Of a DNA stretch of 64,000 nucleotides, positions 1-64,000 are shown one piece after another. A model generated the notes under the pieces. It ran no database searches, was not told the origin of the DNA, and worked only from the letters and a program-made list of their open reading frames with translations. Position numbers and translations under genes: made by a program. The DNA lies in assembly GCA_022826685.1 (NCBI GenBank), contig JAJDUL010000035.1, positions 124,001 through 188,000 of the forward strand, written 5' to 3'. The stretch is from Gemmatimonadota bacterium. GTDB taxonomy: Bacteria; Gemmatimonadota; Gemmatimonadetes; Palauibacterales; Palauibacteraceae. Each line of letters opens with the position of its first letter. Position 1 is the first letter of the stretch.

Positions 1-1055
1 TGCAGGGTGAGTGCGGTCCCGACATACTCGGGTTCGGCGAGTTCGCTCACGCAGGCGGAGAACTGCGCGGAGTCGGCGACGATCGCGAACCCCCACACGA
101 GACAGACGGCCGCGATCGGCCAAAAGGGACCGCCGAACAGGGGCCCGATGGCGAGACAGCAGGCGCCGCTCACCACCATGCTCCAACTCGTGACCGCCGT
201 CCGTCCGAAACGGTCGGCGAGGACGCCCGCCGCGGCGGCGCCCAGCCCTCCGGCCGCGATCGTCCCGAAGGCCAGGTAGGAGGCGAGGGAGGCGGTCGTA
301 CCCGCGCTCGCGTCCGCGGCGAAGCTTGCCGCCAGGAATGCGGGGATCCACGTCCACACGGCGAAGAGTTCCCACATGTGCCCGAAGTAGCCGCCGTTGG
401 CGAGCATCGTCGCCCGGTCGGCGAAGATGCGCCGTGCGGCGCGGGGATCGAAGGGCGCGGCCGGCGCCTGGTGGGGGCCCGCGCGGAGCCCGGTCGCGGC
501 GATAATGGCCGCCATGACGGCGAAGCCCGAGGCGAGCAGGAGCACGGGCTGCCAGGCGCCGATCCCGCCGAGCGGCCGCAGCAGGTGGGGCAGCGCGCTC
601 CCGACCGCGAGAGCGCCGATGAGGATCCCGATCGCCATCCCGCGTCCCGCGCGGAACCAGCCGGCGACCATCTTCATCCCCGGCGGATAGACCCCCGCCA
701 GCGCGACCCCCGTCACGAACCGGAGCACGACGGTGAGGGCGAGTCCGTCCGCGAACAGGGCGATCGCGGCGGTGGCGGTCGCGCCGAGCAGCGCCGACCC
801 GGCGATGAGGCGGCGCGGATCCCAGACGTCGGACAGCGTGAGCAGCGCCGAGAGGACCGCGCCCGTGGCGAAGCCGAGTTGCACGGAAGTCGTGAGCCAG
901 GCCGCCCCGGCGTCGTCGAGCCCCCACGCGTCGCGCAGCTCCGGCACGACCGCGCTGGCCGAGAACCAGAGGCTCATCGCGAGCAGATCCACCAGCGCCA
1001 GGAGCGCGAGTTGGCCCGCCCTCCGCGAACCGGCGTCCGACGAGGGCGGGGTCAT
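1..1055 (-). CDS. Major facilitator superfamily transporter (3' end cut by window edge)
   Basis: About 351 codons are visible; the C-terminus lies outside the window. The protein begins MTPPSSDAGSRRAGQ and runs into a first membrane segment (LALLALVDLLAMSLWFSAS). Alternating hydrophobic helices follow, with short charged loops such as DRFGRTA, the usual MFS loop signature between helices. The pattern fits a 12-helix MFS permease of the nitrate/cyanate or general metabolite type; no substrate can be assigned. The ATG at 1055 is the first start ahead of the first helix. The gene is co-directional with acs, 42 bases downstream of its stop, so the two could be co-transcribed and the substrate could be a small carboxylate, but that is inference from position only. 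Confidence 0.8.
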   Translation of the reverse strand, partial: MTPPSSDAGSRRAGQLALLALVDLLAMSLWFSASAVVPELRDAWGLDDAGAAWLTTSVQLGFATGAVLSALLTLSDVWDPRRLIAGSALLGATATAAIALFADGLALTVVLRFVTGVALAGVYPPGMKMVAGWFRAGRGMAIGILIGALAVGSALPHLLRPLGGIGAWQPVLLLASGFAVMAAIIAATGLRAGPHQAPAAPFDPRAARRIFADRATMLANGGYFGHMWELFAVWTWIPAFLAASFAADASAGTTASLASYLAFGTIAAGGLGAAAAGVLADRFGRTAVTSWSMVVSGACCLAIGPLFGGPFWPIAAVCLVWGFAIVADSAQFSACVSELAEPEYVGTALTL

Positions 1056-1097
1056 AGGCGGCGGCGGGCGGGCGCTGGCGTGGCTGGCTCTACCCGG

Positions 1098-3083
1098 TCA
1101 GCCCTCGCTGCCGGCGAACTGTTGCTGCAGGCTTCTCACCACGGCGGGATCGGCGAGCGTCGTCGTGTCGCCCAGTGCCCGTCCCTCCGCCACGTCGCGC
1201 AGGAGGCGCCGCATGATTTTTCCACTACGCGTCTTCGGCAGTTCGGCCGCGAAGATGAGGTCGGCCGGCCGCGCAATCGCGCCGATCTGCGCCGCCACGT
1301 GCCCTCGCAGTTCCTGGCGCAGCGCCTCGGAGGTCTCCGTCCCCTCCACCACGCTCACGAACGCGGCCACCGCCTGCCCCTTGATCTCGTCCGAACGCCC
1401 CACGACCGCGGCCTCCGCGACGGCCTCGTGGTCGACGAGCGCGGACTCCACCTCCATGGTCCCGATCCGGTGGCCGGCCACGTTCAGCACGTCGTCGACG
1501 CGCCCCATGATCCAGTAGTAGCCGTCCTCATCCACCCGCGCCCCGTCGCCGGGGAAGTAGATGTCGGGCCACTTCGACCAGTACGTCTCGCGGTAGCGTT
1601 CCTCGTCCCCCCACACCCCCCGCAGCATCCCCGGCCACGGCGACGTGATCGCCAAGTAGCCGGACTCCGCCGGGTTCCCCTCCTCGTCGAGAATCGCCGC
1701 CTCGATGCCGGGGAAGGGGACCGTCGCCGTCCCCGGTTTCGTGGTGATCGCCCCGGGAAGCGGCGTGATCATGATCCCGCCCGTCTCCGTCTGCCACCAC
1801 GTGTCGACGATCGGACAGCGGCCGCCGCCGATGTGGCGGTCATACCAGATCCACGCCTCCGGGTTGATGGGTTCGCCCACCGTCCCGAGCAGCCGGAGCT
1901 TCGAGAGATCGTAGCCCGCCGGCCAGTCGTCCCCCCACCGCATGAAGGCGCGGATCGCCGTCGGCGCAGTGTAGAACACCGTCACCGCGTAGCTCTCGCA
2001 CAGGTCCCAGAAGCGGCCCCGGTCGGGCCAGTCGGGCGATCCCTCGTACATCACCACCGTCGCCCCGTTCGCGAGCGGGCCGTAGACGATGTAGGAGTGG
2101 CCCGTCACCCAGCCCACGTCCGCCGTACACCAGTAGATGTCGTCCTCCCTGAGGTCGAACACCCACTTCGCGGTCGCGGTCACGTGCGTCATGTAGCCGC
2201 CGGTCGTGTGCATCACGCCCTTCGGCTTCCCCGTCGTCCCGGAGGTGTAGAGGATGTAGAGCAGATCCTCCGAATCCATCGGCTCGGCGGGGCAATCGGC
2301 GTCCGCCGCGGCGATCAACTCGTGATACCAGTGGTCCCGGCCTTCGGTCATCTCGCAGGACGGCGTGTCGACCCGGTCTCCGTGGGGCGCCGCCCCGGGG
2401 TCGGTCACGGCGGAGCGCTGCACGACGACGACGCTCTTCACGTAGTCGAGACCCTCGATGGCCGCGTCCGTGCTCGCCTTGAGCGGGATGATCCCGCCGC
2501 GCCGATATCCTCCGTCCGCCGTGATCACGCACGTGGCATGGGCGTCTTCGATCCGGTCGCGGAGGGACTGCGGCGAGAAGCCTCCGAAGACGACGGAATG
2601 CGGGGCCCCGATGCGCGCGCAGGCGAGCATGGCGACGGCGGCCTCCGGGACCATGGGGAGATAGATCGCCACCCGGTCTCCCTTGCCGATGCCCAGCCCC
2701 TTGAGCGCGTTCGCGAAGCGGCCCACCTCCTCGTGCAGCTCGCGGTAGGTGTAGCGGCGCACGTCTCCCGGCTCGCCCTCCCAGATGAGCGCCGTCTTCG
2801 AACCGCGCGTCTCCAGGTGGCGGTCGAGGCAGTTGTGCGCGGCGTTGAGCGTGCCGCCGACGAACCACTTCGAGAAGGGAGGATCCCACTCCAGCACCGT
2901 GTCCCAGGGCGTGAACCAGTCGAGCCGGCGCGCCCACGCCTCCCAGTACGCCTCGCGGTCCCGGTCGGCCTCGTCGTACGGGCCGCGATCGCCCACGTGG
3001 GCGGCCGCGACGAAGTCCTCCGACGGCTCGAAAGTCCGCTGTTCGTCCAGCAGGACATCGATTTCCCGGTGCTGTTCAGACAT
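1098..3083 (-). CDS. acs: Acetyl-CoA synthetase (AMP-forming)
   Basis: 661 residues, the normal Acs length of about 650. The enzyme activates acetate to acetyl-CoA through acetyl-AMP in the cytoplasm. Visible motifs are the adenylate-forming P-loop [11 protein letters not shown] near residue 275, the [12 protein letters not shown] segment typical of Acs, the [10 protein letters not shown] block that shapes the acetyl pocket, [17 protein letters not shown] with the hinge region, and [11 protein letters not shown] near residue 622. The lysine in that last motif is the catalytic residue controlled by acetylation in this family. I chose ATG 3083 (MSEQHREID) because the frame upstream is arginine- and serine-rich with no domain match. 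It is followed downstream by an MFS transporter. The call is firm. Confidence 0.96.
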
Positions 3084-3249
3084 GGAATCGCTCGAATCGG
3101 AAGGGAGAGAACGGACGGCCGCGCTTGTCACGGAGCCGCCGGGGGCACCATCTAGTGGGCCGGCCGGGGGCCGCCCGGCGTGACAGTAGACGACGCCCGG
3201 CGGCGCAGGCAAGAACCCGGCGCCCCGGCGCGACGAAGCACGGAGTTTC

Positions 3250-3558
3250 ATGACCGAAGACACGCTGGCCTGGATCCTGATCATCGCCGGCTCCCTGGGC
3301 GCGCTCCTCGCCCTCGCCTTTGGCATCTGGGTAGGGCTCGGCTCTCCCGGGCTCTACGACAAGTACGCGCCGACGGGAAGGGCGCCGCGCCAGTCGCCCT
3401 GGCGCTGGCTGCTGGGAGGCCGCCGGCGCGCCCGTTCGAGCCGCTTCGACGCCGTGATGCGGGATGCGGACGTTGAAGACGAAGAAGACGACGGGGAAGA
3501 GCCCGAGCCGTACTCAACCAAGCCGGACTTCAGCCGGGGGCGTCGCTTCAGGCGATGA
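3250..3558 (+). CDS. Small single-pass membrane protein of unknown function
   Basis: 102 residues starting MTEDTLAW. One strong membrane helix spans roughly residues 7-31 ([23 protein letters not shown]). A basic, tryptophan-containing stretch follows, then an acidic run ([14 protein letters not shown]) and a basic end (RGRRFRR). CGGAG just upstream of the ATG is a plausible ribosome binding site. Its 3' end nearly abuts the following CDF transporter gene, so the two are likely one transcription unit. I recognise no family. It could be an accessory to the metal exporter, but nothing in the sequence proves it. Confidence 0.65.
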
Positions 3559-3568
3559 GTCCTCGGCG

Positions 3569-4444
3569 GTGAACTCGACGGCGGACCGCCACCGACGGGT
3601 GCGCCGCATACTCCTGTGGGTGCTGCTCGCGAACGTGGCGGTGATCGCGGCGAAGTTGGTCGTCGGACTGCGCACGGGATCGATCGCCGTGCTGGGCGAC
3701 GCGGCCCACTCGGGCGTCGATGCCATCAACAACGTCGTGGGCCTCGCCGCGATGCGCCTCGCGGCCGCCCCGCCGGACGCCGAGCACCCCTACGGACACG
3801 GCAAGTTCGAGACGCTCGCGGCGCTCGCCGTGGCGGCATTCCTCTCCGTCACCTGCTTCGAACTCGTACAGAGCGCGCTCGACCGCCTGATTCGGGGTGG
3901 CGCTCCGCCGGATATCGAGCCCGTGATGATGGGCGTGCTCGCCGCTGCGCTCGTCGTGAACGCGGCGGTCGCGCTGGGCGAAGCGAGGGCGAGCCGGAGG
4001 CTGTCGAGCGAAATCCTCGCGGCGGACGCGCGGCACACGGCGTCCGACGTCCTGGTTACCGCGGCGGTCCTGGTCGGACTTGCGATCACCGACTGGACCG
4101 GCTGGGCCCCGGCCGATGCGTGGCTCGCCCTCGCCGTGGCGCTCGTGGTGGCCCGCTCGGGATACAAGATCTTCCGCGAGACGATCCCCGTCCTCGTCGA
4201 CGAGCGGGCCGTCGATCCGCGGGAGATCGAGGGCGTGGCGAGCGGGGTGCCCGGCGTGCGTGCCGTGACCGGGGTCCGTTCGCGCGGCAAGTCGGTCGGG
4301 CGCTTCGCGGAACTCACGATCCGGGTCGAACCCGCCGAAACGGTCGTCAGCGCCCACGAAATCGCCGATGAAGTGGAACGGCGGGTCGCCGCCCAGATCG
4401 GATTCACCGACGTGACCGTCCACGTCGAACCGCACATGAACTGA
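3569..4444 (+). CDS. Cation diffusion facilitator (CDF) family divalent metal exporter
   Basis: 291 residues from the GTG at 3569, close to the usual CDF length. Members exchange Zn2+, Fe2+, Co2+ or Mn2+ for protons at the inner membrane. The protein shows about six membrane helices, the metal-site motif GDAAHSGVDAINN in helix 2, the EHPYGHGKFET loop, and a second metal motif ADARHTASD in helix 5. These are the HxxxD pairs of the transport site. A C-terminal cytoplasmic regulatory domain ends DVTVHVEPH. The frame is open further upstream to an ATG at 3464, but that would overlap the preceding gene by 95 bases. GTG 3569, ten bases after that gene's stop, puts the N-terminus right before the first helix. 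The metal specificity is not predictable by eye. Confidence 0.88.
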   Translation: MNSTADRHRRVRRILLWVLLANVAVIAAKLVVGLRTGSIAVLGDAAHSGVDAINNVVGLAAMRLAAAPPDAEHPYGHGKFETLAALAVAAFLSVTCFELVQSALDRLIRGGAPPDIEPVMMGVLAAALVVNAAVALGEARASRRLSSEILAADARHTASDVLVTAAVLVGLAITDWTGWAPADAWLALAVALVVARSGYKIFRETIPVLVDERAVDPREIEGVASGVPGVRAVTGVRSRGKSVGRFAELTIRVEPAETVVSAHEIADEVERRVAAQIGFTDVTVHVEPHMN

Positions 4445-4453
4445 CCTGGCAGC

Positions 4454-5137
4454 CTAAGCCTCTGCGCTCGGGGTTGGCTCGATCACCCAGAGACAGTACT
4501 CGCCCCCCAAGGCCTCGCACTGCGGGTGCGAAACGCCGCCCTCCCCGGCCCGGTACATTCGGAACGACTCCTCGATGATCCCCGACACGATCTCGCAGCC
4601 GCTTCCGCCTCTGTCTGCCGTGGCCAGCACAGGGAGACCGCGCTTGATCGCGAGCCCGTTCATGTCCTTCGCGAGCCAGATCTTCGAGGAGGGGGTCAGG
4701 CGGCGGGCGATCTTCTTCACTCGCCGCCAGGCGAGGATCCGGCGGAGGCGGAGAGGGATCAACCGCCATCCCAGGCGCAGGGTCACCCGCCCACCGGGGC
4801 TGAATGCCTCATGCGTGACGCGGCGCCCCGCGGCGGCGAAGATCTCCGGCGCATCGATCCGCTTCGCGACGAGTTCGAACAGGCTCGCCACTTCGGCGGC
4901 GGGCACATCCCCGCCGTCCTCCTCGTAGCGGCGAATCTGCTTGAGCACGACGCTCGAGAGCCCCAGCCGGCGCCGCAGGTTCAGGGAGAAGTCCACCTCC
5001 TCGAGTTCCCGCGGATCTTCGGGCGTGTCGAGGTCCCTGAGGGTCAGCAGGAGGACCAGCGGAATGCGAACGGGGACTTCGCCCTCGAACTCCCCGTCTT
5101 GTGCGCGCGGAGAATCAACCGGCATCATGGGTCGCAA
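4454..5137 (-). CDS. Conserved protein with a possible V4R (4-vinyl reductase-like) C-terminal domain
   Basis: 227 residues, soluble, no signal peptide. The N-terminal part is helical and charged (ELEEVDFSLNLRRRLGLSS). The last 60 residues carry a pattern resembling the V4R domain: a glycine-rich ending with SHPQCEALGGEYCLWVIEP, in which two cysteines are spaced as in the Cys-x-Ala-x-Gly-x3-Cys signature of that small-molecule-binding fold. The middle segment (GRRVTHEAFSPGGRV) fits the region before that domain. I infer a ligand or metal sensor-like role, but the match is by eye and partial, so a hypothetical label is equally fair. It is convergent with the CDF gene, whose stop lies 10 bases away. 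Confidence 0.55.
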   Translation of the reverse strand: MRPMMPVDSPRAQDGEFEGEVPVRIPLVLLLTLRDLDTPEDPRELEEVDFSLNLRRRLGLSSVVLKQIRRYEEDGGDVPAAEVASLFELVAKRIDAPEIFAAAGRRVTHEAFSPGGRVTLRLGWRLIPLRLRRILAWRRVKKIARRLTPSSKIWLAKDMNGLAIKRGLPVLATADRGGSGCEIVSGIIEESFRMYRAGEGGVSHPQCEALGGEYCLWVIEPTPSAEA

Positions 5138-5205
5138 GGCTACGGCGGCACTTCCGGGCCTGCAAGCGGCGCGGACGCCGGAGCCCCCCTTTAATGGGAG
5201 GCGTC

Positions 5206-5613
5206 ATGAATGCACCCGTCTCGAAGGAAACCACTCACGCCGTGCTCCGGGTCACCGCCGGCCTCATGCTATGGCAGCACGGAGCCCAGAAGCTCCTCGG
5301 CATGTTCGGCTCAACCGCCGTCGAGTCCTGGATCGCATGGCCGCGCGGCATCGCGGGGCTCATCGAGTTCTTCCTCCCGATCCTCATCATTCTCGGGGTC
5401 CGGACGCGGTGGGTCGCCTTCATCCTCACGGGGCACTTCGCGGTGGTCTACTGGTGGCGCCACTTCTTCGCGCGCGAGATGGAGTTCTGGCCGATCGTGA
5501 ACGGCGGAGAACTCGCCGTCCTGTACTGCGCCATCTTCCTCTTCCTGTGGACGACGGGCAACGGGAAGTTCAGCCTGGACCACATGGTCCCCGGTCCCGG
5601 CCGGGAAGACTAA
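5206..5613 (+). CDS. DoxX family membrane protein
   Basis: 135 residues with four predicted membrane helices. The opening THAVLRVTAGLMLWQHGAQKLLGMFG is the hallmark of DoxX-like proteins (R-x-x-x-G-x-x-x-x-x-HG-x-x-K). The later segment GLIEFFLPILIILGVRTRW matches the second helix with its conserved glutamate. Family members are linked to redox stress and terminal oxidase or thiosulfate:quinone activities, but most are uncharacterised. GGGAGG sits five bases ahead of the ATG at 5206, which decides this start over the longer frame. It stands alone, 125 bases before leuS. Confidence 0.85.
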   Translation: MNAPVSKETTHAVLRVTAGLMLWQHGAQKLLGMFGSTAVESWIAWPRGIAGLIEFFLPILIILGVRTRWVAFILTGHFAVVYWWRHFFAREMEFWPIVNGGELAVLYCAIFLFLWTTGNGKFSLDHMVPGPGRED

Positions 5614-5738
5614 GTGTCGTAAGTTGTTCGGCCGCCGTTCCGGCCCCATCTTGTGCGGCCGGACGGCGGCCTCCGCAGGGTGCCGCCGTCTCGTGCATCT
5701 CCCCGGCGTGATCCCGTAGACGGAGCGGACCCTCGGCC

Positions 5739-8207
5739 ATGTACGACCCGATCGCCATCGAATCCCGGTGGCAGACCTGGTGGGAGGAGAACGGGACGAA
5801 CGAGCCCGACCTCGACGCCGCCGAGCGTCCGTTCTTCAACCTCATGATGTACCCCTATCCATCGGCCGAGGGGCTCCACGTGGGGAACCTGTACGCCTTC
5901 ACGGGGGCCGACATCTACGGGCGCTTCCGCCGCCTGCAGGGCGATGACGTCTTCGAGCCCATCGGATACGACGCGTTCGGCATCCACTCGGAGAACCACG
6001 CGCTCAAGGTCGACACGCACCCGATGGAGTTGATCCCCTCGAACATCCGCAACTTCGAGCGGATGCTGAGGGCGGCGGGGCTCATGACGGACTGGTCCCG
6101 CACCGTCGATACGACGGATCCGCGCTACTACAAGTGGACGCAGTGGATCTTCATCCAGCTCTTCAAGGCGGGCCTCGCGGAGAAGAAGGAGGCCGCGGTC
6201 AACTGGTGCCCGCCGTGCAAGACGGTCCTTGCGAACGAACAGGTGATCGGCGGGCTGTGCGAACGGTGCGACGCCGCGGTCGAACAGCGGATGCTGAGCC
6301 AGTGGTTCTTCCGGATCACGGACTACGCGCAGCGGCTGCTCGACAACCTGGACTGGATCGATTGGTCCGAGACCACGAAGACGGCACAGCGCAACTGGAT
6401 CGGCCGCTCCGAGGGCGCGCGGCTGCACTTCCCGCTCTCGGACGCCGAAGACGCCGCCGACGCCATCGAGGTGTTCACGACGCGGCCCGACACGCTCTTC
6501 GGGGCGAGTTTCATGGTCTTGGCGCCGGAGCATCCCCTCGTCGAGCGGCTCACCACCGACGAGCGGCGCGCCGAGGTCGAGGCCTACGCGCGCGCCGCCG
6601 CGGCCATCGACCTCGTGGAACGACAGAAGACGGATGATCGCGAGAAGACCGGCGTCTTCACGGGAGGGTACGCGCGGAACCCGGTCACCGGGGAGGACAT
6701 CCCGGTCTGGGTCGCCGACTACGTCCTCATGGATTACGGCACCGGCGCGATCATGGCCGTGCCCGGACACGATCAGCGGGACTTCGATTTCGCGCGCCGG
6801 TTCGGGTTGTCCGTCGTCCAGGTCGTGTGCTCCCGGGCGGCGCTCCCGGAGGGCGCGGATCCCGCGGACGTCGGTGGAGGCGAGGCGGAGGCCGCCTTCG
6901 TCGAGCACACCGCCGATGAGATTCTCGTGAACTCCGGGCGCTTCAGCGGGATGGAGGCCGACGCGGGCGGGCGCGCGATCACCGAATGGCTTGCGGAGCG
7001 CGGACGGGCGGCCGCGGCGGTCAACTACCGGCTGCACGACTGGTGCATCTCCCGGCAGCGGTACTGGGGACCGCCCATCCCCATCATCTACTGCGACATC
7101 TGCGATCCGCAGCCCGTGCCGGAGGAGGATCTCCCCGTCGTCCTCCCGTACGTGGAGGATTTCCGCCCCACGGAGACGGGCGTGAGTCCGCTCGGGCGCG
7201 ACCCGGAGTTCCACGCGGCGACGTGTCCGGAGTGCGGCGCCGAGGGCCGGCGCGAGACCGACGTCTCCGACACCTTCCTCGACTCGGGCTGGTACTTCCT
7301 GCGCTATCCCTCGACCGAGTTCGACGACCGGCCGTTCGACGCCGACCGGACGCGGAATTGGCTGCCCGTCAGCAGCTACATCGGAGGCGAGGAGCACTCC
7401 GTCCTCCACCTCCTCTACTCCCGCTTCCTCACGATGGTGCTGCACGACCTCGGGCACCTCGAGTTCGAGGAGCCGTACGACCGCTTCCGCAAACACGGCC
7501 TGCTCATCAAGGACGGCGCCAAGATCTCGAAGTCCCGCGGCAACGTGATCCTTCCGGACGAGTACCTGACGCGATTCGGCGCGGATGCGTTCCGCATGTA
7601 CTTGATGTTCCTCGGCCCTTTCCAGCGGGGTGGGGACTTCCGCGACAGCGGTCTGGCCGGGCCGGAGCGCTTCCTGAAGAAGGTGTGGGACAGCGTGACG
7701 GCGGCGGCCGAGGCGGGGCGCACGGGATTCGACGATCCCGCCGTGGAGCGGGCGCTGCACGCCACGATCAGGCAGATCTCGGAGGACCTCGAGGCGCTGA
7801 ATTACAACACGGCGATCGCCGCCGCGATGGACTACCTGAACACGGTGCGCTCAGGCGGGCGCACGGCCTCGGTCCACGAGGTGCGGCCGCTCGTGATCAT
7901 GATCGCGCCGATGGCGCCCCACATCGCCGAGGAGTTGTGGGCCCGCCTCGGCGGCGAGTCGAGCATCTTCGATCACGCGGAGTGGCCGGCCTGGGACGAG
8001 AGCAAGCTCGTGGTGGACGAAGTCGAACTCCCGGTGCAGGTGAACGGCCGGCTGCGGGCGACGATCCGGGTCGCGCGCGGAGCCCCCGAAGAGGTCGTGC
8101 GCGAGGCGGCGCTGGCCGAGGCGAACGTGATCCGGCGCCTCGACGGGGTCGCGATCCGCAAGGTGATCCACGTGCCGGACCGCATGCTCAACCTCGTGGT
8201 CTCCTAG
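5739..8207 (+). CDS. leuS: Leucyl-tRNA synthetase
   Basis: 822 residues, typical for bacterial LeuRS. It charges tRNA-Leu in the cytoplasm. Class I signatures are clear: the HIGH-type motif as HVGN near residue 46 within PYPSAEGLHVGN, and KMSKS as KISKS near residue 594 (GAKISKSRGNV). The CP1 editing domain lies between, with TTRPDTLFGASFMVLAPEHP and the GTGAIMAVPGHDQRDFDFA motif used for hydrolytic proofreading. Zinc-type CxxC pairs are present (CPPC, CERC; CPEC). An anticodon-binding helical domain and the small C-terminal domain (VQVNGRLRATIRV) complete it. The gene is monocistronic here, convergent with the YggX-like gene 29 bases beyond. Confidence 0.98.
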   Translation: MYDPIAIESRWQTWWEENGTNEPDLDAAERPFFNLMMYPYPSAEGLHVGNLYAFTGADIYGRFRRLQGDDVFEPIGYDAFGIHSENHALKVDTHPMELIPSNIRNFERMLRAAGLMTDWSRTVDTTDPRYYKWTQWIFIQLFKAGLAEKKEAAVNWCPPCKTVLANEQVIGGLCERCDAAVEQRMLSQWFFRITDYAQRLLDNLDWIDWSETTKTAQRNWIGRSEGARLHFPLSDAEDAADAIEVFTTRPDTLFGASFMVLAPEHPLVERLTTDERRAEVEAYARAAAAIDLVERQKTDDREKTGVFTGGYARNPVTGEDIPVWVADYVLMDYGTGAIMAVPGHDQRDFDFARRFGLSVVQVVCSRAALPEGADPADVGGGEAEAAFVEHTADEILVNSGRFSGMEADAGGRAITEWLAERGRAAAAVNYRLHDWCISRQRYWGPPIPIIYCDICDPQPVPEEDLPVVLPYVEDFRPTETGVSPLGRDPEFHAATCPECGAEGRRETDVSDTFLDSGWYFLRYPSTEFDDRPFDADRTRNWLPVSSYIGGEEHSVLHLLYSRFLTMVLHDLGHLEFEEPYDRFRKHGLLIKDGAKISKSRGNVILPDEYLTRFGADAFRMYLMFLGPFQRGGDFRDSGLAGPERFLKKVWDSVTAAAEAGRTGFDDPAVERALHATIRQISEDLEALNYNTAIAAAMDYLNTVRSGGRTASVHEVRPLVIMIAPMAPHIAEELWARLGGESSIFDHAEWPAWDESKLVVDEVELPVQVNGRLRATIRVARGAPEEVVREAALAEANVIRRLDGVAIRKVIHVPDRMLNLVVS

Positions 8208-8236
8208 CCAGCGGGTCCTTGGCCGGCCTTGGCGCT

Positions 8237-8524
8237 CTACCAATCGACGGAACCTTCCTCGCTCGCGTCGATCGAGGCGGCGGTGCCCTCCTCGCCGAAG
8301 AGGTAAATCCGCAGGTTCTTGTAGAGAAACTCGCGCGCCGCGGATTCGTGGAGCTTGAGCCCGTAGTGGTTGATGAGGAGCATCTGCCGCTCCTTCCACT
8401 CCTCCCAGCACGGCGCGCAGATCTCGGCCACGATCCGCTCGCCGAGTTCGTTCGGGAACGGGAGCCGCTCGATCCGGCCCTGGTCGTCGCGACCGCAGCG
8501 CACACAGACGAACGGTTCCGTCAT
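8237..8524 (-). CDS. YggX-like Fe(II) trafficking / oxidative damage protection protein
   Basis: 95 residues starting MTEPFVCVRCGRD. The middle, ICAPCWEEWKERQMLLINHYGLKL, closely follows the YggX core (W-x-x-W-x-x-x-Q-x-x-L-I-N-x-Y-x-L). YggX is thought to hand iron to Fe-S proteins and protect them from superoxide. Unlike canonical YggX, this one has CxxC pairs near the N-terminus (CVRC) and in the core (CAPC), suggesting a zinc or iron site. It starts inside the stop of the preceding aminopeptidase-like gene (ATGA), so translation is probably coupled. The family call is good; the exact biochemical role is inferred. Confidence 0.8.
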   Translation of the reverse strand: MTEPFVCVRCGRDDQGRIERLPFPNELGERIVAEICAPCWEEWKERQMLLINHYGLKLHESAAREFLYKNLRIYLFGEEGTAASIDASEEGSVDW

Positions 8525-9645
8525 CTCGAACCTTCCGTGGTCTCGGATCTGTCCGTCTGGCCGGGGCCCGTGTCCGCGGGACCCACCAGGCGGGTCAGGC
8601 CCTCCCACGGATCGCCGGCCGCGGTCTCACGCATCAGCGCTTCGAGGGAGGGCACGAGGGAGCCGTGCGACTCGTACACGCGCTCGAAGTCGTCCAGCCT
8701 CGTGTAGTAGAGGAGGCGCGAGATCATCCACGCGTTGTCGAGGCCGTCCGGGTCGATCGAGCCGTACCGCGCGTGGAGCCGCGGCTTGTACTCCGTCTCG
8801 AAGCGCCGGGCCGCCGCCTCGAACACCTCGCGTTTGGCCCTCCGCTTCGCGTCATCGGGCAGGGTGGAGGCGTAGACCTCCTCCAGCGGCGCGAGGATCG
8901 AATGGAAGAAATGGCCGAACACGCGCGCGTCCTCCCATCTCCACTGCGCCCTGACGCAGGCACTCTCGTCCGCCAACGCCTCGCAGAAGAACTCGATGGC
9001 GCCGCGGTGCCCGACGAAGTTCGCGAAGCTCTCGTTGAAGTCCGCCTGGCCCGTGGGGAAGTACGTGCTGTGCGTGATCTCGTGGATGACGGTCTCGACG
9101 AGCCCCAGGCTGTCGAGGCGCAACGTCGTCGACATGATGGGATCGGGGAACCAGCCCAGCGTCGAGAAGGCGGCCACCGGCCGGAGCGAGACGTCGTAGC
9201 CTTCCTCGGCCAGGCTGGCGGCCTCCGCGCGGGCATCGTCGAAGTCGAAGTATCCCTTGTAGGGGAGGTGGCCGACGATGGGGAACCACCACGTCTTCCA
9301 GCGCAGCCCGAATTCCGGGGCGGCGAGCACGTTCAGGACCAGCGTGTCGCGGTGGAGTTGCGAGAACGTCTCGTAGCTCGCCCCCGCGCGCAGCCCCAGG
9401 TCGCGTTCCGCGAAGTCCCTCGCGTCGAGGACGAGCCGCAACTTGTCGCGGGTCTCGCGGGCCACGGTCGTGTCGTGGATCACGGCCCGGATGGGGCGGC
9501 GCGCCGATAGAATGCGGGCCTCCTCCCAGCCGGCGCGCAGGACGTACGCCGGCGAGCAGCCGCCCGCGCTCAGCAGGAGCAGCACGAGCGTTGCACGCGC
9601 GCGGGAGGGGGAGAGGCGGGCGCTCACCCGGCGCACCGTGCTCAC
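8521..9645 (-). CDS. Putative aminopeptidase-like lipoprotein (PF10023-type)
   Basis: 374 residues from the GTG at 9645, which overlaps the stop of the upstream methyltransferase gene as GTGA. The N-terminus is a lipoprotein signal: basic residues, LVLLLLSAGG, then a lipidation cysteine. A zinc metallopeptidase-like motif HEITHSTYFPTGQADFNESFANFVGHRG follows mid-protein, with HExxH and a downstream glutamate, as in the putative aminopeptidase family. A helical C-terminal half contains WMISRLLYYTRLDDF. It should act at the periplasmic face of a membrane. The substrate is unknown. A longer frame upstream exists, but it lies inside the methyltransferase gene and is not coding-like. Confidence 0.8.
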   Translation of the reverse strand: MSTVRRVSARLSPSRARATLVLLLLSAGGCSPAYVLRAGWEEARILSARRPIRAVIHDTTVARETRDKLRLVLDARDFAERDLGLRAGASYETFSQLHRDTLVLNVLAAPEFGLRWKTWWFPIVGHLPYKGYFDFDDARAEAASLAEEGYDVSLRPVAAFSTLGWFPDPIMSTTLRLDSLGLVETVIHEITHSTYFPTGQADFNESFANFVGHRGAIEFFCEALADESACVRAQWRWEDARVFGHFFHSILAPLEEVYASTLPDDAKRRAKREVFEAAARRFETEYKPRLHARYGSIDPDGLDNAWMISRLLYYTRLDDFERVYESHGSLVPSLEALMRETAAGDPWEGLTRLVGPADTGPGQTDRSETTEGSR

Positions 9646-10781
9646 GCGCACCTCACGTAGTGGAGGTGTTCCCGCACGTCGTCGCGCAGGTAGCTCCGTT
9701 GCGGGCCGTCGGCGTCGCTCCGGTAACGGCGGTAGGGCCGGGCGTGGAACTCGTAGCTGTCCGGCAGGCCGCGGTCGCGCAGCGCCCCCTCGATGGCGGC
9801 GCGGTCCAGATGCCCCTCGTCGTTGTAGCTGAACAGGATGTGGCGTCCGTCCGCGGCTTCCAGCACCTCCCGCAGGGCGTCCGCAGCCCGGTGCTTCCGG
9901 CACCAGTCCGAGCGCTGCGCCTCGTCGGGTATGAGTCCCGTCTTTCCGCGAATCTCCGGCGGCGTGGCCCAGCCGAGCGCGAGGAGTTCGGGGATGTGAT
10001 AATACGCGGGATATTGCCGGCCGTTGTAAGGGGGGTCGAGATAGACGAGATCGACGGGACCGATGGATTGCAGGAGACGGGCGGCGGGTCCGCGGAACGC
10101 GCTGCAGGCGCCGGCTCCTTCCCGGCGCTCCGTCGGCTCGATGGGACGGAGTTCGAGCGGGCGCAGGGCGTTCGGCTGCATGGTTTTCACGAACGAGGCG
10201 TACACGCCCGTCGTGTTCGCCACCCGGTCGGCGGCCTCGATGAGCGTCGCGATCAGGAGTTGGGCCGCCGCTTCGCTGTGGGAGGACCCGCGGGTCCAGC
10301 GCTCGATCCGCGTCCGGACCCGGTCGATCTTCCGTCCGTTCTCGGGAGAGAAGTACATGCGCCCGTGCTCCCGGCCGGCGGCTCCCTCGCTCGTGTAGTG
10401 TTCGGAGATGAACCCGCGGCGGGCCGATCCCTCCCCGCCCGCGAGATCGCCGCCGTCGACATCCCCGGGATCACCGAGTTCGGTGAGCCCCTCGAGGAGG
10501 GCGCGGTAGCCGATCTCCCGCTTTCCGTTGCGGGCCGCCGCCGGAAGGAGCGAGGTGGGATACCGAGGGTGCGCATCGAGTTGGACTCGCGCGACCTGGA
10601 GGGCGTAGGACGACGCCATCAGGTCGCCCGCATGGACCTGCCAGCCGTTCTCCTTGAGCGCCGCCGACACGCTGGCGGTGCCGGCGAACGGGTCGCATGC
10701 GACGCCGGGCGTCTCCTGGAACCGGTCCACGGTCTCCAGCAGGAAGGGGACGAGCTTCGTTTTGTTCCCGAGATAGCGCAC
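9642..10781 (-). CDS. D12-class N6-adenine DNA methyltransferase, no nuclease partner nearby
   Basis: 379 residues. N-terminal MRYLGNKTKLVPFLL is the typical opening of Dam/D12 methyltransferases. Motif I reads CDPFAGTASVS near residue 30 (AdoMet binding), and catalytic motif IV is DPPY within VYLDPPYNGRQY near residue 248. The enzyme should methylate the N6 position of adenine in a specific DNA site. No restriction endonuclease gene is adjacent, so it looks like an orphan methyltransferase, for example in regulation or replication timing. It heads a three-gene unit with the aminopeptidase-like lipoprotein and the YggX-like gene, joined by GTGA and ATGA overlaps. It is divergent from waaA, 50 bases away. 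Confidence 0.88.
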   Translation of the reverse strand: MRYLGNKTKLVPFLLETVDRFQETPGVACDPFAGTASVSAALKENGWQVHAGDLMASSYALQVARVQLDAHPRYPTSLLPAAARNGKREIGYRALLEGLTELGDPGDVDGGDLAGGEGSARRGFISEHYTSEGAAGREHGRMYFSPENGRKIDRVRTRIERWTRGSSHSEAAAQLLIATLIEAADRVANTTGVYASFVKTMQPNALRPLELRPIEPTERREGAGACSAFRGPAARLLQSIGPVDLVYLDPPYNGRQYPAYYHIPELLALGWATPPEIRGKTGLIPDEAQRSDWCRKHRAADALREVLEAADGRHILFSYNDEGHLDRAAIEGALRDRGLPDSYEFHARPYRRYRSDADGPQRSYLRDDVREHLHYVRCA

Positions 10782-10831
10782 GCGGGAGAATATGGAGACG
10801 GGATGCGGGCGAAAAGCTCCCGGGCGCGGTC

Positions 10832-12142
10832 GTGAACGCCGGGGCGCGTCTTACGGGAGCGGCGACCGGCGTCGCGCTCGCGGCGGCGCCCCTGCTTCGG
10901 CGCGCCCGGCCGGACCTCGCGCGGGCGCTCGCGGCCCGGCGCCGCTCCACCGCGGAACTCGCCGCGTGGGGGCGGAGCCGGGAGCCCGGTCCGCTCGTGT
11001 GGCTGCACGGCGCTTCCGCCGGCGAACTCCTCGGCGCGGCGCCGGCCATCCGGGGTCTGCGCGGCCCCCGGTCCGGGTTGCGCGGCGGCGCGCGGGCACA
11101 GCTCGTCGTCACGCACGGCTCGCCATCGGGCAGGGCGGCGCTCGCGTGGCTGGACCCGGATCATTCGGGCCCGCCGCCGCTCGACCGCGCGCGCGACTGC
11201 GATGCGGCGCTCGCCGCGGTGCGGCCCGGCCTGCTCGTGTTCGCGAAGCTGGACGTGTGGCCCGGACTCGTGGCCGCGGCCGGACGCGCCGGGGTGCCCG
11301 CCGCGCTCATCAACGGCACGGTCCGCGACGGGAGCCGGCGCTCCGGCGCCCTCGCCCGTCGACTCTTCCGCGCGTCGTACGCGCGGCTGGATGCGGTCGG
11401 CGCCGCAACTCCGGAGGACGCGCGGCGACTCGAAGCGCTCGGCGTCCGGCCGGAGGCGCTCGCGGTGACAGGGGACGGGGCGTTCGACCTTGTGCTCGAA
11501 CGGGCGGACCGCGCCCGTGCCGACGGCTCGGCCGCGTCTTTCGGCGAAGCGCTCGGCGTGGCGGACGGTGCGGCCCCGCGGCTCGTCGCCGGCTCCACAT
11601 GGCCCGCGGACGAACGCGCGTTGCTCGATGCCGCGGCGGCCGTGCGACGGGACGGCGGCCCGGGCTGGCAGCTCGTGATCGCGCCGCACGAGCCGACCGC
11701 CGCGCACGTCAACGCCCTCGTCGCGTTGTGCGCGGCCCGCGGGGAACGCGCCGTGCGCTGGAGCGATGCCGCCGCGGGGCCCGACGCCTCCGTCATCATC
11801 TTCGACGAAGTGGGCCGGCTTGCGGAGCTGTACGCGGCGGGCGATGCGGCCTATGTCGGCGGCGGCCTGGGCGGCACCGGGCTCCACAACGTGCTCGAGC
11901 CCGCCGCGGCCGGGGTGCCCGTCGTCTTCGGCCCGCGCCACGACCGGGCCGACGCCCGCGCCCTGGCGTCCGCAGGCGGCGGGCTCGTCTCCCCGGCCGG
12001 CGCGCTCGCGGACACCCTGACCGGGCTGGCCGACCCGCTTCGCCGCGGGCGCCACGCCCGGGCCGCCCGTGCGTTCGTCGAAGCGGGCACCGGCGCCGCC
12101 GCCCGCACGGCGGACCTGCTGCGCCCGCTCTGGCCGTCCTGA
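10832..12142 (+). CDS. waaA: 3-deoxy-D-manno-octulosonic acid (Kdo) transferase
   Basis: About 436 residues from the GTG at 10832, against roughly 420 in the family. The enzyme adds Kdo to lipid A precursors at the inner membrane, so this organism should make lipopolysaccharide. Visible hallmarks: LVWLHGASAGELLGAAP (the WxHxxSxGE motif), VFAKLDVWPGL (usually E-x-D-x-W-P), INGTVRDGS, the AGSTWPADE start of the C-terminal Rossmann domain, and GGGLGGTGLHNVLEPAAAGVPVVFGPR, the nucleotide-sugar-binding signature. In FAKLDVWP the first acidic residue of the usual E-x-D-x-W-P pattern is replaced by lysine. The frame extends upstream, but the GTG is the first start ahead of a plausible membrane-associated N-terminus. 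The start is uncertain. Confidence 0.88.
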   Translation: MNAGARLTGAATGVALAAAPLLRRARPDLARALAARRRSTAELAAWGRSREPGPLVWLHGASAGELLGAAPAIRGLRGPRSGLRGGARAQLVVTHGSPSGRAALAWLDPDHSGPPPLDRARDCDAALAAVRPGLLVFAKLDVWPGLVAAAGRAGVPAALINGTVRDGSRRSGALARRLFRASYARLDAVGAATPEDARRLEALGVRPEALAVTGDGAFDLVLERADRARADGSAASFGEALGVADGAAPRLVAGSTWPADERALLDAAAAVRRDGGPGWQLVIAPHEPTAAHVNALVALCAARGERAVRWSDAAAGPDASVIIFDEVGRLAELYAAGDAAYVGGGLGGTGLHNVLEPAAAGVPVVFGPRHDRADARALASAGGGLVSPAGALADTLTGLADPLRRGRHARAARAFVEAGTGAAARTADLLRPLWPS

Positions 12143-12161
12143 CCCGCGGCCGAAGACGCTG

Positions 12162-12380
12162 CTAGCGCCGCTCCGCCCAGAGCTTCGGGCCGAACACGAA
12201 CCAGAGCACGCTGCCGACGATGGGGCAGAGGAAGATCACGGCGACCCACAGCGTCTTCTCTCGCCTCGGCGCCGTGGAAAGCGCGGTAATGCCGGTCGCC
12301 CACAGGTTCAGGGCCACGAGGAGGGCCACGAGCACGAGGCGCATATCCAGCGCCGCCGCCCAGTCCAGCACGGCGTTCAT
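12162..12380 (-). CDS. Small membrane protein with phospholipase D nuclease N-terminal (PLDNc) type domain
   Basis: 72 residues, two membrane helices. The second half, EKTLWVAVIFLCPIVGSVLWFVFGPK, matches the PLDc_N pattern found at the N-terminus of cardiolipin synthases and as free-standing small proteins (W-x-x-x-I-x-x-x-P-x-x-G-x-x-x-Y/W). There is no phosphodiesterase domain, so it cannot itself be a lipase. Its ATG overlaps the stop of the upstream ABC exporter (ATGA), indicating translational coupling and perhaps a role with that transporter. Convergent with waaA. Confidence 0.75.
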   Translation of the reverse strand: MNAVLDWAAALDMRLVLVALLVALNLWATGITALSTAPRREKTLWVAVIFLCPIVGSVLWFVFGPKLWAERR

Positions 12381-14269
12381 GCGGCGGCCGTCGGCTTCTG
12401 GAACTGCAGGCGGTGGAGCTGCGCGTAGAGGCCGCCGCGCTCGAGCAGCGTGTCGTGCGTGCCGGATTCGCTGATGCGTCCGTGGTGAAGCACGAGGATG
12501 CGGTCGGCCCCGCGGATGGTGGAGAGCCGGTGCGCGATGACGAGGCTCGTCCGTCCCTCCATCAGCCGCTCCAGCGCCGCCTGGATCTCCGCCTCGATCT
12601 CCGAGTCCACCGAACTCGTCGCCTCGTCCAGGAGCAGGATGGGCGGATCCCCCGCGAGCGCGCGGGCGAAGGACACCAGCTGGCGCTCGCCGACCGACAG
12701 GTTCCCGCCCCGCTCGCTCAGCGGCTCGTCGTACTTCTTCGGCAGCCGCGCGAGGTGCCGGTCGACCCCGACCTGGCGAGCCGCCTCCCGGATCTCATCC
12801 CGCCCCACCGCCTCGCGATCGAGCGCGATGTTGTCCGCGGCGGAGCCCGAGAAGAGATAGACGTCCTGCAGCACGAGGCCCATCCGGTGCCGGAGGTCGG
12901 CGAGCCGGAGTTCCCGGATGTCGACCCCGTCGAGCAGAATGCGCCCGCGCTGCGGCTCGTAGAAGCGCATGAGGAGGCTGAACAGCGTCGTCTTGCCCGC
13001 TCCCGTCGCTCCGACGACCGCGAGCCGCTGCCCCGGCTCCGCCGTGAAGCTGATGCCGCGCAGCACCCAGCCGTCATCCGGCGCGTCCTCGTCGAGCCGC
13101 CCCTCCGCCCCTTCCCAGGCCGCGGCGTGGGCCAGGGCGGGCGTCGTGACCCCCGCCGCATCCTCCTCCGGCGACAGATACCGGAACCAGACGTCCTCGA
13201 ACTCGATGCGGCCCTTCACCTCCGCAGGAAGATCGGTTGGATCCACCGGGTCCTCGATCCCCGGCGCCTCGTCCAGGAGCCGGAAGATCCGCTCCGAACT
13301 CGCCATCGCGCCCTGCAGGATGTTGTACTTCTCGGACAAGTCCTGGATGGGGCGGAAGAACCGTTTCGCGTACTGCAGGAAGGCCGCGATGACCCCGATC
13401 GTGACCGTCCCCTCGAGGGCCTGGTTGCCTCCGTACCAGATAATGAGCGCGAGCGCGACGGACGCGAGCACTTCGATGACGGGGAAGAAGAGCGCGTAGT
13501 ACGTGATCGAGCGCAGGTGGGCCTCGAGATAGTCATCGTTGACCTTGCCGAACCAGCGCGTGGCCGTCCGCTCCTGCCGGAACAGCTGCACGACGCGCAC
13601 CCCGGTGATCCGTTCCTGCAGGAAGGCGTTGATGCGGGCGAGCCGGATCCTGATGTCGCGGTATGCCTCGCGAACCTTCTTCCGGAAGAGCCAGGCGGCC
13701 ACGAACACGAGGGGGAGGACCGCGAACGTCACCAGGGCGAGCCGCCAATCCATCACGAGCATGGCGATCATGATGAAGGCGACCGTGAAGACGTCCCCGA
13801 AGATCGTGACGACCCCGGAGGTGAACATCTCGTTCAGGACCTCGACGTCGCTCGTGAGCCGCGTCATCAGGCGTCCCACCGGGTTCCGGTCGAAGTACGC
13901 GAGCCGGAGGCGCTGCAGGTGCCGGAAGATCTCCTGCCTCAGGTCGACCATCACGTTCTGCCCGATCCACGTGGTCAGGATCGTGCGCCCGTACTCCAGA
14001 AGTCCGGAGAGGATGAGCGAGACGAAGAAGAGGATCGCGAGGTTGCGGATGGCGCCGAAATCGCCGTCCGGGATCGCGTGGTCGATGACCTCCATCGTCA
14101 GCCAGGGGCCGACGAGCGCGAGGCCCGAGGCAGCCACGAGCATCAGCACGGCGATCGCGACCCTGCCCCGGTACGGCCGCAGGTACGCGAGCAGCCGCTT
14201 CATGAGGCGGGCGTCGTACGCCTTCCCGAGCGCTTCTTCTTCCTGGAGGGGACCGTCCGGCGCTTGCAT
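12377..14269 (-). CDS. ABC exporter, fused permease and ATP-binding domain (MsbA/multidrug type)
   Basis: About 630 residues. The N-terminal half is a six-helix ABC exporter membrane domain (for example VAIAVLMLVAASGLALVGPWLTMEVIDHAIP). The nucleotide-binding domain carries Walker A GATGAGKTT near residue 421, the signature LSVGERQ near 523 and Walker B LLLDEATSSVD. The A-loop FRYLSP is separated from the next strand (WVLRGISF) by an unusual insertion of about 35 acidic residues. It probably works as a homodimer exporting lipid or hydrophobic compounds. Its place beside waaA is compatible with lipopolysaccharide precursor flipping, but that is inference. I took ATG 14269 (MQAPDGPLQ); ATGs at 14336 and 14339 would add about 22 residues and crowd the divergent uvrA promoter. 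Confidence 0.88.
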   Translation of the reverse strand: MQAPDGPLQEEEALGKAYDARLMKRLLAYLRPYRGRVAIAVLMLVAASGLALVGPWLTMEVIDHAIPDGDFGAIRNLAILFFVSLILSGLLEYGRTILTTWIGQNVMVDLRQEIFRHLQRLRLAYFDRNPVGRLMTRLTSDVEVLNEMFTSGVVTIFGDVFTVAFIMIAMLVMDWRLALVTFAVLPLVFVAAWLFRKKVREAYRDIRIRLARINAFLQERITGVRVVQLFRQERTATRWFGKVNDDYLEAHLRSITYYALFFPVIEVLASVALALIIWYGGNQALEGTVTIGVIAAFLQYAKRFFRPIQDLSEKYNILQGAMASSERIFRLLDEAPGIEDPVDPTDLPAEVKGRIEFEDVWFRYLSPEEDAAGVTTPALAHAAAWEGAEGRLDEDAPDDGWVLRGISFTAEPGQRLAVVGATGAGKTTLFSLLMRFYEPQRGRILLDGVDIRELRLADLRHRMGLVLQDVYLFSGSAADNIALDREAVGRDEIREAARQVGVDRHLARLPKKYDEPLSERGGNLSVGERQLVSFARALAGDPPILLLDEATSSVDSEIEAEIQAALERLMEGRTSLVIAHRLSTIRGADRILVLHHGRISESGTHDTLLERGGLYAQLHRLQFQKPTAAA

Positions 14270-14344
14270 GCCCCATAGTACGAACTCGCCGCCTGCGGTC
14301 CAATCAGGTTGGCGCGCCCCGTCGCCGCCGGCCATCATGCTCCC

Positions 14345-17224
14345 ATGAGCGACCGGATCCGGGTCCGAGGCGCCCGGCAGCACAACCTCAAGGGCATCGA
14401 CATCGACATCGAGCGTGGGGCTTTCACCGTCCTCACGGGGCCCTCAGGTTCGGGAAAATCCAGCCTCGCCTTCGACACGATCTACGCCGAGGGACAGCGG
14501 CGTTACATCGAGTCGCTCTCCACCTACGCCAAGCAGTTTCTCGAGCGGATGCCGAAGCCCGACGTCGATCTCGTCGAGGGCGTGAGTCCCTCCGTCGCCA
14601 TCGACCAGAGCAACCGGGTGCAGTCGAGCCGCTCCACCGTCGGCACGATCACGGAGGTCTACGACTACCTGAGGCTCCTGTGGGCGCGCGTCGGGACGAC
14701 CGTGTGTCCGGAGTGCGGGCGTTCCGTCGTGCCGGACACCGTGACGTCGGCCACCGACGCCCTCCTCGAGTCCGGTCCGAAGACGCGGCTCGCCATCGCC
14801 TTCCCCATTCCCCGCGAAGAGCGCAGGAACGGCGAGAGGGTGGTGAAGAACCTCCGGGCGCGGGGGTACGTCCGCGTCCTCGCCGACGGTCGCGAACTCT
14901 ATCTGCCGGACATCGACCTGGAGGAGGAGGAAGGGGAAGGGGACGAGGTTCGGGCGTTGACGCGGGCCCGCGAGGCGCTCGTGATCGTGGACCGGGTCGG
15001 ATCCCGCGCGGAGGACCGCGAACGGATCGCGGATTCGCTCGCCGCGGCCTTTGCCGAGGGGAGGGGCGCCGCCGTCGCGCTCCTCTGGCGGGACGGGGCC
15101 GGGGCACCCGAGCGCCGCGACTTCGAAGAGGCCCATCGCTGCGGACCCTGCGGCCTGGCGTTTCCGCAGCCCACCCCCCAGCTGTTCAGCTTCAACAGCC
15201 CCGCCGGAGCGTGCGACACCTGCACGGGCTTCGGCGCCGTGCTCGAGTACTCCCCCCAACTCATCGTTCCCGACCCGGGCCGTTCGCTGGACGAAGGCGC
15301 CCTCGATCCATGGTCGAAGCCCCGTTACCGGCGCGAGCGCGCGCGCCTGAGAGAGTTCGCCGCCGCCTCCGGACTCGACGCGTCCCTCCCGTGGGAGGCG
15401 CTTCCCGACGAAAGCCGCGACGTCCTGTTGAACGGGGGAGAGTACGCGGGGAAACGCTTCCGGGGCGTCATCCCCTTTCTCCGCTCGAAGGAAAAGAAGC
15501 GGTACAAGGCGTACATCCGCGTCTTTCTGCGCCAGTATCAGCTTCCCGAGCGGTGTTCCGAATGCGACGGCTACCGCCTGAAGTCCGAGTCGCTGAACGT
15601 CCGCGTGGGGGGGCGGCACATCGCCGAAGTCGCCCGGTGGACCGTGAAGGAGATCTCCGGCTGGCTCGCGGCAGGACTCGACCTCACCCGGTTTCAGCGC
15701 GAGGTCGCGTCGACGATCCTTCGCGAACTCGAGCACCGGACCTCGTTTCTCGAGGAAGTCGGACTCGGGTATCTGACGCTGGACCGGCAGGCCCGATCCC
15801 TCTCCGGGGGGGAGATGCAGAGGATCCGCCTCGCGAGCTGTCTCGGGAGCCGGCTCGTCAGCACGCTCTACGTCCTCGACGAACCCACGATCGGTCTTCA
15901 TCCGCATGATATTTATGCGTTCACCGGCGTCCTCGAGCGGCTCGCGAGCCGCGGGAACACCGTCCTCGTCGTCGAGCACGAGCCGTCGGTGCTGGAGAGG
16001 GCCGACCGCATCGTCGAACTCGGACCGGGGGCCGGGGAGCAGGGCGGCGAGATCGTGTTCGAGGGCGGCTGGGACGACATCCTCACCTCGGGGACCGGCA
16101 CGGGAGAGGCCCTCGCGCGGAGGGCGGCCGCCGCCGGGCGGGGCGCGTCACCGTCGGGTGGCGGTCCCCGACTCGTCCTGCGCGGCGCGCGCCTGCACAA
16201 CGTGCGGGGCGTGGATGTGGCGATTCCGCTGGGCTCGCTCACGCTCGTCACCGGCGTCTCGGGCTCCGGGAAGTCGACGCTCATCCGCGGCGTGCTGTAC
16301 CACGCCCTCGAACGGGAGATCACAGACCGCTCCTCCGCCAAGCCGCACCTGGGCGAGCCCGCCGGCGCCTGGGACCGGCTCGAAGGCGCGGAGTTCCTGG
16401 AGGACGTCGTGCTCGTCGACCAGCGGCCGATCGGCCGCACGCCGCGCTCGAACCCGGCGACCTACATCGGAGCCTTCACGGCGCTGCGGAACGCCTACGC
16501 CGCCGTGCCGGAGGCCCGCTCCCGCGGATACGAGGCGGGGTACTTCTCCTTCAATCGTCCCGGCGGGCGCTGCGAGCGCTGCAAGGGCGCGGGGGAGGAG
16601 ACGGTGGAGATGGTCTTCCTGGCCGATGTCTCCGTGCCCTGCGAGGCGTGCGGGGGGTCGCGCTACCGTCCCGAGGTGCTCGAAATCGAGATCCGTGGCC
16701 GCTCGATCCGCGACGCCCTCGACATGACCGTGGACGAAGCGATTCGCTTCTTCATCCGGCACGACCGTCTCGGAGCGCGGCTGTGGCAGCTGCAACGGGT
16801 GGGTCTCGGATATCTTCGGCTCGGCCAGCCGGCCACGACGCTCTCCGGAGGGGAGGCGCAGCGCCTCAAGATCGCGCGGGAACTCGCGCGGCGGGGAGGC
16901 AGGGGCCGCAGGCTGTACATCCTCGACGAGCCGACCGTCGGTTTGGGAGTGGCGGAAGTCGGCACGCTCGTCGCGGTGCTGCGTGAACTCGTGGGCGAGG
17001 GGCACGCCGTCGTCGTGGTCGAACACAATCTCGATGTCGTCGCGGAAGCCGACTGGGTCATCGACATGGGGCCCGGGCTGGCGGAGGACGGAGGCCGCAT
17101 CGTGGCGGCGGGTCCGCCCGCCGTCATCGCGGAGTCGGAGGCCTCGCGCACGGGCGCCTTCCTCCGTGCGCGGGCGGAGCGGCTCGGGCTCGATGCGGCC
17201 GTCGCCGGCGCGGGGTCGGCGTGA
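14345..17224 (+). CDS. uvrA: Excinuclease ABC subunit A (UvrA)
   Basis: 959 residues, the usual length. UvrA recognises bulky DNA lesions and loads UvrB in nucleotide excision repair. Two ABC ATPase modules are seen: Walker [10 protein letters not shown] near residue 32 and GVSGSGKST near 637, with signatures [17 protein letters not shown] and [15 protein letters not shown]. Zinc-module cysteines occur in CPECG, CGPCG and CDTC in the first half, and in CERC plus CEACGGSRY in the second. The [20 protein letters not shown] segment is diagnostic for UvrA. The central stretch [20 protein letters not shown] differs from the E. coli form, so a UvrA paralogue is possible, although the UvrB-interaction region appears present. 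GTGA overlap links it to the next gene. Confidence 0.93.
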
Positions 17225-18267
17225 CCGCAGCGGGCGCGCCGCGCGTCTCCATCCTCCTGCCGTGCCGGGACGCCGAACCGTTCCTCGGCGCGTGCATCGA
17301 GAGTCTCGCCGCACAGTCCGAGCCGCGTTTCGAGGTGCTCGCGCTCGACGACGGTTCGAGAGATGGCACCGGGTCGCTGCTCCGGGCGTGGGCGGAACGG
17401 GACGGTCGCGTCCGCCTCGTCGAGCGCGACGGTTCGGGGATCGTCGCGGCGCTGCGCCGGCTGTCCGGCGAGGCGCGAGCGCCGCTCCTCGCCCGCATGG
17501 ACGCCGACGACATCACGCACCCCGACCGGCTGGCCGCGCAACTCCGCCTCCTGGCCCGGCGCCCCGGCATCGCCGCGTGCGGCACCGGGGTCCGCTACTT
17601 CCCCCGGCCCCGGCGCGGCTCGGGCTATCTACGCTACGAGCGCTGGATCAACGGGCTCACCGAACCCGCCGCGGTCGAGCGGGATCTGTTCGTCGAATGT
17701 CCGATCGCCCACCCCACCTTGATGGTGCGGCGCGACGCCTTCGAGGCCGTCGGCGGCTACCGCGACACCGGCGGACCGGAGGACTACGACCTCATCCTGC
17801 GGCTGTCCGCGGCGGGCTGCCGCATGACGAACGTGCCGCAGATCCTCCACGAGTGGCGGCTGGGTCCGCACCGGCTGTCGGAGCTGTCGGACCGCTACGG
17901 CCCCGACGCCTTCCGGCGTCTGAAGATCGCGTACCTCGCGAACGGCCGCATACCGGAGGGACGGCCGCTCGTGATCTGGGGCGCCGGCAGGGTCGGCAAG
18001 GCTTTCGCGCGCGGCTGGCTCGAACGGGGCGGCCCCGCGGGTCGCGCGCGCCCGGTGGAGGCGTTCGTGGATCTGGACCCCCGCAAGATCGGGCAAAGCA
18101 TCCACGGAGCCGTCGTCCTCCGCCCCGAGGATCTCCCGGCGTTCGGTGCGCCCGCCCGCCCGTACATGCTCCTCGCGGTGGGGACGCCCGGCGCCCGGAG
18201 CGAGATCCGGGAGGCGCTGGAGGCGCTGGGTTATCAGGAGATCGAGGATTACCGGGCCGTGGCCTGA
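17221..18267 (+). CDS. Family 2 glycosyltransferase with an extra C-terminal Rossmann-like domain
   Basis: 348 residues from a GTG overlapping the uvrA stop. The GT-A domain starts VSILLPCRDAEPFLGACIESLAAQS, followed by LALDDGSRDGT and the metal/nucleotide-sugar motif ARMDADD near residue 99. GGPEDYDLILRL later carries the acceptor-side ED motif. After about residue 240 a second domain begins with VIWGAGRVGKAFARGW and ends near the C-terminus, resembling a nucleotide-binding Rossmann half. That arrangement is found in some GT2 proteins of unknown pathway. The substrate is unknown. No polysaccharide cluster surrounds it, and its coupling to a DNA repair gene is probably incidental. Confidence 0.85.
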   Translation: MTAAGAPRVSILLPCRDAEPFLGACIESLAAQSEPRFEVLALDDGSRDGTGSLLRAWAERDGRVRLVERDGSGIVAALRRLSGEARAPLLARMDADDITHPDRLAAQLRLLARRPGIAACGTGVRYFPRPRRGSGYLRYERWINGLTEPAAVERDLFVECPIAHPTLMVRRDAFEAVGGYRDTGGPEDYDLILRLSAAGCRMTNVPQILHEWRLGPHRLSELSDRYGPDAFRRLKIAYLANGRIPEGRPLVIWGAGRVGKAFARGWLERGGPAGRARPVEAFVDLDPRKIGQSIHGAVVLRPEDLPAFGAPARPYMLLAVGTPGARSEIREALEALGYQEIEDYRAVA

Positions 18268-19334
18268 TCGTCGAGCACTTCCCACGTCACGTCATCGAAC
18301 TCGCGCAACAGGTCCGCGCCGTATGCGGAAGACGGGGTCTGGAAGCCCGGCTTGAAGTCTCTCGCGAGCGCGCGTCCCGCGATGGCGATGCCCGCCGTCG
18401 CGGTGAAGCCGTAGGGGTCCGGTACCCGCACGCGTGCCGCGACCCGCCTCCCCTCCGCGTCTTCGATCTCCGCGACCAGAATCCCGTGCGCCGTCCGGCG
18501 CGCCGATTCGCTCGGTCCCTCCGGCGCACGGTCGAGGAGGCGGTTCAGCACCGCCTTCCCCATCCGTCCGGCGAGCAGCGGGCCGAAGCTGCGGAGGATC
18601 TTCGTGAGGCGCACGAAGGAGCGAGTCGCCTGAAGGTAGGTCTCGATATTCGGTATGCCGGTGGAATGAAACGCCGTGGACACATCGCCCAGCACGCCGA
18701 CGAGCGCGGCGCGCGGGGGAGGCCCGAAGTCGAACGCGTGGCGCAGTTCACCGGGTCGCACTGTCGCCAGCGCGCCGTCGCGCCGGACCCGGAAGTGCCC
18801 GATCGCCTGGGCGACCGTCCGCATGGTGCCGCGGGAGGCGCCGCTGCGGGCCGCGAGGCCCAGCCTGAGAGTGCGGCCGCCGGGATGCCGCTTGGCGAGG
18901 TCCGCGATGAGGCAGTCGCTCGGGACGACGTCGAACCCGACGCCCGGCATGACCATGATGCCCGCCCCGGCGGCCTCCGCCCCGCGCGCGGCCAGCGTCT
19001 CGAACACATCGATCTCTCCGGTGATGTCGAGATAGTGCGTGCCCGTCCTCACGCAGGCGTCGTACATCGGGAGGGCCGTGCGCGAAAACGGGCCCGCGCA
19101 GTGGAGGACGACGGCAACATCCTCCAGCGCGCCGGCCAGCGCATCCGGGCGGTCCAGCCCCAAGGCCCGGGTCTCCAGACCGCGCGCCGCGGGGGCCGCC
19201 GACGGGAGCGCGGCGAGCTTCTCCGGGTCCCGGCCGCCGGCAACGGGCCTCACGCCCGACCGAAGGGCCTCGGCGACGGCGAGCCGCCCGGTATATCCCG
19301 TGGCGCCGTAGATGAGCAGTTTCGATTCTCGCAT
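18249..19334 (-). CDS. Saccharopine dehydrogenase-like NAD(P)-binding protein (trans-acting enoyl reductase type)
   Basis: 361 residues. N-terminal MRESKLLIYGATGYTGRLAVAEAL is a Rossmann dinucleotide fold with the GATGYTG motif. VLHCAGPFSRTALPMYDACVRTGTHYLDITGE is highly typical of the saccharopine dehydrogenase/trans-acting enoyl reductase group, where family members reduce enoyl groups in lipid synthesis or have unknown substrates. There is no lysine-pathway neighbour, so true saccharopine dehydrogenase is unlikely. Its last 19 bases overlap the convergent glycosyltransferase gene. Start at ATG 19334. Confidence 0.85.
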   Translation of the reverse strand: MRESKLLIYGATGYTGRLAVAEALRSGVRPVAGGRDPEKLAALPSAAPAARGLETRALGLDRPDALAGALEDVAVVLHCAGPFSRTALPMYDACVRTGTHYLDITGEIDVFETLAARGAEAAGAGIMVMPGVGFDVVPSDCLIADLAKRHPGGRTLRLGLAARSGASRGTMRTVAQAIGHFRVRRDGALATVRPGELRHAFDFGPPPRAALVGVLGDVSTAFHSTGIPNIETYLQATRSFVRLTKILRSFGPLLAGRMGKAVLNRLLDRAPEGPSESARRTAHGILVAEIEDAEGRRVAARVRVPDPYGFTATAGIAIAGRALARDFKPGFQTPSSAYGADLLREFDDVTWEVLDDQATAR

Positions 19335-19360
19335 GTCCCCAAACTACGGAGCGACTCGCC

Positions 19361-19963
19361 ATGCGTCTGCTGCTGTTCAGCGACCTGCACACCGATCTTG
19401 CGGCCGCCGCGTCGATCGTCGAGCGGGCCGCCGACTTCGACGTGGTCGTCGGCGCCGGCGATTTGGCGGTGAAACGGCGCGGCCTGGCCGGGATCGTCGA
19501 AGTCCTGGCCGCGATCGAGACCCCCACCGTCCTCGTGCCCGGAAACGGCGAGTCCGCCGAGGAACTCTCCGAGGCGTGCGACGGCTGGCCGGCGGCTCAT
19601 GTCCTGCACGGCACGGGCGTCGAGATCGGCGGCATGCCCTTCTTCGGCCTCGGCGGCGGAGTGCCGGTGACCCCGTTCGGCGCCTGGAGCTACGACTTCA
19701 CGGAAGACGAAGCCCGGGACCTCCTCGCGCCCTGCCCCGAGGGCGCCGTGCTCGTGTCCCACTCCCCTCCGCTCGGCCACGCGGACACCGCCGCGTCGGG
19801 CCGGCACGTGGGCAGCACAGCCGTCCTCGAAACCATCGAACGGACCCGTCCCCGCCTCGTCGTCTGCGGCCACATCCACGACTCCTGGGGCCTCCGCTCC
19901 CGGGCTGGCAACACCCCCGTCGTGAACGCCGGTCCCAAGGGGATCGAATGGCTCCTCGAGTGA
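19361..19963 (+). CDS. Calcineurin-like metallophosphoesterase
   Basis: 200 residues with all five blocks of the metallophosphoesterase fold: SDLHTD at residue 7, GAGDLA, PGNGES (usually GNHD; here glutamate replaces the aspartate), SHSPP, and GHIHDSWG near residue 171. Single-domain proteins of this kind hydrolyse phosphodiesters or phosphomonoesters with two metal ions in the cytoplasm. The 3' 115 bases of the gene are repeated at 21847-21965, a point treated separately. It is divergent from the saccharopine-dehydrogenase-like gene with only 26 bases between them. Confidence 0.87.
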   Translation: MRLLLFSDLHTDLAAAASIVERAADFDVVVGAGDLAVKRRGLAGIVEVLAAIETPTVLVPGNGESAEELSEACDGWPAAHVLHGTGVEIGGMPFFGLGGGVPVTPFGAWSYDFTEDEARDLLAPCPEGAVLVSHSPPLGHADTAASGRHVGSTAVLETIERTRPRLVVCGHIHDSWGLRSRAGNTPVVNAGPKGIEWLLE

Positions 19964-20051
19964 CCCGGGAGTGTCGGGAGACGTCAAGTGGACAATGAAC
20001 CGGGACAGTGCCCCGTAACGGGGTGAATGAATACTCGGCTGAGGCAGCGGA

Positions 20052-21146
20052 ATGAGACGCTTGACCAGGTGCTTCGACTTCATTCGGTCCCACGGGACGG
20101 TGGTTGCGGTGTTCGGGTTGTCGGCCGCCGGAGGCGCGGACCTGATGGGCCAGGAGCCGGACTGCGGCGGGCGCGGCGTGCTCCGGGTGGTCGTGCTCGA
20201 CCAGTCCGGGTCGGTTCCGATTCCCGGGGCGACGGTCGTCCTGCGGTGGACCGAATCGGAAAGTGCGCGAAGGCCGGTGCGCGAGGACGCCGGACCCGAC
20301 GGGCGACTCATCCTGTGCGCCCCGCGGGACGCCCAGCGGGCCACCGTGTGGGCCGAGTTCGGGGACGCGTCGAGCGACGAGGCCGTGGTTCCCATCGCCG
20401 CCGGGACGTCGCGCGAGGCGAGACTCCTGCTTCACCTGGGCGAAGTGCGGACGGGACGCCTGATCGGCGAGGTGCGAGACGCTCTCACTGAGAAGCCCGT
20501 CGCGGCGGCGGCGGTGTCGGTCCCGGGCCGGGCCGAGGTGGCCGAGACCAACCGAATGGGCCGGTTCATTCTGAGCGGCGTCCCGGTGGGCGTTCACGAG
20601 CTTTCGGTGCGGCATCTGGGTTACGCGCCCATTTCCCACGAAGTGACGGTATCGCGCGGCATTACCACCGAGGTCGAGGTCGGGCTGGTTCCGGAGCCGA
20701 TGGAGATGGCCCCGATCGTGGCCACGGCGGCGAGGTCCCGCCGGCTGGAGGTCAAGGGATTCTACGAGCGCAAGTACTGGGGCGAACTCGTCAGCGGAGG
20801 CACCTTCTTCACCGCCGCCGACATCGAGCGTCGCAACCCCGCGCTCATCTCGCAGATGATCGCCGATGCGCCGGGAGTCCGTTTGGAATGCGGCATTCGG
20901 CACGATAGCTGCATGATTCTAAACGCACGGGGGACATCGGGTTTCGTGCCCGGCGGCTGCTTGATGAGCATCTACGTCGACGGTGTTCGGCTGCGGGTAC
21001 GGGCGACACGCCGAGACACGGTTGACGACTTCGTGAGGCCAACTGAGATCGCGGGGGTCGAAATCTACATGGGAGCCGCATCCCTTCCCGGGGAGTTCAG
21101 CGGATCCGATTCCGGGTGCGGGGTCGTCGCCATCTGGACGAAGTAG
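20052..21146 (+). CDS. Secreted carboxypeptidase-regulatory-like protein with a TonB-plug-like C-terminus
   Basis: 364 residues. A basic N-terminus and hydrophobic stretch (VVAVFGLSAAGGADLMGQ) look like a Sec signal. Two beta-sandwich segments follow: residues about 43-135 with an N-terminal Gly/Ala strand pattern, and about 138-220 (TGRLIGEVRDALTEKPVAAAAVSVPG...GRFILSGVPVGVHELSVRHLGY), a classic carboxypeptidase regulatory-like repeat. The C-terminal 120 residues (KGFYERKYWGELVSGGTFFTAADIERRNP..., then YVDGVRLRV and VEIYMGAASLPGEFSG) resemble a TonB receptor plug, but no beta-barrel follows. Four cysteines in that part may form disulfides. A related protein lies at 34679. Function unknown; probably outer-membrane or periplasmic. 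Confidence 0.75.
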   Translation: MRRLTRCFDFIRSHGTVVAVFGLSAAGGADLMGQEPDCGGRGVLRVVVLDQSGSVPIPGATVVLRWTESESARRPVREDAGPDGRLILCAPRDAQRATVWAEFGDASSDEAVVPIAAGTSREARLLLHLGEVRTGRLIGEVRDALTEKPVAAAAVSVPGRAEVAETNRMGRFILSGVPVGVHELSVRHLGYAPISHEVTVSRGITTEVEVGLVPEPMEMAPIVATAARSRRLEVKGFYERKYWGELVSGGTFFTAADIERRNPALISQMIADAPGVRLECGIRHDSCMILNARGTSGFVPGGCLMSIYVDGVRLRVRATRRDTVDDFVRPTEIAGVEIYMGAASLPGEFSGSDSGCGVVAIWTK

Positions 21147-21173
21147 TCCGGCCCAACCGGCTCGCGCAGGCAC

Positions 21174-21734
21174 TCAGCTCCGGGCGGCCCGCTCCTCGCC
21201 GATGGTCTCCGGCACGGGGATGCCGAAGGCAAAGCCCTCCAGCCTGGCCACGGATGTGCGCGTCCCGGCCACTTCCTTGCGGAGTTCAACGATCTCGCCG
21301 CGCAGGCCCTTGATCTCGCTCCGCATCTCGCCGCGCAGGCTCTTCATTTCGCCCCGCACCTCGCCGTGCCGGCCGTGGATCTCACCGCGCAGCTCGTCCC
21401 GGACGCCGTGGATCTCGGTCCGAAGTTCATCCCGGACGCCGTGGATCTCGGTCCGAAGCTCGTCCCGGAAGCCTTGGATCTCCCCCCGCAGCTCGCCCCG
21501 GACGCCTTGGATCTCCCCCCGCAGCTCATCGCGCAGCCCATCGCACCTGCCGACGATCTCGCTCTTCACCTCCACGCGGGTATCGGCCAGCTCCACGCGG
21601 GTATCGGCGAGGTCGCCGGCCAGCCGGTCGAACTTGCCGTCGAGCTTGCGGGAGTTCCACTCCAGCCTCGCGCCCACGCCGAGGATGGCCACGACCACGG
21701 TGATGATTCCGATCACATCAAGTCCCATTTCCAC
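21174..21734 (-). CDS. Membrane-anchored repetitive coiled-coil protein
   Basis: 186 residues. Residues about 4-22 (GLDVIGIITVVVAILGVGA) form an N-terminal membrane helix; the rest is almost entirely charged heptad/undecad helix. A 7-residue repeat (ADTRVEL, ADTRVEV) is followed by an 11-residue repeat of the type RDELRTEIHGV or RGELRGEIQGF, present about eight times, matching a 33-base DNA repeat. A shorter leucine-containing coiled coil (IVELRKEVAGTRTSVARLEG) ends it. Such proteins may be spacers or scaffolds at the membrane. I cannot name a family. It is convergent with the plug-like gene and sits within the 2-kb interval bracketed by the metallophosphoesterase copies. Confidence 0.7.
   Translation of the reverse strand: MEMGLDVIGIITVVVAILGVGARLEWNSRKLDGKFDRLAGDLADTRVELADTRVEVKSEIVGRCDGLRDELRGEIQGVRGELRGEIQGFRDELRTEIHGVRDELRTEIHGVRDELRGEIHGRHGEVRGEMKSLRGEMRSEIKGLRGEIVELRKEVAGTRTSVARLEGFAFGIPVPETIGEERAARS
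21387..21518. repeat. Four near-identical 33-base tandem repeats inside the coiled-coil gene
   Basis: Units start at 21387, 21420, 21453 and 21486, each 33 bases, differing at only a few positions. More degenerate copies flank them on both sides. Each unit encodes one 11-residue helical repeat on the minus strand, so copy-number change would lengthen or shorten the rod by three helical turns without breaking the frame. It is not a CRISPR array: there are no spacers. Confidence 0.85.
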
Positions 21735-21846
21735 GAACGTCCCTGCCGAAGGTTCATGGTTCGGCGCCGTCCCGGCACCGCTACCAACGCCAACCTCCGG
21801 CCGCGTATCAATGTGGGGTCAACCGGGAATCCGGTTCAAGCGGAGC

Positions 21847-21965
21847 CCCGTCCCCGCCTCGTCGTCTGCGGCCACATCCACGACTCCTGGGGCGTCCGCT
21901 CCCGAGCCGGTCACACGCCGGTCGTGAAGGCCGGTCCCGGCGGGATCGAATGGCGTCTCGAAAGT
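21847..21965 (+). pseudogene. Fragment duplicating the 3' end of the metallophosphoesterase gene
   Basis: Aligned with 19845-19963, the first 47 bases are identical and about 13 mismatches are seen over roughly 115 bases. The translated piece reads RPRLVVCGHIHDSWGVRSRAGHTPVVKAGP, the same phosphoesterase block with GHIHDSWG intact. It lacks everything upstream (no SDLH, GAGD or GNxE blocks), and the original stop is lost, the frame running on to 21995. The rest of 21735-22088, the only gap over 300 bases in the window, shows no other gene; gyrA starts at 22089. Confidence 0.8.
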
Positions 21966-22088
21966 CGCGGAATGCCCCGAAACCCGGTAGATTAGAGGGT
22001 CTTACCGAGTGCGGCCGGGCTCCCCCGGAGCTGCCATTGGTCGCCGCGTCCTCGAGGATCTCGAAAACGCCAGTTCCAGCGGGAATCC

Positions 22089-24632
22089 ATGACCACCGAG
22101 AGCATAGAACGCGTCGAGCAGAGACCGCTCGAAGAAGAAATGCGCGAATCGTTCATCGACTACTCGATGAGCGTCATCGTACAGCGCGCCCTTCCCGACG
22201 TCCGCGACGGTCTGAAGCCGGTCCACCGGCGGATCCTGTACGCGATGCACGAGGCCGGCCTCGGCCCGACCCGGCCCTACAGAAAGAGCGCGACCGTCGT
22301 CGGCGACGTGATCGGAAAATACCACCCGCACGGCGATTCGGCGGTCTACGATTCGCTCGTCCGGATGGCCCAGGAGTTTTCGCTCCGTTATCCGCTCGTC
22401 GACGGGCAGGGCAACTTCGGGTCCGTGGACGGCGACTCCGCCGCGGCCTATCGCTACACCGAGGCCCGGCTGCACGGGTTCGCGAGCGAACTGCTCGGCG
22501 ATATCGACAAGGACACGGTCGACCACACGCCGAACTTCGATGATCGGCTGCAGGAACCGACGGTGCTGCCCTCCGCGCTCCCCAACCTCCTCGTCAACGG
22601 CTCGTCCGGCATCGCGGTGGGCATGGCCACGAACATCCCCCCGCACAACCTCCGCGAGGTGGCCGCGGCCTGTCACCGCCTCATCGAGGTGCCCGACACG
22701 ACGCTCGACGAGCTGATGGAGATCATCCGCGGTCCCGACTTCCCGACGGGGGGCACGATCTTCGGCGGGGCCGGGATCCGCGAAGCCTACCGGCTGGGCC
22801 GCGGCCGGGTCGTGATGCGCGCGAAGGCCGACATCGAGGAGGGACGGGACGGTCGCGACCGCATCATCGTCCGCGAGATCCCCTTCATGGTGAACAAGAC
22901 CCGCCTCATCGAGCAGATCGCGGGTCTCGTGCGCGACAAGAAGGTCACGGACATCTCCGACCTCCGCGACGAGTCCGACCGCGACGGGATCCGGGTCGTC
23001 ATCGAACTGAAACGCGATGCGGTGCCGCAGATCGTCCTGAACCAGCTCTTCAAGGGCACGCAGCTGCAGTCCACCTTCGGCGTCATCATGCTCGCGCTCG
23101 TCAACGGCGAGCCGCAGGTGATGGATCTCAAGACGATGCTCGGGCACTTCCTCGAGCACCGGCACGAGGTCGTCGAGCGGCGGACGCGCTTCGAGTACGG
23201 CGTGGCGAAGGACCGGGAACACGTCCTCGAGGGGCTCAAGGTCGCGGTCGACCACATCGACGAAGTCATCCGCATCATCCGCGCCTCCCCCGAGACCGAG
23301 GTCGCGGGCGCGGAACTCCGGTCGGCCTTCGATCTCAGCCAGCGCCAGGCCGACGCGATCCTGAACATGCGGCTCGCGCGCCTCACGGGCCTCGAAATCG
23401 AGAAACTCGAGGAGGAGTTGGAGAAGGTCCGCGCGCGCCGGCAGGAACTCGAGACCATCCTCGCCTCGCGCGCCCGGCGGATGGAGATCGTCGGGGAGGA
23501 GCTTTCGACCCTCGTCGACAAGTTCGGCGACGAGCGCCGCACCGAGATCGTGCCCGACACCTCGGACCTCACGGACGAGGACCTCATCGCGGAAGAGCGG
23601 ATGGTCATCACCGTCTCGCACTCGGGTTACATCAAGCGCATCGAGCCTGCGGTCTACCGGGCGCAGCGGCGCGGCGGGCGCGGGATCGCGGGCATGGGCA
23701 CGAAGGAAGAGGACTGGGTCGAGCACCTCTTCCTCGCCTCGACCCACGACTACCTCCTCATCTTCACGACCGCGGGCCGCATGTACTGGCTCAAGGTGTA
23801 CCAGATCCCGCTTGCACGCCGGACGGCGCGCGGGAAACCGATCGTGAACCTGCTGAGGATGGAGAAGGGCGAGAAGATCGCCTCCATCGTCAGGGCGCGC
23901 GAGTTCTCGGCCGACCGCTTCCTCATCTTCGCGACACGCCGGGGCCTCGTGAAGAAGACCAGCCTCGCCGCGTATCGGAATGTGCGTGCGCCGGGGCTGC
24001 GGGCCATCAACATCCTCGAGGACGACCGCCTCATCGATGTGAAATTGAGTGACGGCTCGAACGATGTGATTCTCGCCACGCGGCGCGGGATGGCGATCCG
24101 TTTCTCGGAGAGCGACGCCCGGGAGATGGGACGAGTGGCCCAGGGCGTGCGCGGTATCCGGCTCTCGGACGATGACACCGTCGTAGGGCTCGTGGTCGCC
24201 CGGCGCGGCGGCTCTCTCCTGACCGCTACAAAGCTCGGGATGGGGAAACGGAGCGAAGTCGACGACTACCGGATCCAGAGGCGCGGCGGCAAGGGTCTCA
24301 TCAACCTCAAGCCCACGGAGAAGTCGGGCCTCGTCGCCGCGGTGCGGGAGGTGACGGACGACGACGAGTTGATGTTCGTGACCCGGAACGGCGTCATCAA
24401 CCGGCAGCCGGCGGAGGGGATTCGCGTAATCGGACGCAATACAATGGGGGTGCGGCTCGTTTCCCTCGACGAGGGGGACGAACTCGTGGACGTCGCGAGC
24501 CTGATCGATCCGATCGGCGCGGATCCGGCGGCGGACGACGATGTCGAGGCCGATGCTGTTGACGGTGCCGAGGCCGGCGACGTCGAGGGCGGTGCTGACG
24601 TCGAGGCCGGCGACGTCGAGGCCGCCGAGTGA
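22089..24632 (+). CDS. gyrA: DNA gyrase subunit A
   Basis: 847 residues. Gyrase introduces negative supercoils together with GyrB. The breakage-reunion domain shows [34 protein letters not shown] and the active-site tyrosine in [11 protein letters not shown] near residue 122. In the quinolone-determining region the positions equal to E. coli Ser83 and Asp87 are serine and aspartate, so no classical quinolone-resistance change is present. The GyrA box is QRRGGRG near residue 526, which separates gyrase from topoisomerase IV. The C-terminal pinwheel is followed by an acidic tail made of repeated Asp-Val-Glu-Ala/Gly motifs. The stop overlaps the next gene's GTG. Confidence 0.97.
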
Positions 24633-25627
24633 CCGGCGCGACCGCGACCCTCGTTTCACTCGCCGACGTCGAAGCCGCGCACGAGCGGATTCGCGGAGCG
24701 GTCCGGCGCACGCCGCTGATCCCCGCCCCGTTCCCTCGGGCGGGCGGGCGCGGCGCGACCGATGCGCCGGACGGCGTGTGGCTGAAGTGCGAGAACCTCC
24801 AGCGCGTCTCCGCCTTCAAGGCGCGCGGCGCGTACAACTACGTGAGCCGGCTCTCGCCGGAGGAACGGGCCGCCGGGCTCCTCACCTACTCGTCCGGCAA
24901 TCACGCGCAGGCGGTGGCGTGGACCGCCCGGGCGTTCGGCGTGCCGGCGCGGATCGTGATGCCCGTCGATGCCCCGGACGTGAAGCGGGAGGCGACGATT
25001 GCCCTCGGGGCGGAGGTCGAACTCGAAGGCACGACGTCGTCCGAGCGCAAGGCGCGCGCCGAGCAGATTCAGCGGGAACTCGGCGGGACGATGGTGCCGC
25101 CGTTCGACGACCCGGACATCATCGCGGGGCAGGGGACCGTGGCGCTCGAGGTCATCGAGCAACTCGGCTCCCGGGAACCGGGGATGGTGCTGGCTCCGAT
25201 CGGCGGCGGCGGGCAGCTGTCGGGCGTCGCCGCCGTCGTGCGGCGGCGATGTCCGGAGGCCGAAGTGATCGGCGTCGAGCCCGCGGGGGCGGCCTCGATG
25301 CTGCGCTCGATCGAGCACGGCGCGCCCGTCACCCTCGACCGCGTATCCACCGTCGCCGACGGCCTCAAGCCGGTACGCCCCGGCGACCTCACCTTCGCCC
25401 ACTGCCGCGACCTGGTGGACCGCGTCATCACGGTCGACGACGAGGCGATCCGGGACGCCGTGCGCTGGCTCTTCGGCCTGCGGCTCGTGGTGGAGCCCTC
25501 CGGAGCGGCCACGGTGGCCGCGCTGCTCAACAGCGCCGTGGCACCCGCGGCACGGGGAGAGACCGTGGCGATCCTCTCCGGCGGCAACATCGAGCCCGCG
25601 CTCCTCGCGGACTGGATCGGCGGTTGA
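24629..25627 (+). CDS. PLP-dependent threonine/serine dehydratase-like enzyme (no ACT domain)
   Basis: 332 residues, the length of catabolic-type threonine ammonia-lyases and serine racemases. The PLP lysine is in [11 protein letters not shown]; the phosphate-binding loop is GGGGQLSG, and the substrate/asparagine loop is YSSGNHAQ. The fold-type II pattern is complete ([24 protein letters not shown]). It should deaminate L-threonine to 2-oxobutyrate and/or L-serine to pyruvate. The regulatory ACT domain of biosynthetic IlvA is absent. GTG start overlaps the gyrA stop, and the stop overlaps the next ATG, so the three genes are probably translated from one message. Confidence 0.88.
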
Positions 25628-26340
25628 TGGTCTCCAACGGGGCTGGCGCCTCGAAGCTCGTGTTGTTCGACATCGACGGGACGCTCGTGCACGCGGCGGG
25701 GGTCGGCCGCTCCGCCATCGAGGGCGCGATGATCGAAGTGTACGGGACACCCGGACCCATCGACGACCTCCCCTTCGACGGGATGACGGACCCTCAGATC
25801 GTGCGCACGCTCCTCCGCGCCGAAGGCCTGTCGGAGGACGAGATCGCGCCGGGGTTCGACCGGCTCTGGCCCGTGTACGCGGCGCGGCTCGAAGACGAAA
25901 TCGACGAGCGGCGCGACCGGATGCGCCCGACGCCGGGCGTCCCCGAGATCCTCGATGCGCTCGAGGCGGAGGGCGCGGCGCTCGGCCTCCTGACGGGCAA
26001 CATCGTCGCCGGCGCCGAGGGAAAGCTGTCGGCGGTCGGGCTCTGGCGCCGCTTTCCGTTCGGCGCCTTCGGCTGCGACGACGCGGACCGGAACCGCCTG
26101 CCGCCCATCGCGCTCGAGCGGGCCTTCCGCCATACGGGGACGCGGTACGGCCCCGGCCGCACCTGGATCGTCGGGGACACGCCGCACGACATCGAGTGTG
26201 CCCGCGGGTCCGGCCTGTTCGTGCTCGCCGTGGCCACCGGACGCTTCTCCGTGGACGATCTTCGCCGGGCCGGCGCCGACGAAGTCCTTCCTTCGCTCCG
26301 GGACACCGGCCGCGCGATGTCGGCTCTGGCACGCGCATGA
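25627..26340 (+). CDS. HAD-superfamily phosphatase (phosphoglycolate phosphatase-like)
   Basis: 237 residues. HAD motif I is LVLFDIDGTLV near residue 14; motif II lies in LGLLTGN; motif III/IV fall in the lysine-poor region and WIVGDTPHDIECARGSG, where the acidic pair binds magnesium. The helical cap inserted after motif I places it with the Gph/PGP subgroup. Substrates in this subgroup include phosphoglycolate and sugar phosphates. Which applies here cannot be seen. ATG overlaps the preceding stop (TGATG). Confidence 0.85.
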   Translation: MVSNGAGASKLVLFDIDGTLVHAAGVGRSAIEGAMIEVYGTPGPIDDLPFDGMTDPQIVRTLLRAEGLSEDEIAPGFDRLWPVYAARLEDEIDERRDRMRPTPGVPEILDALEAEGAALGLLTGNIVAGAEGKLSAVGLWRRFPFGAFGCDDADRNRLPPIALERAFRHTGTRYGPGRTWIVGDTPHDIECARGSGLFVLAVATGRFSVDDLRRAGADEVLPSLRDTGRAMSALARA

Positions 26341-27752
26341 ACCGGGACTCGAAAGGCGACCCGAAGGCCTATCGATTCGATGTCCGCCTCGCGGGCGAGC
26401 CGGTGCGGCCGCAGGTCTCCGTCGTCTGTTCGCCGGCCGGGGTTCACTTCGAGGACCGGCAGATCCCGCTCGCATCCGTCTTCTGGGTATCGAGGCGGGC
26501 CGGCCTCATTCTCGTCTTCGCCCGGCAGGAATCCGTCGCCTTCTTCGGGGAGAGCGGAGACCTGGAGGACTTCGCCCGCAGCGTGGAACGGGGGAGCGAC
26601 GTGGCGGGCCGGCGATCCCTTCTCCGACCGCTGGCCGCGGACGTCGTCGTGTGTACCGCCGGCACCGAGATCGCCGGGACGATCGGCGACGCGCCCCTCG
26701 AGGGGCTTTACCTCGCGGTGTTCACGCGGCGGGGGCTGCATCTCTTCGCCGAAGAGCACGAGTACACCCTTAGCTGGCCGACCGAGCACGCGGCCGAGGC
26801 CGCCGCCGACGCTGATGGAGATGGCCGTCCCGTCCTCGAACTCGCCAAGGGGGACGCGTCCTTCGAGATTCGCTATCTCTTCCCGGAGGAAATCCGCGCC
26901 GTCCTGGAGGTCGCCGGCTCCGTCCCCGCGCCTCCGGACACCGACGACGCCCTGGAGATGTTCGACAAGGGGGAAGTCGCACGCCCGGTGCGGACGCGGC
27001 TGCCCGATTTCTCCGTGGGCGCGGACACGCTGCAACGGGTGTGCGAGGCGGCGGTCGACCGCGTGCGGATCGACCCTTCGATCGGCGAGAGCTTCGATCG
27101 GCGCTACTTCGAGCGGCACTTCCGGACGCTCGGTGAGATGGCGCTCGGGCCCCTCATGCTGCGGCGCTCCGCCGCGCTCGAAGCCGACTCCGTCGCCGGC
27201 GCCGTTCAGGCCATGGATGCGGAGCAGATGCGGCAGGACGCGATCGCCGCGTTTCGGGGTGTCACCGAAGAGTTGGCGCGAGTGTACGCGGCCGAAGTAC
27301 AGGCGATCGTCAGGACCAGGCGTCTCGACCGGGACAAGGGCGAGAAGGCGTTGGCCGCCGCGGGCGAGCCCGCCTTGCGGGAGACGACGTCAAAGTACAT
27401 CGATGCCCTGAGCCCGGCGTTCGACGCCACCCTGGCCCGGCAGCAGCTCCTCCTGCAGCAGTTGCACGCGCGCGATCTCGCGCCGCCGGAGGCGGAGGAA
27501 GCGAGCGTCGAGGAGGCGATCCGGGCCTGGAAGGACGAGGTGACGAAGCTCGACCGGGCGTACGTGTCCGCGGCCGAGGCGGCGCTCGTCGAAATCGGGG
27601 CCCTGTGGTCCGATCGCATGATCCCCGGCCTCCGGGCGCTGGCAGCCCTTCGCGCCCGGCGCTTGTCGAAGCGGGGCCGATGGGCGATTCTCGCGATAGT
27701 GGCGTTCTTCGCCGCTGCAGCGCTGGCCTGGCTGGCCCGCGACCTGATTTAG
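26337..27752 (+). CDS. Large unknown protein with a C-terminal membrane anchor
   Basis: 471 residues starting inside the previous stop (ATGA). No known domain is recognised. The first 220 residues look like repeated small beta-rich modules (VCSPAGVHFEDRQIPLASVFWVSRRAGLILVF and VCTAGTEIAGTIGDAPLEGLYLAVFTRRGLHLF), each around 70-100 residues and similar enough to suggest an internal duplication. The second half is acidic, helical and glutamine-rich. The end is basic (RARRLSKRGR) followed by one hydrophobic helix (WAILAIVAFFAAAALAWLARD), so it is probably tail-anchored with the bulk in the cytoplasm. It precedes the DsbA-like gene by 17 bases and may share its message. Confidence 0.6.
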   Translation: MNRDSKGDPKAYRFDVRLAGEPVRPQVSVVCSPAGVHFEDRQIPLASVFWVSRRAGLILVFARQESVAFFGESGDLEDFARSVERGSDVAGRRSLLRPLAADVVVCTAGTEIAGTIGDAPLEGLYLAVFTRRGLHLFAEEHEYTLSWPTEHAAEAAADADGDGRPVLELAKGDASFEIRYLFPEEIRAVLEVAGSVPAPPDTDDALEMFDKGEVARPVRTRLPDFSVGADTLQRVCEAAVDRVRIDPSIGESFDRRYFERHFRTLGEMALGPLMLRRSAALEADSVAGAVQAMDAEQMRQDAIAAFRGVTEELARVYAAEVQAIVRTRRLDRDKGEKALAAAGEPALRETTSKYIDALSPAFDATLARQQLLLQQLHARDLAPPEAEEASVEEAIRAWKDEVTKLDRAYVSAAEAALVEIGALWSDRMIPGLRALAALRARRLSKRGRWAILAIVAFFAAAALAWLARDLI

Positions 27753-27769
27753 GACAGGGAGTACGACAG

Positions 27770-28534
27770 ATGGCAAGGAAGATGGCACAACAACAGAGCG
27801 CTCCTCCGCGCAAGAACCGGTGGTTCCCGATCGCCCTGGTCGTCATCGTGGCCGCCGGCGGGTACTGGCTCTTCGTGGGAGGCGGACAGGGCGGCTCGGG
27901 TCCGCCCGCGACGCACCCGGACCTTCTCGAGGTCCTGGCCGAGGCCGAGCCCGATGCGTCCGTCGGCGTGCCGATCGGGCCCGAGTCCGCGCCGATCACG
28001 ATCGAGGAGTTCTACGACCCTTCCTGCCCCTACTGCGCGAGTTTCGCGGGCTTCGCCGGCAAGCTGCTGCGCCAGAACTACGTCGAGACCGCGAACGCTC
28101 CCGTGCGCTGGGTCTCGTACGACTACATGGTCGGTTTCCCCAACTCCGTCGCGGCCTCGCTGGCCGCGCGCTGCGCGGGTGAGCAGGGACTCTACTGGCC
28201 GGTGCACGACCTCATCCTCTCCCGCCAGACGCAGTGGTATCAGCTCGGCGACCCCGCCAACGCCATCGCCGAGATCGCGACGCAGGCCGGCGTCGATGCC
28301 GATGCCTGGAACGCGTGCATGCGCGAGCGCCGCCCCCTCGAGGATATCGCCAGGTCGCATCAGTTCGGCGTGTCGCGCGGGGTGAACTCCACCCCCACGC
28401 TCTTTGTCGACGGCGTGCGGGTGGACCTCCAGGGCGTGGAACCCTACACGCACATCGAGGGCCTCATCCAGGCCCGGATCGAGGCGCTCTCCTCCGGGGA
28501 CGATCCTTCGGAGAGCGAAGAGGGAGCACCGTAA
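27770..28534 (+). CDS. Membrane-anchored DsbA-like thioredoxin-fold protein
   Basis: 254 residues. A basic N-terminus is followed by one signal-anchor helix (WFPIALVVIVAAGGYWLFV). The thioredoxin-fold domain begins near residue 65 and contains the active site CPYC in EFYDPSCPYCASFAG, with the cis-proline loop VNSTPTLFVDG near residue 205. It should catalyse disulfide exchange in the periplasm. The VKOR-like gene starts three bases after its stop and would reoxidise it. The GGGAG-type ribosome binding site precedes ATG 27770; longer in-frame starts lie within the upstream gene. Confidence 0.88.
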   Translation: MARKMAQQQSAPPRKNRWFPIALVVIVAAGGYWLFVGGGQGGSGPPATHPDLLEVLAEAEPDASVGVPIGPESAPITIEEFYDPSCPYCASFAGFAGKLLRQNYVETANAPVRWVSYDYMVGFPNSVAASLAARCAGEQGLYWPVHDLILSRQTQWYQLGDPANAIAEIATQAGVDADAWNACMRERRPLEDIARSHQFGVSRGVNSTPTLFVDGVRVDLQGVEPYTHIEGLIQARIEALSSGDDPSESEEGAP

Positions 28535-28537
28535 CCC

Positions 28538-28975
28538 ATGAGTGAGTTGAACCGGCGCCGGGGGATCGCGCTCCTGGCGCTGGCCGGGCTCTTCCTCTCC
28601 ACCTACCTCTTCCTCTACGCGCTCGGCTACTACGGCGAGCTTGCGTGCGGCGCGGGCGGCTGCGATCTCGTGCAGGGGTCGCGCTGGGCCCGCTTCCTCG
28701 GATTCCCCGTGGCCGGCTGGGGCGTGGGCTGGTACGTGGCCGTGTTCGGCGTCTCGATGCTGGGGACCCGGGACGGCATCGGCGCCGCGGGCTGGATCCC
28801 GCGCGTGCTGGCCGTGCTCGCCCTGGGCGGACTCGCCTTCACGATCTACCTCACGGCGCTGGAACTCTGGGTCATCCACGCCATCTGCCGCTGGTGCGTG
28901 GGAAGCGCCGTCATCACCCTCGGCATCTTCCTCCTCACCCTCCCCGACTTCCGCGCGCTCCGTCGCCCGGGCTGA
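28538..28975 (+). CDS. Vitamin K epoxide reductase (VKOR) family thiol oxidoreductase
   Basis: 145 residues with four membrane helices. Two cysteine pairs define VKOR: a periplasmic loop pair in LACGAGGCDLVQGS, and the CXXC pair CRWC in HAICRWCVGSAV near the end of a helix. The serine after the loop pair is also conserved in the family. VKOR proteins pass electrons from DsbA-like partners to quinone and replace DsbB in many bacteria. Adjacency to the DsbA-like gene supports that role here. Confidence 0.88.
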   Translation: MSELNRRRGIALLALAGLFLSTYLFLYALGYYGELACGAGGCDLVQGSRWARFLGFPVAGWGVGWYVAVFGVSMLGTRDGIGAAGWIPRVLAVLALGGLAFTIYLTALELWVIHAICRWCVGSAVITLGIFLLTLPDFRALRRPG

Positions 28976-28990
28976 CGCGCCCGGGCCGGA

Positions 28991-29944
28991 TCAGGAGCCT
29001 GGGGGGCGAAGTTCGTTCCAGCGTTCGATGAACGCCACCGCGGCTCCGACGAAGATCTCGGTGGCGATTCGGCCGCGTTCCACGGTGGCTCCGGCCGGAT
29101 GACGCGTGCCCCACACGCCCGTGGACGACATCTCCGCGGACGATGTCCCCTTGCCGGTCGACTCGTCCTTGAGTCCCTCGGCGAGGAACACCGCAAGCGC
29201 CGTCGGATCGCCCGCCAGCACATCGGGGAGCATCGCCTCCAGGTGCGCCGGCATCGTGACCTCCGCCGGGATCGCCGCCTCGATGTCCACCAGCGTCGGC
29301 ATGAGGTAGAGCGAACTCGAGGTCTCGGGTGTCCCGCCGTGACGGTCGAGTTCGTCGGGCGGCGGCGTCGGGACGGAGGCCATCCGGTCCCGATCCCGGA
29401 ACGGCCCCGACACCGCGCCCAGATCGACCGCGATCCCCGCCGTCTCCTGGTTGATGCGGTCCACGATGAACGTCGTGATGGCGCGGTTCCCGCCGTGCGC
29501 GTTCAACATCAGGAAGCGCTTGAATCCGTGCGCGATGAGGCTCTTCACCGCCTCGACGTACACCTCCTGTATGAGCGTGGAGGGCAGCGTGATCGTCCCC
29601 TCGAACCCCATGTGATACGGGGACTGTCCCGGCAGGAGGATCGGAGCCACGAGGACGTCGGCCTGCTGCGCCACGAGCTTCGCCTGCTCGACGCCGTTCA
29701 GGTAGTCGGTGCCGATCGGAAGGTGGTTGCCGTGCTGTTCCAGCGCGGCGACCGGGATCAGGACCATGTCGCTGCGCGCGAGAAAGTCCCGCACCTCCGG
29801 CACGGTCATGTGGGGCAGGTAGTTCTTCACCTTCTCCTGCGTCCACAGCGGATTCGTCTGCGGGTTCGCCTGCGCGACGGCCGCGTGGGCGGCCGCCGCC
29901 GGAGCGAGGGCAAGGGACAGGAAGACGGGCAGAGATCGTCGCAT
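28991..29944 (-). CDS. Exported creatininase/creatinine amidohydrolase family protein
   Basis: 317 residues. A signal peptide (LPVFLSLALAPAAAAHA) precedes a mature domain of about 290 residues. Metal-binding blocks of the creatininase fold are present: EQHGNHLPIGTD near residue 68, NAHGGNRA near 149, and HGGTPETSSSLYLMP near 203. The family includes zinc/manganese amidohydrolases acting on creatinine, formamides and riboflavin or mycofactocin intermediates. The exported location makes a scavenging role likely, but the substrate is not known. Convergent with the VKOR gene. Confidence 0.85.
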   Translation of the reverse strand: MRRSLPVFLSLALAPAAAAHAAVAQANPQTNPLWTQEKVKNYLPHMTVPEVRDFLARSDMVLIPVAALEQHGNHLPIGTDYLNGVEQAKLVAQQADVLVAPILLPGQSPYHMGFEGTITLPSTLIQEVYVEAVKSLIAHGFKRFLMLNAHGGNRAITTFIVDRINQETAGIAVDLGAVSGPFRDRDRMASVPTPPPDELDRHGGTPETSSSLYLMPTLVDIEAAIPAEVTMPAHLEAMLPDVLAGDPTALAVFLAEGLKDESTGKGTSSAEMSSTGVWGTRHPAGATVERGRIATEIFVGAAVAFIERWNELRPPGS

Positions 29945-29985
29945 GGGACCTGCTCCTGTCAGAGGGTCACGCGGCCCCCGGGGTC

Positions 29986-30876
29986 TCAGGCGGTGGCGCG
30001 CCAGAACCCTTCCAGCGCCTCTCCGTCCGGCGAGGCGCGCAGCTTGTCGAAGGCCCGGTTCCGGATCTGCCGGATGCGCTCGCGGGTCACGCCGAGGAGC
30101 GAGCCGATCTCCTCCAGCGTCATCTCCTCGCCGTCGTCGAGGCCGTAGTAGAGGACGAGGATCTTCCGCTCGCGCTCCGTGAGGTAGCGCTCGAACATCC
30201 TCTCCAGGAACTCCCGGCGCGCCTGGTCCTCGACATCCTCCTCGATGTCCGCGTCGTCCATCCCCGAGAAGCGCTCCCCGAAGGACGCGCTGTCGCGGTC
30301 GGACTTGTCGAGCGGCGCGTCGAGGCTGAGCTCGGCCGAGGCCACGCGCCGCAGCGCGCGCACCGTCTCCACCGGCTCCTCCATCTCCTCGGCGATCTCA
30401 CGGTCCGTCGGTGAGCGTCCCAGCTTCTGCGTGAGCGCCGTCTCCGTCCGGGAGAGCTTGACGAGATTAGAGTTCTGGTTCAGCGGGATGCGCACGGAGC
30501 GGGTCTGTTCAGCCAGCGCCTGCAGCACCGTCTGCCGAATCCACCACACCGCGTAGGAGATGAACTTCACGCCCTTGTCGGGATCGAACTTCTTGACGGC
30601 CTTGAGCAGACCTTCGTTCCCGATGCAGACGAGTTCGGCCAGGTTGAGCCCCCGGCCCTGGTATTTCTTCACATACGAGATCACGAACCGCAGGTTCGCC
30701 GTGACGAGGCGCTCCGCCGCGTGGCGGTCGCCGGCCCGCGCCTTGCGCGCGATCTCCCGCTCGATCTGCGGGTTCTCGATGAGCGGATAGCGCTCGACAT
30801 CCTGCAGATACTGGTCGAACGAGTCGAGCGCGTGCGTGTCGAAGAACATGCGTCGGCTGGTAGCCGTCTTCGCCAT
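29986..30876 (-). CDS. Sigma-70 family RNA polymerase sigma factor (group 2-like)
   Basis: 296 residues from ATG 30876 (MAKTATSRR). Region 1.2 appears in FDQYLQDVERYPLIENPQIEREIARKARAGD, region 2 in ANLRFVISYVKKYQGRGLNLAELVCIGNEGLLKAVKKFDP and GVKFISYAVWWIRQ, regions 3-4 later, and the 4.2 helix-turn-helix in LEEIGSLLGVTRERIRQIRNRAFDKLR. Region 1.1 is missing, so this is not a canonical RpoD but a group 2-type or compact primary sigma factor. It is followed downstream by a creatininase-like gene 41 bases on and preceded by the ccm genes on the same strand. An AT-rich patch at 30973-31011 may hold its promoter, though I could not place -35 and -10 boxes reliably. Confidence 0.9.
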   Translation of the reverse strand: MAKTATSRRMFFDTHALDSFDQYLQDVERYPLIENPQIEREIARKARAGDRHAAERLVTANLRFVISYVKKYQGRGLNLAELVCIGNEGLLKAVKKFDPDKGVKFISYAVWWIRQTVLQALAEQTRSVRIPLNQNSNLVKLSRTETALTQKLGRSPTDREIAEEMEEPVETVRALRRVASAELSLDAPLDKSDRDSASFGERFSGMDDADIEEDVEDQARREFLERMFERYLTERERKILVLYYGLDDGEEMTLEEIGSLLGVTRERIRQIRNRAFDKLRASPDGEALEGFWRATA

Positions 30877-31035
30877 ATGAAATCCGAATCCTGACCCGGG
30901 TCGGTTGTCGAAAACTATCGTCGCGGGGCGGGCCAACCGGAACTCCGCCCCGCCACGGTTCGATCCGATCGCCCTTGATACAAACTTGAAATAATAGAGA
31001 AAATCAGAGCGAACCGCACGTTTTCCCGACAGCTG

Positions 31036-31188
31036 TTACCCCGGACCCCCCGCCCGGGCTCCCTCGCCGCCCCGGCCCGAAGCCGCGGCCGCCATGCGTT
31101 CGCGACGCCGCAGGCGGAGGAGATACCAGCAGAGGGAGGCCCAGGTGATCCCGTATCCGGCGCCGATGAACAGCCAGTGATCGTTCAT
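31036..31188 (-). CDS. ccmD: CcmD-like heme exporter small subunit
   Basis: 50 residues beginning MNDHWLFIGAGYGITWASL. One membrane helix is followed by a basic stretch (LRLRRRERM) and a glycine-rich tail. This is the layout of CcmD, the small protein that stabilises the CcmABC complex in cytochrome c maturation. It starts 8 bases after the ccmC stop. It was found by reading the reverse strand and is easily missed because of its size. The family is assigned from position, size and helix-basic architecture; the sequence itself is too short for certainty. Confidence 0.7.
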   Translation of the reverse strand: MNDHWLFIGAGYGITWASLCWYLLRLRRRERMAAAASGRGGEGARAGGPG

Positions 31189-31195
31189 ACCCGGT

Positions 31196-31855
31196 TCACC
31201 CTTCCTCCGGTCCCGACAGTTCGAGTTCGAGTTCCGTTGCAGCCAGCCGGTATCGCCGCAGCCACAGGTAGGCGAACGCGAGCGTGTAGGCGACGAATCC
31301 GAGCAGCATCACGAGCCCGTACGCGCTCCACATGGACTGCGGTGAGGACGGGGGCTGGTGCAGGCTCCGCCACCAGAACACCGACAGGTACACGATCGGG
31401 ACCTGGACGAAGGCGATGAGACCGATCACCGCCGCCCAGCGCGCTCGCCGGTCCGGATCCTCCGTCATCGATCGCACGACGAGGTATCCCGTATAGATGG
31501 GTACGAGGAGCGCCGTGGTCGTGACGCGCGGGTCCCACGCCCACCAGATCCCCCAGGTGGGCCGGCCCCAGAGCGTGCCGAGGATGAGGGTGAGGACGGC
31601 TGCGAGCACCCCGAGTTCCGCGGCGGAGACCGCGAGGAGGTCCCACTTCAGTTGGCGCTGCACGAGATAGAGGATGCTCATGAGGAAGACGACGAAGAAC
31701 GCGAGCATCATCACCCACGCGACCGGCACGTGGACGTAGAGGAGGCGCTGGACCTCGCCCTGCAGCGCGTCGGCGGGCAGGACGGCGAGTCCGAGCACGC
31801 TTCCGACCGCGATGAGGGCGATCGAAACCCATCCGAGCATGGTCAGTTTGTTCAT
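31196..31855 (-). CDS. ccmC: Heme exporter subunit CcmC
   Basis: 219 residues, about six membrane helices. The tryptophan-rich heme-binding motif WGIWWAWDPR occurs near residue 101, followed by TTTALLVPIYTGY, as in the CcmC/CcmF heme-handling family. A histidine flank is present in the first part (YVHVPVAWVMM). CcmC delivers heme to the periplasmic chaperone CcmE. Located between ccmB, which ends 10 bases away, and ccmD. No CcmE, CcmF or CcmH gene is in the window. Confidence 0.92.
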   Translation of the reverse strand: MNKLTMLGWVSIALIAVGSVLGLAVLPADALQGEVQRLLYVHVPVAWVMMLAFFVVFLMSILYLVQRQLKWDLLAVSAAELGVLAAVLTLILGTLWGRPTWGIWWAWDPRVTTTALLVPIYTGYLVVRSMTEDPDRRARWAAVIGLIAFVQVPIVYLSVFWWRSLHQPPSSPQSMWSAYGLVMLLGFVAYTLAFAYLWLRRYRLAATELELELSGPEEG

Positions 31856-31865
31856 GAGACCCGCA

Positions 31866-32546
31866 TCACTCCTCGAGGACGACGGGGAAGATCCACAGAC
31901 AGACCACGAACAGTATCACGTCGTAGGACGCGAGTAACCTCAGCCAGCCGCCGGCCCGTCCGAGCGGGTCGCCGGCGAGGAACGCTTCGGTCGCGCCGAC
32001 GCTCCCGAGGACGACGGGGACGAGGGCGGGGAAGAGGAGGAGCGGCAGCAGGAGTTCGCGCGCCCGGAGGTGGACGGTGAGGGCGGAGAAGAAAGTCCCG
32101 ATGACGGAGAAGCCGAAGGTGCCGAGGACGGCCACGAGGAGGAGCGGGCCGGCCTGCGCGGTGAAGTCGACCTGGTACAGGATCGCGGCGGCGGGGAAGA
32201 GGACGACCTCGAGCGCGGCGAGCACGACGAGGTTGCCGGCCAGCTTTCCCAGGTAGATCGCGCGCACGTCGCCGGGATAGAGCCGCAGCAGGCGGGTCCC
32301 GCCCGCGAGTTCCTCGTTCTGAAACGTCCGGCCGAGGGAGAGGGTGCCGGTGAAGACGATCGCCACCCAGAGGAGGCCGCCGGCGAGCCGACCGAGCAGG
32401 TCGTTGTCCACCCCGATGGCGAAGCTGAACATGAAGAGGACGAGCGCGGCGAAGGAGAGCATCGCCGTGAAGCCCTGCCGCGTGCGGGTCTCCGACAGGA
32501 TGTCCTTCCACAGGATGGCGGCGGCGCGCCGCGGGAGGTCGCTCAT
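31866..32546 (-). CDS. ccmB: Heme exporter permease CcmB
   Basis: 226 residues beginning MSDLPRRAAAILWKDILSETRTRQ, the typical CcmB opening. About six membrane helices follow, including GDVRAIYLGKLAGNLVVLAALEVVLFPAAAILY. Its ATG overlaps the ccmA stop (ATGA). CcmB is the membrane partner of the CcmA ATPase in cytochrome c maturation. The frame stays open upstream into ccmA, but only this start gives the known N-terminus. Confidence 0.9.
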   Translation of the reverse strand: MSDLPRRAAAILWKDILSETRTRQGFTAMLSFAALVLFMFSFAIGVDNDLLGRLAGGLLWVAIVFTGTLSLGRTFQNEELAGGTRLLRLYPGDVRAIYLGKLAGNLVVLAALEVVLFPAAAILYQVDFTAQAGPLLLVAVLGTFGFSVIGTFFSALTVHLRARELLLPLLLFPALVPVVLGSVGATEAFLAGDPLGRAGGWLRLLASYDVILFVVCLWIFPVVLEE

Positions 32547-33193
32547 GCGGTCACGTCGTCCACCCGGCCGCCGACCAGCCGCACGACGTCGTCGGCGTGT
32601 CGGCTCGCGTCCTCGACCCGGTGCGAGGCGATGACCACGGCGGCGCCGGCGTCGCGCCACCCGCGGACCGCGTCGTGGACGAGTCCCACGCCGTCCTCGT
32701 CCAGGCTCACGAAGGGTTCGTCGAGCAGCACCAGCTCGAGCGGACGGAGCCGGAGCCGCGCGAGTTCGAGGCGCTTGCGCATCCCGGTCGACCAGCCCCG
32801 CACGGGGAGGTCCGCCGCCCCGCGGAGATCGAACGCGGCGAGCGCGTCCCGCAGGTCGTCGTCCGTGGCGTCCGTCCCGGACATGCGGGCCGCGAAGCGC
32901 AGGTTCTCGACCCCGGTCAACTCCTCGTAGGCGTGCCCGCCGGCCGTCATGAACGCGGCCCCCGTCCGGATCTCGTCCCCGCCCGCGGGGAGGGTGTGAC
33001 CCAGAACCTCCAGCCGGCCCGCCGTCGGCTTGAGCAGCGTCGAGATGAGGCGGAGGAGCGTCGTCTTGCCCGTCCCGTTCGCGCCGAGCAGCGCGACGAC
33101 CGCGCCTCGCGGCACCGTGAGGTCGACCCCGCGGAGCGCCCAGCGGCGCCCGAAGCGCCGTGTGACGCCCTCCGCCGCGACCGCGAGGCTCAC
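32543..33193 (-). CDS. ccmA: Heme exporter ATP-binding protein CcmA
   Basis: 216 residues. Walker A is LLGANGTGKTT near residue 37, the ABC signature region is WSTGMRKRLELARL (serine kept, glycine-threonine-glycine pattern altered), and Walker B is LELVLLDEPFVSLDE. A single soluble ABC domain with no membrane helix matches CcmA, which powers release of holo-CcmE. Gene order A-B-C-D on the minus strand supports the call over a generic ABC ATPase. Confidence 0.9.
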   Translation of the reverse strand: MSLAVAAEGVTRRFGRRWALRGVDLTVPRGAVVALLGANGTGKTTLLRLISTLLKPTAGRLEVLGHTLPAGGDEIRTGAAFMTAGGHAYEELTGVENLRFAARMSGTDATDDDLRDALAAFDLRGAADLPVRGWSTGMRKRLELARLRLRPLELVLLDEPFVSLDEDGVGLVHDAVRGWRDAGAAVVIASHRVEDASRHADDVVRLVGGRVDDVTA

Positions 33194-33300
33194 CGGCCCG
33201 CCCTCCCGCTGCGCACCGCCGGACCACGCACCGCTCGCCTGCGCCCGGCCCGGCTGCGCGCTGTTGGCCGATTGCGGGGGGCGCTCATACGTTCCGCCGC

Positions 33301-34506
33301 ATGGAACTCGACCGGATCGCCCGTCTCGCCGGAGGCGGGGGCGGCAAGGTGCTGCTCTACGTGCTCGACGGACTGGGCGGGCTGCCGCGCGAGCCCGGGG
33401 GGCCGACCGAACTCGAGGCCGCCCGCACGCCGCACCTCGACGAACTCGCCCGCGCCGGGACGTGCGGCCTCCACGACCCCGTTGCGCCGGGCATCACCCC
33501 GGGCAGCGGCCCCGGCCACCTGGCCCTGTTCGGCTACGATCCCCTCGTGTACGAGATCGGCCGCGGCGTGCTCGAAGCCCTCGGCATCGAATTCCCCCTT
33601 CGACCGGGCGACATCGCCGTGCGCGCCAACTTCTGCACCCTCGACGCCCGCGGCCGGGTGACCGATCGCCGCGCGGGCCGCATCCCGTGCGAGGAAGCCG
33701 CCCCCCTGGCCGCCCGGCTCAACGGCATCGAACTCGACGGCGCCCGCTGTACGGTGCGTCACGTGAAGGAGCACCGCTTCGTCCTCGTCCTGCACCCCGA
33801 CGCCCCGGCGGGCGACGCCGTGAACGACACCGATCCCGGCATGACCGGCCGGCCGCCGCACGCCCTCGCCGCGCGGAACGCGGAAGCCGAACCCACGGCG
33901 CGGCTCCTCGCGGCGTGGCTCGAAGCGGCCGCGGAGCGGCTCACCGGCCAGCCGCAGGCGAACATGGCGCTCCTGCGCGGCGTCTCCAGCCAGCCCGACT
34001 GGCCCCGCTTCCCCGACGTATTCGGGATGCGGGCCACGGCCGCCGCGGCGTACCCGATGTACCGCGGCGTCGCACGCCTCGTCGGCATGGACGCGCGCAC
34101 GGTGCCCGCGGGCGCCCCGCCACTCGTCGACGCCCTGAAGGCGCGGTTCGCCGAGCACGATTTCTTCTTCCTCCACTTCAAGCCTCCCGACAAGGCCGGA
34201 GAAGACGGCGACTTCGACCGCAAGGTAGCCGCCATCGAGGAAGCGGACGCCATCGTCCCCGATCTCGTCGGCGCGGGCCCCGACGTCATCCTCGTGACCG
34301 GCGACCACTCGACCCCCTCGATCATGAGCAGCCACAGCTGGCACCCCGTGCCCTTTCTCCTCCACGGCAGCCCGGCCCGCACCGACGCCGCCACCACCTT
34401 CGGCGAGACCGCCTGCCGCGCGGGCGCCCACGGCCGCGTCCGAGGCTGCGACCTCATGCGCCTCGCCGCCGCCAGCGCCGGTCGCCTCGCGAAGTTCGGA
34501 GCCTAG
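33301..34506 (+). CDS. apgM: Archaeal-type 2,3-bisphosphoglycerate-independent phosphoglycerate mutase
   Basis: 401 residues, the length of the ApgM group and shorter than the bacterial GpmI form of about 510. The alkaline phosphatase-like metal site is built from LLYVLDGLGG at the start, the serine nucleophile region ITPGSGPGHLALFGYDP, and HFKPPDKAGEDGDFDRK with ILVTGDHSTPS near the end. These are the ApgM hallmarks. It interconverts 3- and 2-phosphoglycerate in glycolysis and gluconeogenesis. It starts 107 bases from ccmA on the opposite strand. Confidence 0.9.
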   Translation: MELDRIARLAGGGGGKVLLYVLDGLGGLPREPGGPTELEAARTPHLDELARAGTCGLHDPVAPGITPGSGPGHLALFGYDPLVYEIGRGVLEALGIEFPLRPGDIAVRANFCTLDARGRVTDRRAGRIPCEEAAPLAARLNGIELDGARCTVRHVKEHRFVLVLHPDAPAGDAVNDTDPGMTGRPPHALAARNAEAEPTARLLAAWLEAAAERLTGQPQANMALLRGVSSQPDWPRFPDVFGMRATAAAAYPMYRGVARLVGMDARTVPAGAPPLVDALKARFAEHDFFFLHFKPPDKAGEDGDFDRKVAAIEEADAIVPDLVGAGPDVILVTGDHSTPSIMSSHSWHPVPFLLHGSPARTDAATTFGETACRAGAHGRVRGCDLMRLAAASAGRLAKFGA

Positions 34507-34678
34507 CCGGAACGACCGAATCCGTACAGCCCAAGCGGGTTCCCGGCGATTCCGACGCCTCCCATCCGCCCCGGCGCCGATTCGAATTCGAGCGAAGCTC
34601 GACGCCTGGTGGACGGGGAGTGCCCGGCACGTGAGATTTGTGCGCGATGGGGTTCGGGCTGCTTGAGACGGGGGTTGG

Positions 34679-36133
34679 ATGATCGGTGCCACGGCGACGG
34701 GCTCTGCGCGGTCGCGCGGCCGCGGAGTCACGCGGCGCCTGAAGTTCATGGCGTTCGCGCTGAGCGTCGCGTCGCCGATGGGGGCGGCGGGTCAGGAACC
34801 GGGCCGGGTGGCGGGCGTCGTCCGCGCCGAGGACACCGGCGTACCCGTCGAGGGCGCCGCGGTTCGGCTGGCGGGAGCGGACGTCGTGGTGGCGGAAACC
34901 GTCACCGGCCCGGGTGGCACCTTCGCCTTTGAAGGCATCGCGCCGGGCGAATATGTGCTCGGTGTGCGTCGCATCGGCTTCGCCGCGTACAGCGTGCCGC
35001 TGGAGATGGGCGCTGACGGGCTGGCTCCGCTCGATGTGCGGCTGTCATTGGATCCAGTGGAGTTGGAGCCGCTGGAGGTGGACGTCGAGGGTCGGCCGCT
35101 CCGCCTGGTCGAGACGGGCTTCTACGACCGCATGGAGGAGGGCTGGGGCACGTACTTCGAGCCCGAGTGGATCAGGACCCGACGCGCGGGATTCATCCGG
35201 CTGACGGATTTCGTGTCGAACCTGCAGATGCGGGCGCCCCTGTCCCGCTGTCCCAAGGTGCCGGTCTACTACGACCGGCGACTCATCGGCGAAGCTGATG
35301 GCTGGGGGACCCGTCGCCCACGGTCGATCAACTCGGCGGGTACGCACCGGTCCGCCATCGAGCCGCCCGAGCAGCTGCTGGACCAATTGTCCGTGACGGA
35401 TCTGGGCGCTGCCGAATTGTATCCTACTTCATCTCCCATTCCGCTATTCGCTCTCAACGACACCACGATCAGCTGCGGCGCCATCATCCTGTGGTCCGAC
35501 TGGATGGCGCAGATGGGGAGAATAGTCCCGCAGATCGAAGTGAAGCTCTGTGAACCGGCCGGCCGTGCCGGCGAGGTGACGCTCGACGGGACGGTCGAGG
35601 ACCGGCTCACCGAGGTGCGGCTCCCGGCGGCCCGCATCCAGGCGTCGTTCGCGCCAGCCGGCGAGCGTGGGCTCCATGAACTCCGCGAGATCGAGGTGCG
35701 GTCCGACTCGACGGGCCGCTTCCGGCTCTGTGACCTTCCGTCCGGCGCCGATGTCACGCTGTCGCCCTCCTACGGCCTCCATCAGGGCGAGGCTGCGACG
35801 CTCCGCGTCGAACCCGGCGTGGTGGCTCGCCTGGTTGTGCCCGTGACTCTGCCGGGAGCGGTGGTCGGGCGGGTCGTGAACGGGAACACAGGGCGGGGGT
35901 TCTCCGCGGTACCCGTCGTGCTGGTCGGCGCCGACGTCCGATCCGTGACCGACGGCGGCGGCCGCTTCGCGATGGAGAACCTGCCGCCCGGCTCGTACCA
36001 GGTGCGGGCCGAGTGCGGCGGCTTCGAGTCGCCGACGCAGAGGGTCGTCGTCTCGGAGGCGCAACAGGCCCGGGTCCTCCTCGTCCTGGAGCCCGAAGAC
36101 CCCGGCCGCGATCTGCGCCGCTGCGACAACTGA
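34679..36133 (+). CDS. Secreted carboxypeptidase-regulatory-like protein with plug-like segment
   Basis: 484 residues. A basic stretch and hydrophobic core (FMAFALSVASPMGAAGQ) form a signal peptide. Residues 40-120 are one regulatory-like domain (GRVAGVVRAEDTGVPVEGAAVRLAG...GEYVLGVRRIGF). A middle region, TGFYDRMEEGWGTYFEPEWIRTRRAGFIRLTDFVSN, resembles the plug-like segment of the 20052 gene. Two further carboxypeptidase-type domains near the end (EVTLDGTVEDRLTEVRLPAARI and GAVVGRVVNGNTGRGFSAVPVVLVG) give three domains in all. No barrel follows. Expected in the periplasm or outer membrane; function unknown. Confidence 0.75.
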   Translation: MIGATATGSARSRGRGVTRRLKFMAFALSVASPMGAAGQEPGRVAGVVRAEDTGVPVEGAAVRLAGADVVVAETVTGPGGTFAFEGIAPGEYVLGVRRIGFAAYSVPLEMGADGLAPLDVRLSLDPVELEPLEVDVEGRPLRLVETGFYDRMEEGWGTYFEPEWIRTRRAGFIRLTDFVSNLQMRAPLSRCPKVPVYYDRRLIGEADGWGTRRPRSINSAGTHRSAIEPPEQLLDQLSVTDLGAAELYPTSSPIPLFALNDTTISCGAIILWSDWMAQMGRIVPQIEVKLCEPAGRAGEVTLDGTVEDRLTEVRLPAARIQASFAPAGERGLHELREIEVRSDSTGRFRLCDLPSGADVTLSPSYGLHQGEAATLRVEPGVVARLVVPVTLPGAVVGRVVNGNTGRGFSAVPVVLVGADVRSVTDGGGRFAMENLPPGSYQVRAECGGFESPTQRVVVSEAQQARVLLVLEPEDPGRDLRRCDN

Positions 36134-36177
36134 CGCGCCAACTCACTGACCTTCACGGCATGACCCGGCACGCACGC

Positions 36178-37392
36178 ATGAAAACGATTCCGTCCGCAAG
36201 GCGAGTCGTGCTCTGCATGGTCACGCTCGGCGTCGCCGGCTGTGACAGTGCCGCGGAATCGGACGGGGCGGCGAGAACGCTTCCGGTCGTGACGGCCACC
36301 CAGGTGCGGCAATTGACGGAGGCTGAGACCGCGGGGCCGTTGTTTCGGCCGGACCACGTGAGTCGAGTCGGCGATGATCTCTGGATTCTGGACGCCGGCA
36401 ACTTCCGTATCGTGATTCGCACGCCCGACAGCTTGTACGCCGTTGGACGAGAGGGTGATGGCCCCGGCGAGTTTCGGCTGCCGCTGAGTCTGTCCCCGAA
36501 CGTTACGGGCGGCGCGACCGTGTGGGATCGCATCGCGCAACGCCTGACGCGCTTTCGGCCGGACGCCGACGTTGAGGAGACCATCGCGGTGGAGCAGCGG
36601 CCCGGCAGGCTCGCGCGCGAGGTGTTCGACCTGGGCGATCGACGGCTCGTGATCTCCAGAGTCGCCCACGATGCGAGGAATCCGCCGGCGGAGGACGATG
36701 CGCCGCCCACCGTCATCGAGCTTGAGCACTTTGACTCTGATGCGATCGACACGGTCCGACACGTGCCGCTGTGGGGTCCTGTTGGAGTGTGGTCGGGCGA
36801 TGGAGGGACGATGAGGGTGTCCGCATTCTCGCGGCCGTTCGATTCGCCTCCGCACGCGGATGTGAGCGCGGCCTGCGGCGGACTGGCGGCGGTCTCGGTT
36901 GGGGGAAGGGGACTTGAGATCGTCCTGCTCGACAGGTTCGGCGACGTGGCCGGCGAAATCCGGGACTCCCTGCGTGGCCCGAGAATCACGGAGCAGGAGG
37001 TGGATGCGTTCTTCTCGACGGTCTTTCCGGAGGCACTCGTGGAGGAGTTCGACCTCAGAAACCTCCTGCCCGTGCCGGAGCGGCATCCAGCCGTGCACGA
37101 TCTTCAGTTCACGTCGGATGGCCGCGTATGGGCCCGGTTGGACCCGGAGTTCATCCTGCTCGAGGCGGATCGGCGGGAGCACAGCCGCTGGAGAGTGTGG
37201 ACGGTCCGGAGGGTCGATGACGTCGTGGACATTTCTCCGCCCTCCGACGTTCTCCTGCCGCACCTGTTCACCCCAAACGAAGTCTCGCGGGACACGATCT
37301 GGGGTGTGCGGATCAACGAATTGGGAATCCACACGATCGAAGGCTTCGTGGTGGAAGACTGGATCGGCTCCGGGGCCTGCACGGCGGGGTAG
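36178..37392 (+). CDS. Lipoprotein with beta-propeller-like repeats
   Basis: 404 residues starting MKTIPSARRVVL. The signal ends in a lipobox VAGC. The mature part resembles the six-bladed beta-propeller (NHL-like) lipoproteins common in Gemmatimonadota: RPDHVSRVGDDLWILDAGNFRIVI, then a GREGDGPGEFRLPLSLS motif, which is the diagnostic segment of that family (G-x-G-P-G-E-F). A long C-terminal stretch ends GVRINELGIHTIEGFVV. Role unknown. ATG 36160 upstream would add six residues; I prefer 36178 as it places charged residues directly before the hydrophobic core. It begins 44 bases after the preceding secreted protein. Confidence 0.75.
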   Translation: MKTIPSARRVVLCMVTLGVAGCDSAAESDGAARTLPVVTATQVRQLTEAETAGPLFRPDHVSRVGDDLWILDAGNFRIVIRTPDSLYAVGREGDGPGEFRLPLSLSPNVTGGATVWDRIAQRLTRFRPDADVEETIAVEQRPGRLAREVFDLGDRRLVISRVAHDARNPPAEDDAPPTVIELEHFDSDAIDTVRHVPLWGPVGVWSGDGGTMRVSAFSRPFDSPPHADVSAACGGLAAVSVGGRGLEIVLLDRFGDVAGEIRDSLRGPRITEQEVDAFFSTVFPEALVEEFDLRNLLPVPERHPAVHDLQFTSDGRVWARLDPEFILLEADRREHSRWRVWTVRRVDDVVDISPPSDVLLPHLFTPNEVSRDTIWGVRINELGIHTIEGFVVEDWIGSGACTAG

Positions 37393-37474
37393 CAAGACGT
37401 GACAACGCACGACACTCAGGCGTTCAGAGTACGTCGTGACGTTCGGAGACTGAGCACAAAACGGAAGTCGTACG

Positions 37475-38587
37475 GTGAGAAATCGGACAGCGAATAGTAC
37501 GCGGCTCACGTGTCCAGGATCAGGATTCGTCGCTGTGGCAGGCCTGCTGGCATGTGGCGGGGACGTTGCACCCAGCGAGTCCGGGGCCGAGGGCCGGGAA
37601 GTCGTCGATGTCTCGGCATCGCTGGAGGCGCTCCTGGGTTCCGGCGTGCGAATCGGGGTGCACGTGGACCCGGATTCGGAGGCAGAGGCCTTCCTGCGGA
37701 TACTCGACGCGCAGCTGACGCCGGATGGCCGCTTCATCGTGGTACTCGATGCGAGTCCCCCGTTCGTGCGCGTCTTCAACCCCGATGGATCGCTCGAAGC
37801 CGCCTTCGTTCCGCGCGGCGAGGGACCAGGCGAAGCCGAGAGCCCCGAGGCGCTGGCGGTCTCCAACGACCGCATCCTCGTGCTGGAACCGGGACGCGCG
37901 TCGGTACTCACCTTCGACGGGGAACTCATCGAGGACCGGGCGATCGATTTCTGGCCGACATCGGCGGCGCGTGGCTGCGCGGACGATTTTCTGGTCTACG
38001 GTCCCGGCGCCTACGGCGATGGGTCCATCGTCTGGCTCCGGTCGTTCCGGTTCCTCGAGGAGACTTCGGCTTCCATCCTCGAGGGCGCGAGTCCGGCCGA
38101 GTTGTCAGCCTACCGGAGCCGTGCCCGGGGCGGATCGAGCCGTCTCGCTCGTGCCGGGGGACTGGCCGTCCTCCACCACGACGCCCGGGATCCCCCGGAG
38201 ACACTCACCCTGTCCTGTCTCGACGGCACGTTGACCGTGGACACCGTCCCGGAGTTCAAACGGCCCGTAGTCGGCAGGGAGCAATCCTTCACCGGCGGAG
38301 CGGCACGGCAACTCCAGCTCGGGAGCTACGTCTTCACGGGCGCCGCGATTCTCAATCAAACGCCGATTCTGTCCACGTGGTTGATCGTCGCGTCCGGAAC
38401 GGCGTCCGGAACGCACTTCATCCCGGCTCGCGGCGGATCTCCCGCCTTCTACACCAGCAGCAGGGTCGCGCTACTGGAGGCGCAGCCCGGTCACGCGGTG
38501 CTCATCGAGGCCAGCTCTCCTGTCCCGCACATCATCATGGTGGACTACGATGCCTTCGTACGGGCGCTCGGCCTGGAGCCGCGGTAG
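37475..38587 (+). CDS. Lipoprotein with beta-propeller-like repeats, second copy
   Basis: 370 residues from GTG 37475. A lipobox LLAC ends the signal (GFVAVAGLLAC). The mature part again has the six-bladed propeller features ILDAQLTPDGRFIVVLDASPPFVRVFNPDG and the PRGEGPGEAESPEALAV block. It is a diverged neighbour of the 36178 gene in the same orientation, separated by about 80 bases. No enzymatic motif is visible. An inverted repeat follows the stop. Confidence 0.72.
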   Translation: MRNRTANSTRLTCPGSGFVAVAGLLACGGDVAPSESGAEGREVVDVSASLEALLGSGVRIGVHVDPDSEAEAFLRILDAQLTPDGRFIVVLDASPPFVRVFNPDGSLEAAFVPRGEGPGEAESPEALAVSNDRILVLEPGRASVLTFDGELIEDRAIDFWPTSAARGCADDFLVYGPGAYGDGSIVWLRSFRFLEETSASILEGASPAELSAYRSRARGGSSRLARAGGLAVLHHDARDPPETLTLSCLDGTLTVDTVPEFKRPVVGREQSFTGGAARQLQLGSYVFTGAAILNQTPILSTWLIVASGTASGTHFIPARGGSPAFYTSSRVALLEAQPGHAVLIEASSPVPHIIMVDYDAFVRALGLEPR

Positions 38588-38588
38588 G

Positions 38589-38610
38589 AGACGTTCCCGC
38601 GGGAACGTCT
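38589..38610. terminator. Perfect inverted repeat between convergent genes, possible bidirectional terminator
   Basis: A 22-base perfect palindrome centred at 38599/38600 (arms AGACGTTCCCG and CGGGAACGTCT) lies in the 29-base gap between the lipoprotein stop at 38587 and the stop of the minus-strand gene at 38617. No T-run follows, so intrinsic termination would be weak; the position favours the terminator reading over a protein-binding site. Confidence 0.4.
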
Positions 38611-38616
38611 ACCAAG

Positions 38617-38958
38617 TCAGGCGGCGCTGGGTGCCTCGTCGGAGTGTTCGATTCCCGCCCCGCCCATCGCGGTGCCCGTGCCCACGGTGATGACGCCGAA
38701 GATGAGGTCGTTGAAGAGGGCCTGCGCGTTGGCGAGATACCCGTGGATGAAGGGCGACAGCATGCTGTAGGCGCCGAGGGCGATGAGTCCCCAGCCGCTG
38801 ATCCGGTTGATTCCAAGGTTGAAGGTGATGGTGACGACGAGGATGGAACCGCCGAGCACCACGCTGTGCCACCACAGGAAACCGAACGGATATCCCCAGA
38901 TGAACGGGGCGCCCAGGAACCAGAGTCCCAGCGCGAGACCGACCCAGCGTGAGGCCAT
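38617..38958 (-). CDS. SPW repeat-like small membrane protein
   Basis: 113 residues with four membrane helices. Two parallel blocks, GLWFLGAPFIWGYPFGFLWW and GAYSMLSPFIHGYLA, follow the pattern of the SPW repeat (small membrane protein with SPW-type motifs). GGAGAGAGG precedes the ATG. The function of the family is not known. It lies upstream of copA in the opposite orientation to the lipoproteins and is 114 bases from the copA stop. Confidence 0.65.
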   Translation of the reverse strand: MASRWVGLALGLWFLGAPFIWGYPFGFLWWHSVVLGGSILVVTITFNLGINRISGWGLIALGAYSMLSPFIHGYLANAQALFNDLIFGVITVGTGTAMGGAGIEHSDEAPSAA

Positions 38959-39072
38959 CGAACCTCTCTCCGAAGAAAACCGGATGAACCGTCGAACCGG
39001 CGCCTATGATGCGCGCCGGCAGGGGCAAAGGCAACGTCGCGCCGCCCGTCGCGAGGTGCCCGCCGCGGTCGG

Positions 39073-41394
39073 CTAGAGGCGGGTGCGGCGGAGGCGGTTC
39101 GCGTTCGTGACGACGGAGATCGAACTCAGCGCCATTGCGGCCTCCGCGATAACGGGGTGGAGGAGGCCGAGGAAGGCGACCGGGATCGCCACGACGTTGT
39201 AGACGTAGGCCCAGAAGAGGTTCTCGCGGATCTTGCGGAAGGTGGCGCGGGCGAGCTTCGTCGCGCGCAGCACGGAGCGCAGATCTCCCTGCACGAGGGT
39301 GATGTCCGCGGCCTCGATCGCGATGTCGGTGCCGGTCCCCACGGCGATGCCGACGTCGGCCGCCTTGAGCGCGGGGGCGTCGTTGATCCCGTCGCCCACG
39401 AAGGCCACGGTGCGGCCCTCGGCGCGGAGTTGCCGCACGGCGTCGACCTTGTCGGCGGGGAGCAGCCCGGCCCGGAAGTCGTCGATGCCGAGATGTTCGG
39501 CGACGGCGGCCGCCACGGCTTCATGATCGCCGGTGAGCATCACGGTCCGGAAGCCGCGGCGGCTCAGCTCGAGGAGGGTTTCCCGCGCGTCTTCCTTCAC
39601 CGGGTCGGCGATCGCGATCGCGCCGAGCAGCCGCCCGCCGGCGGCCACCCAGGCGACCGTGGGCGCGTCGTCGCCGAAACGCCGCTCCACCCGGGCGATG
39701 TCCTCCTCCGGGATGCCTTCCTCGCGCAGCAGCCGCGCGCTCCCCACGACGACCCGCTCGCCGTCGACCCCGCCGACGATGCCCATCCCGACCCGGGCCT
39801 CCGCGCCGCCCGCCCGGGAGAAGGGGATGCCGCGCCGACGCGCCTCGTCCACGACGGCGCGGGCGAGCGGATGCTCGGAGGCGTCCTCCACCGCGGCCGC
39901 GAGCCCGAGCACGTGCGCCTCCGCGTCGACCGGGCTCGCGTCGCTCTCCGGGCCGGCTCCCGCCTCGCCCCCCGGCCCCTCGGCTGCTCCGTCCGCCACG
40001 AAGGTCTCGACCACGCGGGGGGCGCCGCGGGTCAGGGTGCCGGTCTTGTCGAAGACGAGCGTGTCCGCCCGGTCCAGCGTCTGGACGGCGGCCCCGTCCC
40101 GGATGAGGACGCCCCGGGTGGCTCCGACGCCGGTCCCGACCATGAGCGCCGTGGGGGTGGCGAGCCCGAGCGCGCAGGGGCAGGCGATGACGAGCACCGC
40201 GACGGCGGCGTAGAGCGCGAGCGAGAGCCGGCCCAACTCCGGGTTCACCCACGGGATCAACCCCGCCGCCCAGCGCGCGGCCTCCGCGAAGACTCCGGGC
40301 ACCACGAACCAGCCGACGAAGGCCGCCAGCGCGACGACGAGGATGGCGGGCACGAAGATGGCGGTCACCCGGTCCGCGAACTCCTGGATCGGGACCTTGC
40401 TCGCCTGCGCCTCCTCCACGAGGCGGATGACGTTGGACAGGAAGGTGTCCTCGCCCACGCCCGTCGCCCGCACCCGGAGCGCGCCGGAGTGGTTGACCGT
40501 CGAACCGAGGACAGAGGACCCCGGCTCCTTCTCGACCGGGATCGACTCGCCCGTCGCGAGCGATTCATCGACCGCGCTCCTCCCCTCGAGGACGACGCCG
40601 TCCGTCGGGATCTTCTCGCCCGGGCGGATGATCATCACGTCGCCCACCGCCACGTCACGGGTCGGGACCTCGAGTGCGGCGCCCTCCCGCTCGACGCGGG
40701 CCGTCGGCGCTTCGAGCGAGAGCAGGGCCTGGATCGCCGACGATGACCGGCCGCGCGCCTTCGCCTCCACGAATCGTCCCGTCAGGTGGATTGCGGCGAT
40801 CATCGCGCCCACGGGAGCGAAGTTCATGATCATCGGAGCGAACCCAAGGACGTGCAGGACCGCCCACACCCCCGTGAGCACGGAGACGCCCGCCCCGAGC
40901 GCGATGAGGACGTCCATATTCGGCATCCCGCCGCGCGCCGAGCGCCAGGCGCTGCGCAGGGTCGGCCCTCCGGGGCCCGCGAGGACGGCGGCCCCGAGCA
41001 CGGTCACGCCGAGGTCGAAGACGAGCGGCGACGGCCAGCGCACCCCCGCGATCATCTCCGGCAGCATCCACACCATGGCCGGGGCGGTGAGCGCCCACGC
41101 GGCCCACATCGTTCTCCGCGCCTCGCGCGAGCGGGCTTCCGCCTCCGCAAGGCGCGAGCGCTCGGCCTCTCCGCGGTCCACGTCCGCGACGGGTTCGATC
41201 TCGTAGCCGGCCCCTTCGACGGCGGCGGCGAGTTCCTCGAAGGGTACGTCCCGGGTGAGCGTCAGCGTCGCGGACTCGGCGGGCAGGCTCACCGAAGCCT
41301 CCACGCCGTCGACCGCGTTCAGACTCCTCTCCACGGAGCCGACGCAGCCGGCACAGTGCATGCCGGCGATCCGGTACGTCTTCCTGGCCATCAT
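39073..41394 (-). CDS. copA: Copper-transporting P1B-type ATPase
   Basis: 773 residues. An N-terminal heavy-metal-associated domain has the metal site GMHCAGC near residue 11. The P-type core shows the transmembrane CPC motif (VIACPCALGLATP) near residue 405, the phosphorylation site DKTGTLTRG near 448, the SEHPLARAVV histidine-proline motif and GDGINDAPAL. The CPC motif with this N-terminal domain marks the Cu+/Ag+ exporter group. It exports cuprous ion from the cytoplasm. The first ATG at 41394 overlaps the csoR stop, so both are one operon; the second ATG is one codon later. Confidence 0.95.
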   Translation of the reverse strand: MMARKTYRIAGMHCAGCVGSVERSLNAVDGVEASVSLPAESATLTLTRDVPFEELAAAVEGAGYEIEPVADVDRGEAERSRLAEAEARSREARRTMWAAWALTAPAMVWMLPEMIAGVRWPSPLVFDLGVTVLGAAVLAGPGGPTLRSAWRSARGGMPNMDVLIALGAGVSVLTGVWAVLHVLGFAPMIMNFAPVGAMIAAIHLTGRFVEAKARGRSSSAIQALLSLEAPTARVEREGAALEVPTRDVAVGDVMIIRPGEKIPTDGVVLEGRSAVDESLATGESIPVEKEPGSSVLGSTVNHSGALRVRATGVGEDTFLSNVIRLVEEAQASKVPIQEFADRVTAIFVPAILVVALAAFVGWFVVPGVFAEAARWAAGLIPWVNPELGRLSLALYAAVAVLVIACPCALGLATPTALMVGTGVGATRGVLIRDGAAVQTLDRADTLVFDKTGTLTRGAPRVVETFVADGAAEGPGGEAGAGPESDASPVDAEAHVLGLAAAVEDASEHPLARAVVDEARRRGIPFSRAGGAEARVGMGIVGGVDGERVVVGSARLLREEGIPEEDIARVERRFGDDAPTVAWVAAGGRLLGAIAIADPVKEDARETLLELSRRGFRTVMLTGDHEAVAAAVAEHLGIDDFRAGLLPADKVDAVRQLRAEGRTVAFVGDGINDAPALKAADVGIAVGTGTDIAIEAADITLVQGDLRSVLRATKLARATFRKIRENLFWAYVYNVVAIPVAFLGLLHPVIAEAAMALSSISVVTNANRLRRTRL

Positions 41395-41702
41395 TTGCCG
41401 GCGAAGCGCATGAAGAGATCCGCAATCTCCGCGCGCACCCGCGCGGCGTCGTCGCCGCCTTCCTCGATGGCGTGGGTGGCGCAGCGCTCGAGGTGGTTCA
41501 GCAGAAGTTCCTTCTCGGCCGCGCGGAGCGCGGAGTGAACGGCGGCGAACTGCTGCAGGATGTCCGGGCAGTACCGCTCATCCTCCACCATGCGGGCGAT
41601 GCCCCCGACCTGTCCCCGGATGCGGGCCAACCGACGGCCGAGGTCGTTCTTCGTCCCCTCCGCGATCCCCATCGCATGCGTCCCCGCGTCGCTCACTGCC
41701 AT
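41391..41702 (-). CDS. csoR: CsoR-family copper-sensing transcriptional repressor
   Basis: 103 residues, all-helical. The metal site of the CsoR family is kept: cysteine in RYCPDILQQ, and the histidine/cysteine pair in LLLNHLERCATH, giving Cys-x(n)-His-x3-Cys. LGRRLARIRGQVGGIARMVED is the conserved first helix. CsoR dimers bind DNA without copper and leave it on Cu+ binding, releasing copA. Translationally coupled to copA (ATGA). GGAG precedes the ATG. A promoter with an embedded operator lies upstream and is listed separately. Confidence 0.92.
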   Translation of the reverse strand: MAVSDAGTHAMGIAEGTKNDLGRRLARIRGQVGGIARMVEDERYCPDILQQFAAVHSALRAAEKELLLNHLERCATHAIEEGGDDAARVRAEIADLFMRFAGK

Positions 41703-41746
41703 TCGCTCCGTGCCCCGTGTCGGTCCGTTGTCGGTCTTGCATAAAT

Positions 41747-41775
41747 ACTATACAGGGGTATTGTATATCTCGCAA
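41747..41775 (-). promoter_or_regulatory. Predicted sigma-70-type promoter of csoR-copA
   Basis: On the minus strand the -35 box reads TTGCGA (41775-41770) and the -10 box TATAGT (41752-41747), separated by exactly 17 bases. Both boxes are close to consensus, and this AT-rich patch stands out in a GC-rich window. It lies about 45 bases before the csoR start and points towards it. Confidence 0.65.
41749..41767. promoter_or_regulatory. Candidate CsoR operator
   Basis: A 19-base element, TATACAGGGGTATTGTATA, has perfect 6-base arms (TATACA and TGTATA) around a G-rich centre, the layout of known CsoR sites with a G/C tract flanked by AT-rich arms. It sits in the promoter spacer and overlaps the -10 box, so repressor binding would block RNA polymerase. 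Assignment to CsoR is inference from location and pattern. Confidence 0.55.
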
Positions 41776-41860
41776 GCGGTGGGGCCCGGCGTGAACCCCG
41801 GCGCGAGATCCTCGCGCTTGCGGTGGCGGCGTTTCGCCGGGGGCTGCTAAACTCAGGGCC

Positions 41861-42529
41861 ATGTTCAGGAAACTCAGGCAGATGGTCGACGAGGCGCTCG
41901 ACCGGATGGAAGCGAAGCAGCCCGGTGCGTCCGAGGACGACATCGACCGCGTCATCCGCGCCATGCGCCAGGAACTCGTCGACACGCGGGCACGGATCTC
42001 CGAACTCGAGGGGCTGTTCGAGTCGCAGGTGCGTCAGGCGGACAAGGAAAAGGACGCGGCCCGGGTCGCGGAGCGGCGGGCGGCGAAGGCCGCGGAGATC
42101 GGGGATGCGGAGACGGTCGAGGTCGCGAACCGGTTTGCGGCGCGGCACCGCCAGCGGCTCGAGGTCCTCGTCCTCAAGGCCGAGGGGACGCAGGCCGAAC
42201 TCCAGCAGCAGAAGGCCGAGGCGGCGCAGGGCGCGGAACAACTGAAGAGCGCGATGGCGCGGCGGGATTCGCTCGGCGTGCAGCAGCGGCGCGCGCAGGC
42301 GATCCGGCATTCCTCTGAACGGTTCGACTCGGCGGACGCATTCGACCGCATGGCCGATAAGCTCGAGGGAGGCCAGGATCTCGACGACGCGCGCCGCCAG
42401 GTGGACGAGGCGCTCGACCCGATGGCCGGCGCGCCGCAGCGGGACTTCGTGGCCGAGCGGGAACTGCGGGAGGCGCGGGCCGACGCGATGCTCGAGGAGC
42501 TGAAGCGCCGGATGTCGAAGGGGGAGTAG
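41861..42529 (+). CDS. PspA/IM30-like coiled-coil protein
   Basis: 222 residues, almost wholly helical, with charged heptads (ARVAERRAAKAAEIGD). The N-terminal amphipathic start (MFRKLRQMVDEAL), absence of any signal or hydrophobic segment, and length agree with the PspA/Vipp1 family, which binds inner membranes and responds to envelope stress. The motif match is weak, so a general coiled-coil scaffold is possible. It starts 24 bases before the solute symporter on the same strand. Confidence 0.6.
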   Translation: MFRKLRQMVDEALDRMEAKQPGASEDDIDRVIRAMRQELVDTRARISELEGLFESQVRQADKEKDAARVAERRAAKAAEIGDAETVEVANRFAARHRQRLEVLVLKAEGTQAELQQQKAEAAQGAEQLKSAMARRDSLGVQQRRAQAIRHSSERFDSADAFDRMADKLEGGQDLDDARRQVDEALDPMAGAPQRDFVAERELREARADAMLEELKRRMSKGE

Positions 42530-42553
42530 CCCCACGGAAAGAGCGGAGGACCG

Positions 42554-44053
42554 ATGGACCTGCTGACGATTGCCGTCTTCGGATATCCCCTCGTCCTCAT
42601 CGCGATCGGGGTGTGGCGCTCCAGGCAGATCAAGAGCCACGCGGATTTCATGGTCGCCGGCCGCAACGTGCCGGTGGCGCTCCTCGTGGGGACGCTCATC
42701 TGCACCTGGATCGGATCGGGGTCGCTCTTCGGCGGGGCCGGGCTCGCCTACCGGACGGGGATCGCGGAGCTGTGGTTCTCCTTCGGCGCCTGGGTCGGTC
42801 TCCTCGTCGCCTTCTACCTTGCGCCCCGCGTGCGCTCGATCGCGAAGTACACCGTCCCGGACCTCCTCGAACAGCGCTACAACGCGGCGGCGCGCGTCCT
42901 CGGCACGGTCGCGATCATCCTCGCCTACGTGACGATCGCCGCCTACCAGTTCCGGGGCGGCGGCTGGATTCTAAGCATCGTCACGGATGGCGCCATCTCG
43001 CCCACGGCCGGGATGATCATCACCTGCGTCACGATCGTGGCCTTCACGGCGCTCGCCGGCATGGTGTCGATCGTCTCCGTCGATCTCCTGAACGGGATCA
43101 TCATCACGCTCGGCATCATCATCGGTCTCCCCTACCTCGTGCTGTCGAACGGCGGTGTGGGGGCGATCGCGGCCGCGCTTCCGGAGCAGCACCTCACGGT
43201 GCTCGGGGGACACAACGTGCTCTGGGTCATCGGCGTCGCGATGCCCACCTTCCTGCTCATCCTGGGCGAGAGCGGGATGTACCAGAAGTTCTTCTCCGCC
43301 AAGGACGCGGGGTCCGCCAAGAAGGCCGTCGTCGGCATGTTCCTCGGGGTCGTGTTCATCGAGACGACGCTGGCACTGATCGCGATCGTCGGTCGGGCGG
43401 TGTTCCCGGAACTCGCCGACCCGACGCAGATATCGCACGTCGGACTCGCCGCGTCGGAGACGATCATCCTTCACATCGCCGCCAACGGCCTGCCGATCAT
43501 CGGGGGCGCGATTCTCCTCGCGGCGGCGGTCGCCATCGTGCTCTCGACGGGCAACACCTTCCTTCTCGTGCCGTCCACGAACGTGAGCCGGGACCTCTAC
43601 GAGCGCTTCGTGGATCCGGACGCGAGCGAGGGGCGGAAGCTGGCGGTGCAGCGCCTCTGCGTCATCCTGTTCGGCGGGCTGGGGCTCGTGCTACTGACGC
43701 AGTGGGACACCGTGCTCGAGATGGCGCTCTACGCGTACTCGCTCGTCGGCGCGAGCCTCACGCCGGCGCTCCTGGCGGCCTTCCTCTGGCGCCGCGTGAC
43801 GCCGCAGGGAGGGGTGGCCTGCATCGCGGGGGGACTCGGGAGCATCGTCGGCATCAAGCTCTTGTCCGAGTTCGGCGTGAACTTCACCGCCACCATCGGG
43901 GGGACCGCGTTCGATTTCGCTTCGAGCGACTACATCGTGATCCCCGGCGTCCTCATCTCGCTCGGACTCCTGATCGTCGTGAGCCTGCTCACACCGCCTT
44001 CGCCAGAGGAGAAGTGGCGGCCCTTCTTCCAGGAGAATCCCGAGAAGCTCTGA
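42554..44053 (+). CDS. Sodium:solute symporter family (SSF) transporter
   Basis: 499 residues with about 13 membrane helices, the SSF norm. Features: SHADFMVAGRNVPVALLVGTLICTWIGSGSLFGGAGLAYRTG near the N-terminus (the conserved first broken helix region), later sodium-site serine/threonine segments such as VAIVLSTGNTFLLVPSTN, and YALSLVGASLTPALLAAFLW-like terminal helices. Substrate class (sugar, proline, pantothenate, acetate) is not predictable by eye. GGAGG lies 5 bases before the ATG. Confidence 0.88.
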   Translation: MDLLTIAVFGYPLVLIAIGVWRSRQIKSHADFMVAGRNVPVALLVGTLICTWIGSGSLFGGAGLAYRTGIAELWFSFGAWVGLLVAFYLAPRVRSIAKYTVPDLLEQRYNAAARVLGTVAIILAYVTIAAYQFRGGGWILSIVTDGAISPTAGMIITCVTIVAFTALAGMVSIVSVDLLNGIIITLGIIIGLPYLVLSNGGVGAIAAALPEQHLTVLGGHNVLWVIGVAMPTFLLILGESGMYQKFFSAKDAGSAKKAVVGMFLGVVFIETTLALIAIVGRAVFPELADPTQISHVGLAASETIILHIAANGLPIIGGAILLAAAVAIVLSTGNTFLLVPSTNVSRDLYERFVDPDASEGRKLAVQRLCVILFGGLGLVLLTQWDTVLEMALYAYSLVGASLTPALLAAFLWRRVTPQGGVACIAGGLGSIVGIKLLSEFGVNFTATIGGTAFDFASSDYIVIPGVLISLGLLIVVSLLTPPSPEEKWRPFFQENPEKL

Positions 44054-44095
44054 GCCTCCGGCGGGCCGCGAACCGGGTCGGGCCGACGATCCGCG

Positions 44096-45145
44096 TCAGC
44101 TCAGGAGGCGGCGGAATTCGGCGAACTTCGGAGGCGGGCCCAGGACGACCAGGAGGTCGCCGGGCCGCACTCTCTCCTCCGGTGCCGGGTTGTAGACGAA
44201 GCCGTCGCCGCCCTCCCGGCCGCTTTCTCCGCGCTGGATCGCGACGACGAGCAGTCCGGTTCTGGCCGGGATCTTCGCCTCGGCCAGAGTGAGTCCGGCG
44301 ACCTCCGAGGATTCCGACACGGACGCCTGCTCCAGGAGCAGCCCCATGCTGTCTCCGGCGGCCTGCGTATCGACGAAGAGCGTGACGTCGGGGCGCAGGA
44401 CGAGCGAGGCCAGCTGGATGCCGCCCGCCGCGGCGGGCGTGACGACGCGGTCGGCGCCCGCCTTCCTGAGCTTGCTCACGGACTCCTCGGCGCGCGCCCG
44501 TCCCACGATCGTGAGATCCGGATTCAGTTCCCGCGCGGCGAGGCAGACGAAGGCGTTGTCCGTATCCGCGCTCAGCGCGGCGATGAGCCCCCGCGCCCGG
44601 TCGATCCCCGCCGCCCTGAGCGAGTCGTCGTCCGTCGCGTCCCCCACGATGACCAGCGCGTCGGGGTCCAGTTGCCGCGCGTCATCGAGGTGCGCGGGGT
44701 CGCTCTCGATGGCGACGTAGGGAGTGCCGCGGGCGACGAACCTCTTGATTGCGGCAAGGCCGGTGCGGCCCACGCCGCACAGGATCACGTGGTCGTCGAC
44801 GTCGTTGATCCTCTTCATCATCCTGCGTCTCTTGAGGGTCTGGGTCAGGTCCAGCTCGACGAGGGTGGCGGTGATGAGGGCGAACCAGATCGCGAGCGTG
44901 ACGATGCCGCCCGCGATCATGAAACTCGCGAATACGCGGCCGCCCTCCGTCAGCGTCTGGATTTCCCCGTACCCGACCGCCGAGACCGTGATCACGGTCA
45001 TGAAGAACGCGTCCGAGAGGCTGTATTCGGGCATGAGGGCGAAGCCGGTCGTCCCGATGATCGTGAGACTCACCGTGAAGAAAACGGCCCCGAGGAGGCG
45101 GCCTTCGAACCGGCTGAAGTCGAACAGGTGCCGCAAGAGGTTCAT
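44096..45145 (-). CDS. Two-helix potassium channel with RCK (TrkA-N/TrkA-C) domain
   Basis: 349 residues. Two membrane helices flank a pore loop with the filter VSAVGYGEIQT near residue 57 (canonical TVGYGD; here A for T and E for D). A cytoplasmic NAD-binding TrkA-N domain follows (HVILCGVGRTGLAAIKRF) with the acidic ribose-binding residues in YVAIESDPAH, then a TrkA-C domain (VRPGDLLVVLG). This is the MthK-type layout, gated by nucleotide or ions. A GTG at 45154, overlapping the stop of the gene upstream, is an alternative start. Confidence 0.88.
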   Translation of the reverse strand: MNLLRHLFDFSRFEGRLLGAVFFTVSLTIIGTTGFALMPEYSLSDAFFMTVITVSAVGYGEIQTLTEGGRVFASFMIAGGIVTLAIWFALITATLVELDLTQTLKRRRMMKRINDVDDHVILCGVGRTGLAAIKRFVARGTPYVAIESDPAHLDDARQLDPDALVIVGDATDDDSLRAAGIDRARGLIAALSADTDNAFVCLAARELNPDLTIVGRARAEESVSKLRKAGADRVVTPAAAGGIQLASLVLRPDVTLFVDTQAAGDSMGLLLEQASVSESSEVAGLTLAEAKIPARTGLLVVAIQRGESGREGGDGFVYNPAPEERVRPGDLLVVLGPPPKFAEFRRLLS

Positions 45146-45150
45146 CGATC

Positions 45151-46830
45151 TCACCGCGTGCCGCGGTCCAGGCGCGCGACGACCTGACGGCCCTTGATCC
45201 GGCTGCCGTCGAGGCCGCGGACCACCGCGTCGGCCACCAGCGAATCGATGTCGACGAGGGTGAAGTTCTGCCGGATGTCGATGCGCCCGATCTGTCCGCC
45301 GGCGGCGGAGGTTTCGCCCGTGATGGCGCCCACGAGGTCGCCGGGGCCGGCGCCGTCGCGCTTCCCGACGCCGACGAAGACCTTCGTCCACGTGGGTCGC
45401 GTGGCGCGCCGGGCGCTGGCGTCGGTGGGCGCGCCCGCGGCGTCCCGGGTCGGTGCGTCGCCGCGAGCCGGCCGCCCGGGCGCCGCTTCGCCGGCCGGGC
45501 GGGCGGGGCGGTCCGCTGGCCGGCTGGGTGCGGCCAGCGCGGCGGCCACCCGCGGAGCGCCGTGTTCCTCCAGCAGCGGAGCCAGGAGGAGCGCACCGCT
45601 CGCGAGATCCTGCTCTTCCAGCGCGGCGGAGACGCGGGCGCGGAAGGCGGCCACGTCATCCAGGAGCGCGGGGTCCGCGGGCTCGGCCAGCGGTGCGACC
45701 CGCAGCCCGGCCCGCGACGCCGTCAGCTCCAGTTGCCGCTCATGCAGGGTGCCGACGATGGCGTAGCAGCGCTCGGCGGCCGCCGCCGCGCGGGCGAGGG
45801 GCTCCGGCGAGGGCGGCAGTTCGAATGCAACGGCATCGGCGGCGGCCTCGACTTCGCCCCACGCCCCGACCCGCACCGTCGCGCCATCGTCCGTTTCGGC
45901 TGCGCCGGCTCCCTCGGCCGCGGCGTCACCCGTTTCGGCCGCGCCGTCGTCCGTCTCGGTCGCGACGACGCGCAGCCCGGTCACTGAGAGCGCCGCGCGC
46001 ACATCGGCGACGGCTTGGGGGGCCGTCTCGACGCTGACGGCGGTCGCCGCGCCTGCCTCCGTGATGTCGTGAAGCAACTCGGCCAGGCGGGCGAGCCGGC
46101 CCTCGCGCGTCGCCCGGCTCGCGACGGCGACCGCAGTGCCCGCCACGCGGCCCGAGTCCGACTCCCCGGCCCGCGGTTCGGCGAACAGTTCGTTCGGCCA
46201 CCGGCGCGCGCGCGGGAGCCAGCGCTCGATCAGCTCGTCGAACGCCGCATCGCGGGCGTGGGTCGTCGCGATCCGACGGGCCCCGTCGCCGGAGGCCTGC
46301 ACCACGGCCTCGACGGCAGCCCGCGCCGGCTCCAGCGCACGCACGTCGTCGAGGACCAGGGTGCACAGCGCCGCCGCCGGCATGTCTCCCCTTCGCACCC
46401 CCTCCAGCAGAACGGCCGGAGGCCCGACGAGGATCGGCGCCCGCCCCGTCGCCCCGGCGCCGGCGCCCGGCACCACGACGACCTCATGCCCGGCGGCGCG
46501 GGCAACGGCGTGCATGCGCGACGCGCAGCGCCGCGCGCGGTCCACCGTTGCGGTGAGCACGAAGGCGCGTCCGCCCGTCTCGCCAGCGGCCAGATCCCGC
46601 ACGGCGGCCGCCGCGTAGAGCGGGGCGAGGCCCGCCCCCTCGGCGGCAACGAGCGCGATGTGGCGTCCCCGCTCGATCGCGCCCGAGAGGGTCTCGAGCG
46701 CTTCCGAAGGCGGCGGCGCCGTTTCCGCCTCGCCTGCCGGCTGGTCCTGGTTCAAGAGCGGGATCCCCGGGAACGAATGGCCAAAGGTCGTGAACGGGCG
46801 GTCGCCCGCATGGGTGGGGAAGGTACGCAA
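45151..46830 (-). CDS. DEAD-box helicase-like protein with lost ATPase motifs and an intact DbpA RNA-binding domain
   Basis: 559 residues. The last 80 residues (WTKVFVGVGKRDGAGPGDLVGAI... VVARLD) are a clear DbpA-type RNA-binding domain, the C-terminal part of DEAD-box proteins that binds structured rRNA. The rest keeps the helicase length and spacing, but its catalytic motifs look eroded. In place of AxxGxGKT there is VAAEGAGLAP (near residue 63); in place of DEAD there is LVLDDVRALE (near residue 158); SAT is replaced by ATTH (near 188); HRIGRTGRAG is not recognisable. It also has long Ala-, Asp- and Glu-rich stretches. I infer an ATPase-dead RNA-binding protein, perhaps in ribosome biogenesis. 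Both the TTG at 46830 and a TTG at 46755 are possible starts. Confidence 0.7.
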   Translation of the reverse strand: MRTFPTHAGDRPFTTFGHSFPGIPLLNQDQPAGEAETAPPPSEALETLSGAIERGRHIALVAAEGAGLAPLYAAAAVRDLAAGETGGRAFVLTATVDRARRCASRMHAVARAAGHEVVVVPGAGAGATGRAPILVGPPAVLLEGVRRGDMPAAALCTLVLDDVRALEPARAAVEAVVQASGDGARRIATTHARDAAFDELIERWLPRARRWPNELFAEPRAGESDSGRVAGTAVAVASRATREGRLARLAELLHDITEAGAATAVSVETAPQAVADVRAALSVTGLRVVATETDDGAAETGDAAAEGAGAAETDDGATVRVGAWGEVEAAADAVAFELPPSPEPLARAAAAAERCYAIVGTLHERQLELTASRAGLRVAPLAEPADPALLDDVAAFRARVSAALEEQDLASGALLLAPLLEEHGAPRVAAALAAPSRPADRPARPAGEAAPGRPARGDAPTRDAAGAPTDASARRATRPTWTKVFVGVGKRDGAGPGDLVGAITGETSAAGGQIGRIDIRQNFTLVDIDSLVADAVVRGLDGSRIKGRQVVARLDRGTR

Positions 46831-46899
46831 GGCGTCCGTTCGCCCAAAGTGCGGACCCGGCCGCCCGGGGGCCGGTTACGTTGACGGCGGCTCCGAGGC

Positions 46900-48321
46900 A
46901 TGTCTAAGGTCACAGTCCGCTCGCCGCGGCCGTCCGGCGCGCTCTCCCGTGACGACCCCCAGCACGAGGTGACAGCAATTTCCGCAGTCGGAACCCTGGA
47001 GGCGATTCAGGCCGGGGTGTGGGGCGTCCCCCTCATCATCCTTCTCCTCACCACGGGCCTCGTCTACACGCTGCTGCTGCGGGGCCTCCAGTTCCGGCGC
47101 CTGCCGCAGGCGCTCTGGCTGGCGCTCGTCAAGCGCCGCGAGCCGGAGGGCGAGGGCGACATCTCGCACTTCCAGGCGCTCATGACCGCGTTGGCCGCAA
47201 CGGTCGGCACCGGGAACATCGTGGGCGTCGCGACGGCCATCGGCGCGGGGGGTCCGGGGGCGCTCTTCTGGATGTGGGTGACGGGACTCCTCGGGATGGC
47301 CACGAAGTACGCGGAGGCGGTCCTCGGCGTCCGGTTCCGGGAGACCGACGCCCGTGGCGAGAAGGCGGGCGGCCCCATGTACTACCTCGAGCACGGCCTC
47401 GGTCGGGGCCCGGTCGGCCGGGGCCTCGCGATCGCCTTCGCGCTCTTCGCGACGCTCGCCGCGTTCGGCATCGGCAACGGCGTCCAGTCCCAGGCGGTGG
47501 CGGACGCGATGAACGAGTCGTTCCGCGTCCCGCACTGGATCATGGGACTCGTCACGGCGGGCGCCGTCGGCCTCGTCATCATCGGAGGGATCCGCTCCAT
47601 CGGGCGCGTCGCGAGCGTCATCGTGTCGGCGATGATCGTCCTCTACATGGGCGTCGCCGGCGTCGTCCTCATTTCCAACGCGGCGGAGATCCCGGCGGCC
47701 TTCCAACTCGTGTTCGAGCACGCGTTCGGGGGGCGCGCCGCAGCCGGCGGTGTGCTCGGTTACACCGTCCTCCAGGCGATGCGCTTCGGCGTCGCGCGCG
47801 GGATCTTCTCGAACGAATCGGGACTGGGCACGGGCGCGATCGCCGCGGCGGCGGCGCAGACGCGCGAGCCGGTGCGGCAGGCCCTGGTCTCGATGACGCA
47901 GACGTTCATCGACACCATCGTCGTCTGCACCCTCACCGGACTCGCGATCCTGACCACGGGCGCGTGGCAGTCGGGGGCCGAGGGCGCGAACATGACGCAA
48001 CTCGCCTTCGACACGGGTCTCCTCGCGGGCGCGGGGGACATCGTCGTCGCGCTCGGCCTCGCAACCTTCGCCTTCAGCACGATGCTCGGGTGGTCCTACT
48101 ACGGGGAACGGAGCTTCGCCTACCTCTTCGGCGAACGCGTGATCCGCCCCTATCGGCTGGCCTTCGTGCTCGTCGTCGGGCTCGCCGCGGTGGTGGAACT
48201 CGATGTCGTGTGGCTGATCTCCGACATCCTCAACGGCCTCATGGCGGCGCCGAACCTCGTGGGACTCCTGCTTCTGTCAGGCGTCGTATGGCGGGAGACG
48301 CGGAGCTACTTCAACCGCTAG
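46900..48321 (+). CDS. Alanine or glycine:cation symporter (AGCS family)
   Basis: 473 residues with about 11 membrane helices. Sequence landmarks of the AGCS family are strong: [68 protein letters not shown], and [32 protein letters not shown]. These carriers take up alanine or glycine with Na+. Divergent from the helicase-like gene with about 70 bases between. The N-terminus is long before the first helix; an internal GTG (residue 24 region, [12 protein letters not shown]-like) is another possible start. Confidence 0.93.
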
Positions 48322-48350
48322 CGGCGCGCCAGCCGCTGATGTCGCGTCCC

Positions 48351-48626
48351 CTAGCCCCGGAAGGGGGCGTAGTGGCCGAGGTCGTAGGCCCGGATCGAGA
48401 GGACGCCCCTCGCGCCGATGCCCACGTCCGCCAGGGTGCGCGTCTCGTCGCGGATGCGGCGCTCGGCGAACTCGGTGTAGAAGTCGGCGGGGTCGTCGGA
48501 GGAGCGCTGGAGCATCTCGCGGATGCCGAAGGCCTTGGCGTCGGCCACGGTGGTGTCGGCGGACAGCTCCGCCACGTGTTCGAGCCAGCGGTCCGGCATG
48601 ATGAGGCGTACCGTGATGGCGCTCAT
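48351..48626 (-). CDS. Small conserved protein, possible ubiquitin-like fold
   Basis: 91 residues, soluble. The start MSAITVRLIMPDRWLEHVAELSADTTVADAKAFG has the strand-strand-helix order and Thr-Val-x-Asp element of ubiquitin-like folds (for example EsaB/YukD). The last third (LADVGIGARGVLSIRAYDLGHY) completes the pattern. No partner enzyme (E1, protease, T7SS ATPase) is nearby. GAGGATC precedes the ATG. It lies 44 bases downstream of another small gene on the same strand and probably shares its message. Family placement is tentative. Confidence 0.55.
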   Translation of the reverse strand: MSAITVRLIMPDRWLEHVAELSADTTVADAKAFGIREMLQRSSDDPADFYTEFAERRIRDETRTLADVGIGARGVLSIRAYDLGHYAPFRG

Positions 48627-48670
48627 GCGATCCTCGGGAGCGGGTTCGACGCCGACCTCGATTGCGGCGC

Positions 48671-48934
48671 TCAGTGGACGTTGCGGAGGGTGTAGAGGAA
48701 ACGCTTCGCGAGGTCCGTCACGTCGAGGCCCACGACGCGGTCGGTCTCGACGCGGACGTTCGTGTGGCCACCCGCCCGGTCGACGGCGAACCGGGCGAGG
48801 CCGATCTCTCCGGCGAAGGTGATCGACGCCTCCGTCTCCTCGCGCACGGCGAGCCCGGAATGTCGGCCGAAAAACGCCTTCGCGCGGTCGAGGACATCCT
48901 CCGGGGACAGATCGGTGATCGTGACGTATCGCAT
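48671..48934 (-). CDS. Small conserved protein of unknown function
   Basis: 87 residues starting MRYVTITDLSPEDVLDRAKAFFGRH. Alternating strands and one helix, with SITFAGEIGLARFAVDRAGGHTNVRVETD in the centre, suggest a small alpha/beta fold similar in outline to START-like or dodecin-size proteins, but I do not recognise a family. AGGGGG precedes ATG 48934 at a good distance, which selects this start over a longer frame that crosses the divergent aminotransferase gene's promoter. It pairs with the 91-residue gene downstream. Confidence 0.6.
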   Translation of the reverse strand: MRYVTITDLSPEDVLDRAKAFFGRHSGLAVREETEASITFAGEIGLARFAVDRAGGHTNVRVETDRVVGLDVTDLAKRFLYTLRNVH

Positions 48935-49055
48935 GTGGGAACCCCCTGGTCGGGCCGCAAAATCCTGCCGCCCCTGCGGCGCGTCAACCGCACCACGCGA
49001 GAACCTTGGGCGGAATATTGGCCACAGGTGCCCGGGGGCGATACCATCTCCCGCC

Positions 49056-50156
49056 ATGAGCCCTCCAATCTCGTTCGGCCGCTTCTTTCTGCCCGGCCCG
49101 ACCGAAGTCCCCCCGGATCTGTTCGACGCCATGAGGCGACCCGTCGTCGGGCACCGGAGCGCCGAGGTCTCGGGCCTGGTCGAAGAGATGCAGCCGCTGG
49201 CGTCGCGACTCTTCCGGACGTCGAGGCCCGTGTATCTGTCGACGTCGTCCGCCACCGGCATGATGGAAGCGGCGATCACGAACCTCACGCGCCGCCGCGT
49301 CCTCTGCCTCACGAACGGGTCGTTCAGCAAGCGGTTTCACGCGATCGCCGAAGCGACGGGACGCCCCGCGGATGCGCTCGAGGCGGAATGGGGCGAGCCG
49401 AACCTCCCCGAACGCCTGCACGACGCGCTCTCGAACGCGCCGGGCCGATACGATCTCGTCACGGTCGTCCACTCGGAGAGTTCGACCGGCGTCCTCAATC
49501 CGCTGGAGGAACTCGCCGCCGTCGTCCACGAGTTCGACGACGTGCTGATCGCCGTCGATACCGTCTCATCCCTGGCCGGGGCGCCCGTGAAGACCGACGA
49601 GTGGGGGCTGGACTTCGTCCTTACGGGGTCGCAGAAGGCGGTGGCGCTGCCGCCGGGCCTCGCGCTGGCCGTCGCCTCCGAGAGGGCGCTGGCCCGCGCA
49701 CGGGAGGTCGAGCACCGCGGCTTCTACTTCGACATCCTCAAATTCGAGAAGAACCTCGAGCGCTGGCAGACGCCGAACACCCCGGCGGTCTCGCTCTTCT
49801 TCGCTCTCGAGCGGCAGCTCGACCGGATGATGGAGGAGGGGCTGGAGGCGCGCTGGGAACGGCATGACGCGATGGCGCGCCGGACGTACCAATGGGTGGA
49901 CGATACGGCCGCGCGAACGGGCCACCCGTGGCGCGTGCTGGCGCCGGAAGGCTACCGTTCGCCCTGCGTGACGGTCATCATGCTTCCGGATGGCCTGACG
50001 GGTCCCGAGGTCGTCTCCCGTGCTCTGGCGCACGGTTATACGGTGGCGGCGGGTTACGGGCCCCTGAAGCAGCCGTCGTTCAGGATCGGGCACATGGGCG
50101 AACACACTCTCGACGAACTCGAAGCGCTGCTGGCCGTCCTCGACGAAGTCCTGTGA
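49056..50156 (+). CDS. Class V aminotransferase, alanine-glyoxylate/serine-pyruvate type
   Basis: 366 residues. The N-terminus FLPGPTEVPPDLFDAM (the PGPT-x-V signature) and GHRSAEV match the class V aminotransferase group to which AGT and serine-pyruvate transaminases belong. The PLP lysine is in FVLTGSQKAVALPPGLA near residue 197. The loop VHSESSTGVLNP carries the cofactor phosphate contacts. It may transaminate glyoxylate, serine or phosphoserine. Ten bases separate it from serA on the same strand, consistent with a serine or glycine pathway partner. Confidence 0.88.
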   Translation: MSPPISFGRFFLPGPTEVPPDLFDAMRRPVVGHRSAEVSGLVEEMQPLASRLFRTSRPVYLSTSSATGMMEAAITNLTRRRVLCLTNGSFSKRFHAIAEATGRPADALEAEWGEPNLPERLHDALSNAPGRYDLVTVVHSESSTGVLNPLEELAAVVHEFDDVLIAVDTVSSLAGAPVKTDEWGLDFVLTGSQKAVALPPGLALAVASERALARAREVEHRGFYFDILKFEKNLERWQTPNTPAVSLFFALERQLDRMMEEGLEARWERHDAMARRTYQWVDDTAARTGHPWRVLAPEGYRSPCVTVIMLPDGLTGPEVVSRALAHGYTVAAGYGPLKQPSFRIGHMGEHTLDELEALLAVLDEVL

Positions 50157-50166
50157 GCGGAATCCC

Positions 50167-51804
50167 GTGAGCGAGTCGAAGGGCGGCGACCTTCGCGTCA
50201 TCCTTGCGGATCCCCTCCTCCCGGACGGGATCGAGACGCTGCGGGCCGCCCCCGGGCTCGCGGTCGAGGACCACACGGAATCGGATCGCGAGGCGCTCCG
50301 CAGCGCGCTCGAAGGCGCATCGGCGCTCATCGTGAGATCCCGCACGAAGGTGACCCCCGACCTCATCGAGTCCGCTGACCGGCTGAGAGTCGTGGGGCGC
50401 GCGGGCGTGGGCGTGGACAACATCGACATCCCCGCCGCCACGCGGCGCGGAATCGCCGTGCTCAACGCGCCCGCGGCGAACACGCAGTCCACGGCCGAAC
50501 TCGCATTCGCCCTGCTCCTCGCCGCGGCCCGCCGGATCACGGAGGCGGACGCAAGCATCCGCGCCGGGGAATGGAGGCGCAAGGAGCTGCGCGGGATCCA
50601 GTTGAGCGGGAAGACGCTCGGCGTGATCGGACTCGGGCGGATCGGGGCGGAGGTCGTGTGGCGGGCGCGGGCGTTCGGGATGCGCGTCGTGGCCCACGAT
50701 CCCTTCGTGAGCGCCGATCGCGCGAGCGATCTGGGGGTGGAACTCGCAAGCCTGGACGAACTCCTCCCGGCCTGCCACGCGATCACGCTGCACGTTCCCC
50801 TCTCCGAGGAGAACCGCGGGTTCATCGGCCGCAAGGAGCTCGCGGCCATGCGCCCGGGCTCGATCCTGGTGAACGCGGCCCGGGGCGGGCTCGTGGACGA
50901 GGCGGCGTTGGCCGAGGCGCTCGGCAGCGGCCATCTGGGAGCCGCCGGCCTCGACGTGTTCGAGACGGAACCGCTCCCCGCCGACAGCCCGCTGCGGGAT
51001 GCCCCGCAACTCGTGTTCAGCCCTCATCTGGGCGCGTCCACGTATGAAGCGCAGCGTCAGGTCTCCCGGCAGATCGCCATCTCCGTCCGAGACGCGCTCG
51101 TCGACGGCGACTACAGCGCCGCGCTGAACGCTCCCTTCGAGGCGGAGGACCGCGACGGGGCGGGCCCCATCATGGATCTCGGATACCGCCTGGGACGCCT
51201 CCTCGCCGGACTCGAGGACGCACCGCCGAGCCGGATCGACGTGCGCTACGGAGGACCGAGGGACGGTGTGCTCGGACCCCTCGCGGCAAGCGTCGCCGTC
51301 GGTTTCCTCGAACGCCGCGTCGATCCCCCGCTCAACGTCGTGAACGCGCTCTCGATCGCGGCGGAGCGGGGCCTGGAGATCGTGCGGGTACGCACGCAGG
51401 CCGTGGGCGACTACACGAACTACGTCGAACTCTCCGCGGCCTCGGGGAGAGGCAGGGGACGAGGCAGGGGCAGGGGCAGGAGCGGCATGGTCGTGGGCGG
51501 AGCCCTCATGGGAGCCCGGATGGAACCGCGGATCGTGCGGGTCGGCACCTTCCGCATCGAGACGGAGCCCCGCGGCACCTGTCTCCTCATCCGCAATCGC
51601 GACCAGCCGGGCGTGATCGGCGCCGTGGGGACGGTACTCGGCGAAGCGAACGCGAACATCGCCGAATATCACCTCGCGCGGCGAAAGGGCGGTGGCCAAT
51701 CCTTCGGCGTGGTGAGGATCGACGAGGAACTGCCGGCGGAGACGCTGCGCGAGTTGGAGGACCTCGACGGAGTCGAAGAGGTGCGCCAGGTCAACTTCGA
51801 CTGA
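50167..51804 (+). CDS. serA: D-3-phosphoglycerate dehydrogenase with a Gly-Arg tract inserted
   Basis: 545 residues, the long SerA type. It oxidises 3-phosphoglycerate in the first committed step of serine synthesis. The NAD-binding motif GVIGLGRIGAEV occurs near residue 155; catalytic Arg and His-Glu are in VVNAARGG (as LVNAARGGLVDE) and FSPHLGASTYEA. After the intervening allosteric substrate-binding (ASB) region (residue ~325 on) a C-terminal ACT domain (RGTCLLIRNRDQPGVIGAVGTVLGEANANIAEY) is found, the usual serine sensor. In the ASB region, around residues 426-438, the coding sequence contains an SGRGRGRGRGRGRSG tract not expected in the family. Start GTG at 50167 is ten bases after the aminotransferase stop. 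Confidence 0.93.
   Translation: MSESKGGDLRVILADPLLPDGIETLRAAPGLAVEDHTESDREALRSALEGASALIVRSRTKVTPDLIESADRLRVVGRAGVGVDNIDIPAATRRGIAVLNAPAANTQSTAELAFALLLAAARRITEADASIRAGEWRRKELRGIQLSGKTLGVIGLGRIGAEVVWRARAFGMRVVAHDPFVSADRASDLGVELASLDELLPACHAITLHVPLSEENRGFIGRKELAAMRPGSILVNAARGGLVDEAALAEALGSGHLGAAGLDVFETEPLPADSPLRDAPQLVFSPHLGASTYEAQRQVSRQIAISVRDALVDGDYSAALNAPFEAEDRDGAGPIMDLGYRLGRLLAGLEDAPPSRIDVRYGGPRDGVLGPLAASVAVGFLERRVDPPLNVVNALSIAAERGLEIVRVRTQAVGDYTNYVELSAASGRGRGRGRGRGRSGMVVGGALMGARMEPRIVRVGTFRIETEPRGTCLLIRNRDQPGVIGAVGTVLGEANANIAEYHLARRKGGGQSFGVVRIDEELPAETLRELEDLDGVEEVRQVNFD
51442..51483 (+). repeat. Purine-rich hexamer repeat encoding a Gly-Arg tract in serA
   Basis: Around 51442-51483 the units GGCAGG and GGAGA/GGACGAG alternate, giving Gly-Arg dipeptides about six times. 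A 6-base unit keeps the frame, so copy-number change would alter tract length but not disrupt SerA. The tract is G-rich on the coding strand. Confidence 0.7.
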
Positions 51805-51836
51805 CCGACCATAGGGTTGATGGCCCCCGGCAGGAT

Positions 51837-51850
51837 CTGAAGGCCTTCAG
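51837..51850. terminator. Perfect 14-base palindrome between convergent genes
   Basis: CTGAAGGCCTTCAG lies in the gap between the serA stop (51804) and the stop of the minus-strand cobalamin-binding-like gene (51847), reaching four bases into the latter. It could act as a bidirectional terminator stem, but it is short and has no T-run; a chance palindrome is possible. Confidence 0.3.
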
Positions 51851-52779
51851 GCGGGGGGACTCCACACGGCGGCGACCGTCGCATCCGGGGTGGGGCGGCG
51901 GTCTGGGTGGAGCAGGCCGCCGAGGATCTCGACGCCGGTGACGAAGCGGGGACCCGAGCGGTTGAAGTAGGAGGAGGCGTCGACGACCCAGGCGCGGCCC
52001 TCCGCGATCGCGCGCGGTGCCACTTTCCGGAGACGTTCGGAGTGCACGTCGGCATCGTCCCGCGCAGCTTCGATACCGTAGCCGCAGGGCATGAGGAGCA
52101 GCGCATCCGGATCGAGGTCGCCCATCTCATCCCACGACACTTCCCGGGAAGGCTGCCCCGCCTCGCCCACCAGGTTGCGGCCTCCGGCGAGTTCGATCAT
52201 CTCCGGCACCCAGTGGCCGGGCGCGAAGGGCGGATCGAACCACTCGATCCCGAGCACCCGCGGAGCGACGGCGTCCCGTACCGCCGCGCGCACCGCATCG
52301 AGTCGGCTCCGGAGCGATCCCCCTGCTTCCCGGGCGATCTCCGGACTGCCGGCGGCCCGCGCCACCTGCGTGACCGAAGCGAGGATCTCGTCGATCGTGT
52401 GTGCGTCCAGCGACACCACCTCCGCCTCGATTCCGCGCGCCCCGAGCACCTCGCGCACGCCGTCCGTCGGCACGGCGCACACGTCGCACACGGCCTGAGT
52501 GATGACGATGTCCGGGTCGAGCTTCTCCAGGACGGCCGCGTCGACCTCGTATACGCTGCCGTGTTCGGCCATCGCCTGTCGCACGGCGGCGTCGATCTCT
52601 CCGCTCGAGAGGTCCTCGGGGTCGAAGCGGGGGCGGCTGACGCGGGGGCGATCGAGCAGATACGGCGGATGATCGCACTCGTGCGAGATGCCGACGAGGC
52701 ACTCGCCGAGACCGAGCGCATCGACGATCTCGGTCCCCGACGCGAGGAGCGAGACGATGCGCGGAGCGGCCGGCGTCAC
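51847..52779 (-). CDS. BtuF-like periplasmic-binding-fold protein without signal peptide
   Basis: 310 residues. The fold is the ABC substrate-binding type III (BtuF/FepB) pattern, with IVSLLASGTEIVDALGLGECLVGISHECDHP, and then KLDPDIVITQAVCDVCAVP and the WFDPPFAPGHWVPEMIELAGG block that is typical of cobalamin-binding members. No signal peptide is visible, so it would stay in the cytoplasm unless the true start differs. No BtuC/BtuD transporter gene is adjacent. It likely binds cobalamin or a related cofactor, but its role without a transporter is unclear. The gene ends 43 bases from the serA stop. Confidence 0.8.
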   Translation of the reverse strand: MTPAAPRIVSLLASGTEIVDALGLGECLVGISHECDHPPYLLDRPRVSRPRFDPEDLSSGEIDAAVRQAMAEHGSVYEVDAAVLEKLDPDIVITQAVCDVCAVPTDGVREVLGARGIEAEVVSLDAHTIDEILASVTQVARAAGSPEIAREAGGSLRSRLDAVRAAVRDAVAPRVLGIEWFDPPFAPGHWVPEMIELAGGRNLVGEAGQPSREVSWDEMGDLDPDALLLMPCGYGIEAARDDADVHSERLRKVAPRAIAEGRAWVVDASSYFNRSGPRFVTGVEILGGLLHPDRRPTPDATVAAVWSPPA

Positions 52780-52794
52780 GGGTTCAGGCCTCCA

Positions 52795-53955
52795 TCAGTA
52801 CTGCGGCATCGCCGGGTCGATCTCCTCCGCCCACGCGAGGATCCCCCCCGCGAGGTTGACGGCGGTGTCGAACCCGACCGCGCGCAGGTACTCGACCGCC
52901 TGGTCGCCGCGGGGGCCCGAGCGGCAGTGGATGATCAACGGCTCCGACGCGTCGAGGCTCTCGACGGCCTCCGGGAGCGTCGCGAGCGGCACGAGCCGCG
53001 CGCCCGCCTCCTCCAGGTTGCAGATCGCCCACTCGTAGTCCTCGCGTACGTCGATGAGCTGGAAGCGCTCGCCGGCGTCGATCCGGCGCTTCAGTTCGTG
53101 TACGTCGATGTCGAGGTCGTGCATGGCACCCTCCGTTTCCGTGCCGTCGGGCGGCGCTCCGCAGAAGCGCTCGTAGTCGATGAGTTCCGTCACGCTCGGC
53201 TCGGAGCCGCAGACCACGCAATCAGGGTCCCGGCGGATGTCCAGCGAGCGGAACTCCATGCGCAGCGCGTCGATGAGGAGCAGGCGCCCGGCGAGCGTGT
53301 CGCCGATCCCCGTCAGCCACTTGATCGCCTCGTTCGCCTGGATCGACCCCACGATCCCGGGCAGGACGCCCAGGACGCCGGCTTCCGCGCAGTTGGGCAC
53401 GAGACCCGGAGGCGGCGGATCCCGAAACAGGCAGCGATAGCAGGGACCGTCGGGCGCGCCGAACACGGACGCCTGTCCCTCGAAACGGAGGATGGCCCCG
53501 TACGCAAAGGGCGTTCCCAGCATCACGCAGGCGTCGTTCACGAGATACCGCGTCGGGAAGTTGTCGCTCCCGTCGATGACGAAATCCCATCCCTCGAGGA
53601 TCTCGAATGCGTTGCTGGAATCCATGCGCGTCTCGAACGTCTCGACGGCGACGTCCGGGTTCAGGCCCGTGAGCCGCGCCCGGGCCGAGGCGAGCTTCGG
53701 CGTCCCGACCGCGTCCGTGTCGTAGAGCACCTGGCGCTGCAGGTTGGAAAGTTCCACGCGGTCGTGGTCCACGAGGCCGAGCCGTCCCACCCCGGCCGCG
53801 GCGAGATAGAGCGCGGCCGGCGACCCCAGTCCGCCCGCCCCCACGATGAGTACGCTCGAAGCCCGCAGGCGACGCTGCCCCGCCAGTCCCACCTCGGGGA
53901 TGCTGACGTGACGCCCGTAGCGGACGAGTTCGTCGCGGGAAAGGTCGCCGTCCAC
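52795..53955 (-). CDS. ThiF/MoeB-family adenylyltransferase fused to a rhodanese domain
   Basis: 386 residues from GTG 53955. The N-terminal 250 residues are an E1-like ThiF/MoeB domain with the GxGGLG nucleotide motif VGAGGLGSPAALYLAAAGVGRLGLVDHDRVELSNLQRQVLY. Zinc-type CXXC pairs are in GPCYRCLF and DCVVCGSEP. The last 110 residues are a rhodanese domain with the active cysteine in IIHCRSGPRGDQ near residue 344. This fusion (MoeB-R / MoeZ-like) adenylates and sulfurates small sulfur carrier proteins for molybdenum cofactor, thiamine or cysteine synthesis. It follows rpe by only 7 bases, in the same direction. The frame extends upstream into rpe, so the start is not certain. Confidence 0.87.
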   Translation of the reverse strand: MDGDLSRDELVRYGRHVSIPEVGLAGQRRLRASSVLIVGAGGLGSPAALYLAAAGVGRLGLVDHDRVELSNLQRQVLYDTDAVGTPKLASARARLTGLNPDVAVETFETRMDSSNAFEILEGWDFVIDGSDNFPTRYLVNDACVMLGTPFAYGAILRFEGQASVFGAPDGPCYRCLFRDPPPPGLVPNCAEAGVLGVLPGIVGSIQANEAIKWLTGIGDTLAGRLLLIDALRMEFRSLDIRRDPDCVVCGSEPSVTELIDYERFCGAPPDGTETEGAMHDLDIDVHELKRRIDAGERFQLIDVREDYEWAICNLEEAGARLVPLATLPEAVESLDASEPLIIHCRSGPRGDQAVEYLRAVGFDTAVNLAGGILAWAEEIDPAMPQY

Positions 53956-53962
53956 CCCGTCC

Positions 53963-54667
53963 TCAACCGTAGGGCGCGAGCGCGTCGCGCAGCGCCGCCA
54001 TGTTCGCGGCGATCCCCGGCGCCCACCGGAACACGGAAGAACCGGCCACGAACACCGACGCCCCCGCCGCGGCGCACACGGGAGCAGAGGTCGGATCGAT
54101 CCCTCCGTCGACCTGGATCGCCGGCGGAGCCAGCCCGCGATCCGCCGCCATCCGCAGCACCGTGGAGATCTTCGGCACCGCTTCGGCAATGAACTTCTGT
54201 CCCCCGAACCCCGGGTTCACCGTCATCACGAGGACGAGGTCCACGTACCCCAGGACTTCCGACAGGGTCTCCGCGGGCGTGGCCGGGTTCAGCGCGACGC
54301 CGGCGTAGCAGCCCAGCTCCCGGATCCGGTGCAGGTCGCCGTGCAGGTGGGCGGACACCTCCTGGTGGACCGTGAGCACGTCCGCGCCCGCCTCCGCGAA
54401 AGGCTCGAGGAACTCGCCGGGGTTGTCGATCATCAGGTGCACGTCGAGGAACGAGTCGGAGACGGCGCGCAGCGACTCCAGCACCGGCAGCCCGATCGTG
54501 AGGTTGGGGACGAAGTGCCCGTCCATGACGTCGAGCTGGAACCACTCCGCCCCCGCGGCCTCGGCCTCGGCCACCTCCGCTCCCAGCCGCGCGTAGTCGG
54601 CGGCGAGGATCGATGGGGCGATGACCATCCCCCCCGGCAACGCCCGATTCAGTCCGCGTTCGGTCAC
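53963..54667 (-). CDS. rpe: Ribulose-phosphate 3-epimerase
   Basis: 234 residues. The TIM-barrel landmarks of Rpe are clear: VIAPSILAADYARLGAEVAEAEAAGAEWFQLDVMDGHFVPNLTIG (metal-site histidine/aspartate DVMDGHFVPN), FLDVHLMIDNP, TVNPGFGGQKFI, and VDGGIDPTSAPVCAAAGASVFVAGSSVF. It converts ribulose-5-phosphate to xylulose-5-phosphate in the pentose phosphate and Calvin cycles. GTG at 54667 gives MTERGLNRALPGG; an internal ATG 14 codons later (MVIAPS) is a shorter option. It is 40 bases downstream of kbl on the same strand. Confidence 0.94.
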   Translation of the reverse strand: MTERGLNRALPGGMVIAPSILAADYARLGAEVAEAEAAGAEWFQLDVMDGHFVPNLTIGLPVLESLRAVSDSFLDVHLMIDNPGEFLEPFAEAGADVLTVHQEVSAHLHGDLHRIRELGCYAGVALNPATPAETLSEVLGYVDLVLVMTVNPGFGGQKFIAEAVPKISTVLRMAADRGLAPPAIQVDGGIDPTSAPVCAAAGASVFVAGSSVFRWAPGIAANMAALRDALAPYG

Positions 54668-54707
54668 GCTCCGAACCTCCCAAGCAGTCCCGGCGTCGCC
54701 ACCGGCG

Positions 54708-55934
54708 TCAGATCAGGTTGAGCCGCTCGCCCACCTTCTTCAGGGCGGCGAGAGCGGCGTCGATGTGCTCGCGCTCGTGCGCGGCCGACAGCTGACAGCG
54801 GATCCGAGCCTCGCCGCGCGGGACCACGGGATACCCGAACCCGATGACGAAGACCCCCTCGCGCAGCAGTTCGCGGCTGAGACGTATCGCGTCCGCCGTC
54901 CGTCCGATGATGACGGGGACGATCGGCGTGCCGCCCGGGATCGGCTTGTACCCGAGTTCGATGAGTCCTTCCCGATAATACTCCGTGTTGTCGCGGAGCC
55001 GGGCCACGAGTTCCGGGTGTGTCTCCAGGTGCTCGATCGCGGCCATGGCCCCGGCCGCCGAGTGGCAGGGCAGGGCGTTGGTGAACAGCTGTGTGCGCGA
55101 CGCCTGGACGAGATAGTCGATCACCGCCTCGGAACTGGCCGTGAAGCCGCCCGCCATGCCCCCGAGCGCCTTGCCGAGCGTCGACGTGACGATGTCGACC
55201 TCGCCGTGCATGCCGAAGTGCTCGGGCGTCCCGCGTCCCGTGTCGCCCAGCACCCCCGTCGCGTGCGAGTCGTCCACGGCCATGATCGCGTCGTAGCGGT
55301 CGCACAGTTCCCGGATCTCCGGCAGCGGCGCGATTTCCCCTTCCATGGAGAAGATGCCGTCCGTGATGACGAGCCGGTGGCGCGCGTCCCGGCTCGCCTC
55401 GAGGGCGTCGCGCAGCGAGTCCATGTCCATGTGGTCGTAGATGAAGCGCCGCGCCTTGCAGAGGCGGATCCCGTCGATGATGCAGGCGTGGTTGAGGCGG
55501 TCGGAGATCAGGGCGTCGTCCGCCCCCAGCAGGGGCGCGAAGAGGCCCTCGTTCGCGTTCCACGCGGAGGTGTAGGTGAGGGAGGCCGGCGTCTCGAGAA
55601 AGTCCGCGATCTTCGCCTCGAGTTCGTGGTGAATGTCGAACGTCCCGCAGATGAAGCGCACCGAGGAGGTCCCCGCGCCGTACCGGTCCACCCCCTCCTT
55701 CACCGCCCGCATCACGGATGGTTCGTCGCACAGGCCGAGGTAGTTGTTCGAGCACATGTTGATGGTCTCGCCCAGACCGGCGATGTCCACGACCGGAGCC
55801 TGCCGCCCCATGATGTGCAGGAGTTCCTTGTGAACCCCGCTCTCCTTCATCTCCCCGAGTTCGGAGACGAGGCGATGCTCGAGGCCCCGGTTCACATTCG
55901 ACGTCATCACATCCCGCTCCTCATACAGTGTCAT
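54708..55934 (-). CDS. kbl: Glycine C-acetyltransferase (2-amino-3-ketobutyrate CoA ligase)
   Basis: 408 residues, close to the 398 of E. coli Kbl. PLP lysine is in TSTLGKALGGMAGG; INMCSNNYLGL, RYGAGTSSVRFICGTFDIHHELEAKIA and SDRLNHACIIDGIRLCKARR follow the Kbl pattern closely, which separates it from the KBL paralogues BioF and HemA. It cleaves 2-amino-3-ketobutyrate with CoA to glycine and acetyl-CoA. It belongs to the same pathway as tdh, which lies upstream with a lipoprotein gene between them. Start: MTLYEERDVM at 55934 or MTSNVN a few codons on. Confidence 0.92.
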   Translation of the reverse strand: MTLYEERDVMTSNVNRGLEHRLVSELGEMKESGVHKELLHIMGRQAPVVDIAGLGETINMCSNNYLGLCDEPSVMRAVKEGVDRYGAGTSSVRFICGTFDIHHELEAKIADFLETPASLTYTSAWNANEGLFAPLLGADDALISDRLNHACIIDGIRLCKARRFIYDHMDMDSLRDALEASRDARHRLVITDGIFSMEGEIAPLPEIRELCDRYDAIMAVDDSHATGVLGDTGRGTPEHFGMHGEVDIVTSTLGKALGGMAGGFTASSEAVIDYLVQASRTQLFTNALPCHSAAGAMAAIEHLETHPELVARLRDNTEYYREGLIELGYKPIPGGTPIVPVIIGRTADAIRLSRELLREGVFVIGFGYPVVPRGEARIRCQLSAAHEREHIDAALAALKKVGERLNLI

Positions 55935-55973
55935 GATCCGTCCGCTCTGGTCATCGCGCCGCTCGCGGGGTGG

Positions 55974-56636
55974 TCACGGGTAGAGGTCGCCGACCCGCTT
56001 GTCGGTGGCCCACGCGGTGTCGACACGGATTCTGGGGCGCGACCCCCAGTTTCCGCAGTCGCTGAACGCCCGCAGCCGCCCTCGGACATGGAGGATACGG
56101 TCGGTCCCCGCCTGCCGAAGCTCGGGGCTCAGCCCGTCGAGCGCGAACACCCGCTGGCCGCCGATCCACCCCGGCCCGAACAGCCAGCACCCGGCCGCCT
56201 CGCGGATCGTCCCCTCCCCCCAGGTGCGGATGCCGGAAAACCCGCCGCTGTCCGTCGCCACGAGCGTGCCGAGATCGATCTCCGCCGCGGTGCGGATCCG
56301 GTAGTGGCCGGGCACGTCGAGCGTGATCGGCCGCGCCTCGTAATAGCTGACGTGATTGGGCGCGCACACCGCACGGAAGGTGGTCCGGCGCGCCGCGAGT
56401 TCGATCGAGGAGTCCGTGACGGCAAGCGTCGCGGTGTCCAGCCGCCCGCAGGCGTCCTCGGACACGGGCCCGCCGAACTCGAAGGAGAACGGTGCCCCCA
56501 CCTCGACCGTCTCGGGGTACGCGACCCAGGTGACGAGCGCTTCGCTGGAGGTGCCGTCCCCGAGCCGCCAGCATCCCGCCGTCAGCAGCACGGCACCGGC
56601 GAGGGCGGGGACGACGGGGGCGGCGGCGCGCGCCAC
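55974..56636 (-). CDS. Hypothetical lipoprotein between tdh and kbl
   Basis: 220 residues from a GTG at 56636 that follows the tdh stop by 13 bases. Signal peptide APVVPALAGAVLLTAGC with a lipobox (LTAGC) indicates lipidation. The remaining chain is strand-rich with five further cysteines (ACGRLD, AVCAPN, CWLFG, DCGNWG), compatible with disulfides outside the cytoplasm. There is no recognised domain. It lies inside what is otherwise the threonine-to-glycine operon; a link to that pathway is not obvious because it is extracytoplasmic. Confidence 0.7.
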   Translation of the reverse strand: MARAAAPVVPALAGAVLLTAGCWRLGDGTSSEALVTWVAYPETVEVGAPFSFEFGGPVSEDACGRLDTATLAVTDSSIELAARRTTFRAVCAPNHVSYYEARPITLDVPGHYRIRTAAEIDLGTLVATDSGGFSGIRTWGEGTIREAAGCWLFGPGWIGGQRVFALDGLSPELRQAGTDRILHVRGRLRAFSDCGNWGSRPRIRVDTAWATDKRVGDLYP

Positions 56637-56649
56637 GGGGGCCGAACCG

Positions 56650-57681
56650 CTAGTCCAGCGCGAGGACGACCTTCGCCGCCTCGCCGGAATACATGGCGTC
56701 GAACCCTTCCTCGAAGCGGTCGAACGGAAGCCGGTGGGTGATCACCGGCTCGACATCGAGACGTCCCGCCGCCAGGAAGTCCCGCATCTCGATCCACGTC
56801 CGGTACATGAGCCGCCCCACCACGCCGTACACGTGGATACCCTTGAAGATGACGTCGCGCGCGAAGTCGACCTCCACCGGGTCCTTGGGAAGCCCCAGCA
56901 GCCGGACGTGGCCGCCGTTGCGGCACATGCGGAACGCGGAACGCACGCCGTCGGGGTGTCCGCTCATCTCGCACACCACGTGGGCGCCGTAGCCGTGCGT
57001 GAGGTCGACGATCCGCGCCTCCACCTCCCCGCCCGCCGGATCGAGGCAGTCGTGCGCACCCATCCGCGCCGCGAGTTCCCGCCGCCCCCCGTGCGGCTCG
57101 ACCGCGATGACTCTGGAAGCTCCCGCCGCGCGCGCGATCCCGATGGCGAACAGGCCGATCGGACCGCAGCCGACCACCGCGACGACCCGACCCGCCACCT
57201 CCGTGTGCAAAACAGTGTGGAAAGCGTTGCCGAGCGGGTCGAACACCGCCGCCAGATCGTCGTCGATGGAATCGGGGACGTGGATGATGTTCGCCGCCGG
57301 GATGGAGACGTACTCGGCGAAGGCGCCGTCCCGGTCGATGCCGATGATCCGGGTGTCCCGGCACACGTGCGCCTGCTCGGTGCCGCAGTACTCGCAGTGC
57401 CCGCAGACCAGGTGTCCTTCCGCCGAGACGCGGTCGCCGATCTCGATGTTCCGGACCAGCCGGCCGGTCTCGACGACTTCTCCCATGAATTCGTGGCCGA
57501 GGATGACCGGCGGATTCACCCGGTGCTGCGACCAGCGGTCCCACTGGTGAATGTGGAGATCCGTGCCGCAGATCCCCGCCCGTCGCACCTTTACCAGCAC
57601 GTCGCGCGAGCGAATCTCGGGCACCGGCGCGTCGCACATCACGAGGCCGGGGGCCGGCCCGGGTTTGCGGATCGCTTTCAT
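56650..57681 (-). CDS. tdh: L-threonine 3-dehydrogenase (zinc-dependent)
   Basis: 343 residues, matching the 341-residue E. coli enzyme. It oxidises threonine to 2-amino-3-ketobutyrate. Catalytic zinc residues are in VRRAGICGTDLHIHQWDRW and LGHEFMGEV; the structural zinc has the four-cysteine loop CGHCEYCGTEQAHVC. The NAD-binding Rossmann motif is VAVVGCGPIGLFAIG. ATG at 57681 gives MKAIRKPGPAPG, the standard family start. With kbl it forms the classical threonine degradation pathway, although separated from it by a lipoprotein gene. Upstream it is divergent with a TonB-like gene, 190 bases away. Confidence 0.95.
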   Translation of the reverse strand: MKAIRKPGPAPGLVMCDAPVPEIRSRDVLVKVRRAGICGTDLHIHQWDRWSQHRVNPPVILGHEFMGEVVETGRLVRNIEIGDRVSAEGHLVCGHCEYCGTEQAHVCRDTRIIGIDRDGAFAEYVSIPAANIIHVPDSIDDDLAAVFDPLGNAFHTVLHTEVAGRVVAVVGCGPIGLFAIGIARAAGASRVIAVEPHGGRRELAARMGAHDCLDPAGGEVEARIVDLTHGYGAHVVCEMSGHPDGVRSAFRMCRNGGHVRLLGLPKDPVEVDFARDVIFKGIHVYGVVGRLMYRTWIEMRDFLAAGRLDVEPVITHRLPFDRFEEGFDAMYSGEAAKVVLALD

Positions 57682-57871
57682 GGAGGCGGAAGATGGCTCC
57701 TGGATGGAGACGTGTCGGGTGGCGCACAATGTGCCGGAGGGTCTGACCGGGCGGCAAGCGCCGGGAACCCGGAACGGCGGCGTTCCGTACGATGTCTTGG
57801 CGGGGAGCCGCTGACCGCCGCGTGACGCCGTCCCGACGGCCTCGGGACCATGCTGGAGTCGGATCGGAGCT

Positions 57872-58552
57872 GTGCGCACGACGACAAGAAAACGGCCGGA
57901 CTGGCGATACAGGGGCGCGTCATCGCGCTCCCGCGGCCGGGAGCGGGCCGTGTGGTGGGGCGGGATGCTCGTCTCCGCGCTCCTGCACGCCTTCCTCCTC
58001 TTCGCGTGGGTGCGCCCGGCGCCCGAGTTCGAGCCGGCCGCCCGGCCCGGCGTGGATCCGGACCTCCCCGCCGGCGGGGGCGGGCTGAGAGCGTTGCGGG
58101 TTTCCGTTCCCCGGAGGATCGAGATCCCTCCGCCTCCGCGGCCCGTCCTCGCCGTCGACATGCCCGAGATCGAGATCCGGGAGACGGAGATCGAAGTGTC
58201 CTCCGAACTGCTCCCCGTCGGCGCGCCGGCGCCGGCCCCCGGTCGCGGCGCGGGGATCGGTCCCGGGGACGAGGGGGCGGGCGGGGGCGAGGGCGACGGC
58301 TACGTGTCGCCCGTACCGAGATCCGTCGTCCCGCACTGGGATCCCCCCGGGTCCGTGCGCGGCATGGAGGTGACGGTGCGCGTCTTCGTCGACGCCACCG
58401 GGCGCCCGAGCCTCGTCGAACTGGATCCCCCGACCCCGGACGAGGGGTTCAACCGCGACATCATGCGGCAGGTGCGGGCGTGGGAATACCGGCCCGCGCT
58501 GCGCCACGGGAACCCGGTCGACGGCTGGGCCGAGATCACCTTCATCTTCTGA
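57872..58552 (+). CDS. TonB-like energy transducer
   Basis: 226 residues from GTG 57872. A basic N-terminus is followed by one membrane anchor (WWGGMLVSALLHAFLLFAWV, residues about 28-47), then a proline- and glycine-rich spacer (IEIPPPPRPVLAVDMPEIEI), and a C-terminal TonB domain with HWDPPGSVRGMEVTVRVFVDATGRPSLVEL and a final VRAWEYRPALRHGNPV. TonB couples the proton gradient to outer-membrane receptors. No ExbB/ExbD genes lie nearby. Its function could also be in a gliding or secretion machine of this phylum. Confidence 0.8.
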   Translation: MRTTTRKRPDWRYRGASSRSRGRERAVWWGGMLVSALLHAFLLFAWVRPAPEFEPAARPGVDPDLPAGGGGLRALRVSVPRRIEIPPPPRPVLAVDMPEIEIRETEIEVSSELLPVGAPAPAPGRGAGIGPGDEGAGGGEGDGYVSPVPRSVVPHWDPPGSVRGMEVTVRVFVDATGRPSLVELDPPTPDEGFNRDIMRQVRAWEYRPALRHGNPVDGWAEITFIF

Positions 58553-58590
58553 CGCCACCCGGCGCCATCCGACGCCACCCAACGCCTTCC
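58551..58590 (+). repeat. Tandem 20-base duplication in the gap before comEA-like gene
   Basis: Two adjacent 20-base units (58551-58570 and 58571-58590), each beginning GACGCCACCC, differ at about three positions. They start within the stop codon of the TonB-like gene. The rest of the gap to 58687 shows no gene; a purine-rich GGGAGG element at about 58675-58680 serves the next gene. Confidence 0.6.
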
Positions 58591-58687
58591 CACACGTCCG
58601 CGGATGACCGTTTGACGACCGGTTGATCCGCTCTCCGATCCTCGGGCAGGAACAGGAATCGGTCCCGATCAGGCGGGGAGGTGCGGG

Positions 58688-59365
58688 GTGTGGGATCTGA
58701 ATCGCGCGGAACGCAAGGCGCTGGGCGCGGCACTGGTACTCGTGGGGGTGAGCCTCATCTCTCGCACCCTCCTCGCGCCGGAACCCGGGCGGGTACACGG
58801 TCTCGAAACGATCAACCCCGCGACGGATCTGGAGGGCATCGAGGGCGAGGTCGTCGCCGCGCTAACCCGGGAGCAGCGGGCACAGACACCGCTCGCCGAT
58901 GGCGAGCAGATCGATGTGAATCGTGCCCCGGCCGACGAACTGCGCCGCCTGCCCGGCGTCGGGCCGAGCCTCGCGGAGGCTCTCATCGAAGAGCGGGAAC
59001 GTGCTCCGTTCAGCGGGCCCGCCGACCTGGAGCGGGTCGCTGGGGTGGGGGAGGTCACCGCGCGTCGCCTCGCGCCGCATCTCCGTTTCGAGCGCGGGGC
59101 GCCTCGCTCGGCTCCCGCCCCCGCTCCCGCCGCGTCGGTGTCGACGGGATGTCCACCCGGAAGCGCGCGGATCGATCTCAATCGGGCGAGTCCGGCACAA
59201 CTCGAGAGCCTGTCCGGCATTGGGCCCGCCCTCGCGGCCCGCATCATCGAGGACCGAAGCGAGAACGGGCCGTTCGAGGCACCCGAGGCGGTCACCCGCG
59301 TGCGGGGCATCGGGGCACGCACCCTCGCCCGCTTCCGGGAACGGGTATGCACGGGGGTGCGATGA
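58688..59365 (+). CDS. ComEA-like membrane protein with two helix-hairpin-helix domains
   Basis: 225 residues from GTG 58688, with GGGAGG seven bases ahead. An N-terminal membrane anchor (GAALVLVGVSLISRTLLA) is followed by two helix-hairpin-helix modules: IDVNRAPADELRRLPGVGPSLAEALIEER near residue 75, and IDLNRASPAQLESLSGIGPALAARIIEDR near residue 160, each of the ComEA DNA-binding type. ComEA binds incoming DNA during natural transformation. A proline/alanine linker joins the modules. Its stop overlaps the pilB start (ATGA), tying it to the pilus operon. Confidence 0.85.
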   Translation: MWDLNRAERKALGAALVLVGVSLISRTLLAPEPGRVHGLETINPATDLEGIEGEVVAALTREQRAQTPLADGEQIDVNRAPADELRRLPGVGPSLAEALIEERERAPFSGPADLERVAGVGEVTARRLAPHLRFERGAPRSAPAPAPAASVSTGCPPGSARIDLNRASPAQLESLSGIGPALAARIIEDRSENGPFEAPEAVTRVRGIGARTLARFRERVCTGVR

Positions 59366-60888
59366 CTCCCACACCAGCCACGGACACCCCGGCACCGAGG
59401 CGGAAGCGGCTTGCGTCGGACCCCAGGGTCCTTCGCCTCATCCCGGCGGAATTCGCGAGCCGGCATCTCGTGCTCCCGCTGCGGCGCGCCGGTCGGACGC
59501 TCTCCGTGGCAATGGCGGACCCGTCCGACGCGGCGCTCATCGACGACCTGAAGTTCCTCACCCAGTTCGAGATCGAAGCAGTAAGAGCGGGGGAACACAC
59601 GCTCCGCCAACGGATCGACCGGAGCTACGAGGCCGCCACGACGCGGGGCGGGGGGCGCGCGGAGGGCATGGGCGAGGCAACGCCGGCCCAGGCAACGCCG
59701 GCCGAGGCAGATTCGGCCGAAGCCGGTGAGGAACCTGCCGTCCGGCTCATCAACGACATCCTCGGCGACGCGGTACATCGCGGCGCTTCGGACATTCACT
59801 TCGAGCCGTACGAGAGTGAACTTCGCGTCCGCTATCGTCTGGATGGGAGACTGCGCGAAATCATGCGCCCGCCCTTCCGGATGGCGGCGGCCCTGACGTC
59901 TCGCCTCAAGATCCTGGCGGACCTGAACATCGCGGAGCGCCGGATACCCCAGGATGGCCGGATCCGCATGCCGGTCGCCGACCGGGTGATCGACTTCCGG
60001 GTCTCGACGCTTCCCACGCTGTTCGGCGAGAAGGTCGTCCTTCGAATCCTCGACAGGGAGCGGCAGGCCTTCGACCTCGAATCCTTCGGGATGGAGGCGC
60101 GCGCGGAGCGAGCGCTGCTCGCGGCGATCGCGCAAACGTCGGGAATGGTTCTGGTCACAGGTCCCACGGGGTCCGGGAAGACCACGACGCTCTACAGCGC
60201 GCTCGCGAGACTCAACACGTCCGAAGCGAACATCATGACCGCCGAGGATCCGGTCGAGTACAGTATCGAGGGTATCAACCAGGTCCAGATCCGTCCGAAG
60301 ATCGGTCTTACCTTCGCCACGACGCTTCGCGCATTCCTGCGGCAGGACCCCAACATCCTCATGGTGGGCGAGATCCGTGACCGCGAGACGGGCGGCATCG
60401 CCGTGAAGGCTGCGCTCACCGGCCATCTCGTGCTCTCCACGCTCCACACCAATGACGCCGCTTCGACCGCGACGCGACTCGTGGACATGGGGATCGAAGC
60501 GTTCAACGTGGCCGTCGCCGTCAAGGTCATCACCGCCCAGCGGCTCGTCGGTCGGATCTGTCCCGACTGTCGGGTCGAGACGAGCTACGCACCCGAGATC
60601 CTGAATTCGGTCGGACTGGAAACGGGCAGACGTGGCAAGGGTGCCTTCTACCGCGGCGCGGGCTGCGACTCGTGCGGCGGGTCGGGGTACTCGGGTCGTC
60701 AAGGCCTGTATGAAGTCCTTCCGATGTCTCCCGCGATCCGGCGGCTGGTTCTGGCGGGCGCATCCTCGGAGGAGATCGAGCGCTGCGCGGTCGACGAAGG
60801 GATGATCACCCTGCGGCAGGATGGGTTCGCCAAGGTGACGAAGGGGATTGCGACACTCGAAGATGTGCTCAGAGAAACGCCGGCGTAG
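59362..60888 (+). CDS. pilB: Type IV pilus assembly ATPase
   Basis: 508 residues from ATG 59362. A short N-terminal GspE_N-type domain (LIPAEFASRHLVLPLRRAGRTLSVAMADPSD) precedes an Ala/Glu linker with repeats of the form TPAQATPAEA. The ATPase core has Walker A GPTGSGKTTT near residue 267, Asp-box (AEDPVEYSIEGINQVQI), Walker B (LMVGEIRDRETGGIAVKAALTGHLVLSTLHTND) and a C-terminal zinc ribbon with cysteines CPDC and CDSCGGSGYSGRQGLYEV. These mark the PilB/GspE assembly motor. The product assembles the pilus with PilC. Slightly shorter N-terminus than the 560-residue enterobacterial PilB. Confidence 0.93.
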   Translation: MTPTPATDTPAPRRKRLASDPRVLRLIPAEFASRHLVLPLRRAGRTLSVAMADPSDAALIDDLKFLTQFEIEAVRAGEHTLRQRIDRSYEAATTRGGGRAEGMGEATPAQATPAEADSAEAGEEPAVRLINDILGDAVHRGASDIHFEPYESELRVRYRLDGRLREIMRPPFRMAAALTSRLKILADLNIAERRIPQDGRIRMPVADRVIDFRVSTLPTLFGEKVVLRILDRERQAFDLESFGMEARAERALLAAIAQTSGMVLVTGPTGSGKTTTLYSALARLNTSEANIMTAEDPVEYSIEGINQVQIRPKIGLTFATTLRAFLRQDPNILMVGEIRDRETGGIAVKAALTGHLVLSTLHTNDAASTATRLVDMGIEAFNVAVAVKVITAQRLVGRICPDCRVETSYAPEILNSVGLETGRRGKGAFYRGAGCDSCGGSGYSGRQGLYEVLPMSPAIRRLVLAGASSEEIERCAVDEGMITLRQDGFAKVTKGIATLEDVLRETPA

Positions 60889-60898
60889 GCGGGGCCGC

Positions 60899-61987
60899 AT
60901 GGACGCACGTCTGGTTGAACTGCTGAGGGAGATGGTCGAACGGGGTGCGTCCGACCTGCACCTTACGGCGGGCGAACGCCCGAAGCTCCGGATCGACGGC
61001 GACCTCACCGACAGTCGCGCGGACGGCGTGCTGGAACCGGAGGATACCGCGCTCCTCGGCCGTTCGATGCTCTCCAGCGACCAGCGCGCGCGTTTCGCGG
61101 GTGAGCCCGACTTCGATTTCGGCTTCGAGATTCCCGGCCTCTCCCGCTTTCGCGCAAACCTGTTCCGGCAGCGAGGGACCGTGGCGTGCGCCATCCGCCG
61201 GGTGCCGGTGGAGATCCCGAGCCTGCGCGAACTCGGCGTTCCATCGGTCGTCGGCCGGCTGGCGGACAAACCGCGCGGACTCGTGCTGGTCACGGGCCCC
61301 ACCGGCTCGGGCAAATCGACGACTCTGGCGGCGATGGTGGACCGCATCAACACGGCCCGCGCGGGCCACATCGTGACGATCGAGGATCCGATCGAATTCG
61401 TGCATCCGCACAAACGCTGCATCGTGAACCAGCGCGAGATCGGGCAGGACACGCCCGACTTCGCCAACGCCCTCCGTTACGCGCTGCGGCAGGACCCCGA
61501 CGTCATCCTCATCGGCGAATTGCGGGATCCCGAGACGATCCAGGCCGCGCTCACGGTCGCGGAGACCGGGCACCTTGCGCTCGGCACGCTGCATACGCGT
61601 TCGGCGGCAGAGTCCATCCACCGGATCATCGATGCTTTCCCGGCCCACCGGCAGGAGCAGGTGCGCGCGCAGTTCGCCCACGTCTTTGAGGGGGTCATCA
61701 CCCAGACGCTGCTTCGCCGGGCGCAGGGCGGCGGCCGCGTCGTGGCCTGCGAGATTCTCGTCGCGACGCCCGCGGTTCGGGCTTTGATTCGGGAGGCGAA
61801 GGTCCATCAGATCCATTCCGCGATGCAGGCCGCACGCCGGTTCGGCATGCGGACCCTCAACGATGCGCTCCACCGGCTCTATGTCCGGCGGCAGGTGGAC
61901 TTCGACGAATGTCTCCGGATCACCTCCGATGCCGCCGAATTCCGTCGCATGGCGAGCACGTCCGCGCCGGACGGATCCGCACGGTGA
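60899..61987 (+). CDS. pilT: Type IV pilus retraction ATPase
   Basis: 362 residues. PilT pattern: LLREMVERGASDLHLTAGERPKLRIDGDL at the N-terminus, Walker A GPTGSGKSTTLAAM near residue 133, the Asp-box/Walker B region VTIEDPIEFVHPHKRCIVNQREIGQDTPDFANALRYALRQDPDVILIGELRDPETIQAAL, the HTRSAAESIHRIIDAFPAHRQEQVR segment, and the AIRALIREAK-like terminal motif. PilT depolymerises pilin for twitching and DNA uptake. ATG 60899 lies 10 bases after the pilB stop. Confidence 0.94.
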   Translation: MDARLVELLREMVERGASDLHLTAGERPKLRIDGDLTDSRADGVLEPEDTALLGRSMLSSDQRARFAGEPDFDFGFEIPGLSRFRANLFRQRGTVACAIRRVPVEIPSLRELGVPSVVGRLADKPRGLVLVTGPTGSGKSTTLAAMVDRINTARAGHIVTIEDPIEFVHPHKRCIVNQREIGQDTPDFANALRYALRQDPDVILIGELRDPETIQAALTVAETGHLALGTLHTRSAAESIHRIIDAFPAHRQEQVRAQFAHVFEGVITQTLLRRAQGGGRVVACEILVATPAVRALIREAKVHQIHSAMQAARRFGMRTLNDALHRLYVRRQVDFDECLRITSDAAEFRRMASTSAPDGSAR

Positions 61988-62093
61988 CGGAGTCGACGTG
62001 AGGGGGGCAGCAGGGACCGGCCGCCGGCGATGGCGTGGGGTGGATGATGTGGGGGCTGGCGGTCGGTCCGCCCTCTCTCCCGGTCGAGAGCCC

Positions 62094-63191
62094 GTGACGT
62101 CCGTCCTGGCGGACATGGGCCGGCGCGTGCGGCGCCGCATCTCCGCGCCGCCGGCACGGGTGAAGACCCGTGATCTCGTGCTCTTCACGCGGCAGTTCTC
62201 GGTGATGACCAGCGCAGGGTTGCCGCTCACCCGGACGCTCGAAACCCTCGCGCTCCAGGCGGAGAACCCCGCGCTTCGGCAGGTGGCCCGCGACACGCTT
62301 CGCGATGTCGAGGCCGGGAAGACCCTGGCCGGCGCCCTCGGCAGGCACCCCCGGGTTTTCTCGAAGCTCTACGTGAACATGGTCCATGCAGGGGAGTCGG
62401 GGAGCAGGCTGGACGGGATTCTCGACCGCCTCGCCACTTTCCTCGAGAAGAGCGAAGAGATCCGCCGCAAGGTGAAGGGCGCCATGCTCTATCCCGCCGT
62501 CGTGCTCGCGGTGGCCATGGCGGTCGTCGCGACGCTCCTACTGTTTGTGATCCCGACGTTCGAGACCGTGTTCGCGAGCCTCGACGCGAGGCTTCCCCTT
62601 CCGACACGCGTCGTCATCGGTCTCTCGGGGATCGTCCAGAACTGGTGGTGGGTGCTGCTGGCCGTGGCGGGCGGCGCGGCCCTGATGCTGCGCCGCTGGA
62701 TCGCCACGGACGCGGGTCGGCGGCACTTCGACCGAATGCTGCTGCAACTGCCGGTTCTCGGTTCGCTGATCCGGAAGGCCGCGGTGTCCCGCGTCACGCG
62801 GACCCTGGGAACGCTGCTCTCGTCGGGCGTTCCGATCCTGGAGGGACTCGAGATCACGGCGCGGACGGCGGGGAACCGCGTGATCCAGGATGCGATCCAG
62901 GCGAGTCGGGCCGCGATCCGCCGGGGTGATTCCATTGCCCGGCCACTGCGAGAAACCCGGGCCTTCCCACCCATGGTGGCCCGAATGATCCACGTCGGAG
63001 AAGAGACCGGAGATCTCGATGGGATGCTGGCCCGGATCGCCGATTTCTATGATGACGAAGTCGATGCGGGCGCCGAGAGCCTGCTGAGGATACTGGAGCC
63101 CGTTCTCATCGTGGTCCTCGGAGGTCTCGTCGGTGGGATGATCATCGCCATGTACCTCCCGATCTTCGAACTCATCAACGCGATCCAGTGA
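62094..63191 (+). CDS. pilC: Type IV pilus inner-membrane platform protein, possibly lacking the N-terminal cap
   Basis: About 365 residues from GTG 62094. The core GspF/PilC repeats are clear: TRDLVLFTRQFSVMTSAGLPLTRTLETL and the second copy starting SRVTRTLGTLLSSGVPILEGLEITA, each followed by a GEESG/GEETG motif (MVHAGESGSRL, MIHVGEETGDL). Three hydrophobic helices are evident (YPAVVLAVAMAVVATLLLFVIP, WWWVLLAVAGGAALML, LEPVLIVVLGGLVGGMIIAMYLPIFELINAIQ). The usual 50-residue beta-rich cap at the start (Y-x-A-x-D-x-x-G) cannot be found. GTG 61998, with GGAG five bases before, gives a longer but glycine/arginine-rich start. Gap to pilT is about 106 bases from the chosen start. Confidence 0.85.
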   Translation: MTSVLADMGRRVRRRISAPPARVKTRDLVLFTRQFSVMTSAGLPLTRTLETLALQAENPALRQVARDTLRDVEAGKTLAGALGRHPRVFSKLYVNMVHAGESGSRLDGILDRLATFLEKSEEIRRKVKGAMLYPAVVLAVAMAVVATLLLFVIPTFETVFASLDARLPLPTRVVIGLSGIVQNWWWVLLAVAGGAALMLRRWIATDAGRRHFDRMLLQLPVLGSLIRKAAVSRVTRTLGTLLSSGVPILEGLEITARTAGNRVIQDAIQASRAAIRRGDSIARPLRETRAFPPMVARMIHVGEETGDLDGMLARIADFYDDEVDAGAESLLRILEPVLIVVLGGLVGGMIIAMYLPIFELINAIQ

Positions 63192-63198
63192 CGCCGCC

Positions 63199-63726
63199 GT
63201 GGACATCGCGGGATACACCACCCTCGCGGCTTGCGGGGTTTCACCTCGTTCTTCTTCTTGCCGCATGTCCGCGAGCGCAAACGACGAAGACTCGATCCAC
63301 GGCGGGACGGCTCCCTGCGTGCGGGATCTCCTCGGCCAGTCGATCGATGCGGCCTTCGAGCGGTACGGGCGCCCGGAGACGGATCGGCGCGCCGGGGAGG
63401 ACCGATGGCTGCGCTTCGAAGCTCCGAACTGGACGTTGCGTCTGCGAGCCAGGCCGGATCGGGTCGGCGGTCCGGCACTCGTCCGGTCGTGGACGGCCGC
63501 CTTCGCGGACGGGTTCGACACCGTGCCGGAAGCGCTGCGCGCGCTGGGGCTGCCGTCTCCGAAGCCGACGGTCGGAACAGAGGACATCCGCCGGCCGCTG
63601 CGTGACGGCGCCGGACGGGTGCATTCGCTGACTCTGTCGGTGCGGCGTGGCCGAATCCGTGCGGCCACCGGTTTCGACGAACCGCCGGACTGGGACGTTG
63701 AGACCCCGTTGCTGGACGACGTCTAG
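63199..63726 (+). CDS. Unknown protein upstream of the pilin, possible frameshift
   Basis: 175 residues in one open frame. From residue 23 on (MSASANDEDSIHGG) the chain reads as a normal coding sequence (CVRDLLGQSIDAAFERYGRPE, GDGAGRVHSLTLSVRRGRI). The first part, however, contains unusual codons and no recognised feature. In another frame, a GTG at 63188 overlapping the pilC stop would begin a sequence with a lipobox-like LVLLLAAC in the reading phase ending near 63265, so a one-base shift would join a signal peptide to this body. I therefore list the longest open frame, with the start uncertain. No family recognised. Confidence 0.5.
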   Translation: MDIAGYTTLAACGVSPRSSSCRMSASANDEDSIHGGTAPCVRDLLGQSIDAAFERYGRPETDRRAGEDRWLRFEAPNWTLRLRARPDRVGGPALVRSWTAAFADGFDTVPEALRALGLPSPKPTVGTEDIRRPLRDGAGRVHSLTLSVRRGRIRAATGFDEPPDWDVETPLLDDV

Positions 63727-63735
63727 TTATGGGGT

Positions 63736-63765
63736 GACCGTCCGCGGTCGCCGGCGCGCCGCCGG
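63736..63765 (+). other. Two adjacent small hairpins before the pilin gene
   Basis: GACCG-TCCG-CGGTC (63736-63749) and CCGGC-GCGCC-GCCGG (63751-63765) form two back-to-back stem-loops in the 108-base gap after the unknown gene. They could slow or stop transcription or shape the pilin leader. No T-run follows the second. Confidence 0.35.
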
Positions 63766-63834
63766 AACCGCGGCCCGCGCAGCCCCACCGGAGGTGCTGC
63801 GGAAGATCCAACCCGGGCGGAAGTGAGGAGAGGG

Positions 63835-64000
63835 ATGAGGAGAACGACGAGGGGTGGTACGGAGGGGTTCACGCTGATCGAGCTGCTGATCGTGGTCGTG
63901 ATCATCGGCATTCTCGCGGCCATCGCGATTCCGCAGTTCACAAGCACGAAGGAAAAGGCGTTCGATGCCGCCGCCCAGAGCGACATTCGCAACCTGATGA
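63835..64000 (+). CDS. Type IV pilin (start only; cut by window edge)
   Basis: 55 codons are visible, starting MRRTTRGGTEGFTLIELLIVVVIIGILAAIAIP. The short basic leader ending in glycine, followed by FTLIE and a hydrophobic helix with the glutamate five residues into the mature protein, is the type III prepilin signature processed and methylated by PilD. GGAGAGGG sits a few bases before ATG 63835. It is the major or a minor pilin of the pilus made by the pilB-pilT-pilC operon. The downstream part is missing. Confidence 0.92.
   Translation, partial: MRRTTRGGTEGFTLIELLIVVVIIGILAAIAIPQFTSTKEKAFDAAAQSDIRNLM

Follow-up and report, generated by a model that had tools for sequence, protein, structure and literature searches.

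A predicted DEAD-box pseudohelicase with a retained DbpA-type RNA-binding domain, widespread in one class of Gemmatimonadota

The window analysed here is a stretch of 64,000 nucleotides from a Gemmatimonadota genome close to Ca. Palauibacter (3.28 Mb in 73 contigs, 90.85% complete). On its reverse strand, between positions 45151 and 46830, lies an open frame of 559 codons (referred to as the pseudo-DbpA gene) whose listed start is TTG. An earlier reading of this DNA, made without database searches (the sequence-only reading), assigned its C-terminus to a DbpA-type RNA-binding domain (RBD). Pfam agrees, with PF03880 matching residues 484-553 of the window protein (E = 8.7e-21; score 74.2 bits, cut-off 25.6), and this protein is the sole PF03880 match in the 90.85% complete assembly. 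As residues 1-40 evolve at dN/dS 0.69, the true start may sit further inside the frame, for example at the TTG at 46755. The gene, its parts and its immediate neighbours are as follows.

44096..45145, minus strand: K+ channel (Ion_trans_2, TrkA_N, TrkA_C), the next gene downstream on the same strand, its ATG 5 bases past the pseudo-DbpA stop codon
45151..46830, minus strand: pseudo-DbpA ORF, 559 aa, TTG start as listed; the TTG at 46755 may be likelier
46192..46710, minus strand: RecA1-like domain, residues 41-213, catalytic motifs lost; the family's N-terminal part against the canonical paralogues gives hhalign E 4.5e-17; dN/dS 0.22; borders set by us
46624..46647, minus strand: motif I remnant, AAEGAGLA in place of AxxGxGKT
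46339..46356, minus strand: motif II remnant, VLDDVR in place of VLDEAD
46255..46266, minus strand: motif III remnant, TTHA in place of FSAT
46195..46224, minus strand: basic element R203-P212 (RWLPRARRWP); among 80 degenerate rows arginine stands at R203 in 80% and at R207 in 85%, and the R207 position is D in 55% of canonical rows
45667..46191, minus strand: RecA2-like domain, residues 214-388, motif V unrecognisable and second half of motif VI missing; hhalign E 1.8e-4; dN/dS 0.49
45529..45654, minus strand: possible DeaD-type dimerisation segment, residues 393-434, PF25399 with E 0.0081 and 16.6 bits, below the cut-off of 23; residues 389-437 dN/dS 0.28
45172..45381, minus strand: DbpA RNA-binding domain, residues 484-553, PF03880; dN/dS 0.12 over residues 482-556
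46900..48321, plus strand: Na+:alanine symporter, the divergent upstream neighbour

In f1, the window's own family, the K+ channel is found by tblastn in 23 of the 27 loci longer than 4 kb (with the window locus L010 and the repeats L040-L047 left uncounted), and it is also present in two f6 loci (L064, L066). The symporter likewise adjoins the gene in many f1 loci, in one f2 locus (L049) and in one f3 locus (L055). These shared neighbours support orthology within groups of families, and none of them is a fixed partner. A functional tie to the K+ channel as the main function was considered and rejected because the pair is not fixed, a thymidine kinase coming after the pseudo-DbpA gene instead in L061 (f5) and L063 (f7). 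Judged by Pfam match, the 25 neighbours scanned include no ribosome-assembly gene, and seven of them have no match at all. Two proteins of the window without a Pfam match recur in its relatives. One of 91 aa (48351-48626, minus strand) is 91-100% identical in seven close-relative loci (L040-L046) and recurs a few kb or less from the pseudo-DbpA gene in f2 (38-47% identity; L048, L050, L052, L053, L054) and in L025 and L067; the other, of 222 aa (41861-42529, plus strand), looks coiled-coil by eye and is 91-98% identical in L040-L047.

Beyond the RBD and the dimerisation segment below its cut-off, a single-sequence Pfam search finds nothing in the window protein, and no DEAD domain is recognised. 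A phmmer search against the PDB finds the RBD of DbpA and matches the core to DEAD-box proteins weakly (E about 0.35), and the NCBIfam model NF008744 gives 54.3 bits, far under its cut-off of 524. The core is too diverged for these single-sequence methods to detect it above cut-off, and it is detected by profiles. The AlphaFold2 model, built from 522 residues of this protein plus eight relatives, was not usable (mean pLDDT 37.8, pTM 0.23), and a scan for promoters and terminators returned nothing exceeding chance.

The sequence-only reading had taken the part upstream of the RBD for a DEAD-box core, and profile comparison bears this out. With the RBD removed, 21 f1 members, none of which has GxGK[TS] (L036 has GSGKG), align by hhalign to 53 canonical paralogues over 372 colinear columns with E = 3.9e-22 and a probability of 99.5, against E = 0.4 for a reversed-profile control. 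Taken piece by piece, the RecA1 part aligns with E = 4.5e-17, the RecA2 part with 1.8e-4 (probability 48) and the dimerisation part with 0.0016 (probability 16), all three in the corresponding positions. When 14 f1 members, again stripped of the RBD, were made into a profile and searched against the PDB, the best match was MJ0669 (E = 4.3e-20), followed by DeaD and, third, DbpA; among the best 60 matches, 59 are DEAD-box proteins by name and the remaining one is the U5 snRNP 200 kDa helicase. An unrelated N-terminal fold, the outcome that the sequence-only reading had named as contrary to it, was thus not what the profile found. A larger profile of 49 members covers positions 2-395 of the 404 of CshA (E = 4.9e-61). 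When these 49 N-terminal parts were scanned singly against Pfam at E 0.01, PF00270 was matched in 34 and PF25399 in 18, and Helicase_C was absent from the six Pfam families listed; the window's own N-terminal part matched the dimerisation segment alone. By profile, rather than by 3D model, two DEAD-box-type RecA-like domains are therefore predicted to be present.

A scan whose reach is limited to close relatives returned 8 loci of 77-87% identity, three of them from Candidatus Palauibacter and the other five from further MAGs of Gemmatimonadales or Gemmatimonadetes. PF03880 itself was found in 219 of the 249 phylum genomes searched. We took 120 further loci, giving 149 RBD-bearing ORFs, of which 143 (window included) were aligned. 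The loci were picked by hand from the best-scoring places, so that family f5 is under-sampled and the shares given below are not estimates for the class. Six ORFs, partial or oddly framed, were omitted from the motif table: in L022, L051, L118, L119 and L154 the patterns for motifs I, II, III and VI match nothing, and L109 is a partial canonical copy.

In the window protein the motifs are replaced as the sequence-only reading had described, by AAEGAGLA at motif I, VLDDVR at motif II and TTHA at motif III, with RAAA and then a gap at the site of motif VI. The 143 aligned rows divide into 53 canonical rows, in which the motifs are nearly invariant, 89 degenerate rows, and one odd row (L099). The degenerate rows come from 89 genomes in eight families (f1 30, f6 24, f7 16, f2 6, f5 5, f8 4, f3 3, f10 1), and their frames are 404 to 806 aa long. 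All 89 lack the last four positions of motif VI, 17 of them keeping a first-half stub, RRHG or RRHS, and motif V is unrecognisable, the degenerate rows sharing at most four of its ten letters. Motif I retains GxGK[TS] in 8 of the 88 degenerate rows with letters there (5 from f2, 3 from f8); motif II is a literal DEAD in one of 89, with the first Asp kept in 61; and a literal SAT (motif III) occurs in three. The two kinds of row also differ in spacing: from where the motif IV helix ends to the NYDVP strand it is 50 in the 53 canonical rows and ranges from 22 to 57 (median 36) in 83 degenerate rows, and the stretch that holds motif VI is 27 in canonical versus 19-24 in degenerate rows. Orthologues with intact motifs, the other outcome that the sequence-only reading had set against itself, are absent (0 of 89 degenerate rows); the canonical copies belong to a separate paralogous lineage, which accompanies the dead one in 18 genomes.

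Two rows deserve separate mention. L029 (genome G026) is the sole degenerate row with a literal DEAD (CVDEAD), and its motif I reads AGAGSGHE, the P-loop lysine being gone. In L099 (G122:C2:1945500-1948100) the RBD is in frame and the upstream part resembles a canonical copy read in the wrong frame, for which reason it was excluded from the degenerate counts; a frameshift in a canonical gene, or an error in sequencing, may account for it.

Trees separate the two kinds of copy by one split. In a FastTree of 134 rows, which left out 15 rows (near-copies and partials) and included L099 under the label degenerate, a single branch with support 98 divides degenerate from canonical rows, L099 falling beside the canonical ones. 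The same split was recovered with support 100 by IQ-TREE from 72 hand-chosen rows, and a tree of the RBD only, a domain that contains none of the motifs, needs a single change (support 90, from few columns). All trees are unrooted, and at the midpoint root of the 134-row tree the degenerate rows do not form one clade. From the shared losses we infer that the degenerate lineage derives once from an active ancestor; the order of the losses is likewise inferred. Mapped onto the 72-row tree, retention of GxGK[TS] takes 4 changes, that of GxG 3 and that of the Q motif 2. The P-loop was therefore probably lost more than once, and the break in motif VI is common to all degenerate rows.

Of the 129 genomes sampled, 107 had every known match taken. 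Among these 107, the degenerate copy alone is present in 71, one of each kind in 18, and the canonical copy alone in 17 (all f7); the remaining genome has a degenerate copy and a canonical copy that is probably frame-shifted. In this tally the match numbers were copied by hand, and 17 genomes were assumed to have 1 match. The window's genome has eight PF00270 matches. L002 is the separate canonical DEAD-box protein that the sequence-only reading proposed to look for (GTGKT, DEAD, SAT, HRVGRTAR); it is RhlE-like, its best NCBIfam score being to RhlE and below that model's cut-off, and Pfam finds neither an RBD nor a dimerisation segment in it. Of the other matches, L004, L006, L008 and L009 score as RecG, Mfd, SecA and UvrB, and L003, L005 and L007 resemble RecQ, RecQ and PriA by eye. 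A second DEAD-box RNA helicase besides L002 was not seen in the window's genome, the assembly being short of about a tenth.

Selection was estimated by the NG86 method from 8 close relatives including the window (28 pairs, all of one close group). The dN/dS values by part are 0.69 (residues 1-40), 0.22 (RecA1-like), 0.49 (RecA2-like), 0.28 (dimerisation segment), 0.38 (linker) and 0.12 (RBD). The values for the RBD and the RecA1-like part in these close relatives show that the gene is not decaying, in agreement with the sequence-only reading, which had judged so from the open frame and the conserved C-terminus. Together with the occurrence of the dead form in 89 genomes and eight families on one side of one branch, they point to a pseudohelicase retained by selection. 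We also compared conservation in 80 degenerate rows (nine near-copies of the window omitted) with that in the 53 canonical rows, which were left unthinned, so the canonical figures may be raised. From canonical to degenerate rows, bits per column go from 2.71 to 2.46 in the RBD, from 3.05 to 1.54 in RecA1, from 2.61 to 1.06 in RecA2, and from 2.41 to 1.71 in the dimerisation segment. Several arginines are particular to the degenerate rows: R54 (91%; canonical A 57%), R186 (85%; canonical T 81%) and R207 (85%; canonical D 55%), and an R-x3-R-x2-RWP element is invariant across 14 f1 members. These conserved arginines could form a surface for RNA or protein contact that is independent of ATP.

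The RBD offers the closest clue to a target. The RBD of YxiN is described as recognising a guanine by main-chain contacts of I436, G437 and I439, with G423, T424 and K427 also contacting RNA, and in Hera the guanine contact alone is given as alike (V461, G462, V464), its RBD reading another RNA (PMC3695512). In the window protein the guanine-contact motif is I514-G515-R516-I517, and the position of G515 is G in every degenerate row with a letter there. Counted by spacing from I-G-x-I, a sequence count made without a structure, the RNA-contact places of the window protein are I514, G515, I517, G501, A502 and G505; E. coli DbpA has G, A and G at the spacing of the last three. At these places, judged by such spacing, the RBD of the window protein is as DbpA-like as that of E. 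coli DbpA. Some RBD changes are special to the degenerate rows, D492 (99%; canonical A 47%) and R548 (96%; canonical K 64%). The well-characterised helicases with this domain (DbpA, CsdA, YxiN) are stated to act in 50S maturation, and CsdA has this kind of RBD, yet is said not to bind hairpin 92 (PMC8190605). Recruitment of DbpA to hairpin 92 runs through its RBD, according to PMC7973409, which also cites a dominant-negative DbpA mutant that blocks 50S assembly in E. coli. Given what is said of CsdA, and that the RBD of Hera reads another RNA, the RNA target of the window protein may differ from hairpin 92.

Taken together, homology, phylogeny and selection uphold the central claim of the sequence-only reading, that a DEAD-box helicase lost its ATPase motifs and kept the RBD, the ATPase loss itself being read from sequence. 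The protein is almost certainly a DEAD-box pseudohelicase, predicted from its motifs to lack ATPase activity. The dead version occurs in many species of the class and is apparently kept by selection, which makes a function of its own probable. For its origin, we propose an early duplication, within the class, of an active DEAD-box helicase that had a dimerisation segment and a DbpA RBD. The degenerate copy is now without motif V, the DEAD glutamate, SAT and the second half of motif VI; most lineages also lack the P-loop lysine and some the Q motif, while the fold (by profile) and above all the RBD were retained. For its mechanism, the protein would dock through its RBD on the 23S rRNA of late 50S precursors, at hairpin 92, where the dead and perhaps dimeric core, with its newly conserved RecA1-like arginines, could act as an ATP-free placeholder or chaperone for the peptidyl-transferase region until later assembly steps displace it. 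Counting against a dimer, PF25399 is below cut-off in the window protein and 31 of 49 members have no match to it at E 0.01. If the analogy with the dominant-negative E. coli mutant holds, a dead DbpA would also need other means of release or of being tolerated. The mutation concerned is reportedly located in motif VI. The rRNA-binding chaperone that had been suggested from the sequence is possible; we hold the role itself, docking on hairpin 92 and acting in 50S assembly without ATP, tentatively, at slightly less than even odds, and give the explanation as a whole (pseudohelicase, origin and mechanism) a probability of about 0.5.

The same RBD could instead grip structured RNA more generally, making the protein an RNA chaperone or mRNA-binding regulator that acts on mRNA stability or translation rather than on ribosome assembly. 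That CsdA and Hera, as described, are unspecific for hairpin 92 fits this, as do the degenerate RBDs' own changes at D492 and R548; however, binding to 23S rRNA is what this domain is best described as doing, and its guanine-contact motif is intact, so we consider it unlikely, if deserving of some weight. The other role suggested from the sequence was that of a regulatory competitor, a dead protein that occupies the RNA site of an active helicase or forms mixed dimers with it and so tunes it. The 18 genomes with all copies taken that have one canonical and one degenerate copy would suit such a role, as would the dominant-negative effect on E. coli 50S assembly cited in PMC7973409. Since 71 of the 107 genomes have the degenerate copy without a canonical DbpA-type one, competition with that paralogue cannot be the general role, and L002, the one DEAD-box RNA helicase of the window's genome, has neither RBD nor dimerisation segment by Pfam; the suggestion is thereby weakened and, as an explanation of the family, quite unlikely.

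That RhlE-like helicase without an RBD, the single canonical one in the genome, raises the thought of an adaptor, a cofactor lending specificity by bringing an active RhlE-type enzyme to rRNA, much as eukaryotic rRNA helicases are described as gaining specificity from cofactors (PMC9539457). The interaction is purely hypothetical, though, and RhlE-like helicases were counted in the window's genome alone, which leaves the adaptor a long shot. Much further down the scale, a divergent yet active enzyme with unusual ATP binding or hydrolysis is extremely improbable: the 8 degenerate rows that keep GxGK[TS] (5 f2, 3 f8) may still bind nucleotide, but the second half of motif VI is missing in 89 of 89 rows and the DEAD glutamate in 88 of 89, and the window protein is without the P-loop lysine. 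Least credible of all, with next to no chance, is a decaying pseudogene. The RecA2-like part is relaxed (dN/dS 0.49) and one relative, G045, has a TGA within the match; against this stand dN/dS values of 0.12 to 0.28 in the RBD, the RecA1-like part and the dimerisation part, which refute decay for the 8 close relatives, and the presence in 89 genomes, from eight families, of degenerate frames that span 404 to 806 aa.

What these results describe, as far as motifs, trees and substitution rates tell, is a widespread and selected pseudohelicase lineage in one bacterial class. Some genomes have both the dead paralogue and its active sister, and most of those sampled have the dead one alone. Its lineages represent successive stages of loss in nature (P-loop kept, P-loop lost, Q motif lost), so that one can ask what use a helicase core has without ATP, and how cells tolerate and keep a dead DbpA that would be expected to jam ribosome assembly. 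It is doubtful, but worth stating, that in much of the class the ATP-driven DbpA/CsdA step of 50S assembly is replaced or permanently supplemented by an ATP-free dead DEAD-box protein on the peptidyl-transferase hairpin; if that were true, the normal job of a bacterial pseudohelicase would be what is dominant negative when engineered in E. coli. At title and abstract level, the open-licence literature yielded no description of a bacterial DEAD-box pseudohelicase, which is weak evidence of absence. ATP-driven RNA remodelling defines DEAD-box proteins, and the nearest precedents found are one eukaryotic DEAD-box pseudohelicase and one bacterial DNA pseudohelicase.

Compared with helicases of the DbpA/YxiN/CsdA type (PF00270, PF00271, PF03880; NF008744), the window family is alike in domain order, in fold by profile, in its guanine-contact RBD and in a weak DeaD-type dimerisation segment. 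It differs in the loss of motifs I, II, III, V and VI, in having no Helicase_C match among the Pfam matches of 49 members at E 0.01, and in its score to NF008744 (54.3 bits versus 524). Utp25/Def, a pseudohelicase of the SSU processome, is likewise described as DEAD-box-like, with motifs lost and fold kept, and as still needed, in ribosome assembly (PMC9539457); it is, however, eukaryotic and works on the small subunit, and the Utp25 model is absent from the Pfam matches of our 49 members at E 0.01. The PriA of Deinococcus radiodurans, in the account of PMC4504706, is a bacterial pseudohelicase free of ATPase activity that keeps nucleic-acid binding and whose motifs are poorly conserved in its phylum. 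Unlike the window protein, it serves DNA replication restart and is not a DEAD-box RNA protein, and its inactivity was measured, whereas ours is predicted from the motifs. With a helicase fold recognised by profile and its catalytic motifs lost, the window protein fits the same descriptive class of pseudohelicases.
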